Positions 1 through 64,000 of a stretch of 64,000 nt of DNA are shown piece by piece; position 1 is the first letter of the stretch, and each line of letters opens with the position of its first letter. Location of the stretch: NCBI GenBank assembly GCA_000987045.1, contig LAKY01000063.1, forward strand, positions 40,278-104,277, in the 5' to 3' direction. The notes beneath the pieces are model-generated. The model was not told where the DNA came from and made no database searches. It was given only the letters and a program-made list of their open reading frames with translations. Source of the stretch: Clostridiales bacterium PH28_bin88 (GTDB taxonomy: Bacteria; Bacillota; PH28-bin88). The position numbers were made by a program, and so were the translations under genes.

Positions 1-149
1 TTGCTTGCGCGAAAAAAGCGATAAAGGCAAATAATGCGGTAGTAAATCGAACATAATAAGCTTTGACATTGGCCGCTATCTCGCCATCATCTTTCCACCC
101 GGCGGTCTTAATTATGTTTAGATGCTGCTGTCGTAAAGGAGTCGTGCCC

Positions 150-803
150 ATGGAGCTAACACTTATTACCATCGGCGTACTACTGCTAATTGGGGTAGCC
201 GTCTACGTGGCTTACCGCGTCAGGTCCCGCCCGGCCCTGAAACCGTACCAGGAAAGTCTGGATGCCCCGGAACCCCAGTACAGCCTGCCGCAAAGCTACG
301 GTGAAGACGAAATCGTCGCCCTGGTTAAAGACCCATACTGGCTGTACACCTACTGGGAGGTCACCGAAGGAAAAAGGAAGGAGTTCGAGAAGAAATTTGG
401 CAAGGGTACCTGGGAGACATCGGAACCTCTATTGCGATTGTATGACCTCACCGGGCTGGGAGCCGCCGTCACCCTGGAGACACCTTACGAAGACGTCCAT
501 ATCGACGGGTACGCCAACAACTGGTATATCCACGTGGGAAAGCCTGACCATACCTTTTGTATCGACCTGGGACGGCGGTTACCAGGCGGCACTTTTGTGA
601 CGATAGCCCGCTCCAACGTCGTCACCACACCCAGTGACCGGGTGTCGGATGTCATCGACCCCCAGTGGCCACCTATCGATGCCATTTGGCGGACCTTCGG
701 CCCCACGGTTGCCGGAGCACCCGAAGTACGGCCCACCGGCGTGGGTTCTCCCGCGTTTATTACGGGCCTCGGCAGCGAAGCCATCATGAGAAGGAAGGAG
801 TGA
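150..803 (+). CDS. DUF4912 domain-containing membrane-anchored protein
   Basis: ORF 63..803; internal ATG at 150 preceded by aaagga and followed by a hydrophobic N-terminus; YWEVTEGKRKEFE and RRLPGGTFVTIARSN resemble DUF4912; sits directly before a GH57 gene. Confidence 0.75.
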   Translation: MELTLITIGVLLLIGVAVYVAYRVRSRPALKPYQESLDAPEPQYSLPQSYGEDEIVALVKDPYWLYTYWEVTEGKRKEFEKKFGKGTWETSEPLLRLYDLTGLGAAVTLETPYEDVHIDGYANNWYIHVGKPDHTFCIDLGRRLPGGTFVTIARSNVVTTPSDRVSDVIDPQWPPIDAIWRTFGPTVAGAPEVRPTGVGSPAFITGLGSEAIMRRKE

Positions 804-807
804 TCCC

Positions 808-2391
808 GTGTCCCAGGGTTTCCTGGCACTTGTTCTGCATGCGCACCTCCCCTACGTACGCCATCCGGAGACCGAACACGCGCTGGCAGAAAGATGGCTT
901 TACGAAGCCATCACAGAGACATATCTCCCCCTGGTGAAAGTTCTGGACCGTCTCATTGAGGACGGTGTGGGCTTTCACTTTACTGTTTCCTTGAGTCCTC
1001 CCCTGCTCTGCATGCTGTCTGACCCCTTGATCCAAAAAAGATACCTGCGTCACCTGGAAAAGCTGCAAGAGCTGGCGGAAAAGGAAGTAACCAGGACTGC
1101 AAGGGAACCTCACTTTCAGTACCTGGCCCGGGTGTATCAGGACCTCTTTAACGGGGCGTATGACATTTTCCACCACAAGTACGGGGATAACCTCCTCAAC
1201 GCCTTCAAACGGTATCTGGACCTGGGAAATGTTGAGGTAATCACCAGCGCGGCCACTCACGGCTTCCTGCCGCTAATAGGGATCCACCCCCAGGTTATCA
1301 GGGCGCAGGTGGGGGTGGCGGTCGACGTCTTCTCCAGGCACTTCGGCCGCCGGCCGCGGGGTCTCTGGCTGCCGGAATGCGGCTATGCTCCCGGTGTGGA
1401 CCGCGTGCTCGGAGACTACGGTATCGAATACTTCTTTGTAGACACTCACGGCCTCCTCTTCGCCTCCCCCAGGCCGAGGTACGGCGTGTATGCCCCCATC
1501 AGGTGCCCGGAATCCGGTGTGGCCGCCTTTGGGCGTGACGTGGAATCTTCGCTCCAGGTATGGAGCGCCCAGGAGGGGTATCCCGGGGACTGCGATTACC
1601 GGGAGTTCTACCGGGACATCGGTTTTGACCTGGACTGGGAATACATCAAGGACTACGTGCACCCGGATGGGTACCGCATCGATACCGGGCTGAAGTACTA
1701 CCGCATCACCGGTAAGACTAACCATAAGGAACCTTACATGCCCCAGTGGGCCAGAGATAAGGCTGCCATTCATGCCGGCAACTTTATGTTTAACCGGGAG
1801 AAACAGATCGAATACCTGGCCGCTCACATGGACAGGCCGCCTATTATAGTAGCCCCTTACGACGCCGAACTGTTCGGCCACTGGTGGTTCGAGGGTCCCC
1901 AGTGGTTGGATTTCCTGTTCAGGAAGATCGCCTATAACCAGAACGTGTTCTCTACCATTACCCCCGGCCAGTACCTGGATCGCTTTCCGCACAACCAGCC
2001 TTCCACTCCCTGCATGTCCAGCTGGGGTAACAAAGGCTATAACGACGTGTGGCTGGAGGGTAGCAACGACTGGATCTACCGCCACCTCCACCAGGCAGCC
2101 AAACGGATACAGCACCTGGTCCGCCAGAACTTGGACGCATCCGGCCTGAAGCAGCGGGCATTGAACCAGTCCGCTCGGGAGGTGCTACTGGCGGAAAGCA
2201 GCGACTGGGCCTTCATCATGAAGACCGGCACCATGGTGGACTACGCCTGCCGGCGTACTGTGAACCACGTCGGCCGCTTCCTGAAGCTTCACGACGACAT
2301 CACCAACGACCGCCTGGAAGCGGCTTACCTGGAAGACATCGAAGAAAAAGACAATATCTTTCCCCATATTGACTACAGGGCATACGTATAA
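808..2391 (+). CDS. GH57 family 1,4-alpha-glucan branching enzyme-like protein
   Basis: GTG start; FLALVLHAHLPYVRHPE, GLWLPECGYAPGVD, PYDAELFGHWWFEGPQWLD are GH57/DUF1957 motifs. Confidence 0.9.
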   Translation: MSQGFLALVLHAHLPYVRHPETEHALAERWLYEAITETYLPLVKVLDRLIEDGVGFHFTVSLSPPLLCMLSDPLIQKRYLRHLEKLQELAEKEVTRTAREPHFQYLARVYQDLFNGAYDIFHHKYGDNLLNAFKRYLDLGNVEVITSAATHGFLPLIGIHPQVIRAQVGVAVDVFSRHFGRRPRGLWLPECGYAPGVDRVLGDYGIEYFFVDTHGLLFASPRPRYGVYAPIRCPESGVAAFGRDVESSLQVWSAQEGYPGDCDYREFYRDIGFDLDWEYIKDYVHPDGYRIDTGLKYYRITGKTNHKEPYMPQWARDKAAIHAGNFMFNREKQIEYLAAHMDRPPIIVAPYDAELFGHWWFEGPQWLDFLFRKIAYNQNVFSTITPGQYLDRFPHNQPSTPCMSSWGNKGYNDVWLEGSNDWIYRHLHQAAKRIQHLVRQNLDASGLKQRALNQSAREVLLAESSDWAFIMKTGTMVDYACRRTVNHVGRFLKLHDDITNDRLEAAYLEDIEEKDNIFPHIDYRAYV

Positions 2392-2396
2392 CGTTG

Positions 2397-2421
2397 AGGC
2401 ACCTTGAAAGGTGCCTTTTTT
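2397..2421 (+). terminator. Rho-independent terminator
   Basis: aggcacc-ttgaaa-ggtgcct followed by a T run just after the GH57 stop. Confidence 0.8.
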
Positions 2422-2576
2422 ACATGAATTCTCAATCTAAAGCTTGGGATGTTGACACCGTATCAGGTCATAGTGTACCCGCTAAATTCGCATAAGTTAA
2501 TTTCGTGCGCGCGCTTTTGTGTTTCCAAGACGGTAAGTAACTGTGAAGCCTTCTCCGTCCTAGTTCCCTTAAGTGA

Positions 2577-2604
2577 TTGACTGGGTTCACTATTTGACTA
2601 TAAT
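2577..2604 (+). promoter_or_regulatory. sigma-A type promoter of the antitoxin/PIN pair
   Basis: TTGACT - 16 nt - TATAAT, then ggagg and GTG start at 2645. Confidence 0.65.
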
Positions 2605-2644
2605 AAAAGTAAGGATTCAAGTTTCTTACTTGGAGGTAATGTAA

Positions 2645-2869
2645 GTGAAAGCCAAAATTACTGTAAAAGGACAGGTTACCATCCCTCAAAAAGTGAGGAT
2701 GGCACTCGGGGTCAAAGCCGGTGATGAAATTGAGTTTGAACGTACAGAAAAAGGTTACTTGATAAAAAAGAAGATCGGGCCGTCTCCTTTTAGCAAATAT
2801 GTAGGCCATCTTCGCTCCAAAGCAGGCAAAGATACGGATGTCCTCATTGAGGATTTACGCGGAAGATGA
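2645..2869 (+). CDS. AbrB/MazE/SpoVT-type antitoxin
   Basis: MKAKITVKGQVTIPQKVRMALGVKAGDEIEFE swapped-hairpin motif; stop overlaps the next ATG (ATGA). Confidence 0.85.
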   Translation: MKAKITVKGQVTIPQKVRMALGVKAGDEIEFERTEKGYLIKKKIGPSPFSKYVGHLRSKAGKDTDVLIEDLRGR

Positions 2870-3003
2870 TCACTGCAGTAGACACTAACATATTGCTAGA
2901 CCTCCTCATCCCGGACTCCCTGTCCCGCTCTCCCCTTGGATCAATACGGTGGCATCTGTCGCCGCAACCCGGGCCAGCAAGTGAAAAATCTCCTGCATCC
3001 TGA
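2866..3003 (+). pseudogene. Truncated PIN-domain toxin
   Basis: MITAVDTNILLDLLIPDS is a PIN N-terminus; PIN-like sequence ends near 2918 where an antisense sigma-54 activator fragment begins. Confidence 0.75.
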
Positions 3004-3378
3004 CATTGCTGCTGACTAAACTACCAAAAGAATAAGCACGCTGCAATTCTTGCCTGAGTCGCTTATTCTCCTGGCGTAACCGGATAGTCTCCAAGGCGAA
3101 CTTAACAGCCATCACCAATTGTTCCTGGTTGGCTGGCTTTGCGTACTCGTCATCGGGGTGCGGCGTCAGGACAATACCAACCAGGTCCGGGTAAGTGGTT
3201 TTTACGATAGGGAAAATGTTTGTATTCTCTTCGCCTGCATCAAAGATCACCAGGTCAACCTCATTCTCCACCAGCTTGTCCAATGTTTCTTCAAGACAAC
3301 CCGCCGTTATTACAGAGTAACTCTCTGCAAGGCCTCAACCAACACATGTTGCCGTTTGATATTCGGATCAACCAGCAT
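2918..3378 (-). pseudogene. Sigma-54-dependent response regulator fragment (receiver plus start of AAA+ domain)
   Basis: ATG at 3378 gives MLVDPNIKRQHVLVEALQRVTL then stop; the continuation (MDKLVENEVDLVIFDAGE...VLIQGESGTG) is in another frame (3378 and 3283 differ by 95 nt); sequence ends in the Walker A motif. Confidence 0.75.
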
Positions 3379-3766
3379 AATAGTTTGTTTAGGAGCTGAC
3401 ACAAGGAGACGTCCTCTACAAAATATTCCTTTAACTATATGACGTTCATTCTAACCTAGTAGTTCCCTCTTTTAGGGAATATTTCTTTAACAATCATTAC
3501 TTTCCTCTTAGAATTCATCCTTCCTGCTTACGATATTTTCGTGTATCTCTTCCCAAGATAAAAAAAACGGCCGTACCGGTAGCAATCGCACGGTACGCCG
3601 GCAGAGACCTATGAGCACGTCGTCACCTAAAATCGCTTTTCTTAAAATGAACGAGGGCCGACCATATTTGCTTTTTGGTCGGCCCCTCTTTTGAACTGGT
3701 AACGCAGAGCGCTAAATTAGAGGAAACGTACTATTGGCAAAGTAGAGCATCCCTTACCAAGGGCGC

Positions 3767-4237
3767 CTATTTCCCAAACGATATATTTGAGCTGTCTTGT
3801 TCCCCCGAAGCTGTCACCCACGTTATTTCGATAGATGAGTTTTTCAATAAATCAATGGCGGCATCCTTACCCAACATTTTCTTCACCTTTTTCCAGGACT
3901 TATTGTCATGATAACCCACAACCAATCCTTGGGGTGGAATATCAACGTGATCGGGTGGTTCGGCGGTAAATACAGTAGTCCAACGGCCCGGTGGAGTATA
4001 ACCTTCCGGCATGTTAACTCTGCCGTATCGGGGCATGACTTTTAATTGTTGGATTTTTTCTTCGCCAGTGTACTTTACAATTATTGTATCATAGATACTT
4101 TCACGGTCCCATTCTAGGCGGGCACTAACTACCCACGGCGAAGAAGCTGATTCAAGCTCAACACTATAGCGTTGTAAAGCACATGATGGCATAGTTAACA
4201 CCAGTAAAGCTAAAATTATTAGTTGTCTTAACCTCAC
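3767..4237 (-). CDS. Hypothetical lipoprotein
   Basis: MRLRQLIILALLVLTMPSC lipobox. Confidence 0.6.
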   Translation of the reverse strand: MRLRQLIILALLVLTMPSCALQRYSVELESASSPWVVSARLEWDRESIYDTIIVKYTGEEKIQQLKVMPRYGRVNMPEGYTPPGRWTTVFTAEPPDHVDIPPQGLVVGYHDNKSWKKVKKMLGKDAAIDLLKNSSIEITWVTASGEQDSSNISFGK

Positions 4238-4243
4238 AAGAGA

Positions 4244-4369
4244 TCACCCCCCCGGTCCATTACCCCACCCGCTGCCATTCCCAGTTAGATAATTTGTCCA
4301 GCCTTTGTAAGCTCTGGTATAGAAGTCCCAAGTACTCCCAGTGGGGGTTCTGACTAATTTAGAATACAT
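4244..4369 (-). other. Short ORF / possible C-terminal gene fragment (MYSKLVRTPTGSTWDFYTRAYKGWTNYLTGNGSGWGNGPGG)
   Basis: Open frame ending 7 nt before the lipoprotein start; in-frame TGA upstream; not in the ORF track. Confidence 0.35.
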
Positions 4370-4526
4370 CTCGCCGATTTGGTTGGTGCTACATCAACAT
4401 ACCACCCTCAAGTAGGTTAGTTTTTCTGCCTCTGTTATATAGATTATGAATAAGCCTGAATGGGTTCCCATGCCCATTCCCGCCACTTAAGCCTTCTACT
4501 TTTGTCTGACATACCCGGCGTTTGGT

Positions 4527-6140
4527 TTACGGTTTTTCGTTCCGCCACTTCGAAATACGTATATATCGGACCTTCCCTTCTTTGTCGAGGATCAGTCCCC
4601 CGGATTGCCCTGCTTCGAGTTCCCTGAAAGCACCAATCCTTTCTTCTTGTTCGATACCTTTTTCCCCCATACGGGCAGTACTGAAAATAATTACGGCGTC
4701 CGCCCTTACCGGGAGCTTTTCGCCGACCAGGACCGTATTTGGTTCATTAATAAGTTGCTCAATAACAAAGACTCGCTCCTTTAAATCTACATTGCGGATA
4801 CGGAATTCTACAAACACCTCTCCCGGCCCTGACGGTGGAACCTCTGGTACCCGGGATTGTCCACACCCTGCCGTGGTGAAGGCAATAATACCTGCGATTC
4901 CCAAGGTGAGAATTATCGCCAGACTGGATACGGAACGCTGAGATTCCGGTGGAGGGGATTCGGGTGGATGGGATTTCAGTGGTGGATTAGGCCCAAAGCG
5001 TGTAGTTCTCCCGAAGAAAAACATAATGCTCTGCCACAATCCAAAAAAGGAGTAGGCTGAATAGCCCAAATACACCGCTGGACCGAACGCCGCTGCCAAG
5101 GCATCAAAGGACGGTCTGGCTCCCCACACCCGGAACCATGTTAGCGTGATACTCGAGAAGAAAAAGCCCAATCCGTAAACCGTGAAGGCCAGTGCCGTTA
5201 AAGTAAGGTGTAACTTTTTCCAAAACCCTCGCGTACCTACATCTTCAATGGCGTGAACTGTAAGGGAGACGATAGTGCCTACAAAAAATTTCCATAAAGC
5301 AAAATTGATTAATAAGAGTTGCCACCGTCCGGCCGTTGTAAATGGACGAATCCACCGAAGATTGGGTACTCCACTGGGAAGTTCGAAGCCATGTTACGTA
5401 GGTTGGTGGATTGGGTTCTGTGATGGGAGCATGCCAGTCGCCTCCTGTCCGGGCCGAGGCAAAATAACCGTAAGTGAACGTATTGGGAAGCAGCCTAGAT
5501 AGCTCCGAACGCCATTTGGTCATGGGGCTTGCCGTATCGCTGAAATTTGATTGACCGGGCGCCATTAATTCTAAACCTCGGTACCTAAGAACATTCCAGT
5601 TGGTCCATGGTACGGTAAGACTATACGGGTGTGCTATACCGGGGGAAGAAGTTCCGGGATTGTTAGACAGGACATTATCAATTCCATCAGGAGCAAGTTT
5701 AATTCTACATTTCCTTCAGGGTTTCTAAGCCCCTTGTCAATGGACTGACTCAATTCGTCGAACTCAGAGTGTTCCGCTGCACTAAGCGGCGCTTTGTTTT
5801 TTGCCTTCCTAAGTTCATTCCACCTGGCAACCTGTGCCATAGTCATTCCTTGAACTCTATTTTTCAGTTGGTTTGGAACATTAGCCAGCGCATCTTTGGC
5901 TTCAACTCCGTTAACCGTAATTGACTTTAACATTGGGGTGACATCGGAGTCGTATCCTGTCAACAAAGAAAACGCGATCCTCCAAGAATCTGCTGTAGGT
6001 TCGAAACGGAGCTTTTCGGGCGCTACTACAACCAACTGTCCCTCCGCACCCTGCAAACTGTCAGCATCTTGTGCTCCAGCAGCCGGTACTAGCAGTAGTA
6101 TAAGTGATAGAATTAAAAGCAAAGCAAAAAACTTTTTCAT
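4527..6140 (-). pseudogene. Exported/membrane protein gene broken by two compensating frameshifts
   Basis: Frame A (6140 to about 5705: MKKFFALLLILSLILLLVPAAGAQDADSLQG...RNPEGNVEL) continues in frame B (KLAPDGIDNVLSNNPGTSSPGIAHPYSLTVPWTNWNVLRYRGLELMAPGQ...EPNPPTYV) and returns to frame A near 5390 (HGFELPSGVPNLRWIRPFTTAGRWQLLLINFALWKFFVGTIVSLTVHAIED...GLGFFFSSITL...). All three segments read protein-like. Confidence 0.65.
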
Positions 6141-6470
6141 GGTTCTCTTTTTCTCGTCTTCTTGGTTAAACGAATCGATACTATGAGCGGACCTATACTC
6201 CCGTCTACCAGGACTTTGATCCAAACACAATAATGATCCCCAGCAATCCCAGCGCTAGCCGCTTAAGCCACATGTGCACCATGTTTTTCACCTCCTTCAT
6301 TAGTTTGTGCCTAATCTTATAGCAAGCCTTGTGCCAGATGTGGGAAAGCCTGTTTTTCTGGCTTAGCAATCTTTAATAGTTGTTAAAATGTGAATCATTG
6401 TCACTCTATTGTTAACAAGTGTTACCTTTTGTTACCCCTGCTGGACGTTGCTTTCAGTGCCGGAAAACGA

Positions 6471-6506
6471 AAAAGCACACTCTTCGATTATGAGATGTGT
6501 GCTTTT
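6471..6506 (-). terminator. Rho-independent terminator
   Basis: aaaagcacac ... gtgtgctttt hairpin downstream of the minus-strand gene, followed on the minus strand by ttttcgtttt. Confidence 0.7.
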
Positions 6507-6542
6507 GCATTCATGAACGGCTTTTCCGAACTCGTCCGGGTA

Positions 6543-9020
6543 TCACTTTTCTTTGTCCTCGATAATGCTTTTAATCTTCTCCACGTACAGGTTGGTAAGT
6601 TCATCGGCGATTTCCTGGGAGAAGCCCTCGCTGAAGACCCGGTAGAGGGGTTCGTCGGCGTCGGGCAGCACCAGGGCCCAACCGTTTTCGCGGTGCACCT
6701 TGATACCGTCCAGCAGTTCCACCCGGTCGGGCGGCTCGGATTCGATGAGGGTGCGCATCACCTTACCCTTGGCCTCCCAGGGGCATTCAGTATCCTGGCT
6801 GCCGGTATAGGCTTCGGGCAGGCTTGAAACCAGTTCGGACAGGAAGAGGCCCCGGGCTGCCAGGAAATCCAGCAGTTTGACCACCGCCTGGATGGCGTCG
6901 AACTGCAGCCCCAGTTGGGCGTACTTGCCCTGGCTGCCCCTTACCTCTTCCCGTACGGCCGCCTCCATCATGGCATAGGGAGCGGTCTTGGTCCGGATGA
7001 TGCGGCCCCCATACTGTTCCGCCACTTGTTCAACCGCCCGGGAAGCGGTCACCGGTACCGCCATCACTCCCCCGCTGTTGGCCTCAAAAATTAATCTGGA
7101 AATCAGGATGGTCAAGAAGGGCTCCTGGACGATGCGCCCCTGGTCATCCACCAGGATTAGCTGTTCCGCGTTGTGGTCCATCATCACGCCCAGGTCGGCC
7201 TCCCGCTGCACTACCTCCCGGGCCAGGTGGGAAACCATTTCCTTCATGGCATCGAAGTTGGGTTCGGTCTCGCCGATGGGGACCAGGAAATCCTCCACCC
7301 TGCACTGCAGGGTGTCCCACAGCAGCCCCACCATCTCCGGCAGGAACGGGGCGTGCCTGTCCACAACCAGCCTGAAGCCGCGGGCTTGAATCGCTTCCAC
7401 ATCCACTTGTGCCAGCAGGTTGTCCCGGTAAGCGTCAGCCACGTGAGGCAATACCTCGCTGGCCCCTACTTCCGCCTCTTTCACCCGGCGGAAGTCCTCC
7501 CGCCAGAACAGGTTTTCCACCTTGCGGGCGGCGCCGGGCGTGATGTCCATCCCGGCCGGGTCAAGGAAGTGCACCCATATCTTGTCCCTGTTCCGGGCAT
7601 CCCGCTTGACGTGCAAGCCGCCCTTGGCTTCCAGGGCAGGCAGAATAAACCGGTGCACGGGGGTGACCAGGTCACCCAGGTCCAGGCAGGACACCCCTGC
7701 GGACTGGACCCCGGCCATCAGGGCGCTTTTAACCATCCGGCAAGACGCCGACCCATCGCTGCTTACCACCACCCTGGAACCCTGAGACAAAGAAGCGCCG
7801 TAGGCAGCGCCAAGCCGGGCCGCAAATTCCGGAGTCATTTCCAGGTTGGCGAGGCCCGGTACGCCGTCCCGGCCGAAAAGGGTCTTCCCGGTGCAGGTCC
7901 CCCATACCATGCTGGCATGGAGGGTAACCCCTTTTTCCACTGTTTTATGGGGCCAGACCTTGACTTCCGGCTTCACCACCGACCGCTCTCCCAGGGTGGT
8001 ACCGTCACCGATTACCGCTCCCTCGTAAACGGAGGCATTGGAACCGACCACCACCTGTTTGCCCACCAGTGCCCCCCTTAAAGCCGCCTTTCTCCCGACA
8101 AAGGTATTGTCCCACACGACTGACCGCTTGATGGTGGCACCCTCTTCCACCACTACCCGGTCACCAATGACGGTAAAAGGCTCGATCACGGCCTCCGGTC
8201 CGATGACACACTGCTCCCCGATGATTACCGGCCCTTCCAAACGGGCGGTGGGGCTGATACTGGTACCGGCGCCGGTGCGGATGTCTTGTTCCGCGGGCGG
8301 TAATTCCACCGCCACCCGCCCGGCCAGCAGGTCGTAGTGGGCCTGGCGGTACTGCTGCAGGTTGCCGATGTCGCACCAGTAACCCGACAGTACACAGCCG
8401 TACATGGGCGCACCCTCGGCCAGCAGCATGGGAAACAGGTCTTTGCTGAAGTCGAACATCCTCCCGGCAGGTACCAGGCGCAGCACTTCCGGTTCCAGGA
8501 TGTAGATGCCGGTATTCACCCGGTCGCTGAACACCTCACCCCAGCTGGGTTTTTCCAGAAAACGGCGGATGGAGCCGTCCTCACCGGTGATGACCACCCC
8601 GTACTCCAGGGGAGTCTGCACGGTAGTGAGGACAATGGTTACCATTGCCTTTTTTTCCCTGTGATACTGGATGGCCCTGGACAGGTCGAAGTCTGTCAGG
8701 GCATCGCCGCTAACCACAATAAAGGGTTCATCCAGGAAGTCCTCCGCATTCTTAACACTGCCGGCAGTCCCCAGGGGAACCTCTTCAATAAAATAGCTGA
8801 GGTTCACTCCGCATTCAGCGCCGTCGCCGAAGTGCTCCATAATTGTCTCGGGCAGGTACTGCAAGGTAACCCCGATCTCCGTAATCCGGTGTTTTTTCAG
8901 GAGATCCAGGGCATAGTCCATGATGGGCCTGTTGCCTACGGGTACCATGGGCTTGGGCCGGTCACAGGTCAGCGGCCGGAGGCGTGATCCCTCGCCCCCC
9001 GCCATGATAATGGCTTTTAT
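6543..9020 (-). CDS. Mannose-1-phosphate guanylyltransferase / phosphomannomutase fusion
   Basis: [28 protein letters not shown] nucleotidyltransferase, hexapeptide repeats, C-terminal phosphohexomutase-like domain. Conserved N-terminus [10 protein letters not shown] extends to an ATA at 9020 (see findings). Confidence 0.88.
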
Positions 9021-10384
9021 GGGCCTTCCCTCCCCTCGCGGTGGTAATGGACTGCGTTCACTCGATGCTCAATCAGGCTGTACCGGCTGTGGTGAACCGG
9101 CATCTCCTGGATTCCTCCCTCCTGGATCCCTCCCCCCCGGTTACCCACCAGGGACTGGGCGTACCTTCGCACCCGTTGAATGGGGTTGCGGCCCATCTGC
9201 CACGGGCTGCGCCGGTATTCGCTGTAAACCGCCAGGTACACCTGGGCCGTCCGCCGGGCAATCTGGCGCCAGTCGTAGACTTCCTCCACCAGCCGGGTAG
9301 CGTTTTGTTTAAGCTGCTCCGCGAAGGAGGCATCCCGTAACACCGCGGAGATGTTTCCTGCCAGGGAAGCGCTGTCTCCCGTATAGGCTTTGAGGCCGGT
9401 TACGCCGTGAGTCACTATTTCGTTTAGTCCTCCTGTATCCGATACCACCACCGGTGTGCCAGCCGCCATGCTTTCCAGCGCCACAATGCCAAATGGCTCG
9501 TACAGGCTTGGAAACACTGCCACCTTGGCGTTCCGGTACAGGTGGTTACGGGTATGATCATCTATGTATCCGGTAAAACACACCTTATCGGCGATGCCCA
9601 GGGTACGGGCCTGGTGTTTAAGTTGCCCCTCCATAGGCCCGGTACCGGCCACCACAAACTTCGCATCCGGGGAGGAGGCCAGTACCTGGGGCGCTGCATC
9701 CAACAAAACGTGGACCCCTTTTTCTCTCACCAGCCGGCCCACAAAAAATACAATCTGCTCCCACGGTTGGGCGAACCGCTCCCGGAAATGGGGCGGCGGC
9801 GGGGCGAAACGGAACTTCTCGGGCTTTACCCCGTTGGGGATAATCGCCACCTTGTCAGGCGGGATCTGAAACACCCCCCGGACCTCGTGGCGCATGTGTT
9901 CACTACACACGATAACCCGCCATGCCTCGTATGTCAACCACCATTCAACACTGCTGATATACCGCTGCATGTCGTTGTGCAGCCCCTGGTTCCGCCCGGC
10001 TTCTGTGGCGTGAATAGTGGCCACCAGGGGGAGCTGGTAAGCGTGCTTAATAGCCCGGCCCGCAAAGGCCACCAGCCAGTCGTGACAATGGACAAGGTCA
10101 AAGCCGGCGTTTTCCTGCATCAGGACTATGGCATACTCCAGCACCTTCAGGTTGAGTTGGAGTATCCAGGTTAGAAAATCAATCGCGTTGACGGCATAGG
10201 GCTCCACCCGGTGAATATGCACCCCATGGTGTACCTGGTAAGCGGGGACTCCCTGGGTACCGCAGGTGATCACGTGCACATGGTGCCCCTCCGCCGCCAG
10301 GGACGTTGAAAGGTCTTCCACATGCCGGGCTAACCCACCGACGCTTTTGGGGGGATATTCCCATGACAGCATCAGTACCCGCAT
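9017..10384 (-). CDS. GT4 family glycosyltransferase (glycogen/starch synthase-like)
   Basis: [68 protein letters not shown]. Confidence 0.9.
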
Positions 10385-10687
10385 ACAATCCCCCCAATTC
10401 TTTTCCGCAGATGCATTGAAGATTCCTCCTAATTTCCCTTCCGGCTTTTCGGTTGCCCTAGTAGTTTTGCCTGTGCGGAGAGAGTTTTATGCCATTAAAA
10501 ACCGTTGCTTGTATAATTCATCTGCCATCCGCCCATCCCAGCGCCACTTATGGAAGAGGACTTGCGTTAAACCCGTGGCAAAATAATTAATGAAAAGCTG
10601 CGCACAATATCCAGTAGTTCGCAAGAAACGCTTGATATACGAGTCGCCGGATGAAACGAGATTGCGTAAACTCGGAGGCCGTTTGCC

Positions 10688-12748
10688 ATGGGAGAAAGTC
10701 AGATCCGGATGCTCCATCAGTTAGCCCGGCAGTACGGAGTGGAAACTTCCTACCAAGATGTGACAGGGCGCCGCCAGGATGCGGCTCCCGACTCTCTGCT
10801 GGCCGTCCTCCGTGAGCTGGGAGCACCGGTCGAAAGGCTGGCCGACGTCCCTGGAGCCCTGCGGGAACGCAGGCAGGAGCAGTGGCAGCGGTGCAGCGAA
10901 CCGGTGGTGGTGGCGTGGCAGGGAAGGCCCGGTCACCTGGAACTGCGCCTCCCGGCAACCGGGGTAGACCACCGCATCGATGGCCGGCTTGAGTTGGAAG
11001 GCGGAGAGGTGCGGCAATGGACCAACCACCTGGTCCACACACCGGTTCTCCAGGTGTCAGAAGTGGAAGGCGTTGCATACACAGCCAGGCTGCTCTCCCT
11101 ACCAGCTGACCTGCCCCCGGGGTATCACCGGCTCACGCTGTCCATGCCAGGGCGTGTATTTCAGACTCTACTCATTGCGGCGCCGTTCCAGGCATACGTC
11201 CCCCCTCTCGTCACGGCAGGCCGGACATGGGGGGTTTTCCTGCCGCTCTATGCCCTGCATTCCGGGAGGAGCTGGGCTGCCGGCGACCTCACCGACCTGG
11301 AAGCCCTGCTGCACTGGGTTCAGGAACTGGGGGGCGGTATGGTGGGAACTCTGCCATTACTCGCCGCCTTTCTGGATGAACCCTTTGATCCCAGTCCTTA
11401 CGCACCGGCCAGCCGCCTGTTCTGGAACGAGTTCTACCTGGACGCAACCCGGATCCCGGAACTGGGAGGGTGCCCCCCGGCGCTGGACTTATTAAATTCC
11501 CCGGCGTTCCAGAGTGAACTGACCGCCCTGCGGAACACTCCCCTTGTAGACTACCGCCGGGGCCTGGCAGTAAAACGCAGGATCCTTGAACTCCTGTCGC
11601 ACTGCTGCCACTCGGCAGGCGGCGGGAGACGGGCTGCCCTCCAGGGCTGGGCCGCGGCACACCCGGCGGTTCAGGATTATGCCCGTTTCCGGGCTGCAGT
11701 CGAGCGGCAGGGTGCCGCTTGGCCAGGGTGGCCAGATCGGATGCGGGACGGAAGCCTGCAGGATGGGGATTTCGACCCCGCCGCCGAGCGCTATCACCTC
11801 TATGTCCAGTGGCAGGCGCAAGAGCAGTTCCAGGCTCTCTCGGCGCAAGCCCGGGACCGGGGTCCGGGACTGTACCTTGATCTTCCGTTGGGGGTCCATC
11901 GTGCGGGGTACGATGTCTGGCGCGAGGGATCGGCTTTTGCCCTGGAAGCCAGCTGTGGCGCACCCCCGGACCTGTTAATTCCCGAGGGACAAAACTGGGA
12001 GTTTCCCCCCATGCACCCGGAGCGGATCCGGCAACAGGCTTACCGCTATTACATCGCCGTCCTGCGGCATCACCTCCGGCATGCCGGCATCCTGCGTCTT
12101 GACCACGTGATGGGGTTGCATCACCTTTTCTGGATCCCCAAGGGCCTGCCGGCGCGCGAAGGGGTTTACGTGCGATACCGCGACGACGAGTTTTACGCCA
12201 TTTTAGCCCTTGAATCCCATCGCCACCGCACGCTACTGGTAGGGGAGGATCTGGGCACCGTGCCCCGCTACGTCCGGACCGCCATGACCCGGCACAAAGT
12301 TTACCGGATGTATGTACTGCCGTTTGAGTATACCCCGGCTGCCCGCCAGATGCTTAACCCCATCCCCACGGGGTCCATGGCCAGCTTGAACACCCACGAT
12401 ATGCCTCCCTTTGCTGCCTTCTGGCTGCAAAGGACACCGGGCGACCGCCTGGCCCTGTTCAGGTTCCTCCGCCGCAAAGGGTGGCTCAAGGTCCCAACGG
12501 ACGATACCAAGGCAATGCTTGAGGCTTGCCTGAAGAGCCTGTCCGCCAGCCGCGCGCGAGTGCTCATGGTAAACCTGGAAGACCTGTGGCTGGAGACGTC
12601 TCCCCAGAATATTCCCGGTACAGGTGATCAATACCCTAACTGGCGGCGCAAGGCCCGTTACACCCTTGAGGAATTTATGCGGATCCCCGAAGTGCTGAAG
12701 ACTTTACAGGGAATCAATAAGTTGAGGAAGCGGGGGACAGGCCGGTAA
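10688..12748 (+). CDS. malQ: 4-alpha-glucanotransferase (GH77)
   Basis: LRLDHVMGLHHLFWIPKG, LLVGEDLGTVP, SLNTHDMPPFAAFW GH77 motifs. Confidence 0.92.
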   Translation: MGESQIRMLHQLARQYGVETSYQDVTGRRQDAAPDSLLAVLRELGAPVERLADVPGALRERRQEQWQRCSEPVVVAWQGRPGHLELRLPATGVDHRIDGRLELEGGEVRQWTNHLVHTPVLQVSEVEGVAYTARLLSLPADLPPGYHRLTLSMPGRVFQTLLIAAPFQAYVPPLVTAGRTWGVFLPLYALHSGRSWAAGDLTDLEALLHWVQELGGGMVGTLPLLAAFLDEPFDPSPYAPASRLFWNEFYLDATRIPELGGCPPALDLLNSPAFQSELTALRNTPLVDYRRGLAVKRRILELLSHCCHSAGGGRRAALQGWAAAHPAVQDYARFRAAVERQGAAWPGWPDRMRDGSLQDGDFDPAAERYHLYVQWQAQEQFQALSAQARDRGPGLYLDLPLGVHRAGYDVWREGSAFALEASCGAPPDLLIPEGQNWEFPPMHPERIRQQAYRYYIAVLRHHLRHAGILRLDHVMGLHHLFWIPKGLPAREGVYVRYRDDEFYAILALESHRHRTLLVGEDLGTVPRYVRTAMTRHKVYRMYVLPFEYTPAARQMLNPIPTGSMASLNTHDMPPFAAFWLQRTPGDRLALFRFLRRKGWLKVPTDDTKAMLEACLKSLSASRARVLMVNLEDLWLETSPQNIPGTGDQYPNWRRKARYTLEEFMRIPEVLKTLQGINKLRKRGTGR

Positions 12749-12777
12749 AAGGCTATCAGAAACAAGGAGGATTACTG

Positions 12778-15222
12778 ATGGACCGCTACGTGTGCATACA
12801 CGGCCACTTTTATCAACCGCCGAGGGAAAACCCCTGGCTGGAAGGAATTGAGCTTCAAGACTCAGCCTATCCTTACCACAACTGGAACGAGCGGATCAGT
12901 GACGAGTGTTACGCGCCTAACACCGCTGCCCGGATCCTGAACGGAAGGGGCTGGATTAAAAAGATTACCAACAATTACGCCAAAATCAGCTTTAATTTCG
13001 GCCCCACGTTGATTGAGTGGCTGGAAACCGCTCAGCCCGATGTTTACCAGGCGATACTTTCAGCAGACCGGGAAAGCCAACAGAACTTTTCAGGACACGG
13101 CTCCGCCATAGCCCAGGCTTATAACCACATGATCATGCCCCTGGCAAACCGCCGCGACAAGTACACACAGGTACTCTGGGGCTTGCGGGATTTCGAGTAC
13201 CGCTTTGGCCGGCGGCCGGAGGGGATGTGGTTGCCGGAAACCGCGGTAGACCTGGAAACCCTCGATATCCTGGCACGGGAAGGCATCCTGTTCACTATTC
13301 TCAGCCCGTACCAGGCCCGGCGGATACGTGCCACCGGCAGCACCGGTTGGCAAGAAGTAGGCCCAAAGGGCATCGACCCTTCCATGGCCTACCGGCTTAA
13401 CCTGCCTGCCACTGGCCGGGTTATCAATATTTTTTTCTATGACGGCCCTATTTCCCACGCCGTCGCCTTCGAAAACTTGCTATTTAACGGGGAACGCTTC
13501 GCTCACCGGTTAGTAAACGGTTTTGCAAAGTCACGGACATGGCCTCAGCTCGTACATGTCGCTACCGACGGCGAAACGTACGGCCATCACCACCGCCATG
13601 GGGACATGGCGCTGACCTATGCCCTCCATTATATCGAATCCAATGAACTGGCCAGGATCACCAACTACGGGGAGTACCTGGAGAAACATCCCCCCACCTA
13701 CGAGGTGGAAATAATCGAAAACACCGCCTGGAGTTGCGCCCACGGAGTCGGGCGCTGGATGGACGACTGCGGCTGTCAATCCGGCATGCATCCCGGGTGG
13801 AGCCAGGCCTGGCGGGCGCACCTGCGTGATGCCCTGGACTGGCTCCGGGATACGCTGGAGCCGCTGTTCGAGGAAAAGGGACACCAATACCTGAAGGATC
13901 CCTGGGAGGCGCGTAACGATTACATCCAGGTAATCCTTGACCGCTCCCATGAGAACCTCCAAAAGTTCCTGGTTAAACACTCCCTCCGGCCCCTGGATCA
14001 GCCGGAACAGGTCGCAGTCTTAAAACTGCTTGAGATGCAGCGGCACGCCATGCTTATGTATACAAGCTGCGGCTGGTTCTTCGACGAAATTTCCGGAATT
14101 GAAACAGTACAGGTACTGCAATATGCCGGGCGTGTCATCCAGTTGGCCCGTGATCTCTCCGGCAAGGACCTGGAATCCGATTTCCTGGAACGACTTGCCA
14201 AGGCAAAGAGCAATGTTCCGGAACTGCAAAACGGCGCCCGTATCTATGAAAAGCAGGTAAAACCCGCGATGATCGACCTGCAAAAGGTCGGCGCCCATTA
14301 TGCCATCAGTTCGCTGTTTGAGACAATTGAAGAGCGTAATGAACCGACCCGGATCTTCTGCTACACTATCGACGAACATGACAGCCGGAAATTGATGGCC
14401 GGGAAGGCAAAGCTGGCGGTAGGTAAAATGCAGGTTACCTCGCGGATCACGCGGGAGTCGGAAACGCTGATCTTCGGCGTGGTTTATTTCGGCTACCACA
14501 ATGTAAATGGTGGTGTCAGGGTCTTTCAAAGCGAACCGGCATACCAGGAAATGGTACGAGGCCTTACCCGGGCTTTCGACCGGGCCGATCTCCCCGAGGT
14601 AATCCGGCTCATGGACCATTACTTCAAAGAAGGGGTAATTTACTCGCTAAAGCAGCTTTTCCGGGATGAACAGCGCAGGATCCTGAATCTTATTCTCGAT
14701 TCCACCCTGGCCGACGCGGAAGCGGATTACCGCCGCATCTACGAACGCCAGGCCTCGTTGATGCGTTTTTTAAAAGGCCTGAGCATCCCCCAGCCCCAGG
14801 CCTTCCAGTGCGCCGCCGAGCTGGTTCTGAACACTGATCTCCGCCGGGCTTTTGCGGATAAAACCCTGGACCTGGAGCGCATCACCTACCTGATGAACGA
14901 AGCAAAAACCTTTGACGTCAAGGTGGACGAGGCCGGTCTGGGCTACGTCGTGGAAAAGACCTCGGAGCAAATGGCGGAGCGTCTCCGGTCCATGCCCATA
15001 GACTTATCCCTGCTAAAAGACCTGAATACCGTGACCGGACTGGCCCGCTCCCTGCCATTTGCGGTGGATCTCAGGAAAGCCCAAGACATTTATTACAAGC
15101 TGCTACAGACGGTCTACCCGGATCTCCAGCAGAAAGCCGAACAGGGGGACGAGAGTAGCCGGACCTGGGTCGATCAATTTTCTGCCCTTGGTGACAAACT
15201 CCGGATCGAGAGGGGTAGCTGA
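12778..15222 (+). CDS. DUF3536 / GH57-like protein
   Basis: MDRYVCIHGHFYQPPRENPWLEGIELQDSAYPYHNWNERI; MWLPETAVDLETLDILAREGI. Confidence 0.88.
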   Translation: MDRYVCIHGHFYQPPRENPWLEGIELQDSAYPYHNWNERISDECYAPNTAARILNGRGWIKKITNNYAKISFNFGPTLIEWLETAQPDVYQAILSADRESQQNFSGHGSAIAQAYNHMIMPLANRRDKYTQVLWGLRDFEYRFGRRPEGMWLPETAVDLETLDILAREGILFTILSPYQARRIRATGSTGWQEVGPKGIDPSMAYRLNLPATGRVINIFFYDGPISHAVAFENLLFNGERFAHRLVNGFAKSRTWPQLVHVATDGETYGHHHRHGDMALTYALHYIESNELARITNYGEYLEKHPPTYEVEIIENTAWSCAHGVGRWMDDCGCQSGMHPGWSQAWRAHLRDALDWLRDTLEPLFEEKGHQYLKDPWEARNDYIQVILDRSHENLQKFLVKHSLRPLDQPEQVAVLKLLEMQRHAMLMYTSCGWFFDEISGIETVQVLQYAGRVIQLARDLSGKDLESDFLERLAKAKSNVPELQNGARIYEKQVKPAMIDLQKVGAHYAISSLFETIEERNEPTRIFCYTIDEHDSRKLMAGKAKLAVGKMQVTSRITRESETLIFGVVYFGYHNVNGGVRVFQSEPAYQEMVRGLTRAFDRADLPEVIRLMDHYFKEGVIYSLKQLFRDEQRRILNLILDSTLADAEADYRRIYERQASLMRFLKGLSIPQPQAFQCAAELVLNTDLRRAFADKTLDLERITYLMNEAKTFDVKVDEAGLGYVVEKTSEQMAERLRSMPIDLSLLKDLNTVTGLARSLPFAVDLRKAQDIYYKLLQTVYPDLQQKAEQGDESSRTWVDQFSALGDKLRIERGS

Positions 15223-15349
15223 TGCAATAGTATGTCTCCTATAACGTTTATTGTCCGCATGCCGCAGTTGATTGCGATACATGAAAGAAGACGCCGTAAG
15301 GCGTCCTGCGTTATTGTTGTTCTGCAACCTTTCGCTACCATACAATTTA

Positions 15350-15739
15350 TTACACCTGTCCGCCGCGATGGATCTCGTAACTCCAGTTCAGCCCGTTATT
15401 ATTATCCCAGTTGTTGGCGCTGTCCTTGAAGCAGAAGTTGAACCGGCTGTCATCGTGAACAGGCAGGACCTTGACCCAGCCGCGTTCCGTCCACTCCATG
15501 CGGTGGTCATAAACGTCCCGCCAGTTGTGGGCGTCCCCCAAGCCGGTGTGCATCCAGACCTGGTCCGCCCCCGACTTGTCCAGCAACCCGTAGTAAAGGA
15601 CTGTTACCTCATCGCCTTGGGTGATGGGGACCGGATCCACAGCCACGCCCCCGGGGTAGTCGGCTTCCCGCATGGTCAACAGCTTCATGTCCCCTTTGCG
15701 GTAGCGGGATTCCTTGTTGTGTTGGTCTATCACAATCAT
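15350..15739 (-). CDS. Stand-alone carbohydrate-binding (CBM25-like) protein
   Basis: GDEVTVLYYGLLDKSGADQVWMHTGLGDAHNWRDVYDHRMEWTERGWVKVLPV...FKDSANNWDNNNGLNWSYEIH. Confidence 0.7.
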   Translation of the reverse strand: MIVIDQHNKESRYRKGDMKLLTMREADYPGGVAVDPVPITQGDEVTVLYYGLLDKSGADQVWMHTGLGDAHNWRDVYDHRMEWTERGWVKVLPVHDDSRFNFCFKDSANNWDNNNGLNWSYEIHRGGQV

Positions 15740-15843
15740 CCCTCCTGGTCCAAATATTCCATTTGTTTGTCTTAGTATTTGAACCCGCCGCTACCCCTAT
15801 GTCAGGAATCTTTTAGGTTAAGAGTGCTAACTCGATAGGGGCA

Positions 15844-16500
15844 TCACTTATTCGGCACAAGGCCGTGCTGCATGGCGTAGCGGACTAGGTCCGAACGGCG
15901 GTAGATGTTAAGCTTGTCTTTGATACGGGCCTTATGGCTTTCCACGGTCTTGACGCTGATCATGAGACTATTTGCCACCTGTTGGTTGGTGTACCCCAGA
16001 GCGACCAGACGCAGCACTTCTTTTTCCCGTTCACTCAAACCCTGTTCCTTTTTCTTGTCCAGCGCAACCGTCGCCGTTTCAAAGAGGGCATTCACCAGTG
16101 TCTTGGCCATGGAAGGTTCAATAAAAACTTCGCCCCTGTGCACCGCCCGGATGGCCGAGAGCAACTCCACATCGGCCGCCTTTTTGAGGATGTATCCCTT
16201 CCCTCCGCTGCGCAGAACCCTCCGCAAGTATTCCTCATCCTCATGCATAGTTAACACCAGTATCTTTGTCGCGGGCGAAATCTCCAAGATTTCTTCAAGG
16301 ACCTGTAACCCGTTCGTGCCCGGCATGCTCAGATCGAGGATGACCACATCCGGTTTAAGCTCTTTGACCAGCCGCAAAGCCTCATCTCCGCCGGCGGCTT
16401 CCCCCACCACCTGCATGTCCGGCTGAGCGCCGACCAGAAGCTTGAGACCGCTTCGCAATACTGTGTGATCATCCACCAACAGCAATTTGATGGGGTCCAT
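15844..16500 (-). CDS. NarL/FixJ-type response regulator
   Basis: Receiver KLLLVDDHTVLRSGL plus LuxR HTH LSEREKEVLRLVALGYTNQQVANSLMISVKTVESH. Confidence 0.93.
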   Translation of the reverse strand: MDPIKLLLVDDHTVLRSGLKLLVGAQPDMQVVGEAAGGDEALRLVKELKPDVVILDLSMPGTNGLQVLEEILEISPATKILVLTMHEDEEYLRRVLRSGGKGYILKKAADVELLSAIRAVHRGEVFIEPSMAKTLVNALFETATVALDKKKEQGLSEREKEVLRLVALGYTNQQVANSLMISVKTVESHKARIKDKLNIYRRSDLVRYAMQHGLVPNK

Positions 16501-17944
16501 ACGCTCCCTCCTCGTTTAGCGGAACACTCACGTAAATAGTAGTACCTGACCCGGGCTCCGATTCGATAGTTAAGGTACCTCCGATCAGATTGGCCCTTTC
16601 CTGCATGCCGAAGAGGCCCAACTTTTTGTCCTTGCTAGGAGATGACAACACTTTTTCCACCTCAAACCCCTTGCCGTCATCTTCAATAATGGCCACCAAC
16701 GCATCCGCCTGGCGCTCAAAAATAACGCTAACATTATCGGCTTCGGCATGCCGAGCGATGTTAGTCAAGGCTTCTTGAACAATGCGGTAAACCGTTGTCT
16801 CCAGTTCAGGCACCAAGCGAATTCCATCTAATCCGGTGCTGTGGAAATCCACTTCAATACCCCATTTACGGGAGCACTCCCTGGTGTACCGCTGTAAGGC
16901 CGCTTCCAGCCCCAAGTCATCCAACACGCTGGGGCGAAGTTCAAGGGCCAGGTCATGAATGTCTTCCTGCGTCCTGGCCAGTATGGACCGCAACTCTTCA
17001 GCCTGATACCGCACTTTTTTTAAGTCATCAGCCTCGGCCAACATTTTAAGACCAATAGCCAGTGTGGTCAACACCTGGCCGGTCTGGTCATGTAGCTCCC
17101 TGGCAATACGCTGGCGCTCCTCCTCCTGGGCGGTAATAACTTTTCCCAGGAGTTGAATGCGCATCTTCTCTTTTTGCTCCAACTCCTGGCACGACTTCGC
17201 CAGGTTATCCACCATGGTATTAAAGGATCGCCCCAACTGGCCGATCTCATCCTTGGCCCAGTCCAGTGCGACCCTGCGCCCTAAATCTCCATTAGCCAAT
17301 TCCCCGGTCACTCTCACCAACTGGCGGATGGGGTTGGTAATGAGAAAAGCCAAACCATAGGCAGCCGCCATGCCAAGCAGGGAGACAATCAAGGTGGTGT
17401 TCCACAGTTTCCTGGTTAGATCCGCTATAATTTTTCTGAGGTTCTGTTCGGACATGCCCAACCTTACCACCCCGGCACGGCCTTCGAAAATGGGAACGGC
17501 CATGTCGTGAATGATGCCTTCTTCGGTGTCAATCAGCTTCATGCTGTATCTCTGATCCGGCCCCGGCTGGTTCAATTCTCTGATCCCTTGCGGCAGCCCG
17601 CGGCCAAAGGAGGATACCAATACATTGCCGGAGGCGTCCAAGATGAAAAGATACCGGACATCCTCATTATTCCTGATGGTGTCCTTCACCAATTCGTGCA
17701 AGCTGTACAGGTTACTGGTGAAAATATAGTCCACGCTGCGAGCGGCCACGTCTCGCGCAATGGAAATTCCTTGCTTGTCCAACTGTTCCCTGAGCGTCAA
17801 GGTTTGGGTGCGCTGCACCTGCCATGTTAACCATAGTCCCAATAGGAGCACCATGACGGTGGCAATACCCATTATCTTGCCTCTGATCCCCGCCAGGTTG
17901 AAAAAGAACCAAAAGCAAGAACGCATCTTATTTCCTGGTTTCAT
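16469..17944 (-). CDS. NarX/DegS-type sensor histidine kinase
   Basis: HAMP plus HisKA_3 (RIARELHDQTGQVLTTLAIGL) plus HATPase (GLFGMQERANLIGGTLTIESEPGSGTTI). Confidence 0.93.
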   Translation of the reverse strand: MKPGNKMRSCFWFFFNLAGIRGKIMGIATVMVLLLGLWLTWQVQRTQTLTLREQLDKQGISIARDVAARSVDYIFTSNLYSLHELVKDTIRNNEDVRYLFILDASGNVLVSSFGRGLPQGIRELNQPGPDQRYSMKLIDTEEGIIHDMAVPIFEGRAGVVRLGMSEQNLRKIIADLTRKLWNTTLIVSLLGMAAAYGLAFLITNPIRQLVRVTGELANGDLGRRVALDWAKDEIGQLGRSFNTMVDNLAKSCQELEQKEKMRIQLLGKVITAQEEERQRIARELHDQTGQVLTTLAIGLKMLAEADDLKKVRYQAEELRSILARTQEDIHDLALELRPSVLDDLGLEAALQRYTRECSRKWGIEVDFHSTGLDGIRLVPELETTVYRIVQEALTNIARHAEADNVSVIFERQADALVAIIEDDGKGFEVEKVLSSPSKDKKLGLFGMQERANLIGGTLTIESEPGSGTTIYVSVPLNEEGAYGPHQIAVGG

Positions 17945-18878
17945 CAGTAATTTTCACATCCCCCAGAGCCCTTACAGTATTATAAGCCGCATCCTCTATC
18001 ACCACGTACTTGTCCACCCGCAACTGAGCCAAGATCCGCCTCCCCTGAGGGTCTTGATCCATCGCCAAGAAAGTGGCCCGAAGCTTTTCCTTTAACTCTG
18101 GTTCCAGACCTGGGCGTACCACCACCGGCGGGATCGCAAAAATCGGCGATTCGTGGATGACCTGCAAATCCTTGGTTTGAGCGGGATTGCGCTCTGTCAT
18201 GTAGTCAAGAACCAGGCTATCCACCGCAGCCCCGTCGACTAGTCCATCGGCTACCGCCTTAATAGAGTTGTCATGGCTGTAAGTGAAGATGTATTTTTTG
18301 AAGAAGGAATCCGGGGTCTCACCCGCCTGCTTCAGCAAGTAAATGGGGTATAATGTGCCGCTGGTGGAAAGAGGGTCCGTAAAGGCAAAAGTCTTGCCCC
18401 GCAGTTGTTCAAAGCGATCAATGCCGCTGTCTTTTCTGGTGATAATACAAGATCTGTAGGAACTCTGCCCCTGTACCCGCGGGGCCACCAGCAGCTCCAT
18501 GCCGAAGTCGTCGTGACCCAGCACATAGGAATAGGTACATACAAATGCCAAGTCAACCTGCCCATCTCGCACCAGGTTGTTCACTTCCGCATAGGTCTTA
18601 CGCTGAATGATTTCCACCGGCCTGCCCAGTTGATTGCTCAGGTATTTCAAGAGTTCATCGTAATATACAAAGCTCTCCCGCGCAGAAGTGATGGAGGCCA
18701 GGGCTACCCGCAAAGGCTCCCCCTGTTTAACTAACGGCTGCCAGTTGTTATGTTCGGGCTCCACCTTAGACAACGAGATGAATGGGTAGGGTGATTTTTC
18801 CGCGGAACATGCCGCAAGTAGCAGCACCAGCAGCGTCACTAACACCAAGACCGCAACACGGGTTAAACCCTTGCCCAT
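17928..18878 (-). CDS. PhnD-like phosphate/phosphonate/oxyanion-binding lipoprotein
   Basis: Lipobox LLVLLLAAC; PLRVALASITSARESFVYYDELLKYLSNQLGRPVEIIQRKTYAEVNNLVRDGQVDLAFVCTYSYVLG. Confidence 0.88.
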   Translation of the reverse strand: MGKGLTRVAVLVLVTLLVLLLAACSAEKSPYPFISLSKVEPEHNNWQPLVKQGEPLRVALASITSARESFVYYDELLKYLSNQLGRPVEIIQRKTYAEVNNLVRDGQVDLAFVCTYSYVLGHDDFGMELLVAPRVQGQSSYRSCIITRKDSGIDRFEQLRGKTFAFTDPLSTSGTLYPIYLLKQAGETPDSFFKKYIFTYSHDNSIKAVADGLVDGAAVDSLVLDYMTERNPAQTKDLQVIHESPIFAIPPVVVRPGLEPELKEKLRATFLAMDQDPQGRRILAQLRVDKYVVIEDAAYNTVRALGDVKITDETRK

Positions 18879-19070
18879 AGATTCCCCCCCTATCATGCCT
18901 TGTGAAAGGCTTCTCCTATATTTCATTCTAGCAGAAATGAGAGTAAGAACAAACATCATTGTTTGGAAAACAAGGATATACTATCAAATTTCGCTACAAA
19001 ACCGCCTGAAGGTCGCCAAGGTTTTACCCCCCTGCGACCTTCCGCGATATCTCTTCATGGATAAATGAAA

Positions 19071-19271
19071 TTACTTGCTTTGGTGTCCTGTTTCATCCGG
19101 TTCCACTGAGTCCTTCCCGGCGATTTCCCTGGTAGCCTTGCTGAATTCCCTTACTCCTTTACCCATGGCCTTGCCTAATTCGGGGAGCTTCCCCGGGCCA
19201 AAAATCACCAGGGCAATGGCCAGGATCAGGATCAATTCCCACGGGCCGATATGAGGTAAGACCCCAAACAC
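19071..19271 (-). CDS. tatA: Twin-arginine translocase TatA/TatE
   Basis: [43 protein letters not shown]. Confidence 0.93.
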
Positions 19272-19357
19272 TCTCAGCCTCTCCTTTCGAAAATGATTTC
19301 TCCGCTATATCGCAACTCGTTCCTTTGGGTGTTAATATATGAGATAGCCTGTCACAA

Positions 19358-20044
19358 TCAGCGCTGGCAGTTGGCCAGTAGCTCAACAACGTCGTCGTGA
19401 TCCGAGAGAATGAATTCCCTGGTAATCCGGACCATGCCGCGGTAAAAGGCGAGTTTAGCTTCCTTTTCAACCAGTCCGCAGAAGGTGGGTACCCACCTGA
19501 CCAGGTGTTCCGCCAGGAAACGCCGTTCTTTTTCGAGGAACCCACAGGCCGCGCCAGTGTCCCCCGACCGCCAAGCCTCCTGTTCTCTGGCAGTGAGGAG
19601 AAACATCAACTGCAGTTCGATGCCGATATGATCCGGGATGCCGCGAAAGTCAGCAGAATAGCCGTACCCCCATTCGGCCATCAGGCGCTGCACCTGGACG
19701 GTAGCTTCACCATACAGTAACCCCTTGCCGCCTTCACTGCCGCAAGTGCCGTAAGGGCCTACATAGACCGACTCATGAGGCGAGATGTGCTTACCCGGCC
19801 CGATAAACAGCCGGGTATACTCCACCACCATATCTTCCAGCAATTCGTGTTCCGACCGGTAAAAAAACTCTTCCTCCACTTCGACCCCAAACTCCGCCAG
19901 GGCCTGCGTAAATTCCGGCTCCTTTATTTTCTTTAGCAGTTCGAGGGTAGGTTCCTTGGCATAAACCAGAACCAGCAGGCCGTAGATGGTATTCCGCTGC
20001 TGGGCCAACTCGGCCAGTTTTTCATGATCCCTTACGTCTACCAT
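19358..20044 (-). CDS. TorD/DmsD-type molybdoenzyme chaperone (cassette 1)
   Basis: EYTRLFIGPGKHISPHESVYVGPYG; located beside a molybdopterin oxidoreductase. Confidence 0.87.
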   Translation of the reverse strand: MVDVRDHEKLAELAQQRNTIYGLLVLVYAKEPTLELLKKIKEPEFTQALAEFGVEVEEEFFYRSEHELLEDMVVEYTRLFIGPGKHISPHESVYVGPYGTCGSEGGKGLLYGEATVQVQRLMAEWGYGYSADFRGIPDHIGIELQLMFLLTAREQEAWRSGDTGAACGFLEKERRFLAEHLVRWVPTFCGLVEKEAKLAFYRGMVRITREFILSDHDDVVELLANCQR

Positions 20045-20245
20045 GCCGCCACTCCTTTCTCCCACCTTGACACACGTTACCAGCACGGTTTTCACTGATA
20101 TTTTTTCGAGGGCCAATGGCCGCGTTAGGCCCATTATGTCCAAACCGAGTTAAATCATGCCTGCCAAACCGCCAAAGCAACCAGTGGCAGATAACCCCTC
20201 CGGAGTTATCTGCCACGGTTGACTACTTATTGCTTCGTATGGGCC

Positions 20246-22669
20246 TTAAGCCTTCTGAACCGTTACCACCGTATCCATCCAGGCCTGGTTCCCACCGACA
20301 GGATCAGCCACTACCGGTACGATAGGGTTGAGGTGGACACCGGTCCCCTTCCACCAGACCCTCCTGGTATCCGCGTCTGTTGATTCGAACTTCCCGACGC
20401 CCTTGGCGATGCGACCGTACTCCCAGTGACCGAAGCCCATGCCGAAGGACACCACCCGCGGGTGAACGCCTTCGGTTACTTTGGCGGTAGTCTTGATGAC
20501 ACCAGCATTGGAAGTAACCACTACCGCATCCCCGGTCTTGATGCCCCGGGCCGCCGCCGCCTGCGGGTGGATCCACAGCGGGTTTTCATGAGCAATCTCT
20601 GTCAGCCACTTGCAGTTGCCGGTACGGGACTGGGTATGCACGTTGACCTTGAAGGTAGTCATGATCAACTCTCCGGCCTGCATATTCTGGTGGCCGGGAA
20701 CAGGCACGTAACTGGGGAGTCCCGGGAAACCATGTTTCTCCAGATCATCGGAGTAGACTTCCAGCTTGCAGGTCGGCTTGTGGCCGCCTGTGGGGAAGCC
20801 CACGTAGGACTTGTCTCCCACCTGCACGCCTACATACGTCTTCTTGCCGTCAGCGCTCTCTTTGTAGATGTTGCCCTGCTCGTCCACCTTGGTGTCCTTG
20901 AGCTGGTCGGCGGTTAGTTCCTTCATGTAGTTCTTGTATTTGGGCTTGGAATCAGGGGCGTACCAGACGCCGGTCTGCTTGAACCGCTCCCAATCCAGCC
21001 CGGCGTTGACGGCCACGGCGTCCTTGATGTACTCCTCGGTGGAGCCATAGGCGAAGTACTGCTCCATCCCGCCGCCAATACGCTGGGCCAGGTCCTTGAG
21101 AATCTCCCGTACTTCCCTGGCCTCAGCCAGCGGCTTGACGATGGGCTGGCGCAGGGAAACAAAGGGGAACATGGCATACGAGTTGGTGGTCTCAGGGTCC
21201 CACCGCTCCAGGTAGGTGGCGTCCGGCAGGATGATATCCGCCAGGGCCGTGGCCTCGCTCATGTAAGCATCAATGGCGACGAGGTAGGGTATCAGGCTTT
21301 CATCCTTCAGGATGTCAGCCTGCAGGTCGCTATCGGGGTTGGAGTAAACCGGGTTATACACGTATGTCATATAGACCTGGCACTTGGCCTTCCCGGCCTT
21401 GACATATGGGAGTACGGTCTGGTTCACCCCGTGGGAGGCTTCCGGGTAGTCCTTCTTCCAGGCTTCTTTGATGAGGCTCTTAGCAGATGGTTTGGAAGGT
21501 GCAGGCGCCGGACCGCTCTTGTTCAGCTTGCCGCCCTGCGGCAGGCAAGCGCCACCCGGAACATCCACGTTGCCGGTAATCACATTCAGCAGGAATACCG
21601 CCCGCTCGTTCATCAAACCGTTGTAATGGGCGCAAACCCCGCGGTAGGAGATGGTGGTAGCCGGCTTGGTGGTGGCAAACTCGCGGGCGATGCGAGCGAT
21701 GTCCGCCGCGGGGACGCCGCTTTCCTTTTCCGCCCGCTCCACGGTATACTGCTTCAGGTGTTCCTTCAACTGGTCAACGGTGACGTTGGTCCAGTTTTCA
21801 ATGAAATCCTTGTCGTAAAGCCCTTCCTGCATAATGACGTTGGCCAGGGCCAGCGCCACCAGGCCGTCGGTACCGGGCTTGATGGGAACCCACTCGTCGC
21901 TCCGGCCCGCCGTATTGCTGAGCCGCACGTCAAAGGTCACCAGCTTGGCGCCCTTCATTCTCCCTTCGACCACCCGCTGAGCAAAGCTGGTGTGGATCAC
22001 ATGGGACTCATAGACATTACAGCCGAAATTGAGCATGTACCTGGTGTTGGCCACGTCGTTAATGTCGATGCCCTTGGCGATCATGAACTCCAGGGCCACC
22101 TGTTTGCTGGCCTCGCAGATAGCGGTGTGGTTGAAGACCGACGGGGTACCGAAAGCGTTGGTAAACCGGTCGGTAAAACCCTGGGTGCGGTTACGGCCGT
22201 AGTGGAAGAAAAACTCCTCCGGCTTGCCGGATTCCCGGACGGCCTTCAGCTTGGCGGCCACTTCATTAAGGGCCTCGTCCCAACTGATCCGCTTCCATTT
22301 CCCTTCGCCCCGCTTGCCTACCCGCTTCATGGGATACAAGATCCGTTCCGGATCATAAACCTGGTTGATGCCGGCCTGACCCTTGGCGCAAATCTTGCCC
22401 CGGCTGTTGGGATGGGCGGGGTTGCCCTCAATCTTCACCAATCGCCCGTCCTGGACATAACCGGTGATGCCGCAGACGCTAACGCACTGGAGGCAAGTGC
22501 TGGGGATCGCCTTGCGGTCTTGATAGCTCTTGTAATCGGAATCCTTTCCGCCGGACCAGTCTTTGCCTCCCTCGGTCAGTTCCATCGCGTTGGCCAGGCT
22601 GCCGCTCACGGCCACCAAGGAGGCACTGGCCGCACTAAGCCTAATGAAATTTCGCCGGTTCAGTTTCAT
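20246..22669 (-). CDS. Molybdopterin-dependent oxidoreductase catalytic subunit, Tat-exported (cassette 1)
   Basis: MKLNRRNFIRLSAAS Tat signal; CLQCVSVCGITGYVQDGRLVKIEGNPAHPNSRGKICAKG 4Fe-4S; TAICEASKQ probable Mo-ligand Cys region; molydopterin-binding C-terminus. Substrate not assignable by eye. Confidence 0.92.
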   Translation of the reverse strand: MKLNRRNFIRLSAASASLVAVSGSLANAMELTEGGKDWSGGKDSDYKSYQDRKAIPSTCLQCVSVCGITGYVQDGRLVKIEGNPAHPNSRGKICAKGQAGINQVYDPERILYPMKRVGKRGEGKWKRISWDEALNEVAAKLKAVRESGKPEEFFFHYGRNRTQGFTDRFTNAFGTPSVFNHTAICEASKQVALEFMIAKGIDINDVANTRYMLNFGCNVYESHVIHTSFAQRVVEGRMKGAKLVTFDVRLSNTAGRSDEWVPIKPGTDGLVALALANVIMQEGLYDKDFIENWTNVTVDQLKEHLKQYTVERAEKESGVPAADIARIAREFATTKPATTISYRGVCAHYNGLMNERAVFLLNVITGNVDVPGGACLPQGGKLNKSGPAPAPSKPSAKSLIKEAWKKDYPEASHGVNQTVLPYVKAGKAKCQVYMTYVYNPVYSNPDSDLQADILKDESLIPYLVAIDAYMSEATALADIILPDATYLERWDPETTNSYAMFPFVSLRQPIVKPLAEAREVREILKDLAQRIGGGMEQYFAYGSTEEYIKDAVAVNAGLDWERFKQTGVWYAPDSKPKYKNYMKELTADQLKDTKVDEQGNIYKESADGKKTYVGVQVGDKSYVGFPTGGHKPTCKLEVYSDDLEKHGFPGLPSYVPVPGHQNMQAGELIMTTFKVNVHTQSRTGNCKWLTEIAHENPLWIHPQAAAARGIKTGDAVVVTSNAGVIKTTAKVTEGVHPRVVSFGMGFGHWEYGRIAKGVGKFESTDADTRRVWWKGTGVHLNPIVPVVADPVGGNQAWMDTVVTVQKA

Positions 22670-22688
22670 TGCTCATCCCTCCCATCCC

Positions 22689-23267
22689 TTACTGGAATTT
22701 TTCCTGGTTTAGATTCACACCGGGTGAAACATAGTACACCTCGGGTTTGGTACCGGCCTCGGGCTTCAGTACCTGCACCTCGTTGCTAGCCGCGAGTTGG
22801 GCTGCCTCGCTGTTGGGGTCAGCCAGGTCGCCGAAAATCCTGGCCCGGGCCATACACGTGTTGACACAGGCGGGAACCACGCCGTTATCCACCCGGTGCG
22901 CGCAGAAGGTACACTTATTGGCATACCCGCTTTCCGGATTCATGAAACGCGCGTTGTAAGGACAGGCCTTGACACAACGGCCGCACTTGATGCACTTATC
23001 GTAATTAATCAGGACCGGCCCGTCTTCCCGCTTGTAAGTGGCTCCCGTGGGGCATACCGGCACGCAGGGAGGGTTTTGGCAGTGGTTGCAAAGACGGGGT
23101 AGGAAATACTTCTTAACCTTGGGGTAGGCGCCTTTTTCCGTTTCATTGACCGTAGCGCGGAACCCCCCCAGGGGGACTTCATTTTCACTCTTGCAGGCAA
23201 CGGCGCATGCCTTGCAGCCGGTACACCGGCGCAGGTCGATTACCATGCCCAGCCTTTTGTTGGCCAT
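22689..23267 (-). CDS. 4Fe-4S electron-transfer subunit of molybdoenzyme (cassette 1)
   Basis: MVIDLRRCTGCKACAVACKSEN; multiple CxxCxxCxxxCP motifs. Confidence 0.92.
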   Translation of the reverse strand: MANKRLGMVIDLRRCTGCKACAVACKSENEVPLGGFRATVNETEKGAYPKVKKYFLPRLCNHCQNPPCVPVCPTGATYKREDGPVLINYDKCIKCGRCVKACPYNARFMNPESGYANKCTFCAHRVDNGVVPACVNTCMARARIFGDLADPNSEAAQLAASNEVQVLKPEAGTKPEVYYVSPGVNLNQEKFQ

Positions 23268-23321
23268 CTTTTCCTCCTCCTTTTTCAATTGCTGACCCGG
23301 CCTGGCACCCGGTCAATTGCC

Positions 23322-24137
23322 TTACCGGGCGTTGTAGAACGCGTAGATCAGGACGGCCGCTTCCCCGCGGGTCATGTTGCGCTGCGGCTGGAACAACTTG
23401 TCCGCCAACGTTTCGCTATTCACCAGGTCACGCTTTAACGCCAGGGCTACAAAGGGAGCCTTGCTTTCACTGACGCTGTCGCCGTCCTTGATCAGGCTCA
23501 GCAGGTTCAGTTTATCTTCTACTGGCATGGCCTTGGCACTGTCGGCTTGGCCCAGCGCGCGGATCACAATCTCCACCGCGGTTTCCCGCGTGATGGGATC
23601 CTTGCTGTAATGCCATCCCTCCAGGAATTTTGCCTGGGGATCAGCCATGCTTACTCCCAGCACGCGCCGCGCCAGTTCCGTGAATTGGTGCTGGGTAATG
23701 CTCTGGTTAGGACGGTAGGTTCCATCCGGATAACCGGCGATAATCTTTTTGTCGGCCAGGAATTCCACCTCAGCTTTAGCGGGATGGTTGGCCATATCAC
23801 GGAATTTACTCTTGGCCGGCGCTTGGTTGGCAGGGGCTGCGGGTTTTGTGGCCGGCTTGGTAGGCTGGGCAGCCGGCTTAGCGGGCTGGCTGGCTGGCGC
23901 CGTTAAAGAATAACCGTTGGCCTTGAATTGTTTCCCGGTGTTGTTTAACTCCGGGATGTTGGAATGACAGAAGTTGCAGCTTTTACCAGTGTCGCCGGCA
24001 TACTTGGTAGTTGCCACTGCCTGGCCGCCCAGGCCGAATATAAAGACAAATAGCGTGGCAGCCACCAGGGCACTCGCGAGCGGTTTCTTGCTCATAACTC
24101 TCCTAAACCTCCTCTTTTGTTTACTTGGTTCCAACAC
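23322..24137 (-). CDS. Exported CXXCH (monoheme-like) protein with SLH domains (cassette 1)
   Basis: Signal peptide; KSCNFCHSN; Pro/Ala/Lys-rich linker; SLH-like FRDMANHPAKAEVEFLADKKIIAGYPDGTYRPNQSITQHQF. Confidence 0.8.
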   Translation of the reverse strand: MLEPSKQKRRFRRVMSKKPLASALVAATLFVFIFGLGGQAVATTKYAGDTGKSCNFCHSNIPELNNTGKQFKANGYSLTAPASQPAKPAAQPTKPATKPAAPANQAPAKSKFRDMANHPAKAEVEFLADKKIIAGYPDGTYRPNQSITQHQFTELARRVLGVSMADPQAKFLEGWHYSKDPITRETAVEIVIRALGQADSAKAMPVEDKLNLLSLIKDGDSVSESKAPFVALALKRDLVNSETLADKLFQPQRNMTRGEAAVLIYAFYNAR

Positions 24138-24527
24138 AGAAACCGTACAGCAGGGCTTCTTCCTCTTTCACCCCCTTGTAACTTCGTGAACTATTCAATT
24201 CATGAACCCGGTCCAATCGGGCTTTAGTTTATTATGACATGTCCCTGTTTAGCCTGACTATCAGTCAAAACCCTGGACTTGTCATCCCTGATGTTAGGGT
24301 ATATCCCGGGAATTATCGCATGTAATTAAGGGTTTTTCCCTGAACACCCGGGCAAATTCTTTTCCATGCAAAGCCGTCTCTGTGCCACTAAAATAAAAGG
24401 CCCCACGACAAAGGCCTGAAAATCAGGATACTTTGTCCCGGGACCAATCTCTGCATTCATATGACCCCCTACCTAGCCGCCAGCGATATACCACGCCGCT
24501 CGGTCCATTAAATATGGGGCCGTGCTG

Positions 24528-25709
24528 TTAATTTTCCCGCATCATTTCTACTCGTCCGCCCAACATCGTACAGCGCATACACATGCCGGCGTGAGCATTA
24601 CCGGTAAACAAATCGCCACATTCCGGGCAGGTTTTGGCTAGTCCCGAATCAAGAAGCCGGCGCTCCAAGGACAGTAGATACGCCAGCGGTAAACCTTTTT
24701 CCAGCACCAGCGCCCGCTCGAAACAAACATCCGCGCACAAGCCGCAACCTGTACACCAGGCGTCATGAATGCATAACTCCGCGGTTCCTTCCTCTTTCGA
24801 GTCCATTTCTAAAGCCCCGGTAGGACAAAGCCGGGCACAAGCCCCGCAGAAGTAGCACTTGTCCTGAACCGATACCTGGAGCAGGGGCGTCGGCTTCTGC
24901 GCAAGTACTTCGGCTTCCATTTTGTTCAAGGCTCCTAACAGCACCCTCCTTTTTTCCGGCACCTCCCCGACCTGGAAAACTGGTTTCTCTCCCGAGGGCT
25001 GATGGGCAGGCCCCAGTACCTCATCTACCATGGTAGCGGGTACTTGCCGGAGTCCTTTAAAAATAGAGGTGAAAAACTCGCGCCGGCTTTCGTTCACAAG
25101 ATGGTCCTTGTTGGACGGCCGACCCGATACTCCAGATTTAGGCGCCTGGCCAGCATCATTGAGTAACTTCAACCTGTCTTCTTCGATGCCCACCGTCCTC
25201 AGCCAGATGCGCCCCCTAGCGAGATTGTCCAGGAATACATCTTCCCCGCCAGTAACAGAACAGTCGGCACATGCCTGTGGACGGTAAAAGAAGTTGATGC
25301 TCTCCATCCCTTCCGCCATTATGGCTACCATCACTTCGGGGGAAATACTCCCCAAGCAGGGTACCTCCAGTCCTTGCCAACACCTTTTGGCTTCGGAAGC
25401 CCGGTACCGGCAGTACATCACCATTTCCGTGACATCGTTTGCCATATGCCGAGCCGCCACCTGCATGCGCCCGGCTGATGAATGTGGCAATACAAACACC
25501 CCGTTGGGGCAAACGGCTGCACACAACCCGCATTGAATGCATCGGTTAACTGCAACTTGGTCATTCATCAAGGAGATGCCCTTAGTTGGGCATACATCCC
25601 GGCACCGGCTGCACCCGGAGTGGGGCGACCTACAACGAGAACATACATCAGATTTCACCTGAATGTCGTTAATGCTCGAAATCATTCTCGTGATCTTTTC
25701 CAAATCCAT
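24528..25709 (-). CDS. Multi-cluster 4Fe-4S ferredoxin-type protein
   Basis: Four CxxCxxCxxxC(P)-type motifs plus CPECGDLFTGNAHAGMCMRC. Confidence 0.85.
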   Translation of the reverse strand: MDLEKITRMISSINDIQVKSDVCSRCRSPHSGCSRCRDVCPTKGISLMNDQVAVNRCIQCGLCAAVCPNGVFVLPHSSAGRMQVAARHMANDVTEMVMYCRYRASEAKRCWQGLEVPCLGSISPEVMVAIMAEGMESINFFYRPQACADCSVTGGEDVFLDNLARGRIWLRTVGIEEDRLKLLNDAGQAPKSGVSGRPSNKDHLVNESRREFFTSIFKGLRQVPATMVDEVLGPAHQPSGEKPVFQVGEVPEKRRVLLGALNKMEAEVLAQKPTPLLQVSVQDKCYFCGACARLCPTGALEMDSKEEGTAELCIHDAWCTGCGLCADVCFERALVLEKGLPLAYLLSLERRLLDSGLAKTCPECGDLFTGNAHAGMCMRCTMLGGRVEMMREN

Positions 25710-25911
25710 GGGGCAAACCCCCTCAAAAGCTTGTCTTTGTACCCATTGTAACATAAGGGGAATTTAAAGACCAGTTAGAAACCTATACCCGAAGGGATGA
25801 TGGCCGTTACAATAAACCACGACGAATCGAACCATTAAATTTGATTGCAAATGACTTAATAAATGCAGTAACCTCGATTCAAAAATTGTAAGGAAGTCCC
25901 CAAAAACTTCC

Positions 25912-26097
25912 CTATTTCTGGGTGACTCTATGAAACAAGTGTCCTATCCCAATAATTAATAAATCATTGAATTCCCTCATGCCTTTGCCCAAGGACCGGC
26001 CCACTTCCGGAAGTTTGCCCGGCCCAAAGATGATTAGAGCCAGGGCAAGGATTAAAACCAGCTCCCACGGTCCAACGCTGGGGAGTAATCCGAACAT
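25912..26097 (-). CDS. tatA: TatA/TatE paralogue (cassette 2)
   Basis: [43 protein letters not shown]. Confidence 0.9.
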   Translation of the reverse strand: MFGLLPSVGPWELVLILALALIIFGPGKLPEVGRSLGKGMREFNDLLIIGIGHLFHRVTQK

Positions 26098-26111
26098 CCT
26101 ATGACCCCCTT

Positions 26112-26828
26112 TCAAATAGCGGACTTTTCGGCAGCCAGGCTTAACTTATCCTTGATCTCCGGTAGATCGAGGCGCAACAATTCCTCGATTCTTTCCATGT
26201 CTATCATGATAAAGTCTTTCGTCAGCAGGGACATCTCCCGGTAAAAGGGGACCCGGGCAGCCCCGGCTAACTGCTGGCAGTAGTCCGGTACCCATTTTAC
26301 CAGGTGATCTTTCATAAAACGTGACTGAAGTTCCACAGCCATGCGAGCATCCCCCGCATCCCCCTCCGACCAGGCAGAGGCTTCCCACGCCGCCAACTGC
26401 CCCATCAAATCCAACTCTACCCCCAGGTGGTCTGGAAGCCCCCGGTAGGATGCGTCAAACTCCAGCCCACACTCCCGGATAAACCGGTTAACCTCCACCG
26501 CGGCCTCACCCCAGAGCAATCCCTTGATCCCGCCACCCGCCACAAACTCCCCCGCATAAACAGATTCATAGGGAGGGAAGTGTATCCCCGGTCCGATAAA
26601 CAGGCGGCAGTACTCAACAGCAAGTTCTTCCACTACCTGTTCTACCGGGTGCTGGTAAAACTCTCCCGACAGGTCCAGCCCCATGTCCTTCATGACACCC
26701 TGCATGTCTAATTCGGACATGGCTTTAAGTTGCTCCACGCATACTTCCCGCAGGTATAATGACGCCAGCATCCTGTATAAAAAAGCACGATTACCCGCCA
26801 TTTCCGCTAGCTGTAGTAGTTTTTTGAT
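26112..26828 (-). CDS. TorD/DmsD-type chaperone (cassette 2)
   Basis: LAVEYCRLFIGPGIHFPPYESVYAGEFV; start uncertain (ATC at 26828 follows GGGAGG, ATG MAGNRAFLY further in). Confidence 0.83.
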   Translation of the reverse strand: MKKLLQLAEMAGNRAFLYRMLASLYLREVCVEQLKAMSELDMQGVMKDMGLDLSGEFYQHPVEQVVEELAVEYCRLFIGPGIHFPPYESVYAGEFVAGGGIKGLLWGEAAVEVNRFIRECGLEFDASYRGLPDHLGVELDLMGQLAAWEASAWSEGDAGDARMAVELQSRFMKDHLVKWVPDYCQQLAGAARVPFYREMSLLTKDFIMIDMERIEELLRLDLPEIKDKLSLAAEKSAI

Positions 26829-27009
26829 AACGATTACCTCCCGTACCAAGAAGCAAGAGACATGGCGCAGGAAGCAGGAATAGTGGAAGGAAGTGGCGGA
26901 GCCAATTCCCGCAAGCAATCTTTCCTTCCGCATCATGCCTCTCACTTCCCGTAGTATCACAGCGCTTTGGGAAAAGAGAGCAACCCTTACGGGTTGCCCC
27001 TTCCTTATC

Positions 27010-29334
27010 TTATCCTATTTTCCGTACCTTGACCAGGGTTTCGTTGCTGGCTACCTGCCCGCCAATGGGGTCAAAGAGCAGGCGGGAGACGTCGTTACTG
27101 CTGGCCCCGCGACTGTTGGCCACCTTGCAGTCCGGCGTCCGGTGGCCGAAACCGTGCTGCATGGCCACAGTATCCGGCTGCATGCCCTGGGTGATGTGGG
27201 CCTTCACCTGTACCTTGCCGACAGCCGAGAGCACTTCCACCAGATCTCCATCCCTGATACCGAGCCTGGCGGCGGTATCCGCGTTGATGTCCAGGTAGTT
27301 TTCCGGACGGACCTCCGCCAGGTAGGGGTTATTGAAGGTCCTGGCGTTGGTTTGGGCAGTGTTGATGCCGTGATAGGAGACGAACCGCAGCGGGTACTCG
27401 GCCTCGCTGTCCAGCTTGTAGCCCTCCGGCACGACGTAGGTGGGCAGGGCGTCGTACCCCCACCCGGCCAGTTGCGCCGAGTAGATCTCGAACTTCTTGG
27501 AGGGGGTATTGAAGCCCTTGTAGGCTACCCCGTCCACCATCACCCCGACAGCCGCTCCATCCTTTATCACCTTGCCGGTAGCCTCGTCCACGGTGGTTCC
27601 CGCCAGTTCGGCCTCACTCAGCTTCGACAAGTGCTTTTTGTATTTAGCCGCCGATGGTTTCTCCCACGTCCCACCCATTTCCTTAATCGCGTCCACCGTC
27701 AGGACCGCTACTTCAGGATCGGCTGAGTTCTTTAACACCAGGTTGGCATATTCCTTCATGATTGTGGTTACCGCAAAGTCACTGTACCCCATGTCTTTAG
27801 CCACTTCCAGGATAAACTCGTTGAAGTCTTTGGCTTCACCCAGCGGAGCTACAATGGGGGTGCGGACATGCATATTCGGGTATACCGCCCTGCTGCCCAG
27901 GACCTGCCAGCGCTCGTAGCAGGTGGCGTCCGGCAGGATCAAGTCCGCGTACATGGCTGTTTCTCCGATATGGGTCTCAAAGGCTACCATCAGTTCCAGC
28001 TTACCGCTCTCCAGGGCGCCTTTCAACCTGGCAGGTTCGGGAATGGAATGGAGGGGGTTGTTCTCGTTCAAGAACCAAACCTTAACCTTGTCCTCCAGAA
28101 TTCCCTCGTAGATCTTGAACAGCATGTGGCTCTTGACCACCGGGTACTTCTTGGAGTCCGTGAGCCCGGGGCGCTTGGGCGGGGTCGGGAACTTGACGGC
28201 GGTCCCCTTCTTTGCTCCCACGTTGATCACCAGGCCCCCTGGCACATCGATATTGCCGGTAATGCCCATCAGGATGTTGAAGGCGCGTCCTACCTGGAAG
28301 GCGTCTGAATGGAACAGGATGCCCTTCTGCCAGTCGATATAGGCCGGCTTGGTCCGGGCAAACTCGCGGGCGATGGCGGTGATGGTAGCGGTAGGGATGC
28401 CCGTAATGCCTGCCGCCCAGGCCGGCGTGTACTGCTTGATATGGGCAGTCAGTTTATCGAAGCCAACCGTCCATTTCTCCACGAACTCCTTATCGTACAG
28501 GCCTTCCTCCACGATCACGTTGATCATGGCCAGGGCCAGGGCCATATCCGTTCCAGCTTTGATCGGCACCCATTCGTCGGCGAAAACCCCGGCATCGGGC
28601 TGGCAGCGGGGGTCGATTACCACAACTTTGGCGCCCTTTTGCTTAGCCTCCCAGATATCCCGGGGGGTACCGGCGTAGTGCGGGCCATGGGAAATGCTCC
28701 GCCCCCAGAGGATGATGTACTTGGAGTTGAGGAAATCATATCCGTTATGGTGCTGCTCCCAACCGAAGGTGATATCCGTGGACCTGCGCTTGGAGGCGTC
28801 ACAGATGGAGCGCCCGCGGCCGACCATGTTGGGCGTGCCGTAGAAGAACTTGAAGAAGTCGTTATGAGGCTCATAATCGTTGATCACGCCAGAAAAGACC
28901 ACTTTTTCCGGGGTCTCCTTATATTTGGTGAGGGCTTCGGCTACAATTTCCCTGGCTTCGTCCCAGGAAATCCGTTTGAACTTGCCTTCACCCCGGGCTC
29001 CGACCCGCTGGAGCGGGTACAATACCCGGTCGGGGTCATACTCAAATTTGGTGCCGGAATTACCCTTGACACACAGGGCACCGTCCCGGTTATTAAAGTT
29101 TGTGGGGTTGCCGTCGATCTTGACCATTCTCCCGTCAACCACTTTACCCAGAATGCCGCAGTTGCCGCCGCACACCCGGCAGGCCCCCGGAACCATTTTA
29201 GCAGCCTCGGCAGCTGCCGCAACGCCTTGCCCCTGGCCGAACACCTTGGCGTTAAAGGGCCACCTGGCGCCCATGCCCGCGGCTACACCTGTAACAGTCC
29301 CCAGTTTTAATAAGCTGCGCCGAGATATCTTCAA
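27010..29334 (-). CDS. Molybdopterin-dependent oxidoreductase catalytic subunit, Tat-exported (cassette 2)
   Basis: MKISRRSLLKLGTVTGVAA Tat signal; CRVCGGNCGILGKVVDGRMVKIDGNPTNFNNRDGALCVKG; SICDASKRR. Confidence 0.92.
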   Translation of the reverse strand: MKISRRSLLKLGTVTGVAAGMGARWPFNAKVFGQGQGVAAAAEAAKMVPGACRVCGGNCGILGKVVDGRMVKIDGNPTNFNNRDGALCVKGNSGTKFEYDPDRVLYPLQRVGARGEGKFKRISWDEAREIVAEALTKYKETPEKVVFSGVINDYEPHNDFFKFFYGTPNMVGRGRSICDASKRRSTDITFGWEQHHNGYDFLNSKYIILWGRSISHGPHYAGTPRDIWEAKQKGAKVVVIDPRCQPDAGVFADEWVPIKAGTDMALALAMINVIVEEGLYDKEFVEKWTVGFDKLTAHIKQYTPAWAAGITGIPTATITAIAREFARTKPAYIDWQKGILFHSDAFQVGRAFNILMGITGNIDVPGGLVINVGAKKGTAVKFPTPPKRPGLTDSKKYPVVKSHMLFKIYEGILEDKVKVWFLNENNPLHSIPEPARLKGALESGKLELMVAFETHIGETAMYADLILPDATCYERWQVLGSRAVYPNMHVRTPIVAPLGEAKDFNEFILEVAKDMGYSDFAVTTIMKEYANLVLKNSADPEVAVLTVDAIKEMGGTWEKPSAAKYKKHLSKLSEAELAGTTVDEATGKVIKDGAAVGVMVDGVAYKGFNTPSKKFEIYSAQLAGWGYDALPTYVVPEGYKLDSEAEYPLRFVSYHGINTAQTNARTFNNPYLAEVRPENYLDINADTAARLGIRDGDLVEVLSAVGKVQVKAHITQGMQPDTVAMQHGFGHRTPDCKVANSRGASSNDVSRLLFDPIGGQVASNETLVKVRKIG

Positions 29335-29394
29335 AACTCATCCCTCCTGTCGCCAGCTTTAACTTCTTTATTCCGTTACTTGAAACCGAACCAC

Positions 29395-29991
29395 TTACTT
29401 GTAACGCAGTTCGGAGACGTTGACTTCCGACTCGATGTAAAAGACCTGGGGTTTCAGCCCGGTTTCGGGATGGAACTGCTGTACCTTATTCCCCGCCACC
29501 AGCTTGGCCACTTCGCTGTTGGGGTCGTTCAAGTCGCCGAAAATACGCGCCCCGGCAGGGCAGGTGTTTACACAGGCCGGCTTCATCCCCTCTTCCACGC
29601 GGTGAGCACAGAAAGTGCACTTGTCCACCACCTTCAGTTTGCTGGCGTTGGTCTTCTCCGGGTGCAGGAAGCGGGCGTTGTACGGGCAAGCCTTGACACA
29701 GAGTCCACAGCCCACGCACTTTTCCTGATTGATGGCTACTATTCCGTCTTCCCGCTGGAAGGTCGCACCGGTAGGACAAACGGAAACGCACTTCGGGTCG
29801 GCGCAATGGTTGCAAAGCCGCGGGAGGAAACGGTTTTTTACTTTAGGGAACTTGCCGGTTTCCGTCTCGTTGACCCAGGAGCGGTAAACCCCGACCGGCA
29901 CCCCGTTCTCCACCTTGCAGGCAACGCCGCAGGCCTCACAGCCGATGCACCGGCGCAGGTCGATTACCATTGCATATCTTTTACTGGCCAC
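29395..29991 (-). CDS. 4Fe-4S electron-transfer subunit of molybdoenzyme (cassette 2)
   Basis: MVIDLRRCIGCEACGVACKVENGVPVGVYRSWVNETETGKFPKVKNRFLPRLCNHC; highly similar to 22689..23267. Confidence 0.92.
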   Translation of the reverse strand: MASKRYAMVIDLRRCIGCEACGVACKVENGVPVGVYRSWVNETETGKFPKVKNRFLPRLCNHCADPKCVSVCPTGATFQREDGIVAINQEKCVGCGLCVKACPYNARFLHPEKTNASKLKVVDKCTFCAHRVEEGMKPACVNTCPAGARIFGDLNDPNSEVAKLVAGNKVQQFHPETGLKPQVFYIESEVNVSELRYK

Positions 29992-30042
29992 ACTTTCCCC
30001 TCCTCATCAAAGGCTTCAGTATTCTTCAACTGCCTTCCGTGT

Positions 30043-30858
30043 TTACCGGGCGTCGTAAATGGCTTTCATCCACAAGGCCGCGTCTCCCCTGGTAACAGCA
30101 GCGTCAGGAGTAAAACCGCCGCTCAGGATGCCGGCCTTCCATGCAAAGGCCCAAACGGGATCCTCGCTGATCCCCTTAACGCCGGGCAGCATGCTTAAGA
30201 CGTTCCGGGTTTCTTGCAGGGTAAGGCCGTCCACCTGGGCAGCCGCACCGGCTTTAACCAGGGCATACATCACCGTCGCCTGGTCCGCGGGAGCCTTCGG
30301 CTGGAACTTCCCGTCTACGTCAGGTTTCAGCAGACCGTAACTGATGGCGGCTTGAACGGCGCTGTAATACCAGGCGGACTTGGGCACATCCTTTAATTCT
30401 ACCTCAACAGCGGTAACTTCCGGCAACCCACCCAGGCGAAGGGCAAAAGCGGCCAGTTCGGCCCGTGTCAGCTTATTGTTAACCCCGAATTTGGTAGAGG
30501 TGATGCCGCTAATGATCTTTCTGTCAGCCAGGAACCGCACCGCCGCGGCAGCAGGGCTGTTCTTCAGGTCAGCAAAGCCGGTCTTGACCGCAGGGACGGC
30601 CGTCACTGGTTTCGCCGTTCCGGCAGGTTTAGCCGGTTCAGCGGGCTTGGCCGTTGCGGGGGCCGCCGGCGCGGGCTTGGGTGCCTTGGGTTTAACTACC
30701 GATGCCTTGGTAGGGGGCTGCCCGGCAGCATGACACCCTGACTTGTAACAATCCGTCCCCATAGTAGGCAGAGCGGAGGCCGGGCCGGAGCTTACCGCCG
30801 CGGCTACCAGGCAAAAACAAGCCACGATTAGGACACAGAGCGTTAACTTTTTCACCAT
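30043..30858 (-). CDS. Exported CX4CH-module protein with SLH domains (cassette 2)
   Basis: Signal peptide; ALPTMGTDCYKSGCHAAGQPPTKA; Ala/Pro/Lys-rich linker; SLH-like FADLKNSPAAAAVRFLADRKIISGITSTKFGVNNKLTRAELAAFAL. Confidence 0.8.
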   Translation of the reverse strand: MVKKLTLCVLIVACFCLVAAAVSSGPASALPTMGTDCYKSGCHAAGQPPTKASVVKPKAPKPAPAAPATAKPAEPAKPAGTAKPVTAVPAVKTGFADLKNSPAAAAVRFLADRKIISGITSTKFGVNNKLTRAELAAFALRLGGLPEVTAVEVELKDVPKSAWYYSAVQAAISYGLLKPDVDGKFQPKAPADQATVMYALVKAGAAAQVDGLTLQETRNVLSMLPGVKGISEDPVWAFAWKAGILSGGFTPDAAVTRGDAALWMKAIYDAR

Positions 30859-31244
30859 ACGTTTCCCTCCTCACATGCTAGTGATTCTAACACGCCCTTT
30901 GATGCGACCGTTTGTTCCATGTACCACCCCCACTTCGATGCAAACGTCCTCAAAAATTCCTTGCAGAATCTCGCTTAGTCTTGTGTAATAAAGCGCTTTC
31001 TTCAGCATACGCTTCTTCACTTTTCAGGCTGGTTGATCATACTCTTGCCAAACCCTTGGCCATCGCTTGCCGGTTTCTAATAATTGCCTTCCCTTCGTTC
31101 GTGGGCAACAATGTTGTGCAATAAAGCACAATCTTCGACAAGCTTTATTTCTCATTGAAACATCGCAGTCTTAATAAATCCTTAAGCAATGCTTGCGAGT
31201 ATTTGTTATTTCGCAACAAATTGTGTCGCCTCGCAAATAGAAAA

Positions 31245-31278
31245 AACCAGATAAAGGAGGAGCAGACCTCTGAATCTG
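31245..31278 (-). terminator. Probable terminator of the LysR gene
   Basis: aaccagat ... atctggtt; minus strand continues with a T run. Confidence 0.55.
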
Positions 31279-31481
31279 GTTCAAGGGTTCTTTCTCTGTG
31301 AGCATATTTAACTTTTTTCAGTAGCTAGACAACTGTCAAACATTTCATATGTTTTTATTATACAGGCTGCCGGCGAAACAAGGATATAAAGGATTTTTAT
31401 GGGTATAAAAAATAATTATGGACAGGAAATGTCAAGTGCAACCATTATATACAAGGCATTGTCTCGACAAAAAAATCGGCC

Positions 31482-32426
31482 TCAAGGGCCGACGGCTTCC
31501 GCGCATTCCGCACAGCGTATATCGTTCTCGAATACCTTCCTTGCCAACAAGAAGTCAATCAAACTGCCGATTTCGGGTTCCTGCTGTTTTTCTTTCCTGA
31601 CCACCACGGAAATCTGGTAGTTGAACAGCGGCTCCGCGAACCGGACCTCTTTTAGCAGGTTAAGGTTCAATTCTTTGATGATGGCCCAATGGGAAAGAAT
31701 AGCAGCCCCAAAACCAGACTGTAGAATGGCCTTGATAGCCTCATTGTCCGGTACCACCATAGATACGTCCTGGTCCTCCAATTTGATCCCCCGTACCAGC
31801 AAGCGCTCCTCCAACAGTTCCCTGCACGCTGACCCCTTTTCCCGGAGAACAAGTTGGACATTCCTCAGCGTTTTTAGTTGAAGATTCTCTTTACTGGCCA
31901 GCGGGTGGTCAACAGCCACTGCCAGCACCAGTTCATCGTCAAGGAATGGGTGGACAGTGTATTCACCGTTACTGAACTTGGCGTTCCCAACCAAACACAG
32001 GTCTACCAGATCCTTTTGCAGCCAATCATGGACCTCCTGGCCATTGCCGGCTTGACACACTATCCCCAGATGGGGGTGTTTTCTTTTGAAACAACCAAGC
32101 AAACGCGGCAGGATGTAGGTACAGACATCTGTTTCTACACCAATGATTACTCTCTCGCGTACCCGGCCGTCAAACTGGTGCACGATCTCCATGGCTTGTC
32201 TATGAAGGTTAACCATCTCCTTAGCGTAGCGGTAGTAGGTTTTCCCCGAAGGGGTAAGTTCAATACCCCTTCTTGTACGCGAAAACAACTGCACGCCAAC
32301 GGATTTTTCCAGGGACTGGATCTGAAAGGAGATGGCCGGTTGGGTCATAAAGAGCAGGCGAGCGACTTCGGAAAAGCTTTCCTTTTCAACGATCAGGCAG
32401 AACATCTCTAACTGCTGCATGTTCAT
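31482..32426 (-). CDS. LysR-family transcriptional regulator
   Basis: MNMQQLEMFCLIVEKESFSEVARLLFMTQPAISFQIQSLEKSVGVQLFSRTRRGIELTPSG. Confidence 0.94.
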   Translation of the reverse strand: MNMQQLEMFCLIVEKESFSEVARLLFMTQPAISFQIQSLEKSVGVQLFSRTRRGIELTPSGKTYYRYAKEMVNLHRQAMEIVHQFDGRVRERVIIGVETDVCTYILPRLLGCFKRKHPHLGIVCQAGNGQEVHDWLQKDLVDLCLVGNAKFSNGEYTVHPFLDDELVLAVAVDHPLASKENLQLKTLRNVQLVLREKGSACRELLEERLLVRGIKLEDQDVSMVVPDNEAIKAILQSGFGAAILSHWAIIKELNLNLLKEVRFAEPLFNYQISVVVRKEKQQEPEIGSLIDFLLARKVFENDIRCAECAEAVGP

Positions 32427-32793
32427 AACTTGCGTCTCCTCCTTAACCGTCTTGGGAAGCTTTTCACGAGGCCCGTAACAGTGAAGCGACTCCGCAATCA
32501 ATCAATTTTTCTTATATATGATTCTGCTGCAAAAAGCCTTTTTTAGATCATCTGCCTGATTGTAGTCCCCACTTCGGGCCACAACAGGAGCACTTTTTAC
32601 TGGCTTTTGCTGGCTTTTGCCGGCTTTTACTCGATTTTTTGACCCAGAGTAGAGGGTTTCCTCCACCAGAAGCTTCGCGAAGAGGTTTTTGCAGTGGAAT
32701 CATATATATATTATAATATTTTAATTAAGTATAATCGCTTGGCAATTTTTTGTCAACATGCCTCTTCCTGCTCTCCTTCGTGAGTTTCCTTGG

Positions 32794-33000
32794 TTACATA
32801 TGCCTCCTGCCGGGTCCTTTTTTTCCCCACCCCGAGGAAGTAGGCCCCCGGCTCCATGAGGTTACCCCAGCAGCCAGGCGACGAACACTGGCCGGAGCCC
32901 CGCAGTCCGGACAGGTCACGGTTTTACTACGCTGGCCTACCTCCCGGAGAACCTTGCCTTCGTAACCACAGCTCCTGCACGTAATAAGGTTTTCCGCCAT
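32794..33000 (-). CDS. FmdB-like small zinc-ribbon protein
   Basis: CRSCGYEGKVLREVGQRSKTVTCPDCGAPASVRRLA with tail SSGWGKKGPGRR. Confidence 0.7.
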   Translation of the reverse strand: MAENLITCRSCGYEGKVLREVGQRSKTVTCPDCGAPASVRRLAAGVTSWSRGPTSSGWGKKGPGRRHM

Positions 33001-33011
33001 AGTTTTTCCTC

Positions 33012-33236
33012 CTAATAAATAGGTTTTTCCGTGGCATTTTCCTGATTACTGGGTCTCTCTTTCTTTTTCAACAAGTACTCACATTCACTTAAAAGTATAC
33101 AACTCAATTCACCACTAAATACTCTTTCATACCTTCTCATGATACCCGGACCACCCATTTCCGCAAGAGCAGCCACCACCACCCTTTCACTCGCCAGGTA
33201 ATTTTTGCGTCCAAAGCCAAGGATTTTGATTTCCAT
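33012..33236 (-). CDS. Small protein resembling a thioredoxin-fold N-terminus without CXXC
   Basis: MEIKILGFGRKNYLASERVVVAALAEMGG compared with MKIEVLGTGCPKCLKTEQVIREVLEEMG at 57398..57631. Confidence 0.45.
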   Translation of the reverse strand: MEIKILGFGRKNYLASERVVVAALAEMGGPGIMRRYERVFSGELSCILLSECEYLLKKKERPSNQENATEKPIY

Positions 33237-33433
33237 ATCCCGCGCCCTGAACCCTAGCATTTACCGTCTTAATAATATTACAATATTTCAATTTAATTTT
33301 AGCCCTCTTTTTGAGCATATATCAATCCCCCAGCCCAAAGTACTTAGTAATGGCACTATAAATATTTTCAAAGATAGAAAAAGGTGCCTTTTGTAGGCAC
33401 CTGACTTTCCTGGGTTTTTGTAGTGATGGAAAC

Positions 33434-34591
33434 CTACGCCGCTCTGGTTATCCGGCCAGCCTCCTCCTCGGCAGCGTACTCGTGGGCCTCCATGGGGAAG
33501 TTCTCTATGACGAAGGTGTACACCAGCACCCCCGCCGACACGATAGCCGCCGAAACGCTGAACTCCATCCAGTGAGGGAAGTAGGCCTGCCCGGCTGACC
33601 GGGCCATGCCGACCAGGCTGACGTCGATGCGGTTCATTACCACCCCTGCTACCACCATCAGACCGATGAGGAAGAGGGTGTTGGTGTTCCTCCTGAGGGA
33701 GGAGAAGCACGCCATTACGCCGGGTACAATCACGCCGATGATCATTTCCGCCAGAAACATGTTGCTCTCTACAGTCCCGGCAAACACCAAGGAGAGTTGG
33801 CCCCGGATGGCCAGGTCGGCAATCTTCATTACCAGGTAGAGCCCCAGGACAATGGGCAATCCCTTGGTGAAGTCGGCAAGTATGCGTGTTTCAGGCTGCT
33901 TCCCGAAAGCCTGGGAAGAAAGGGTGGACTCCACAACCACCATCCCCATGCCCACCGCTACCGCTGTGGTAAAGAAGAACACCGGTAAGAAGGGCGACCA
34001 CCACAGGGGATACAGCTTGTGAGGGACGATCAAGAAAAGCGAACCTAAGGATGACTGGTGCAGTGTAGAGAGGATAATTCCCGCGATGACCAGCGGGATG
34101 GTGATGGAGTGAATTACCCGCCGGGCCTTCTCCTGCCGCAGCCGTTCAAAGACCACCGGGCTGAACTCCAGGGCCAGCACTGTCAGGTAAAGCATCACGC
34201 ACCAGGCTACCTCGAACATGACCGAGTGGTGCTGCCACATGATGATGGGGTGCCAGATGAAGTAGTACTTGCCCAGGTCATAGAGGAGACCCACCGCCAC
34301 CAGGATGTACCCCAAAAACCCGGTTAACACCGCCGGCCGTAGGATGGGCTCAAACTTCTTGTTGTTGAAGATATATACGGTAGCGGCTGTCGTAAAGGCG
34401 CCGGCGGCCAGGGCTACCCCGCACAGCACATCGAAGCCGATCCACAGTCCCCAGGGATAACTGTCGGTTAAGTTGGTGGAAGCGCCCAAACCCTTGGTAT
34501 ACCTTACGAAGGTGGCCACCAAACCGAATACCACTATCCCGATCAGCACAGCCCTGGTAGGCGTCATTTTAAAGGTCCACTTGTCTTTCAT
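33434..34591 (-). CDS. NrfD/HybB-family integral membrane quinol-interacting subunit
   Basis: SYPWGLWIGFDVLCGVALAAGAF; many hydrophobic helices. Confidence 0.87.
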   Translation of the reverse strand: MKDKWTFKMTPTRAVLIGIVVFGLVATFVRYTKGLGASTNLTDSYPWGLWIGFDVLCGVALAAGAFTTAATVYIFNNKKFEPILRPAVLTGFLGYILVAVGLLYDLGKYYFIWHPIIMWQHHSVMFEVAWCVMLYLTVLALEFSPVVFERLRQEKARRVIHSITIPLVIAGIILSTLHQSSLGSLFLIVPHKLYPLWWSPFLPVFFFTTAVAVGMGMVVVESTLSSQAFGKQPETRILADFTKGLPIVLGLYLVMKIADLAIRGQLSLVFAGTVESNMFLAEMIIGVIVPGVMACFSSLRRNTNTLFLIGLMVVAGVVMNRIDVSLVGMARSAGQAYFPHWMEFSVSAAIVSAGVLVYTFVIENFPMEAHEYAAEEEAGRITRAA

Positions 34592-35472
34592 TCCCTGTGC
34601 CCCCTCTCATGATCCTGCCCCTCTGTTTCCTGGGTACGGTTTTTATTGAGCAGGTAGGCAGCGCTCAGGAATACCGCCCCACCGGCAACCACACCGGGGA
34701 TCTTGGACATGGCCTTCCAGGTGTAGGAAGGCAGTGGGACGTTACCCAGGTTGGTGGGAAAACCCAGTGCCTCAAAGGGGACGTCGGACAGGTACAGGAA
34801 GGAGGTGCCTCCCACTTCTTCCTTGCCATAGATGTGGTTAACATACTGTTGCGGGCTGGCGGCAATGCGGTCTTCCGCCTCTTTCAGCAATTCCGACCTT
34901 ACACCGAACTTGGTGGCGCCCATCGGGCAGGCCGCGGCGCAGGCCGGCTGCTCACCCGCTTTCAACCGTTCGAAACAGAACACACACTTCCGGACCAGCG
35001 GGAAAGGACTGTCCCACTGGTACTTCGGGATACCAAAGGGGCAGGCGATCATGCAGTAACGGCAGCCGATGCACTTGGACCCGTCGTAGATCACCGGCCC
35101 CTCTTTGGTCTTCATCAGAGCCCCTACCGGGCAGGCCGAAGCGCAGGCTGGTTCGAGGCAGTGAAAACACTGTTGCCTGACAAATTTCTGAACTTTTTGC
35201 CCTTCTTTCTCCACCTCTACTACCTTCAAGGAAGTCCAAGTTTCTGCGCCGAGGCCGTCGTCCGGCTCACCGGTCAACTTGTTTTGTTCCTTGCAGGCCA
35301 TGCTGCACATCTTGCACCCTACACACTTGGTAATGTCGATGAGCATCCCCTTGGCTTCGGGATCCGCGGTTACCGCCGCGCTCCCTGCGGCTGCCCATGC
35401 CGGCCTGGTGATGGCCAGCGCTGCCGTAGTGGCTCCAGCCACTTGAATGAATTTTCTTCTTGTTATTCCCAT
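34588..35472 (-). CDS. HybA-like Tat-exported 4Fe-4S protein with C-terminal TM
   Basis: MGITRRKFIQVAGATTAALAITRPAWA Tat signal; CVGCKMCSMACKEQN and further 4Fe-4S motifs. Confidence 0.9.
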   Translation of the reverse strand: MGITRRKFIQVAGATTAALAITRPAWAAAGSAAVTADPEAKGMLIDITKCVGCKMCSMACKEQNKLTGEPDDGLGAETWTSLKVVEVEKEGQKVQKFVRQQCFHCLEPACASACPVGALMKTKEGPVIYDGSKCIGCRYCMIACPFGIPKYQWDSPFPLVRKCVFCFERLKAGEQPACAAACPMGATKFGVRSELLKEAEDRIAASPQQYVNHIYGKEEVGGTSFLYLSDVPFEALGFPTNLGNVPLPSYTWKAMSKIPGVVAGGAVFLSAAYLLNKNRTQETEGQDHERGHRE

Positions 35473-35540
35473 TATTTCTTCCCCCTCTTGGGACAAGTGG
35501 CTTTCTTGTGATTGTTAGATTAATCACTTGCATTTCGTTA

Positions 35541-35687
35541 TTAAGCAGCAATCAGAGCGTAACCAATGCCCCCCAGCAGCAGGAAGTTGGCGGCAGCCGC
35601 CATGGCCAGTACAGCGCAGGCAGCTTTCTTCTCTCCAAGTACCTTCGACAACCCCGTCATTCCTAACATGACCAGGATCACATCCAT
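35541..35687 (-). CDS. 48-aa hydrophobic small membrane protein
   Basis: Not in ORF track: MDVILVMLGMTGLSKVLGEKKAACAVLAMAAAANFLLLGGIGYALIAA*, purine-rich RBS aaaggaaaggggg upstream; precedes the HybA/HybB genes. Confidence 0.6.
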   Translation of the reverse strand: MDVILVMLGMTGLSKVLGEKKAACAVLAMAAAANFLLLGGIGYALIAA

Positions 35688-36021
35688 TTTTCTTACCCCC
35701 TTTCCTTTAGGTTAATTTGATTGTAACACCATACTCTTACCAAACCCTGGTGCTGTGCTTGCCTGTGGATGACGGTTGCCTTACCTTTAGGTTTCGCTAT
35801 GGGATTTGCATATTACCAATTGATGTAATCTCTTGCCCTGTGATAGCGTTGACCGGGAAAATAATTGTAACTGGGTTGCAGGTGGTAATTTTTTTATCAG
35901 CTTTACGCAATCCCTGGGAGGTATGAAAAGGGACCCATTACCCCTAAGAACAGCGACAGGCCCTCCGCAAGTATGCGGAAGGCCTGAAAAAGCCCCTGAA
36001 AGTTGCATGTAATGCGTTCGA

Positions 36022-36963
36022 TTAGGGCAAAACCGCGTCCACTTGATCACCCCGGGCCGTTCCCTCCATCTGGATCACCATCTTGCCGGGTGCGCAGATA
36101 ATGACCTGCCCCTGGTGGTTAACCACCCCGGTGTGCACACAAACCTGGTCGGGACAATTTCCCTCCAACACCCGCACCCCTCCCTGCTCCACCTTGATAA
36201 TCCACCGGTACCCGCCCGCGGTGATCTCCCGGGTCCCGGGCGAGTTGAGGTCCAGGAATTCCACCACCTGTCCCCCGACCGTCACTGTGGCAAACCCGGG
36301 GTCGCCCCCCGCCCCGGCCCACCGCACCGGCAGGATTATCGATAAAAGCACCAGGCACCCAACAAGGGCAATCTCTCCGGGATTAATCCACCGGGGCATG
36401 ACTTCCGGCTTTCCAAAGGAGCGGATTACCGGCCGCGCCGCCAGAGCCACCAGGGCGCCGCACGGCAGCGCCGCCAGGAGAAGCACCGGCAGGTACCAGG
36501 CCAGGGCCGGGTAACCTACCAGGAACCGGGCCACTAACCACTGGGCCCAGTTGTGACTGACCGCCCCCGCCATGCTGACGCCCATCAAGCTTGTACGGCC
36601 GGAAGCCAGCGACATGAGGGCCTGCATGACAGCCAGGCTGGCCAGCCCCCCAGCCAGTCCAAACATAAACCCGGCGGAGAACAGTGTCCCGGCAAGGGCG
36701 CCCCCTGCCACCTGCCGCAGCACCACCAGGAAGGCCGCCTGGCGCCATCCCCACATGTTCAGGGCCAGCAGGGTCACGATGTTGGCCAGCCCCAGTTTGG
36801 CCCCGGGTATCCCCGGCGGTGGCAGCAGCCCTTCCACCACTTGCAAGACCAGTGCCAGGGACAGCAGGATACCGGTCCGGGTCACCAGTTGAGCAGCGCC
36901 CGGCTTTTCTTTTGATTCTTTTACCGGGTAGACCTCAACCGCCGGTAGGTAAGCCAACAACAA
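36022..36963 (-). CDS. Gx transporter family / NusG domain II fusion protein (Rnf-associated)
   Basis: TGILLSLALVLQVVEGLLPPPGIPGAKLGLANIVTLLAL plus C-terminal VEQGGVRVLEGNCPDQVCVHTGVVNHQGQVIICAPGKMVIQ. Confidence 0.83.
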   Translation of the reverse strand: MLLAYLPAVEVYPVKESKEKPGAAQLVTRTGILLSLALVLQVVEGLLPPPGIPGAKLGLANIVTLLALNMWGWRQAAFLVVLRQVAGGALAGTLFSAGFMFGLAGGLASLAVMQALMSLASGRTSLMGVSMAGAVSHNWAQWLVARFLVGYPALAWYLPVLLLAALPCGALVALAARPVIRSFGKPEVMPRWINPGEIALVGCLVLLSIILPVRWAGAGGDPGFATVTVGGQVVEFLDLNSPGTREITAGGYRWIIKVEQGGVRVLEGNCPDQVCVHTGVVNHQGQVIICAPGKMVIQMEGTARGDQVDAVLP

Positions 36964-36985
36964 TCACCCCTTGTTGACAAGCTTT

Positions 36986-38014
36986 TCAGCGCAATGCGAT
37001 CTTGCCTAGCAGTCCACTGCTGTACCATACCCGGAGGTCCGGGCCGATGACCACCCCTTCCACGCCCGGCCATTCCTCAATCAAGGCACAGCCTCGCTCC
37101 TTTCCCAGGATAAACACCGCGGTAGAAAGAGCGTCCGCCACGATCCCCTCCGGGGCCACGATGGTGACGCTGACCACATCCCGCGCCGGCCATCCGGTGG
37201 CCGGATTGATCAGGTGGGAAAAGCGTTCCCCTTGATACATCCGGTAGCGTTGATAGTCCCCGGAAGTGGCTACCGCCCGGTCAGCAACCTGGACCACCGC
37301 AGTGGTCCGGTCAGGGTCCCGGGGGTGGCGAATGCCCAGGCTCCACGGCCGGCCCTCCGGGTGCTCCCCTAAGGCGAAGATGTTCCCTCCCAGGTCCACC
37401 ATGCCGCTGGTCACGCCGTAAGACCGCAGCAATTTCACCACCCGGTCCACCGCATACCCCTTGGCCACACCCCCCAGGTCCAGGCTCATCCCGGGGATTT
37501 TTAACCTGACCTTGTTTTCCCCCGGAGACAACTGCAGCATGGGATAGCCCACCAGGGTCACAGCCTGCCGTATATCCGGCGGTGCTGGAGGTACCCAACC
37601 CCCGTCGTCCTGGTCCTCGCCGCTCCATGGGTAAATGGCCCACAGGTCCACCAGCGGTCCCACGGTGGGGTCAAAGGCACCCCCTGTACGCCCTGCCATG
37701 TCCAGGGATCTGGCCAGCAGCCCGGCGGTGGTGCCGCTTACTTCCACCCATTCCCCCGCCTGCCGGTTGATCCGGCTTATTTCGCTGGTAGCTTCGTACC
37801 GGTTGAACAAAGATTCCATGGTCTGCAATTCACGGGTGATCTCCGAGACTTGCTCATGGTTCAACTCATCAGGAAGGGTAACGCGGAAGTAGGTGCTCAT
37901 GGCAAATCCCCTAAATTCTTTTAAGGTTCTCGCCCGGGGCGCCTTGCCCGCCGCCAGGCCGGTCAGTCCTAGTGCCACAACTATCACAGCCACTACCGTC
38001 ATGTACCGGCGCAC
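36986..38014 (-). CDS. apbE: FAD:protein FMN transferase
   Basis: GGAFDPTVGPLVDLW, SLDLGGVAKGYAVDR, SGMVDLGGNIFALG, SHLINPATGWPA. Confidence 0.94.
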   Translation of the reverse strand: MRRYMTVVAVIVVALGLTGLAAGKAPRARTLKEFRGFAMSTYFRVTLPDELNHEQVSEITRELQTMESLFNRYEATSEISRINRQAGEWVEVSGTTAGLLARSLDMAGRTGGAFDPTVGPLVDLWAIYPWSGEDQDDGGWVPPAPPDIRQAVTLVGYPMLQLSPGENKVRLKIPGMSLDLGGVAKGYAVDRVVKLLRSYGVTSGMVDLGGNIFALGEHPEGRPWSLGIRHPRDPDRTTAVVQVADRAVATSGDYQRYRMYQGERFSHLINPATGWPARDVVSVTIVAPEGIVADALSTAVFILGKERGCALIEEWPGVEGVVIGPDLRVWYSSGLLGKIALR

Positions 38015-38174
38015 TCTATCATCCCCTTGTGCAGCTCCTGGAAGTCCTTGTTAACCCTTACCCTATACTGTCAGGGCGGACCTGCCCAACTCGGTCGCAA
38101 GCGGTAGGAAGCCGGGCGGGAGATAATAAGAAGCAGGACGTCTGACTTCCGATATCCCGTCTCCGGCTTCCGCA

Positions 38175-39005
38175 TTAGGCCAGTAACTTCTCTCCCACCT
38201 TTGGCATACCTACGGTGGCAAGGCAACCGGTAGGACATTTTTCCGTACACAGGCCGCAGCCGGTACACCTGGCGGCATCCACCACCGCCAGGTTATCCAC
38301 CACGCGGATGGCCCCCTGAACACAGGCCTTTTCACAGGCCTTGCAGGCAATGCAGCCTACCTGGCAGACATCCCGTACCGCCCTACCCCGGTCGTGGGAA
38401 TTGCACCGGACCAGGACCGGCAGGTCGATATCCATTACGGCGACTACACCTTGGGGGCAGGCTTTGGCGCACACCCCGCACCCGGTGCACTTATCCTCGT
38501 TAACGACCGGCAGGCTGTCCGCACCCAATTGGATAGCCCCGAAGGGACAGGCCTTAACGCAGCTTCCCAGCCCCAGGCATCCCCGGGAACAACCCTTGGG
38601 GCTGCTGCCAACCGCTACCGCCGCCCGGCAATCCTCCGCCCCCTCGTAGCGGGCCAGCCACCGGGCGGATTCCCGGTTGCCGCCGCACATCACCCTGGCA
38701 ACCTGCCGCGTAATCCCAACCGGCGTCTCTTTACCCAGAATGGAGGATACCTGGGCCAGCGCCTCGTGGCCACAAACCCGGCAGGCGTTCAGCGGCGCCT
38801 CTTCCTTCACCAGCGCCTCCGCAAAGCCCTGGCAGCCGCTAAATCCACACCCACCGCAGTTGGCCCCCGGCAGCGCCGAGGCCAGGAGTTCCACCCGGGG
38901 GTCGGCGTCCACCCTGAACAATTGCGCGGCATAAGCCAGACCCACGGCAAACAGTACACCCAGCCCACCCATCACCAGCGCAGACACCATGGCTATGTGC
39001 ATCAT
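38175..39005 (-). CDS. rnfB: Rnf electron transport complex subunit B
   Basis: MMHIAMVSALVMGGLGVLFAVGLAYAA; LLASALPGANCGGCGFSGCQGFAEA; C-terminal ferredoxin motifs; start placed inside the longer ORF. Confidence 0.93.
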   Translation of the reverse strand: MMHIAMVSALVMGGLGVLFAVGLAYAAQLFRVDADPRVELLASALPGANCGGCGFSGCQGFAEALVKEEAPLNACRVCGHEALAQVSSILGKETPVGITRQVARVMCGGNRESARWLARYEGAEDCRAAVAVGSSPKGCSRGCLGLGSCVKACPFGAIQLGADSLPVVNEDKCTGCGVCAKACPQGVVAVMDIDLPVLVRCNSHDRGRAVRDVCQVGCIACKACEKACVQGAIRVVDNLAVVDAARCTGCGLCTEKCPTGCLATVGMPKVGEKLLA

Positions 39006-39034
39006 CGTAAGCCCCCCTTTTTTGATCCTGATGG

Positions 39035-39616
39035 CTACATGGGCACCAGGCCGGCAAAACCCATGAAGGACATGGACATAATTCCCGCGATCAGCAGGGC
39101 CAGGCTGCTGCCCCGCAATGAGGGCGGGATATCGGCGTACTCCAGTTCCTCCCTGACCCCCGCCATGATGACCATGGCCAGGGTAAAACCAAGCCCGGCG
39201 CCAACGGCGAAAACCAGGGTCTCCAGGAAGGTGTACCCCTTGGTGACCACCAGCAGGGCAATTCCCATAATGGCGCAGTTGGTGGTGATCAGGGCCAGGT
39301 AGATCCCCATGGCCTTGTACAGTTCCGGGCTGCTCTTTTTCAGTACCATCTCCAGCAGTTGCACCAGCACGGCGATCATCAGGATAAACACCACAATCTG
39401 TAAAAAGGCCAGTTTCAGAGGCACCAGAACATAGGCCTGGACCAGCCACGCCGCCAGCGCGGACATCACCAGCACGAGGGAAGCGGCCACCCCCATCCCC
39501 AGGGCGGTCTCCACCTGCCGCGTCATGCCCAGGAAGGGGCAGATACCCAAAAACCTCACCAGCACGAAGTTGTTCACCAGGGCAGAGCCGATAAGAAGGA
39601 GCAGCATCTCTTTCAT
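39035..39616 (-). CDS. rnfA: Rnf electron transport complex subunit A
   Basis: LVNNFVLVRFLGICPFLGMTRQVETALGMG. Confidence 0.94.
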   Translation of the reverse strand: MKEMLLLLIGSALVNNFVLVRFLGICPFLGMTRQVETALGMGVAASLVLVMSALAAWLVQAYVLVPLKLAFLQIVVFILMIAVLVQLLEMVLKKSSPELYKAMGIYLALITTNCAIMGIALLVVTKGYTFLETLVFAVGAGLGFTLAMVIMAGVREELEYADIPPSLRGSSLALLIAGIMSMSFMGFAGLVPM

Positions 39617-40281
39617 CCTCTTACAACCTCCCTCTGGACCAGCCGGATGCCGGCGCGGGCCGCTTTTTGCGCCCGCAGGGCCTGGGCCTGCACCGCCAGG
39701 TTAAGGGCAAAGACGATGGTCCCCATGGTCAGAAACGCTCCGGGAGGCAACTGCATGATCTTCCAGGGCACAAATCCCGGCCCCACTACCTGAAAGCCGA
39801 AGATTGTCCCCGCCCCCAGGATTTCCCGGATGCAGCCGATAAAGGTAAGCGCCCAGGTAAAGCCAAGCCCCATTCCCAGGGCGTCGGTGAGGGACCTCAG
39901 GACCGGCATCCGGGAGGCGAAGGCCTCGGCCCGGCCCAGGATCAGGCAGTTGACCACAATCAGCGGCACGAACAACCCCAACACCTTGTGGACTTCCGGC
40001 ACCAGCGCCGCCAGCAGCAGGTCGGCCATGGTGACAAAGGTGGCGATAATCACGATGAATACCGGGATCCGCACCTGCTTGGGGATTAAGCTTTTCAGGG
40101 CTGAAATTATCAAACTGGAACACATTACCACCGCCGTCACCGCAATCCCCATGATCAACCCGTTGAGGGCCAGGGTAGTTACCGCCAGAGCGGGGCACAT
40201 ACCGATCAGCAACCGGAAGGTGGTATTCTCCCGCCAGATGCCCCGGATCAGGTCATCCAAATAGTCTCGCACGATAAACAC
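39613..40281 (-). CDS. rnfE: Rnf electron transport complex subunit E
   Basis: FRLLIGMCPALAVTTLALNGLIMG; LFVPLIVVNCLILGRAEAFA. Confidence 0.94.
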   Translation of the reverse strand: MFIVRDYLDDLIRGIWRENTTFRLLIGMCPALAVTTLALNGLIMGIAVTAVVMCSSLIISALKSLIPKQVRIPVFIVIIATFVTMADLLLAALVPEVHKVLGLFVPLIVVNCLILGRAEAFASRMPVLRSLTDALGMGLGFTWALTFIGCIREILGAGTIFGFQVVGPGFVPWKIMQLPPGAFLTMGTIVFALNLAVQAQALRAQKAARAGIRLVQREVVRG

Positions 40282-40285
40282 CTCC

Positions 40286-41371
40286 TTAATTGGAACCCGG
40301 TCGGCCCCGGAAGTATTCCACGGCTGCCCTGGATTTTTCCCGTACCAGTTCCGAAACGGCCTTGGAAGAGACCGTTGCCCCGGTTATTCCATCCAGATCC
40401 TGCCCCACGCTGAAGGAGTCGTTGATGTGCTTGCCGGTGAACTGCCCCCGGAATTCTTCCTCAGCCACCCTGGCGCCAAGGCCGGGAGTCTCCTGATGCT
40501 CCAGCAACCGGATGCCGGTGATAGCGGACATCCCGGCGTCTATTCCAATGGCGACCCGCAGCGGGCCACCGAACCCATTGCCCGTCACCACCAGCACCAG
40601 GCCAAGCAAATCACCCTTTTCCCCTCTTACCTCGCAAACCCGGTCTCCCTGGGTGAACCCGGGAACGCCTTCGATTTCCAGTTCCTTCACCCGGCAGTTA
40701 TCAGCGCCCAGCAGCACTACTCGCGCAAGCTCAACCAGGTTAACCTCCGCCGGTTCTGCCCCCGTCTCCCGGGTCGAGGGCTGGGCCGGGACAGTCACTT
40801 CAGGCAGCGCGGCCACTTCCTGCCCCAGGTACTGCAGCACTTTCCTGGCCTCCCGCCCTACCGAGGAACTGACTGCGGTGGAAGATACGGTGGCGCCCGT
40901 CACCCCGTCCACGTCCTGCTTGACCACGAAGGGGTCCAGGATCGGCTTGCCGCGGAACTGCTGGAGGAAACCCTCCTCCTGCACCTTGGCCCCCAGCCCG
41001 GGGGTTTCCGCGTGGCTCATCACCTTTACCCCAAGCAGTTGCTGGGTTGCCGGGTCCAGGCCGATCACCAGCCCGATGGGCCCCCCGAAGCCCTGGGCCC
41101 CGGCCTCAAAGGCCACCCCCAACACCTTCCCATTGTTGTCCAGGCCTTCGTAGACCTCCGCGATACCTTCCGGCTTCTCTTTCCCCTTGCTTTCCGCCAC
41201 CCGGAAGGTTGCCGCCTCCGGGATCACGCCCTTGAGCCCTTTTTCCATCACTTCCTGCACCTGCCTGGCCTGCACCATGGGCATGGTATAGTCGTAGAAG
41301 AGACCCAGCACCCCACCGGAGATCATGCCCACCAGGCCCAGCACCAGCACTAACCGCAAGGTCTCACGCAC
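40286..41371 (-). CDS. rnfG: Rnf electron transport complex subunit G with two FMN-binding domains
   Basis: Two DGVTGATVSST / DGITGATVSSK flavinylation motifs, each following an ETPGLGA(K/R)V segment. Confidence 0.92.
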   Translation of the reverse strand: MRETLRLVLVLGLVGMISGGVLGLFYDYTMPMVQARQVQEVMEKGLKGVIPEAATFRVAESKGKEKPEGIAEVYEGLDNNGKVLGVAFEAGAQGFGGPIGLVIGLDPATQQLLGVKVMSHAETPGLGAKVQEEGFLQQFRGKPILDPFVVKQDVDGVTGATVSSTAVSSSVGREARKVLQYLGQEVAALPEVTVPAQPSTRETGAEPAEVNLVELARVVLLGADNCRVKELEIEGVPGFTQGDRVCEVRGEKGDLLGLVLVVTGNGFGGPLRVAIGIDAGMSAITGIRLLEHQETPGLGARVAEEEFRGQFTGKHINDSFSVGQDLDGITGATVSSKAVSELVREKSRAAVEYFRGRPGSN

Positions 41372-42335
41372 GGGTCTTCACCTCCCGTTTTTTGGGTCGC
41401 AAGTACCTGTTGATTAGAGGAGTCAACCCGTTCATCAACAAAATGGCATAGGCCATTCCCTCAGGATACCCGCCCCACAGCCTGATGACCACCAGGCACA
41501 AACCCGCTCCGATGCCAAACGCCAATCGGCCCTGGCGGGTTACAGGGGTGGTCACCGGATCCACCGCCAGGAAGAAGGCCCCTAAGATCACGCCTCCGGC
41601 CAGCACGTGCCAGAGGGGGTCCTGTCCGACCAGGAGCATCAAAACCGCCACCGACCCCATGAACCCGAGCGGGGCTCGCCAGTCCACGTACCCTTTAGCA
41701 ACCAGCAGCAAACCGCCCAGCAGCAGGGCGTAGTTGGACAGTTCACCCAGGGTTCCACCGGTGTACCCCATCAACATTTCCCCGTAACCGGGGAGCGCCT
41801 CCCCCGCCCTCCACAGTTCCAGCGGACTGGTAGTGGGGTTGCTGCCAAACGGCGCCATCCAGGGTGAAGGAGTCACCCAGGCGGTGACATGGCTGAAGAA
41901 GGCCCCGGTGAGAAACACCTTGCCAACAATGGCCGGATTAAAAGGATTGAAACCCACGCCGCCGAAGGCCTGTTTCCCCAGCCCGATTGCCGCCACCGCC
42001 CCGACCGCGGCCATCCAGGAAGGAAAGGTGGGAGGCAGGGTCATGGCCAGGATCAGGCCTGTCAATACGGCAGTCCCGTCCCTCAACGTAGCGGGTTTGT
42101 TTCTCAGTTTTCTGATCAACGCCTCGGTTCCAACCGCCGCGGCCATGCTGACAACCACCAGGCGCAGCGCGTTCCATCCGAACAGGTAGACAGTCCAGCA
42201 AACAGCCGGAACCAGAGCCAGCATTGTCACCTGCACCATCTTGTCCACTGATATCGCCGCGTGGACATGGGGGGGAGGTGAAGTGATCAGTAACAGCTTG
42301 ACCGGGGGCTGTTCTTGCCGGTTAAGGACAGCCAT
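41364..42335 (-). CDS. rnfD: Rnf electron transport complex subunit D
   Basis: RnfD/NqrB-type helices; KQAFGGVGFNPFNPAIVGKVFL; FFLAVDPVTTPVTRQGRLAFG. Confidence 0.94.
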   Translation of the reverse strand: MAVLNRQEQPPVKLLLITSPPPHVHAAISVDKMVQVTMLALVPAVCWTVYLFGWNALRLVVVSMAAAVGTEALIRKLRNKPATLRDGTAVLTGLILAMTLPPTFPSWMAAVGAVAAIGLGKQAFGGVGFNPFNPAIVGKVFLTGAFFSHVTAWVTPSPWMAPFGSNPTTSPLELWRAGEALPGYGEMLMGYTGGTLGELSNYALLLGGLLLVAKGYVDWRAPLGFMGSVAVLMLLVGQDPLWHVLAGGVILGAFFLAVDPVTTPVTRQGRLAFGIGAGLCLVVIRLWGGYPEGMAYAILLMNGLTPLINRYLRPKKREVKTRA

Positions 42336-42354
42336 GGTTCAATAACCTCCTTTC

Positions 42355-43656
42355 TCAGTGCGCTTCCATGCGCAGGATCTCCTGTTTCGCCATTTCGATT
42401 AGTTGCAGCAAGGGACGACCGGCCGGGCAGACATAGGTACACTGGCCGCAACCGGTGCACCCGGCGGCACCCTCCTCCCGGGCCAGGTCCCATCTGTGAG
42501 CCAGGGCGTAATTCACCACCCGCAGAGGCATGATACCCGCGGGACACGCCTCTACGCACCGGCCACAGTGGATGCATGGCCCGTTTTGATAGTGAAAGGT
42601 CTCCCGCACCCCGAAGGCGATCACCGCAAACACACCCTTATCCACCGGCACATCCAACCGTGAGACGGCGCAACCCCGCAACGGGCACCCCACCACCACC
42701 TTGGTCACGTCACTTTCAGAAAGCCCGGCAAACGCCAGCAAGTCACCGATACTGGTACCCAACGGCACCCAGTAATTGCCGGAATTTTTGACCGCAGTGC
42801 CCGCTACAGTCACCATCTGCCGGATGTAAGGTTCGCCCTTCAGGAGAGCCCTGGCCGCCGCAACAACTACCGCCGGCGAGACCACCAACACCCCAGCTGA
42901 GTCAGGGGTCTGGCCGTTCGTCAACGCCCGTCCCAGCAGTTTCTCAATCAGGTAGCGGTGATCCCGCTGGTGGTAGCCAACCTTCACAGGGACTACCCGG
43001 GCCTTAGGCAAGGCTGCCGCCAGGGCTGGCTGCAGTAGTTGTATGGTCTGGGTACGTTTTTCCGAGACAGTGACCAGTACCCGTTTGACGTCGTATACAG
43101 CGCTAAGGGCCTGCAGACCAAAGGCCACTTCATCGGTATGTTCCGCCAGGAAAATGTTGTCAGAGTTGAAAAACGGCTCGGTAAGGCAGCCGTTCAGCAG
43201 GATGGCGTCGATGGCGGCGGATGGCGGGGGGAACGGCAAAATGTTGGTGGGCCGGGGATACCAAGATATCGCCACGCCCGCGTTTCGCAGGTGCTCGTAA
43301 AGTACTTGGGGCCGTAGCCCTTTTAACGAACTGTATACGGGCAGCACTTCCAAGTCATCGCCACCGTCATTTTCCACCGTGATGGTCATTACGGAATGGC
43401 CTTCGTAGTCCTGGAATTGCCCGATTTCCTTTACCCTCCCACTCACCGAACTATGGGTAACCACACCTTCGCCCGCTGGTCCTTCGGCAATTCTTTGCCC
43501 CCTGGCTACTTGATCGCCAACCTTCACCAGCGGTTGGCAGTGAACCCCGCCGTGGTGACAGGGAATCCGGACGGTGGCCGGCGCCGGTGCGAAGGACACA
43601 CCCGGATGGACCAGGTAACGAAAAGGGATATCTTTCGTCCACCAACTGATCTGCAT
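42355..43656 (-). CDS. rnfC: Rnf electron transport complex subunit C
   Basis: CHHGGVHCQPLVKVGDQVARGQRIAEG; CIHCGRCVEACPAGIMP; CTGCGQCTYVCPAGRPL. Confidence 0.94.
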   Translation of the reverse strand: MQISWWTKDIPFRYLVHPGVSFAPAPATVRIPCHHGGVHCQPLVKVGDQVARGQRIAEGPAGEGVVTHSSVSGRVKEIGQFQDYEGHSVMTITVENDGGDDLEVLPVYSSLKGLRPQVLYEHLRNAGVAISWYPRPTNILPFPPPSAAIDAILLNGCLTEPFFNSDNIFLAEHTDEVAFGLQALSAVYDVKRVLVTVSEKRTQTIQLLQPALAAALPKARVVPVKVGYHQRDHRYLIEKLLGRALTNGQTPDSAGVLVVSPAVVVAAARALLKGEPYIRQMVTVAGTAVKNSGNYWVPLGTSIGDLLAFAGLSESDVTKVVVGCPLRGCAVSRLDVPVDKGVFAVIAFGVRETFHYQNGPCIHCGRCVEACPAGIMPLRVVNYALAHRWDLAREEGAAGCTGCGQCTYVCPAGRPLLQLIEMAKQEILRMEAH

Positions 43657-43807
43657 CACTTTTTTTCCCTCCTTTGTGATAGTTCTGGTTATCACATTTC
43701 AATTGTAACACCATATCCTTGCGTACCTCTTGGCCGAGTGTAACCGGTGCGTTACTTCTTGATAACAATTACTTATCGTGTCACTGGGCATTTCTTGCTG
43801 AAAAATA

Positions 43808-43839
43808 ACAAACCTTACATCACAGGATGTAAGGTTTGT
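43808..43839 (-). terminator. Rho-independent terminator of the OmpR-type two-component operon
   Basis: acaaaccttacatc-acagg-style hairpin with gatgtaaggtttgt; minus strand continues ttattttt. Confidence 0.8.
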
Positions 43840-43853
43840 AAAGGTAAAGATTA

Positions 43854-44561
43854 TTAGTTGAGTGTGTCCGCGCCAAACTTGTAGCCCACTCCCCACACCG
43901 TCTTGATATACTTGGGATTGGCCGGGTCCATCTCTATTTTCTCCCGGAGGCGGCTGACCATTACTGTCACGTTATCGGCATCGCCCATGTAGTCGCTGTC
44001 CCAGATTTGATCCAGCAGTTGTTCACGGGTGAACACGTAGTCGGGCCGAGAGGCCATCAACCACAACAGTTTGAATTCTTTTGGCGTGAGTTGCACCTCT
44101 GTGCCCTCCACCTTCACCAGGTGCCGGCGCCGGTCGATAAACAGGCCGTTAATCCTGATGGTATCAGGGGAGTCCTCCGCCGCGTCCCGGCGGGTGGTAT
44201 TGCGCCGCAGCATCGCCTGCACCCTTAAAGCCAGTTCTGACGGGCTGAAGGGTTTGGTCAGGTAGTCATCCCCGCCCATCCTGAACCCCAGGATACGGTC
44301 CAGTTCGTCTCCCCGGGCGGAGAGAATGATAATAGGGATACTGGATTCCTCCCGGATCAGCCGGCAAACCTCAAACCCATCCACCTTAGGCAGCATCAGG
44401 TCAAGGATGACGACATCCGGTTTTTCCTGGCGAAACCTGTTCAGGGCTTCCTCTCCGTCAGCGGCCGGGATCACCTCGAACCCTTCCTTGGACATGCGGT
44501 GGGTAATGATCTTGATAATGTCCGGCTCGTCATCCACCGCCAGGATCTTTTTACTGGCCAC
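43854..44561 (-). CDS. OmpR/PhoB-type response regulator
   Basis: KKILAVDDEPDIIKIITHRM; Trans_reg_C ...VTVMVSRLREKIEMDPANPKYIKTVWGVGYKF. Confidence 0.94.
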   Translation of the reverse strand: MASKKILAVDDEPDIIKIITHRMSKEGFEVIPAADGEEALNRFRQEKPDVVILDLMLPKVDGFEVCRLIREESSIPIIILSARGDELDRILGFRMGGDDYLTKPFSPSELALRVQAMLRRNTTRRDAAEDSPDTIRINGLFIDRRRHLVKVEGTEVQLTPKEFKLLWLMASRPDYVFTREQLLDQIWDSDYMGDADNVTVMVSRLREKIEMDPANPKYIKTVWGVGYKFGADTLN

Positions 44562-46239
44562 GATCAGCCACCTCCGTTTCTGTTTTTACCAAGGGAATGG
44601 CAAAACAAAACTTGCTTCCTACCCCCCACTGGCTGTCAACCCAGATCCGTCCTTCATGCATCTCCACCAGGTTTTTAGCCAGGGCCAGCCCCAGGCCGGT
44701 CCCCTGGTGCACCCGGGTTGAGGAGCCGTCAACCTGCCGGAAAGCCTCAAAAATAATCTCCTGGTCCTCCGCTTTGATCCCGATGCCGGTATCCGTGACA
44801 CAAACCACTACCTCCCCTTCGCCCGTGCATGCGGAAACGGTGACTTTCCCGCCGGTAGGAGTGAACTTGAAGGCGTTACTCACCAGGTTCACCACCACCT
44901 GCTCGATCTTCTGCCGGTCGGCGTTCACCGCCGGCAAGTCTTCCAGTTCAACCTCCAGCCGCAAACCCTTCTTGATGGCCACCGGCACCATCCGGTGTTC
45001 CACGTCCCGGACCAGTTCCGCCAAGTCAAAGGTGGACCGTTTCAGTTCCATCTTCCGGGCCTCGATCTTGGCCATATCCAGGATGGCATTAATGGAAGTC
45101 ATCAGCCGTTGGCCCCCGCGCAGCACGTCTTCCAGGTACTCCCTTTGCTGTTCATTGATATCCCCGCCAATACCTTCCAGCAGCAATTCCACAAAAGCCA
45201 TAATTGATGTGAGCGGAGTGCGCAGCTCGTGACTGACACTGGCCAGGAACTCTGACTTCAGGCGGTTGGCCTTGGCTAGTTGGATATTGGCCGCTTGCAG
45301 GTCTTCCTGATGGCGCTTAAGGACTTCGTTGGCCGCGCTCAATTCCCTGGTGCGGTCCGCCACCTGGTTTTCCAGGTTTAAGTAGTAGTCCTTGAGCCGC
45401 AAGGCCATGGAACGCAACTCCCTGGACAGTTGCCCGATCTCAGCGGGAACGGAGATATCCGGCAAGGGGTGGTCCAGCCTGCCCTCGCCCATCTCGGTGG
45501 CAGCCCGGGCCAGTTGGGTGAGAGGAATGTCCACCAGCCGGCGGATCACCCAGAAGATAGTAGCCACGCTGAGCATTACCATCAGACCTGTCACAGTCAT
45601 TTGGGCCCTGGTCTCATCGCGCAGATTTTCCTGGAAGATGGTCATGGGTATGCTCAAGCTTACCGCCCCCGCCAGGTCACCCAGCGCGTACCGGGGCACT
45701 TCTTCGCGAAAATGCACGGCGCTGTCGGTACTGTGGCAGACAAGGCAGGGGTCCTCGATACGGATAGACAATAAGTAGCGAAAGACCCTTTGGCCGTTAA
45801 CCACATCAACTCCCCATGCTTCCTTGGTTTCGGGGTGAGACCCCATCTCCTGGATCAGCCTTGTTTCAAAGACGTCGGGAGTATTGCGCGGGTTGTTGCC
45901 CGGAAACCAGATCTCCTTGAAAGACCACTGGGCATCCCCCCCGAACAGGTCCCGCGTCCCCTTCTCCGCTGCTTGCGGGTCCAGGTGCTTGAACTGGGCC
46001 ACCGCCTCCCCGCTGGTAGGCAGGCACCCGCAGTCCTGGCTCTCGGCGACAAACGCCCGGATAGCCAAAAACTGGGTGGCCACCACCCGCGCCTTGTCGT
46101 TTAGGTCCTTTTCAGCCCGGTATTTGAGCCTTTCCATGGTCCAGGCCAGACTTAAGCCAGACACCACCACTATTGTCAGTGCGATGTACAAGATAAGTCG
46201 AACGCTGAGTCTGTCCTTTGCCTTGACCTGCCAACTCAT
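44551..46239 (-). CDS. Sensor histidine kinase with DUF3365-type c-heme sensor domain
   Basis: RIEDPCLVCHSTDSAV heme motif in periplasmic domain; HAMP; HisKA FLASVSHELRTPLTSIMAFVELL; HATPase. Confidence 0.9.
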   Translation of the reverse strand: MSWQVKAKDRLSVRLILYIALTIVVVSGLSLAWTMERLKYRAEKDLNDKARVVATQFLAIRAFVAESQDCGCLPTSGEAVAQFKHLDPQAAEKGTRDLFGGDAQWSFKEIWFPGNNPRNTPDVFETRLIQEMGSHPETKEAWGVDVVNGQRVFRYLLSIRIEDPCLVCHSTDSAVHFREEVPRYALGDLAGAVSLSIPMTIFQENLRDETRAQMTVTGLMVMLSVATIFWVIRRLVDIPLTQLARAATEMGEGRLDHPLPDISVPAEIGQLSRELRSMALRLKDYYLNLENQVADRTRELSAANEVLKRHQEDLQAANIQLAKANRLKSEFLASVSHELRTPLTSIMAFVELLLEGIGGDINEQQREYLEDVLRGGQRLMTSINAILDMAKIEARKMELKRSTFDLAELVRDVEHRMVPVAIKKGLRLEVELEDLPAVNADRQKIEQVVVNLVSNAFKFTPTGGKVTVSACTGEGEVVVCVTDTGIGIKAEDQEIIFEAFRQVDGSSTRVHQGTGLGLALAKNLVEMHEGRIWVDSQWGVGSKFCFAIPLVKTETEVADRGQ

Positions 46240-46446
46240 TACCCGGCCCTCTCCCGTGGTCCGTTCTATTTCGGGCGATGTTCTATCAATATTATTGAAT
46301 TCTAATAACCCCCTTGTAATAATTTTACATGTTCCTGCTTTCACAAGCAATCCCGCAATGCAAAGTCGCACTTGTAAATCTATTCTGGATTTGTTAATAT
46401 AATCTATTAATAAATAAACGTCACTGGTAAAACCGTAAAGAAAAAC

Positions 46447-46466
46447 GACAACTGTTCAGTTGTCGA
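46447..46466 (-). terminator. Rho-independent terminator
   Basis: cgacaactg-tt-cagttgtcg hairpin; minus strand continues with a T run. Confidence 0.65.
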
Positions 46467-46529
46467 AAGATATATGAAACATGCCACGGATCTTCAGGGG
46501 ATACTGCGTCATCGGATCCACCTTCGGAT

Positions 46530-46748
46530 TCACTGGAATACACCCAGACGGAACAGTACCGGTACAACCAAAACGCCGAGGAAAATAACGGCTTGCAAGC
46601 AAAAGGCCCCGATCAGAATGGCGGTGAAAGTAACAGCGACGATGTTACCTGCCACGACTTTTCCTTTAGACGGTTTATTAGAAGAATCGTCGAAGCCCTG
46701 TTCTTCCTCAAACAATTCGTCTGAAAGTTTTCTTGCTGTGGCTTCCAC
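46530..46748 (-). CDS. Hypothetical small membrane protein
   Basis: GTG start with gaggggagg upstream; VEATARKLSDELFEEEQGFDD...VVAGNIVAVTFTAILIGAFCLQAVIFLGVLVVPVLF. Confidence 0.55.
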   Translation of the reverse strand: MEATARKLSDELFEEEQGFDDSSNKPSKGKVVAGNIVAVTFTAILIGAFCLQAVIFLGVLVVPVLFRLGVFQ

Positions 46749-46933
46749 TGTGGACCCTCCCCTCGTAGTGCTGTACCGGATGGCAACCCCCATGCAAGGC
46801 CTTTACAGGTCCATTGCCCACCCCATCTTCCTGTCTTAAGCATAGCACACATACCCTGCGCATTCCTTGCACACCCTTGGCTCTTAGCTTATAAAATTCT
46901 TGCAAATTTATTGCGGGGAATCCAAATGCAAAA

Positions 46934-47098
46934 ACCGGGATTGGGCACTCCCGGTTTTTTCTCGCACTATCAGAAAGTATAACTTTCTGTGGCATAAGTA
47001 CTAAGGCTTCCGCCTGCGCCAAAGGCTTGCACCACAGGCATGCGACTAAGCCTATAAATGGGCAAGTCTTCTTTAGCGCAAGCCAAGTTTTCTTTACC
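46934..47098. repeat. Intergenic repeat A, copy 1
   Basis: Terminator-like hairpin, then CTCGCACTATCAGAAAGTATAACTTTCTGTGGCATAAGT...CTAAGGCTTCCGCCTGCGCC...GCGCAAGCCAAGTTTTCTTTA; matches 52932..53048. Confidence 0.85.
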
Positions 47099-47113
47099 AA
47101 TACCTTTCCACTT

Positions 47114-47392
47114 TCATGTCCATTCCGCCACCAGCCGCGGGCGCTTCCAAACCACATCCAAACGGACGCGTAAATTTTGCTTGGCCTTGGCTTTGATGCC
47201 TTTATGGATGTACACCGTAATGCCGTTGCAAACCTGGCGCTGGAACTCTTCACCCCCTGCTTCCCCCAGCGCCACGTAGGGAATCAGGATGGAGCCGCAG
47301 CAACTAGCTTTCGCCTCCGCCGCCGTAATCTGAATGGCTCCACCATTGTCATTGATAAAGTGCCATGCGCTTCCTGTAAACCGCACCTCCAT
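47114..47392 (-). CDS. HesB-like CC/Se-motif family protein
   Basis: MEVRFTGSAWHFINDNGGAIQITAAEAKASCCGSILIPYVALG...RLDVVWKRPRLVAEW. Confidence 0.7.
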   Translation of the reverse strand: MEVRFTGSAWHFINDNGGAIQITAAEAKASCCGSILIPYVALGEAGGEEFQRQVCNGITVYIHKGIKAKAKQNLRVRLDVVWKRPRLVAEWT

Positions 47393-47466
47393 GCTTCCGC
47401 CCCCAGTAAATTGTTTAGTGTTAATGCCATCATATGCTTTTAAGGCACAACGGTGCACCATTAAAA

Positions 47467-47520
47467 AAGCAACCCGTAACGGGTTGCCGCTGTGAAACTT
47501 GCCACGGACCAGGTGACTAG
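47467..47520 (-). repeat. Repeat/leader B, copy 1 (partial)
   Basis: Minus strand: CACCTGGTCCGTGGCAAGTTTCACAGCGGCAACCCGTTACGGGTTGCTTTTTT, upstream of the CC/Se gene. Confidence 0.75.
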
Positions 47521-47627
47521 TACGTGCAGTATTTCCTCACAATTCAGTGTATTCCCTGCTGTTGCACCAATAAAAATTATTGCTGACATCATAAACCAGA
47601 TTGAGGATCACTGAATTCTTGAGCACA

Positions 47628-48344
47628 TCAGGCTTTCCCTGCCCGGATGAGTTCGGCAAACCGGCCGGGCAGCCCCGCCGCTTCGATGGCCTGGGAGGTC
47701 GCCTCAAAATCGTAAGGCACCTCGATAAACTCAACCGACACACTCTCTCCAAGGTTGACCATCGTATAGACCGCGTTGGGATTACCGTGTTTGGGTTTCC
47801 CCACGCTCCCCACGTTAACGATATCCCTTCCCCATACTACCCTGTGGTATGGCTTGTGGGTGTGGCCGCAGATCAGTATGTCGGCATTGCTTTCATCCAG
47901 AAGTTCCTTCAGATATTCTTCTGAAACGTCCTCGTATAGATACTCATTCAAGCGCCGGGGGCTGCCGTGGACCACCAGCACCTGCCTACCGGCCACCTCC
48001 AATCTCAATTCCTTAGGTAGTGCCCGGAGAAACTCTCTGTTTTCATCCGAGATGTGCTCTTTTGTCCACTTGAGTGAAGCCTCGCCCAGCCGCATGGCCT
48101 CTTCATCCGGGTAGTCGCAGCCGCAGGCGATACGGTGAAAAGCCACCCCGTCGTCGTAATTGCCCATGACGGTGGGGACCTTTTTTTTCCGGATAACTTC
48201 GATCACTTCGTTGGGAAATGGCGCGTAACCCACCAGGTCCCCCGCGCAAACAGTCATATCTGCCTGTCTGCCGTTAATGTCGTCCAGCACCTCATTAAAA
48301 GCATGGATATTGCTGTGAACGTCCGCAAAAACCGCTAACCGCAA
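47628..48344 (-). CDS. Metallophosphoesterase (YfcE-like)
   Basis: MRLAVFADVHSNIHAFNEVLDDI; CAGDLVGYAPFPNEV; GNYDDGVA; VVHGSPRRLNEYLYE; CGHTHKPY. Confidence 0.92.
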   Translation of the reverse strand: MRLAVFADVHSNIHAFNEVLDDINGRQADMTVCAGDLVGYAPFPNEVIEVIRKKKVPTVMGNYDDGVAFHRIACGCDYPDEEAMRLGEASLKWTKEHISDENREFLRALPKELRLEVAGRQVLVVHGSPRRLNEYLYEDVSEEYLKELLDESNADILICGHTHKPYHRVVWGRDIVNVGSVGKPKHGNPNAVYTMVNLGESVSVEFIEVPYDFEATSQAIEAAGLPGRFAELIRAGKA

Positions 48345-48360
48345 ATTTTCTCCTCCTTGC

Positions 48361-48648
48361 TCATTCTTCCCTGTAATCCAGCGAAAGGGTTTTCCACCAC
48401 AGCGCCTTGTCCAGGCTGATTTCCGCTATTCCCGGGAAAGAGGTCACTTCGTGGTCCAGGTGGACGGTAACCCCTGCCACCTCCATTGTCTCGTAGTTCT
48501 CTGGCGCATTGCGGGGGATGCCCAGTTCCAGCATAGGTGCCGGAACGGACCCGGCGCAACACCCGCTGTACTGCCCGCGGAAGATGACCAGGTGGCCCCC
48601 CTTCTGGTTGATGTGTTCCGCCGCTTCCGGGGAAATTTTTACTTGCAT
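48361..48648 (-). CDS. CC/Se-motif family protein
   Basis: MQVKISPEAAEHINQKGGHLVIFRGQYSGCCAGSVPAPMLELG; start inside the longer listed ORF. Confidence 0.72.
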   Translation of the reverse strand: MQVKISPEAAEHINQKGGHLVIFRGQYSGCCAGSVPAPMLELGIPRNAPENYETMEVAGVTVHLDHEVTSFPGIAEISLDKALWWKTLSLDYREE

Positions 48649-48781
48649 GGCCTGGAGCCACCTCCTGATTAAATGACTGTCACCAAAAGGATATCCGTTT
48701 ACCCCTGGATAATCTCCTCCACCGCCCTGGAAATCTTCGGTAGCGAAATCCCGCCATGGAAGCAGGGCTGCCCGTTGGGTC

Positions 48782-49174
48782 TTACCCGTTGCCCCCGGCT
48801 TGGCTGCCTTTTTCCAGCCGGGCTTGCCGGGCCTCCAGTTCCTCGCAAACGGTGAGGTCAACGCGGGCGCAAGAGGGTTGGATGCCGCGCCGCAGGTTTT
48901 CCTGGATAGGTGAAACAAACAGTTTGGCGAAGGCTTCCTGGTAACAACAAAAGTTGTCTTGATCCAGGGAGTAGAAAATCCACTTTCCCTCGCGGGTGTC
49001 ATTGACCAGCCCGGCCTGCCGCAGGATCTTCAGGTGGTGGGATACCGCCGGCTGGGACATCTGTAAAATGTCGATCAACTCACAGACGCACATCTCCCGC
49101 ACCGACAACAATTGGAGGATCCGCAGTCTGGTCTCGTCGGAAAGCGCCTTGAAGAATTGGGCTACCTTTTTCAT
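48782..49174 (-). CDS. ArsR-family transcriptional regulator
   Basis: FFKALSDETRLRILQLLSVREMCVCELIDILQMSQPAVSHHLKILRQAGLV. Confidence 0.93.
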   Translation of the reverse strand: MKKVAQFFKALSDETRLRILQLLSVREMCVCELIDILQMSQPAVSHHLKILRQAGLVNDTREGKWIFYSLDQDNFCCYQEAFAKLFVSPIQENLRRGIQPSCARVDLTVCEELEARQARLEKGSQAGGNG

Positions 49175-49313
49175 CAGCTATTCCTTCCCTTCCAATACAG
49201 TAGGGCTCTTGCATACTTATGACAATTATCTCCCGTGAGTTCTTGTGGGGTTTTATACTCAGGCCTCAACCTTACCTCTCCCGGCAAAAAAATCCAGGGC
49301 GCTACAGGGCTAT

Positions 49314-50402
49314 CTAGCGTACCGCGCCGGTACCCGCCAGGGAACTGCCGTCCGGAGCAAAGTACTTGCGGGAGAAGCCCAGGGCCACGTTGACCAGGCC
49401 GATCATCACCGGCACCTCGATCAGCGGCCCGATGACCGCGGCGAAGGCTTGCCCGGAGTTGATGCCGAATACCGCCACCGCCACCGCGATGGCCAGCTCA
49501 AAGTTGTTGCTGGCGGCGGTAAAGGAAAGGCTGGTAGTCTGCCGGTAATTGACTCCCATGCGCACGCTCATGAAGAAGGATACCAGGAACATCAATACAA
49601 AGTAAACTAGCAGCGGAATGGCGATGCGGACCACGTCCATGGGCAGCTTGATGATATACTGGCCCTTATAGGAAAACATCACCACGATGGTAAACAGCAG
49701 CGCGATCAGGGCCAGCGGGCTGATCTTGGGGATGAATCTCTTTTCATACCACTCCTTGCCCATGGCCGGTTCAAGGTAAAACCTGGTGAGAAAGCCGGCC
49801 GCAAATGGAATACCCAGGTAGATGGCCACGCTGGTCGCCACCTCGCCGATGGTCACATGTACCTCCATGCCTTGCAAACCCACTAAGCCTGGAAGCACCG
49901 TGATAAAGATGTATGCGTAAATGGAGTAGAAGATCACCTGAAAAATGGAGTTGAAGGCCACCAGGGCCGCCGCGTACTCGGTATCACCCTTGGCCAAGCT
50001 GTTCCACACGATGACCATGGCGATGCACCGGGCCAGCCCAATCAGGATGAGGCCCACCATGTATTCCGGGTAACCACGCAGGAAGACGATCGCCAGGATA
50101 AACATCAGGATAGGCCCGACGATCCAGTTTTGGACGAGCGACAGGGTCAACACCTTGCGGTTCTTGAACACCTTGCCCAGTTGCCTGTAGTTGACCTTGG
50201 CCAACGGGGGATACATCATCACAATCAGGCCGACGGCGATAGGGATGGAAGTGGTTCCCACCGACAATCTATCCAACAAGTCCGCAATGCCCGGGAAGCC
50301 GTACCCCAGCAAGACACCTACGGCCATGGCAAGGAAAATCCACAGGGTTAAAAACCGGTCCAGCAATGACAGCTTTGCGGTAGCATTATTCACTATTCTC
50401 AA
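49314..50402 (-). CDS. acr3: Arsenite efflux permease, ACR3 family
   Basis: [82 protein letters not shown]. Confidence 0.94.
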
Positions 50403-50629
50403 TACCTCCTAACTCCGTTCTAGTAACTGGATTCAACTAACCACGTTGTTAGCCCATTACCAGGGCCACCCCGGAGCGGTCACCTTCACCTCCTCATGAC
50501 GCTTGCCGGGACCGGAATAACATATTTAACTTTTTTTATATTATAGCCCACTGTATACCACAAGTAAGATCGGAAAATCCTTATTATGCTACCTGTTCCC
50601 GCAAACCTGCGGTCCACCTGCTAAATGCC

Positions 50630-50848
50630 TCAGCCGTACAATCCCTGGTAGCCTACCGTGACGCTCCCGTCTGGTTTCACCTCCACCGGCACCTTATCAG
50701 CGCCGTAGGTTTCCTTGACCATGCGAAGCGCCGCCGGGTCGTGGGAAAGGTTGATTTCCCGGTAAGGAATGCCCTGCCGGCGGTAGTCATGCATCAGCCT
50801 TTGACAGTATGGGCAGCCTGTTTTGGTGTAAATAACGGTATCATCCAC
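50630..50848 (-). CDS. Glutaredoxin-family protein
   Basis: VIYTKTGCPYCQRLMHDYRRQGIPYREINLSHDPAAL. Confidence 0.88.
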   Translation of the reverse strand: MDDTVIYTKTGCPYCQRLMHDYRRQGIPYREINLSHDPAALRMVKETYGADKVPVEVKPDGSVTVGYQGLYG

Positions 50849-51430
50849 TCTAAATCACCCCCTCTGTGTCAGACTAAGGTCGCAATCATTATTTGCCCCT
50901 CTCAACAGCAATAATAAACGCATTCAATTATATTTATCTATCCATTAAAATTTTTTATATTGTTATATCCATTTTTGTTTATATGTCCGATTGTGATTAT
51001 AGCAAAGCAGCTTCTGAACAGCAAGGGTCACCAGGGAACGTCCACCAGTTTTTTTACCGTTCGGAAAAGGAGATCGCCCCGAACGCCCCCGTCAGGGCGC
51101 CACCTATACCAAATCCAGTCCCTCAGGCTATCACAATCAAACTTCTTCCTGAATCCACCTGCTCACACCGGGCCCTTCATCTTTTTATTGGCCCTCATTT
51201 CCTCCCATCGGGACAACTTGTTACTGGGACATCCAGTATTCAGCTGAGGCTTAACTCTTGTTCTGTTTATATTATAATATTGTAATTGATTATGATCTTA
51301 ACCCCTCACTAACCCTGCTGTCAATTGATAAAACAAGCTTCTTTTTTATAATCCCATAAAACCTTTGCCTCGCGGGCAAAGTTGCACTGTACGGAATAAA
51401 GACGGGTTGAAGCTATTGACATCAAACGAA

Positions 51431-51596
51431 AAGACAGCCCTGACTGATAGGGCTGCCTGGCAGTGAAGCTTGCCACGGGCCAGGTGGCAAAACCCTGTTG
51501 ACCTTTCCTCGGCCACACTCTAATCACACCATTCCCTTTTCCCTGGTTTGTGAACAGGCTGTGACAAAAAACCGGACAATCAGGAACTTATGCACC
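51431..51596 (-). repeat. Repeat/leader B, copy 2
   Basis: Matches 56523..56690: terminator hairpin, TTGCCAC-CTGGCCC-GTGGCAA stem-loop, GGTGTGATT -10-like element, TTTGTGAACAGGCTGTGACA. Confidence 0.85.
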
Positions 51597-51840
51597 CTGG
51601 GACGCCAATTGGGGCTGTTGCGCCCGTACCAACCCAGCGGCGATGAGCAACAAGGCGAGGAGCCCTATCCCATAGTCCAGGAAAAACCCCTGGTAGCCGG
51701 CGGCGTCGATAACCCTGCCCCCGATGGCAGTGCCGATACCACCACCGCCCATAAAGCAGAAGGCCACCAAGGATCATGATGATGGTGTTTCTTTGCATTT
51801 TCCCGAGCCTCCTCGATTTAGTTACATTGGTGGACAACAG
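51588..51840 (-). pseudogene. MFS transporter C-terminal remnant with frameshift
   Basis: RNTIIMIL then +1 frame VAFCFMGGGGIGTAIGGRVIDAAGYQGFFLDYGIGLLALLLIAAGLV; N-terminal majority of an MFS protein absent. Confidence 0.7.
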
Positions 51841-52229
51841 CCCTGGTTATACGTGGCGACGGAGCTTCCGGTCAATTTATTCAAACCGTTCCCCGCCGCT
51901 GGCCCCTGTGGAGGGGCCTTATTCTCACTTATTCGTTGCCCGCTCAGTACCGCAGCCGCTTCCGCCGCCCGGAGAGCCAGGATTTCGTCAATAATATCCA
52001 TCATTTGGAAAACCTCCGGATGTTTTACCCGGTAGATCATCCGGAGGCCGTCATTGCGATAGGAAACCACACCCAGTTTCCTGAGAATGCTTAAATGCTG
52101 GGAGATGTTGGATTGCTCCATTTCCGTCAATTCAATTAATTCACAGACGCATCTTTCACCCTGGCGTAAGAGTTCCATGATCTTGACCCGCGTGGGGTGT
52201 CCCAGGGCTTTTAATATCTCGACCTTCAT
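51822..52229 (-). CDS. ArsR-family transcriptional regulator
   Basis: LKALGHPTRVKIMELLRQGERCVCELIELTEMEQSNISQHLSILRKLGVV; C-terminal CC. Confidence 0.92.
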   Translation of the reverse strand: MKVEILKALGHPTRVKIMELLRQGERCVCELIELTEMEQSNISQHLSILRKLGVVSYRNDGLRMIYRVKHPEVFQMMDIIDEILALRAAEAAAVLSGQRISENKAPPQGPAAGNGLNKLTGSSVATYNQGCCPPM

Positions 52230-52400
52230 CCGGTAAAGCGTTCATGCAAACCGGTTCACCTCCATTATATTATTATATCTTAATATTATTTATTGTAGCC
52301 CGCTGGCCATTATCTGTCAATACTACTTATCTAATTTGCATTGATTGAATATAGCGTAATTCCCCCGCCTTTTGCGGCAAATTGGTAACCCATCGTAGCT

Positions 52401-52503
52401 AAAGTTCACAAACTATTACGTTTCTCGTCAGGGTTTCGCCAAACTTGATGGGTATCCTCAAGGCAGGCGAGGTTACGGAGGTGATCGTGATGTGACTTAG
52501 CCA
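52401..52503 (+). repeat. Repeat/leader C, copy 1 (orphan)
   Basis: AAAGTTCACAAACTATTACGTTTCTCGTCAGGGTTT..CAAACTTG..GGGTATCCTCAAGGCAGGCGAGGTTACGGAGGTGA; matches 56726..56828. Confidence 0.85.
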
Positions 52504-52597
52504 AGCAGCCGCGAGAATAACTTATTGGATTAAAGTTCAACAGGAGGAATGAAGCTTTCCACCGATTTTGTTGTTTTCAACGCTTCATAATAATTAA

Positions 52598-52617
52598 CCG
52601 GGGCGCAAGCGCCCCGG
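52598..52617. terminator. Terminator-like hairpin
   Basis: ccggggcg-caag-cgccccgg; no strong T run. Confidence 0.45.
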
Positions 52618-52648
52618 CTGACATCGTCTACAACTGTCTTTATTCATT

Positions 52649-52855
52649 CTAGTACCGGGACCGGCCTTGAGGACCACCTCTGCCCCATCCAGATGAAACT
52701 ACTTGCTTGCTCCAGGGAGAGACCTCCTGGTACGTCCGGTGTGCCTCCTCACCGCATTTAGGGCAGGGAACCCGCCTGCCCTTGTTGGTTGTCCCGTAAG
52801 GGATTTGAAATACATACTGACAAACCGTGCACTGGTACTCCCTACCCATTTCCAT
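52649..52855 (-). CDS. FmdB-like small zinc-ribbon protein
   Basis: YQCTVCQYVFQIPYGTTNKGRRVPCPKCGEEAHRTYQEVSPWSKQVVSSGWGRGGPQGR. Confidence 0.7.
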   Translation of the reverse strand: MEMGREYQCTVCQYVFQIPYGTTNKGRRVPCPKCGEEAHRTYQEVSPWSKQVVSSGWGRGGPQGRSRY

Positions 52856-52931
52856 GCCAACTACCTCCTATGTAGGTTACCTGATGCCGATTTAACCGGA
52901 TAGAGTTCAGCCAAAAGGTATTATTGGGGTA

Positions 52932-53048
52932 AGGCCGGCGATTGCCGGAACCTTCTCGCACCATCAGAAAGTATAACTTTCTGTGGCATAAGTGCAACTA
53001 AGGCTTCCGCCTGCGCCTAAAGGCTTGGCGCAAGCCAAGTTTTCTTTA
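52932..53048. repeat. Intergenic repeat A, copy 2
   Basis: See copy 1; shorter internal segment. Confidence 0.85.
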
Positions 53049-53888
53049 TTACTTTACCATGGCAGAAACGGTTCGGGCAATCTCCGAGAACAAGGGGTTC
53101 CGGTAGTCTTCGATCAAACCCCGGTCACAGAGTTCGGCCAACCGGGGATCCAGGGGCAGGGCGCCCAAAAACGGTATTCCCAACGACTGGGCCACCTTTC
53201 CGCCCTGGCTGGGGCCGAAGGCCCGCACCTCCTCGCCGCAGTGAGGGCAGAGGATATAGCTCATGTTTTCCACAAGTCCCAGGATAGGTGCTCGCATCAT
53301 TTCAGCCATTTTGATGGCTTTTTTTACAACCATTACAGCCAGATCCTGTGGAGATGAGACAATCACCAGGCCATCCAAGGGTAGGGATTGCAGTACGCTA
53401 AGGGGAGCATCCCCTGTCCCCGGGGGTAAGTCCACCACAAGGTAGTCCAGTTCTCCCCAGATGACGTCAGTCCAAAACTGCTTGATAGCACCGGCAATTA
53501 ACGGTCCCCGCCAGATTACCGGGTCGTCCTCACCAGGCAGGAGCAGGTTAAGGGACATCACCTCGATGCCCATGGTACTCTTGACAGGAAGAATGCCGTC
53601 AACGGCTGATCCCGGTTTATCGTGTAATCCAAACATCCGAGGAATGCTGGGGCCGGTGATGTCCGCATCCAGGACTCCAACCCGGTGGCCGGCCTGAGCC
53701 AGGGCTACCGCCAGCATCCCGGTAACCGAAGATTTGCCCACCCCACCCTTGCCGCTCATGACAGCGATGACATGGTGGATGTTGCTCAACTCATGCGCGG
53801 CCCATTTTCCTGGCGCAACCGAGGCCGCATGATCCTTTTCCGACTGGCAACTATTACCGGCACTACACTTCTCACTACTGCAGGACAT
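53049..53888 (-). CDS. mrp: Mrp/NBP35-family P-loop ATPase
   Basis: HVIAVMSGKGGVGKSSVTGMLAVALAQAGHRVGVLDADITGPSIPRMFG; Cys-rich N-terminus; CPHCG. Confidence 0.93.
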   Translation of the reverse strand: MSCSSEKCSAGNSCQSEKDHAASVAPGKWAAHELSNIHHVIAVMSGKGGVGKSSVTGMLAVALAQAGHRVGVLDADITGPSIPRMFGLHDKPGSAVDGILPVKSTMGIEVMSLNLLLPGEDDPVIWRGPLIAGAIKQFWTDVIWGELDYLVVDLPPGTGDAPLSVLQSLPLDGLVIVSSPQDLAVMVVKKAIKMAEMMRAPILGLVENMSYILCPHCGEEVRAFGPSQGGKVAQSLGIPFLGALPLDPRLAELCDRGLIEDYRNPLFSEIARTVSAMVK

Positions 53889-54124
53889 TTCTCTTCTCCC
53901 TTCTTCCTTTAGGAGTAATAATGCTTCTGCGGTCATGACTCTGATTCTTTCGGTTATTTATGGTCTTATGCCCGTAACCCAAGTATAGATCTCTTATCGG
54001 GCATATGTCAATAAAGAAGGGCCGGCCGCTTCAGTATCTTTAGATTCTTTATGCGGGAATCAAAAAGCCGCTACTCAAATATAGCGGCAGATCGTTTAAC
54101 GCGAGCAATAGTCAACGTCAGTAC

Positions 54125-54330
54125 CTAAAGCTCAACTACAGTCCCCACGTTACAGAAAAAGAATCGCTCCCCGAATTCTCGGGCTAAATCCATTGAGGGT
54201 TTTAGCCCTGTACAGTGAGAAACCCCGATCCGCCTAATGTCAAACTCCTTCAGTGCCCGGATGGTTGCCTCCCGCTGTTTATCACTCACCGACCCCAGGT
54301 GAGTTCCCTTATCCAGCTGATGAGATGTTA
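54125..54330 (-). pseudogene. C-terminal remnant of an MBL-fold hydrolase
   Basis: Open frame HLGSVSDKQREATIRALKEFDIRRIGVSHCTGLKPSMDLAREFGERFFFCNVGTVVEL* without N-terminal domain. Confidence 0.6.
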
Positions 54331-54504
54331 AGGAATTATTTTACATCTCCATCGCCTTCTTTGACCGGGCGCCTGCGGCTGTCCCGTGTGCATGTTTGGG
54401 CGGTAGGTACCAGGGAATGGTCCCTACCGCCCTTTGGGATTATAGTATCCAGCCTGGAACAGGATTATTCCGAAACGCGTTCCCCGGATACACTTTAGAT
54501 TTCT

Positions 54505-55119
54505 CTATTTCGTTTGAGAGATTTTTACCCCGGCGTCACCCTGTTCCACGGTCAGTCCCAGGGCTTCAGCCAGGAACTTGACCGGTACCATCAACCTGCC
54601 CTGCTGGATGCGCACTTCCCCGCCCGGGGCAGCCTCCGCGCCTCCGACGGTGGCGGTCTTTTTCGCGGCATTGACCACAACTACTTTATCGCCGAGGTAA
54701 ACACTGGCGGCTTTCTCGCTGTTGTCCCAGTTTACAGTGGCTCCAAAGAACTCCGCTGCCGCCCGGACGGGCACCAGCAAGGAGTCCTTCACCACTGTCC
54801 CCTTCAGGGTCTTGCTTTCCTGCCCCACCAGGGTAATGGTGTTTTTGACCGCGGGTGCGGCCTTGGCGGGCGCGCTCGCTGCCGGCGCCGCCGGTGCGGG
54901 CTTGGCTTCCTGCTTGGCGGGTTCAGCGGGCTTGGGTGCCGCCGGCGCGGGTTTCACTACCGTTGCTTTGGAAGGAGCCTGTCCGGCAGCGTGGCAGCCG
55001 GACTTGTAGCAGTCGGTCCCAAAAGTAGGTAGAGCAGAAGCCGGTCCGCTGAGGGCCATCGCTAAAAACATCACCATTACCAGTGAAGAAAGCAGGAAAA
55101 TAGACTTCTTTTTTGTCAT
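54505..55119 (-). CDS. Exported CX4CH-module protein with copper-amine-oxidase-N-like (stalk) domain
   Basis: Signal peptide; ALPTFGTDCYKSGCHAAGQAPSKATVVKP; Ala/Pro/Lys linker; LVPVRAAAEFFGATVNWDNSEKAASVYLGDKVV...RLMVPVKFLAEALG. Confidence 0.82.
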   Translation of the reverse strand: MTKKKSIFLLSSLVMVMFLAMALSGPASALPTFGTDCYKSGCHAAGQAPSKATVVKPAPAAPKPAEPAKQEAKPAPAAPAASAPAKAAPAVKNTITLVGQESKTLKGTVVKDSLLVPVRAAAEFFGATVNWDNSEKAASVYLGDKVVVVNAAKKTATVGGAEAAPGGEVRIQQGRLMVPVKFLAEALGLTVEQGDAGVKISQTK

Positions 55120-55551
55120 TTTTTCGCACCCTTTCATATTTTGATTTAACCTTCTCGGCCTTAACACTACGGCGCCCGGATATTGGCGCTCATCACAGTC
55201 ACCTCCCGCGGGGGCTGAGCTGGTACCTTCACGCAGGCTGCGCCTTTTGGTTTGGGGATGCCCGTAAAACCCCGACGTGGTACTATGCTTTATTCGCTAT
55301 ATAAAGCGGAATCCTTTCCAATTGGGCCATAATGTTTTTCAGTAATGGTATAGAAATATTTTAAGTGCCATTTTTGCAAGTTATATCTGCCACAATTTGG
55401 CCCAGGCCTAATTCAAGCTTGCTACCGTAGAAGACCTGGGGTTCTGACATCTCCCCCACGATGATGACACCGTGAGTCAAAGAGATTGGTTCGCAAAAAA
55501 GCCGGGTACGCATAGAGGTATCCGGCTTACTGGTTAAATCCTCACAACTGT

Positions 55552-56480
55552 TCAATTTAGTGGGGGAACCCTGTACTGGATGTCCGCCAGGCTGTGCAGT
55601 TCTTCGAGCCAGGGCTCATACATTTCTTGGGTTTTAATACTAATCAGCCTTGCTTCCACTTCGGTTCTCACCTCGTTGAAATCCGGGTTGACAGCGGCTT
55701 TCTTCTCCAGCGCCTGGATTATGTGGTACCCGTCTTCCGTTACCACCACACCGCTGATTTCCCCTTGCTGTAACCCAAAGGCTGCATTTTCGAATTCGGG
55801 CTCCACTTGTCCCCTGGCAATGAAACCGATCTCACCCCCGCGATCTCTAGACGCTGAATCAACAGACTTCCGTCTGGCAACCTCGGCGAAATCAGCGCCG
55901 CGGCGGATTTCCTCAAGTACGGACACAGCCTCCTGTTCAGTATCCAACAGGATGTGCCGTACCCTGACCTCTTCGGGGAAGGTAAATTCCTCCCGGTATT
56001 CAGTAAAGTATTGAAGCATTTCTTCTTCCGTCACTTCTACAGTAGATGCTACGATCTTCCTGGCGATCCGCCATGAAGCGACCTCCTCTTCCAGGTCTTC
56101 AATGGTCATCTGATATTCCCGCAGCATCTCCTGCAGTTCATCTTCCGAAGATAATCCCCACAAGTCCTTCAAGGTTTCAATTTCTTCCCGGACTTCCTCC
56201 GGCGTCACCTCAATCCCCAGTTTTTTGCCCTCCTGCAGGATGAGCTTTTTGCTGATCAGGTCTTCCATCGCCTGCGGGCCTATCCTGGCATACATTTCCT
56301 GGTAAAGCTGATCCCGGGTCAACCTCTCACCGTTAACCACCACCAGTATTTTCGTCTGGTAGCTCCACCAAGCCCCAGCCACCGCCATCACAAGGCCCGT
56401 CAACACTAACAGGCCGGCTAATAATCCGGGCTTGAGCTTTTTTCCACTGGCTTCCCGCTCTTTCCTGTGAACCAATGCAT
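55552..56480 (-). CDS. PrsA/SurA-type peptidylprolyl isomerase (membrane-anchored)
   Basis: VRHILLDTEQEAVSVLEEIRRGADFAEVARRKSVDSASRDRGGEIGFIARGQVEPEFENAAF; TTG start at about 56480 behind aaaggggg (approximate). Confidence 0.88.
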
Positions 56481-56522
56481 AACCCCCTTTAGATTTTAAC
56501 TTTTCTTGGATACAGGAAAAAA

Positions 56523-56690
56523 GGCAACCCATACTGGTAGGGCTGCCCGACTGTGAAACTTGCCACGGACCAGGTGGCAAAACCCTGTTCTCCTTTGCTC
56601 TTGCAACACTGCAATCATACCACTTTCACCCGGGTTATTTGTGAACAAGCTGTGACAAAAAATCGAAGAAATTACGGAACTTATACCTTT
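56523..56690 (-). repeat. Repeat/leader B, copy 3
   Basis: Minus strand: GGTATGATT, TTTTGCCACCTGGTCCGTGGCAAGTTTCACAG, then GGCAGCCC..GGGTTGCCTTTTTT terminator; just upstream of the PrsA-like gene. Confidence 0.87.
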
Positions 56691-56725
56691 TGCGGCCACT
56701 ATTAACTCATTATTTCCTGTTTGGA

Positions 56726-56828
56726 AAAGTTCACAAACTGTTACGTTTTTCGTCAGGGTTTGGTCAAACTTGCCGGGTATACTCAAGACAGGCAAGGTTA
56801 AGGAGGTGAACGCCGTATGACTTAGCCG
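56726..56828 (+). repeat. Repeat/leader C, copy 2 (upstream of DUF2680 gene)
   Basis: See copy 1. Confidence 0.85.
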
Positions 56829-56882
56829 GGTTACCAGAGAAAACAACTTTTAAATCACACTTTCTTAGGAGGAATGTACGTC

Positions 56883-57305
56883 ATGAAGAAAAAAGTAATC
56901 GCCGGGTTGGTGGTCGCGCTGATGCTGGCCCTGGTAGTCCCCATGGCACTTGCCGCTGACGCCGGCACAACCCAACCACCTACCTGGACCCACCCGTTTT
57001 TCAACTTCACCCAACCCCAGTTGACGGATGACCAGTTGAATGAACTGAATACCATCCACGACCAGATGCTGAACCTGCGCAAGCAGATGATCCAGAAATA
57101 CGTTGACTTCGGCGCCATTAGCAAAGAGGACGCTGACGCGTTGACAGCGCGTATCGACGAAATGGAGAAGTGGCGTAGTGAAAACGGCTACGCCCCGGGT
57201 TTCGGTCACGGCATGCGGAGTGGCATGCGGGGCATGCGGGGTGGTTTCCGGGGCGGTTGGGGAACCCAGGCGCCAACCACTCAGGGGACCAGCAACCAGT
57301 TATAG
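56883..57305 (+). CDS. DUF2680 domain-containing exported protein
   Basis: Signal peptide MKKKVIAGLVVALMLALVVPMALAA; LTDDQLNELNTIHDQMLNLRKQMIQKYVDFGAISKEDADALTARID; Gly/Met/Arg-rich tail; aggagg RBS. Confidence 0.85.
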   Translation: MKKKVIAGLVVALMLALVVPMALAADAGTTQPPTWTHPFFNFTQPQLTDDQLNELNTIHDQMLNLRKQMIQKYVDFGAISKEDADALTARIDEMEKWRSENGYAPGFGHGMRSGMRGMRGGFRGGWGTQAPTTQGTSNQL

Positions 57306-57397
57306 GGTACTGAAAGAGGCGGGGAACAACCCCGCCTCTATTAATGTTATCCTCTAATAATGTTATCCTTTACCCCCGACCATACGCATGCCTGAAC

Positions 57398-57631
57398 CTA
57401 TTTCCCCAGCCAGGACTCGACTTCATTTTTTCCGGGGATTTTTCCTTCCAGCACCTTATTGTCATCGATAACCACCGCAGGTGTTATCATCACCCCGCGC
57501 GCCACGATGTCGTCTATATCGGTAACCTTGACCACTTCAGCCTGTAAACCCATCTCCTCCAGTACTTCCCTGATTACCTGTTCCGTTTTAAGACACTTCG
57601 GGCAACCAGTTCCCAGGACTTCGATTTTCAT
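57398..57631 (-). CDS. Thioredoxin-fold (TM0996/MTH895-like) small protein
   Basis: MKIEVLGTGCPKCLKTEQVIREVLEEMGLQAEVVKVTDIDDIVARGVMITPAVVID. Confidence 0.9.
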   Translation of the reverse strand: MKIEVLGTGCPKCLKTEQVIREVLEEMGLQAEVVKVTDIDDIVARGVMITPAVVIDDNKVLEGKIPGKNEVESWLGK

Positions 57632-57652
57632 CGACAAAACCTCCTGTTATTA

Positions 57653-58828
57653 TTAGATCGTCACCAGATTCCCGTAAATCATGCCGGTAATCGTGGCCAT
57701 CACTATCACCAGAGAAACATATACAACCGTTTTCTTGGTACCCAAAACGCTCCGGATCACCAGCATGTTGGGAAGACTCAACGCCGGCCCCGCCAGCAGC
57801 AAGGCCAGTGCTGGGCCCTGGCCCATGCCCGAACCGATGAGTCCCTGTAAGATTGGCACTTCGGTTAAAGTGGCAAAGTACATAAAGGCGCCAACCACGG
57901 AAGCGAAGAAGTTGGCAAACAACGAATTGCCCCCCACCAGGGCGGCGACGTACTCGGAAGGTATTAACCCCGCGTTGCTGCCTGGGCGTCCCATCAACAG
58001 TCCCGCAGTTAACACTCCCGCAAACAGCAGGGGTAAAATTTGCTTGGCGAAGCCCCATGTCGCCTCTACCCAGGATGTAACTTCTTCTTTTTTAAACCAC
58101 TTGAGGAGCATCAGTCCCATCAGCAGGATAAAAAAACCCGCCAGGTACCATTTGATGCCGAAAACCGCGTTCCAAAAACCGACGGGATGGGAGGGTTTCC
58201 CCCAGGAGGCAAAAATCAGGATGAGCACCAGGGACAAGAAATAGAGACCGGTCTGGCCCAAGTTCCTTCCGCCATCTTCTGTAGCCACGGCGACATGTGC
58301 ATTCGTAAATCTGGAGGCCTCTTCGTTGCGGAAAAGAAGCGCCATGACCAGGCCGATAACCACTGAAAATAGAACTGCCCCGACCGCCCTCGCCAGTCCC
58401 AGATGCCACCCCAAGATCCTGGCGGTTAAGATTATGGCCAGTACGTTGATGGCAGGACCGGAGTACAAAAAGGCAATGGCCGGTCCTAATCCCGCTCCAC
58501 GCTTGTAAATGCCGGCAAACAGCGGCAGTACAGTACATGAACAAACCGCCAATATAGTCCCCGAAACCGACGCTACCGAATAGGCCATCCAGCTCTTGGC
58601 CTCATGGCCCATGTATTTTAATACAGCACCCTGGGAAACGAAGTTAGATATGGCCCCGGCAATGAAAAACGCGGGAACCAAACAGGTTAGAACGTGCAGC
58701 CTGGCATACTCCTGTAACATGGCAAAGGATTCGAGGATTGCGCCCGACACTTGTGGAGAATTAAACGGCACGTAGTAAGCCCCTAAAAATACACCCACAA
58801 TCAATAACAGCTTTTGATATTCCTTCAT
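57653..58828 (-). CDS. UPF0718/ArsP-like permease
   Basis: ILAVCSCTVLPLFAGIYKRGAGLGPAIAFLYSGPAINVLAIILTARILG; paired with a thioredoxin-fold gene. Confidence 0.88.
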   Translation of the reverse strand: MKEYQKLLLIVGVFLGAYYVPFNSPQVSGAILESFAMLQEYARLHVLTCLVPAFFIAGAISNFVSQGAVLKYMGHEAKSWMAYSVASVSGTILAVCSCTVLPLFAGIYKRGAGLGPAIAFLYSGPAINVLAIILTARILGWHLGLARAVGAVLFSVVIGLVMALLFRNEEASRFTNAHVAVATEDGGRNLGQTGLYFLSLVLILIFASWGKPSHPVGFWNAVFGIKWYLAGFFILLMGLMLLKWFKKEEVTSWVEATWGFAKQILPLLFAGVLTAGLLMGRPGSNAGLIPSEYVAALVGGNSLFANFFASVVGAFMYFATLTEVPILQGLIGSGMGQGPALALLLAGPALSLPNMLVIRSVLGTKKTVVYVSLVIVMATITGMIYGNLVTI

Positions 58829-58953
58829 TTGTCCTTCCCCACCTATATGCCGTTATTATTTATATTATAATATTGTAATGTATTCACCCTGATTATATCT
58901 CTTGCAACCTTTATAGTCAACCCATTTCACATTTTTGAATGGATTAATAAATC

Positions 58954-59214
58954 CTATCCCTCTTTCACCGCCATCCTGGTTCTGTTCCATAAGGTATCCA
59001 CCTCAATCTTCAGCCTACGGTAAGATTTCAAAGAAGCATCCACACATATACTGACGCCCTCTACTGCATAAACTATGTAAGCCTCTTCCTCAGGACTGCC
59101 CGCAACAGCTGTCAGGACTGGGGCCAAACCGCAACAGCTTCTCGGGGCGACCGTAACCTTGCCCCCATTTTCTTTGATATACGCGATAGCGCCTGATGAA
59201 AGCTGGATATCCAA
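58954..59214 (-). CDS. CC/Se-motif family protein
   Basis: MDIQLSSGAIAYIKENGGKVTVAPRSCCGLAPVLTAVAG...SYRRLKIEVDTLWNRTRMAV. Confidence 0.75.
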   Translation of the reverse strand: MDIQLSSGAIAYIKENGGKVTVAPRSCCGLAPVLTAVAGSPEEEAYIVYAVEGVSICVDASLKSYRRLKIEVDTLWNRTRMAVKEG

Positions 59215-59484
59215 CGACCTTCCCTCTCTACATTACTATTTCGGTATATGCTTAAGTTAATTGTAGGCTTACCAGAGCCTTGCTGTCAATTTCCTCTTGC
59301 AAATTAAGTGAAGTATAACTAAGAAAGGAGCAACCTGCAAGGAAACCTCGCCTAGGCTCTTGATAGAGGAATCTCACATTGAAATCTCACATTGACAAAA
59401 AAGATCCTAGAAAATTTGGAAACAAAAAAGCCCCGCCATTGGCTGAGCTTCCTTAAACTTAACACTTTAATATTTTCTGCGGCA

Positions 59485-59928
59485 TTAGCGCTGGCGACCG
59501 TACCCGCGAACGCCCCTGTCTATCCGGTGAACTTTCTTGCCGTGGCAGGAAGGACACTCCATATCGGCGCCGCACTGCCCGGTGCCAAAGGGCACCTCCC
59601 ACTCATACCCGCAATCGATGCACTTGAACTTCCGCTGGGCCATCTCAAAGTTTCCGCCTTGGATGCGAATGGCCTTACCCTCTACCAGGGCAGTGGCAAT
59701 CTTAGCACGAGCCGCAGCAAGCACCCGTTGAAAGGTAGGTCGTGACACCTGCATTTTCTCGGCGCAGGCCTCCTGTTCGAGGCCCTCCAGGTCTTTTAGG
59801 CGGACAGCCTCCATTTCTTCTACGCTGAGAGCCACTTCCTCCAGTTCCCGCAGGGGAACTCCTGCCGGTTTAAAGTAGGTCAACTCCGGCATCCACTCGA
59901 CGCGCCTGCATTTTGGTGGGCGTGGTAT
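59485..59928 (-). CDS. DUF134 DNA-binding protein with C-terminal zinc ribbon
   Basis: (ATA)[70 protein letters not shown]-terminal [13 protein letters not shown]...CPSCHG. Start at ATA inferred (see findings). Confidence 0.87.
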
Positions 59929-60075
59929 AGCTGGTCACTCCCTCAGTAAGTCTTTATGTCTAAAATATGCTCAACGTTAGCTTAAATCATGAACTACCCA
60001 ATGTCAACACGGTTATTAGACCTACTTTATTTCTCACCTAACCGGGTACTTGAGCAGTTAACCCGTTCACCCCAC

Positions 60076-60435
60076 CTAGTACCCCTCGCAGTGATGTTCG
60101 CCCTCACCATGATCGCACAGGCTTTCTCCCCCGCATAATGTCCCTGCGGCGTAAGCATCGAGAGCTTCCCGGACACTTCCGGTAACCCCAGTGATGGGAA
60201 CTATGTTTCTCGCCTCAAACAGTTCCTGCGCCCTGGCCCCCATTCCCCCTGCAATAATACAGGATATGCCCAGGTCACCAAGGTACACTGGCAAAAAACC
60301 GGGCTGGTGGCCTGGATTGGGGATGACATCCATATTCAATACCTTTCCATCCCCGATCTCAGCAATGGTATACTCCTGGCAATGCCCAAAGTGTTGGGCC
60401 ACGTACTGCCCTTCAGTTGCTACAGCGACCTTCAT
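60076..60435 (-). CDS. Dinitrogenase iron-molybdenum cofactor (NifX/ORP-like) family protein with His/Cys tail
   Basis: MKVAVATEGQYVAQHFGHCQEYTIAEI...CIIAGGMGARAQELFEARNIVPITG; tail CGGESLCDHGEGEHHCEGY. Confidence 0.87.
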   Translation of the reverse strand: MKVAVATEGQYVAQHFGHCQEYTIAEIGDGKVLNMDVIPNPGHQPGFLPVYLGDLGISCIIAGGMGARAQELFEARNIVPITGVTGSVREALDAYAAGTLCGGESLCDHGEGEHHCEGY

Positions 60436-60465
60436 ATTTTCATTTCCTCCCAACCTGCTGAAAAT

Positions 60466-60846
60466 CTAAATCGATGCACCTTTGCCCTGTCCATGGTGCT
60501 GGCCGACACTAGGCTCTTGGGCGGGAGTCAACTCCCCCCGCCGGTACCTTTCCAAACTTTCCCGCACCGTTCCCCCGGCTCCGAGATAGACCTTTACCCC
60601 GGCTGCCTGCAGGGTGGCCATCGCCTTGGGACCCACGTTCCCCGTCAGTACAGCTTTAATCCCTAGATTGACCAACATCTGAGACGTCTTTATCCCGGCG
60701 CCTTCTCCGGATGCATTGCTGGAGTTAGGAATTACCTCCCACTGGTCGGTGTCTTGCTCTACCGCAATAAAGTAACCGCACCGTCCGAAACGGGAGTCTA
60801 CCGGCCCGTCCAGATCCTGTCCCGCGGCAGAAACAGCTACCTTCAT
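60466..60846 (-). CDS. Dinitrogenase iron-molybdenum cofactor (NifX/ORP-like) family protein
   Basis: MKVAVSAAGQDLDGPVDSRFGRCGYFIAVEQDT...AVLTGNVGPKAMATLQAAGVKVYLG. Confidence 0.88.
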   Translation of the reverse strand: MKVAVSAAGQDLDGPVDSRFGRCGYFIAVEQDTDQWEVIPNSSNASGEGAGIKTSQMLVNLGIKAVLTGNVGPKAMATLQAAGVKVYLGAGGTVRESLERYRRGELTPAQEPSVGQHHGQGKGASI

Positions 60847-60923
60847 TTGTCCACCCCCTTTCGCGGCGTTTTTACGGCTGGGCAATACAAGTGGCTTGCT
60901 CTATTGGTAGTCTAGACCTCCGA

Positions 60924-61787
60924 TCAATTGATGGTTAAGGACTGTTGTACCCGCGCCCATAGCGTCTCGATAGCTTTTGCTCCTGCTCCCCGAGTATGTT
61001 CTACCGGCGGGACACCCTGAACGATGGCCTGGGTTACGGCTTCGTCAAAGGGTATTTTGCCGGCTACTTCAATACCCGCATCAAGGCAGTACTGTTCGAT
61101 TTCCCGGCTTTTTTCCTCGTCCAAATCATATTTATTGATACAGACCATCGCCCGGACGTTGAAGTGTGAAGTCAACTGGAGCACTCTTTGCAGGTCGTGC
61201 TTGCCGGCTACCGTGGGCTCCGTGATGATCAATGACAGGTCTACCCCCGACAGTGATGAAATGACCGGACACCCAATCCCCGGCGGACCGTCTATGATGA
61301 TGAACTGGTACCCCTTTTTTTCGGCCATGGCCTTGGCCGCCTGGCGTACTTCCGCCACCAGTTTGCCGGAGTTTTCCCCGGCAATCCCCAACCTGGCATG
61401 AACCAGCAGGCCGTACCGGGTATCCGAGATAAACCAGTGACCGGAAAGGTGATCCTCCATGGTAATGGCCCCCGCGGGACAGAGGCGGAAGCACACCCCG
61501 CAACCTTCGCAAAAAATGGGGTTGACCCGGAACTCCTGGATAGCGCCAAACCGGCATGCTTCCGTGCACCGCCCGCACTGGACACACTTTTCCTGGTGGA
61601 TGAACGCCTTTCTGGAGGCATAAAACTCTTTTTTTTCCCGTATTTCGGGGTGGAGCAGGAGATGGAGGTCGGCGGCGTCTACGTCGCAGTCAGTCAGTAC
61701 CTTGTTTTCCGCCAGTGCGGCAAAGGAACCGACAATGGAGGTCTTTCCGGTCCCACCTTTACCGCTGATGATCAGGAGTTCTTTCAC
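60924..61787 (-). CDS. MinD-superfamily ATPase with inserted ferredoxin domain
   Basis: VKELLIISGKGGTGKTSIVGSFAALAENKVLTDCDVDAADLHLLL; CVQCGRCTEACRFGAI, CEGCGVCFRLCPAGAI; GTG start. Confidence 0.91.
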   Translation of the reverse strand: MKELLIISGKGGTGKTSIVGSFAALAENKVLTDCDVDAADLHLLLHPEIREKKEFYASRKAFIHQEKCVQCGRCTEACRFGAIQEFRVNPIFCEGCGVCFRLCPAGAITMEDHLSGHWFISDTRYGLLVHARLGIAGENSGKLVAEVRQAAKAMAEKKGYQFIIIDGPPGIGCPVISSLSGVDLSLIITEPTVAGKHDLQRVLQLTSHFNVRAMVCINKYDLDEEKSREIEQYCLDAGIEVAGKIPFDEAVTQAIVQGVPPVEHTRGAGAKAIETLWARVQQSLTIN

Positions 61788-62629
61788 CCGCCTGACCTCC
61801 TCTCGATCTCCTTCCACAAATCCCTAAACTGTTGCTTCCACTCAGGGAATTCCTCAGCCAGCAGGCCACCCCTGGCATAACAGGCCGCAATCCGCCGGTC
61901 GAAAGGGATTTTCAGTAATACCGGGATCCCTTCCTGCTGGCAGTACCTCTCCGTGGCTGCATCATCCAGCCCCGATCGGTTGATGATCACGCCCATGGGC
62001 ACTCCCAACTCCCTCACCATCCCCGCGGCAAGGGTTAAGTCGTGCAGGCCAAAGGGAGTCGGCTCGGTAACCAGCAGGCAAAAATCCGCCCCGTTCGCAG
62101 ATGCTACTACCGGGCACGAGGCGCCGGGCGGGGCATCGATAATCACCGCAGGTTTGACTTGGCTTTTTCCCCTGACCGCCTTAATCACCGGCGGGGCGAG
62201 GGCAGCGCCGACGTTAAGCCTACCATGGGTGAAATCAATTTCACCCGCCTGGCCGGCTTCAACTACCCCTACCTCCCTGAGCTGTTCAGAGATAGCCCCA
62301 GTAGGGCAAAAAAGCGTACAACCGCCGCACCCGTGGCATAGCTCCGGAAAGGTGAGTATGTAGTTATTAATGACGGCAATGGCGTTAAAGGCGCAAACCT
62401 CGGCACACTTGCCGCAATAGTCGCATTTGGCCTTATCGACCAGTGGAACAGGCACATTAACCGCGTCCCTGGTAGTCAGTGCCGGTTGGAGAAACAGGTG
62501 GCTGTTGGGTTCCTCCACGTCGCAGTCCAAAACCTGGACCGGCATCTCCTCCTTTAATGACCAGGCCAAGTTCACAGCGATAGTGGTCTTGCCTGTGCCG
62601 CCTTTTCCGCTGGCCACTGTTACAATCAT
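61784..62629 (-). CDS. MinD-superfamily ATPase with inserted ferredoxin domain
   Basis: MIVTVASGKGGTGKTTIAVNLAWSL; CDYCGKCAEVCAFNAI, CHGCGGCTLFCPTGAI. Confidence 0.92.
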   Translation of the reverse strand: MIVTVASGKGGTGKTTIAVNLAWSLKEEMPVQVLDCDVEEPNSHLFLQPALTTRDAVNVPVPLVDKAKCDYCGKCAEVCAFNAIAVINNYILTFPELCHGCGGCTLFCPTGAISEQLREVGVVEAGQAGEIDFTHGRLNVGAALAPPVIKAVRGKSQVKPAVIIDAPPGASCPVVASANGADFCLLVTEPTPFGLHDLTLAAGMVRELGVPMGVIINRSGLDDAATERYCQQEGIPVLLKIPFDRRIAACYARGGLLAEEFPEWKQQFRDLWKEIERRSGG

Positions 62630-62724
62630 CAGTTATGTCACCCCAAACCGCTAATCTGGTCGCGCCGGTGGCGGTGAAAACGGGTGGGGCCGCCCGCTTT
62701 CACCTCTTCACCTTGCTGCCCGCA

Positions 62725-63108
62725 CTACAATTCTTCATCTTCGCTTTTTTCAGTTCCCTCTTTGGCTCCACGGAGCCTTTTCAGGCGCGCCTTGACAGCT
62801 TCCAGTTGCTGTTCAAGAAACCCGGCCTGTTGTTCCAGTAGAGCGGTTTCCTCTCCGGCGGTCACTCCGGGTACCTGGGGATAAAACCCTTGGGGAGAAG
62901 ACCCGTAAGGATTAAACCCGTACCCGAAACGGGCCCAACCCGGCATACCGGTTGCCCAGTACATGCGCCGCCACCCGCGGCCGTAACCGAACCCCGGCCC
63001 GGCAGGCCGGTTCATGAACCCCGGTGTGGCAAATCCGGCGCAACGACCGGCCGCCCGTCCAGTCATCGGCCCGAAACCCATGGGACCGGTCCCATCACCT
63101 CGCGGCAT
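62725..63108 (-). CDS. DUF5320 domain-containing protein
   Basis: MPRGDGTGPMGFGPMTGRAAGRCAGFATPGFMNRPAGPGFGYGRG... with C-terminal coiled coil. Confidence 0.83.
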   Translation of the reverse strand: MPRGDGTGPMGFGPMTGRAAGRCAGFATPGFMNRPAGPGFGYGRGWRRMYWATGMPGWARFGYGFNPYGSSPQGFYPQVPGVTAGEETALLEQQAGFLEQQLEAVKARLKRLRGAKEGTEKSEDEEL

Positions 63109-63379
63109 ACCCACCCCTCCTTTCACTGTGGTTTTACAGGCCCCCGCAAAAGCTGCTCATGTGCCCATTTATGGTCATATGCTCATTATTAATATAACCG
63201 TTTTACGGGCATATGTCAATAACCGGAGCCCCTTTTCTGAAAAAATACTACCACGCACTAGAACTTCCACAGGGATCAACAAAAAAGAAAAGGCAGGGAC
63301 ACCTGCCTGATCCAACCTTCTGGTCACTCTTTCGTTAGCACGCATTTTATCGCTAGAAATCAGCTGCAAACGCCCCTCC

Positions 63380-64000
63380 CTATGTGGGTATGGATTGACC
63401 ACGTGGGACACTGACTGACCATGCCAGGTTGCCTTCTACAAAAACCCTCTCCTGGCAGAAACGTCCCTCCCGGGACATTTCCCCAACCAACCGGGAGATT
63501 TCCTGTCTTACACCGGAGGTCACCTCCAGGAAGGGGGCAAAAGCTTCTTCCAACTCGTCCACCGCCTCGATGGGGTCCTGCTCCCGCCTGGACCGGCGGC
63601 ACGCCAATTCCAGGGATGGATAATACCCCCAGGCATGCAGCAGGTGAAAAACATACAGGGCATCGGCGGCAAAGGGGGGCATTTCCTCCTGGAATAGGCG
63701 GCGCCAGAGTTCCTGCTGGGCCGGGTCCTCCCTCCGGGTAAAACCACTGAAAAAACAGCTGTGTCGTGAGGCTGCCAACATTTTTTGCAGAGTCGGAACA
63801 TCATGGATCCCGGGGGACATGGCGGCCAGAACCAGGTCAAAACGCCCTCTCCACCCCAACCGGTCCAAATCCACTTCTTCCCACGGCTGGCAGACGGTTT
63901 CGATGTTGGTGATCCCCTCCGCCGCCGCTTTTTGTTTCAAGATGGCCAGCATTCCTTCCGATGGGTCCAGGGCTACCACCTTTCGTACCCGCCGGGCCAG
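63380..64000 (-). CDS. Class I SAM-dependent methyltransferase (5' end outside window)
   Basis: LARRVRKVVALDPSEGMLAILKQKAAAEGITNIETVCQPWEEVD; frame open to window edge. Confidence 0.8.
   Translation of the reverse strand: MARRVRKVVALDPSEGMLAILKQKAAAEGITNIETVCQPWEEVDLDRLGWRGRFDLVLAAMSPGIHDVPTLQKMLAASRHSCFFSGFTRREDPAQQELWRRLFQEEMPPFAADALYVFHLLHAWGYYPSLELACRRSRREQDPIEAVDELEEAFAPFLEVTSGVRQEISRLVGEMSREGRFCQERVFVEGNLAWSVSVPRGQSIPT

Follow-up and report, generated by a model that had tools for sequence, protein, structure and literature searches.

A candidate multicopy small RNA family whose shared seed is antisense to heme-attachment codons of multiheme cytochromes in a Clostridiales bacterium

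What function is served by an element that recurs, each time followed by a terminator, on the minus strand of a 64,000-nucleotide stretch of the Clostridiales bacterium PH28_bin88 genome (here, the window)? The first-pass annotation described three copies sharing a hairpin and a terminator and suggested a riboswitch or attenuator, or alternatively a small RNA (sRNA). The sequence bears out the three copies (56690-56523, 51596-51431 and, in part, 47520-47467), which are composed of the following features.

56638-56659, minus strand: 22-bp element TTTGTCACAGCTTGTTCACAAA upstream of copy 1 (genome pattern search)
56614-56619, minus strand: copy 1 -10-like TATGAT, without a consensus -35 (sequence)
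56560-56580, minus strand: copy 1 hairpin TTGCCAC-CTGGTCC-GTGGCAA, which presents the seed (sequence and fold)
56551-56576, minus strand: copy 1 antisense seed CACCTGGTCCGTGGCAAGTTTCACAG (sequence, alignment, shuffles and pairing scores)
56517-56548, minus strand: copy 1 intrinsic terminator GGGCAGCCC...GGGTTGCC followed by T6 (sequence and fold)
51547-51568, minus strand: 22-bp element TTTGTCACAGCCTGTTCACAAA upstream of copy 2 (genome pattern search)
51523-51528, minus strand: copy 2 -10-like TGTGAT (sequence)
51461-51486, minus strand: copy 2 antisense seed CACCTGGCCCGTGGCAAGCTTCACTG (sequence, alignment and pairing scores)
51429-51458, minus strand: copy 2 intrinsic terminator (terminator scan)
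47490-47515, minus strand: copy 3 antisense seed, matching all 26 nt of the copy 1 seed within a scaffold unrelated to that of copy 1 (sequence and alignment)
47462-47488, minus strand: copy 3 intrinsic terminator GGCAACCCGTTACGGGTTGC followed by T6 (fold and scan)

Copy 2 matches copy 1 at 84% identity over 82 nt, and the alignment shows a 26-nt core common to all three. Its 18-mer CACCTGGYCCGTGGCAAG has three exact matches in the window; in shuffled sequence 0.18 matches are expected even with three mismatches allowed, and none of 100 shuffles reached three. The upstream element noted earlier in the longer copies is present in both, and genome-wide the 22-mer TTTGTCACAGCYTGTTCACAAA occurs with fewer than three mismatches only at these two sites, so a genome-wide regulon was rejected. 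This element, an imperfect palindrome or 11-bp direct repeat, is possibly an activator site, or, given its restriction to copies 1 and 2, may be just part of their duplication. A second minus-strand repeat (52401-52502 and 56726-56827; 85% identity over 102 nt) precedes an ArsR gene together with copy 2 in one case and copy 1 in the other, and contains GTAAYAGTTTGTGAAC, which resembles the 22-bp element. Between that ArsR gene and copy 2, positions 51580-51800 read as an apparent frameshifted fragment of a membrane-protein gene.

The earlier description overlooked what the seed spells in the opposite direction. The reverse complement of CACCTGGTCCGTGGCAAGTTTCACAG is CTGTGAAACTTGCCACGGACCAGGTG, which in the frame TGT GAA ACT TGC CAC GGA CCA GGT encodes C-E-T-C-H-G-P-G, so that the seed is the exact antisense of these codons. 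C-E-T-C-H-G-P-G (CxxCHGPG) is a heme-attachment motif of multiheme c-type cytochromes. This connection surfaced through a search of the 5.0 Mb genome (99 contigs), which returned intergenic copies together with one reverse-orientation match within a cytochrome gene. With up to two mismatches, the seed occurs in nine places, five of them RNA loci and four of them multiheme cytochrome genes; the reversed seed, searched in the same way, gave no match. The family is thus larger than the three copies first reported, with five clear non-coding members, two of them outside the window, and a weak sixth.

C10:56886, plus strand: fourth copy (genome search)
C90:136318, minus strand: fifth copy (genome search)
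46470-46489, minus strand: weak sixth copy CCGTGGCATGTTTCATATAT, tentative, upstream of a Tll0287-like histidine kinase gene
46439-46465, minus strand: terminator immediately after the sixth copy (sequence and scan)

The fourth copy is preceded by a promoter-like TTGACG-17-TATAAT. A TATAAT is also found at the fifth, where the terminator stem, GGCATCC/GGATGCC, surrounds the seed and gives a predicted RNA of about 65 nt. At the sixth, GATCCGTGGCATGTTTCATA begins at window position 46489 and is followed at once by a strong terminator; we treat it as tentative because, at one mismatch, the pattern that found it also gives six matches in the reversed control. Intrinsic terminators are predicted by the folds of all six copies, as previously proposed for the three in the window, and a terminator scan also detects those of copies 2, 3 and 6. 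Promoter-like sequences upstream of the copies were identified by eye. These loci therefore resemble free-standing genes with intrinsic terminators, insofar as promoters judged by eye allow, and each includes a conserved stretch with complementarity to an mRNA from another locus, as is expected of trans-acting sRNAs.

The shared stretch is 23-26 nt long, and most differences between copies fall at variable positions of the heme codons or preserve pairing. Opposite the first base of the x codon the RNA has T, C or G, corresponding to ACT, GCT or CCT (Thr, Ala or Pro), and further variation matches the third bases of TGT/TGC Cys and GGA/GGG Gly. Flanking sequence is common to copies 1 and 2 only; the remaining scaffolds are unrelated and share the antisense stretch alone. 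The stem TTGCCAC/GTGGCAA with its CUGGYCC loop, reported earlier for two copies, is indeed present in the sequences and folds of copies 1 and 2 and also in the fold of the C10 copy, but it is absent from the predicted folds of copy 3 and the C90 copy, so the hairpin is not the invariant feature. As read from the sequences, what is invariant is the antisense to CxxCHGPG codons.

This bears on whether the locus might instead be a structured RNA or protein-binding motif, built on the hairpin and its loop, whose match to heme codons is coincidental. Three copies are predicted to form the hairpin and U-G pairs would allow it elsewhere, but the folds that lack it, the different stems of a second genome described below, and the chance of a heme motif of such length (about 1e-6 per sequence by our own estimate) make this very improbable. 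An Rfam search of the whole window, which the first-pass annotation had called for, gave no match at or above the gathering score, a result that also speaks against such a structured motif; the annotation itself had been unable to match the element to a known class. A riboswitch or aptamer was rejected, as no architecture is common to all copies: the scaffolds are unrelated beyond copies 1 and 2 and some predicted folds lack the hairpin. Two further candidates were set aside. The near-palindrome TTGCCAC-N7-GTGGCAA could be a DNA operator, but it is disrupted in the other copies; a small heme peptide could be encoded on the plus strand, but no ribosome binding site was seen by eye for the one frame checked, and all of the T-runs are oriented for the minus (RNA) strand.

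Which mRNA would such RNAs address? Among 89 CxxCH sites drawn from parts of this genome, the top partner of four of the six seeds (copies 1, 3, 4 and 5) is the CESCHGPG site at C58:91039, which belongs to a 9-heme protein of 638 aa that carries a copper-amine-oxidase N-terminal domain and shows matches to cytochromes c3/c7/c554 and MtrC-like proteins. It pairs with 22-25 of the 26 seed bases at predicted energies of -49 to -63 kcal/mol; the medians over the 89 sites are -21 to -28 kcal/mol. Both seed changes of the fifth copy retain this pairing through G-U, leaving 24 uninterrupted pairs, while copy 2 is mismatched at one loop base and one 3' base. Copies 2 and 6 slightly prefer a tetraheme cytochrome on C50 (CESCHGSA), which adjoins an apparent iron-sulfur/membrane-anchor oxidoreductase pair and a NarL-type two-component system. 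Within the C58 gene, the antisense consensus agrees with this heme site at 22 of 24 bases, compared with 9-13 of 24 for the remaining eight. Its codons (TGT GAA TCT TGC CAC GGA CCA GGG) have a frequency product of about 6e-7 under the gene's own usage, the lowest among the nine heme sites and 15th of 630 windows of the gene. The best target predicted by complementarity is therefore the mRNA of this 9-heme cytochrome, with the C50 tetraheme cytochrome and other CHGP-motif cytochromes as weaker candidates. The protein encoded at 54505-55134 of the window, near copy 1 and the PrsA-like gene, has a copper-amine-oxidase N-terminal domain; the N-terminus of the C58 cytochrome has its closest relative here (50%), though the multiheme part is missing.

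On these grounds we favor, as probable, a multicopy trans-acting sRNA family whose members pair within the coding sequences of multiheme cytochromes. Each locus would be an sRNA gene producing an RNA of roughly 65-135 nt, in which a single stretch of about 23 nt, antisense to C-E-x-C-H-G-P-G codons, precedes an intrinsic terminator. The RNA would pair inside the coding region of the C58 mRNA, and less well with others, and probably lower expression by blocking ribosomes or recruiting RNase, with MicC acting on ompD as a precedent (PMC3469820, PMC11347162). Because the complementarity is to heme-attachment codons, the RNAs probably switch off or tune at least one electron-transfer protein. Several copies with different upstream regions may allow different conditions or signals to feed one output, the control of cytochromes. 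Against the sRNA reading, the C58 site spans codons 320-327 of 638, about 950 nt into the coding region, which is an unusual place for sRNA control.

A different origin for the same complementarity would be decay: the elements may be functionless antisense fragments of an old cytochrome gene lying beside terminators. The stretch is a piece of cytochrome coding sequence, and copies 1, 2, 3 and the C90 copy share a contig and a strand and lie no more than 50 kb apart. However, similarity to C58 ends at the heme motif without extending into the flanks of the gene, the same 16-18-nt core persists across unrelated scaffolds and in another class of the phylum, the terminators point in the antisense direction, and most substitutions preserve pairing. 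We consider that such remnants are quite unlikely to account for the family.

The genes that follow the copies raise another alternative. As noted earlier, copies 1 and 3 sit directly before genes.

55552-56508, minus strand: PPIase/PrsA-like gene, about 35 nt downstream of the copy 1 terminator
47114-47395, minus strand: CC/Se-motif family protein gene (NF041239), downstream of copy 3

Same-strand genes also lie downstream of the C10 copy (an ArsR regulator), the C90 copy (a thioredoxin-like protein) and the sixth copy (a Tll0287 kinase). The elements could thus be cis-acting 5' leaders or attenuators governing read-through into these genes, with the antisense stretch sensing cytochrome mRNA or another ligand. 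Such a role is most plausible for copy 1, which has no obvious promoter between it and the PrsA-like start. As a general explanation it appears unlikely, since the downstream genes are mutually unrelated, no gene lies close downstream of copy 2, a separate promoter-like sequence follows the terminator of the C10 copy, the compact C90 RNA holds its seed inside the terminator stem, and no alternative antiterminator fold common to the copies was seen. Of the two possibilities raised in the first-pass annotation, the small RNA is thus favored by promoter-like sequence, terminator, multiple copies and the lack of an Rfam match, and the riboswitch or cis attenuator is disfavored by the unrelated scaffolds and the antisense match.

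The surroundings of the window copies include three CC/Se-motif family (seleno)proteins (NF041239; 47114-47395, 48361-48642 and 58954-59211) amid ACR3, ArsR and ArsP-like genes. Tll0287-like sensors with a CxxCH heme site are found at 44551-46290 of the window and in the C90 region (L079, L080); they are histidine kinases beside response regulators, plus one diguanylate cyclase, and they cluster around the RNA loci and cytochrome/molybdoenzyme genes. That these sensors are linked to the RNA family is a guess.

The seed followed by CTTTT, searched across about 85,000 species genomes, gave 12 matches, of which ten fall within cytochrome genes, one (L030) is unrelated and one (L027) is non-coding. 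The non-coding match lies in Clostridia bacterium 1MN72D_59_214 and is the same locus as in G285, a distantly related genome from a different class of the phylum, which contains two non-coding seeds and two cytochrome genes with matching sites. One G285 seed, CACCTGGTCCGTGGCAGGGTGCACAGG, has a clear terminator and lies immediately downstream of a multiheme cytochrome gene, in the same orientation; the other has no clear terminator.

L110 1577-3022, minus strand: G285 multiheme cytochrome gene
L110 1470-1540, minus strand: G285 seed locus

From its position, this RNA may be made from the 3' end of that gene. In the predicted folds of the G285 seeds, other stems take the place of the hairpin. 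GGCAGG in the G285 RNAs and CCTGCC in their 10-heme target correspond to GGCAAG and CTTGCC in this genome, a difference that fits compensatory change weakly. Because G-U replaces A-U, the G285 RNAs pair equally with the C58 site (-49.4 kcal/mol, against -47.7 for their own target), whereas the opposite combination, this genome's RNAs with the G285 target, is weaker by about 9 kcal/mol, so that covariation between the genomes discriminates only partly. The G285 target codons are not unusual (rank 143 of 719). Among the matches inspected in 399 genomes of the phylum, no further non-coding copy was found beyond this genome and G285, and the remaining two members of the class have none. The known carriers are therefore two genomes, and near-perfect targets are few, one in each.

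Multiheme cytochromes export electrons from metal-, arsenic- and selenium-respiring bacteria, and to our knowledge little is known of their control in Gram-positive species. If the sRNA interpretation is correct, a seed of heme codons would be a compact way to regulate multiheme cytochrome genes, with directly predictable targets and an address whose drift is constrained by the needs of the protein. More broadly, but only tentatively, sRNAs aimed at CxxCH codons may act as a single control point for an entire family of mutually unrelated c-type cytochromes, the protein motif doubling as an RNA regulatory address.

In the open-access literature we found no sRNA described as targeting heme-motif codons. 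RyhB lowers c-type cytochrome mRNAs in Shewanella oneidensis, but its predicted pairing is near start codons, and the terms "heme-binding" and "CXXCH" are absent from the text of that report (PMC5826389), in contrast to the heme-motif codons addressed here. MicC acting on ompD, and other sRNAs that target coding sequences, are closer in having the seed match inside the coding sequence, as at C58, with RNase-driven decay as the likely mode (PMC3469820, PMC4911921, PMC11347162); MicC is one sRNA with one seed region, whereas here at least five RNAs share a seed, and the conserved functional motif that it would address lies about 950 nt inside the gene. The multicopy LhrC1-5 sRNAs of Listeria monocytogenes, which are linked to heme biology and a two-component system, are likewise sibling RNAs of one Gram-positive genome with a common pairing stretch (PMC5880928). 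LhrC4, however, uses a CU-rich loop against the Shine-Dalgarno region, whereas the present seed matches heme-motif codons rather than ribosome binding sites and would act as a long antisense deep in the coding region, carried on unrelated scaffolds.
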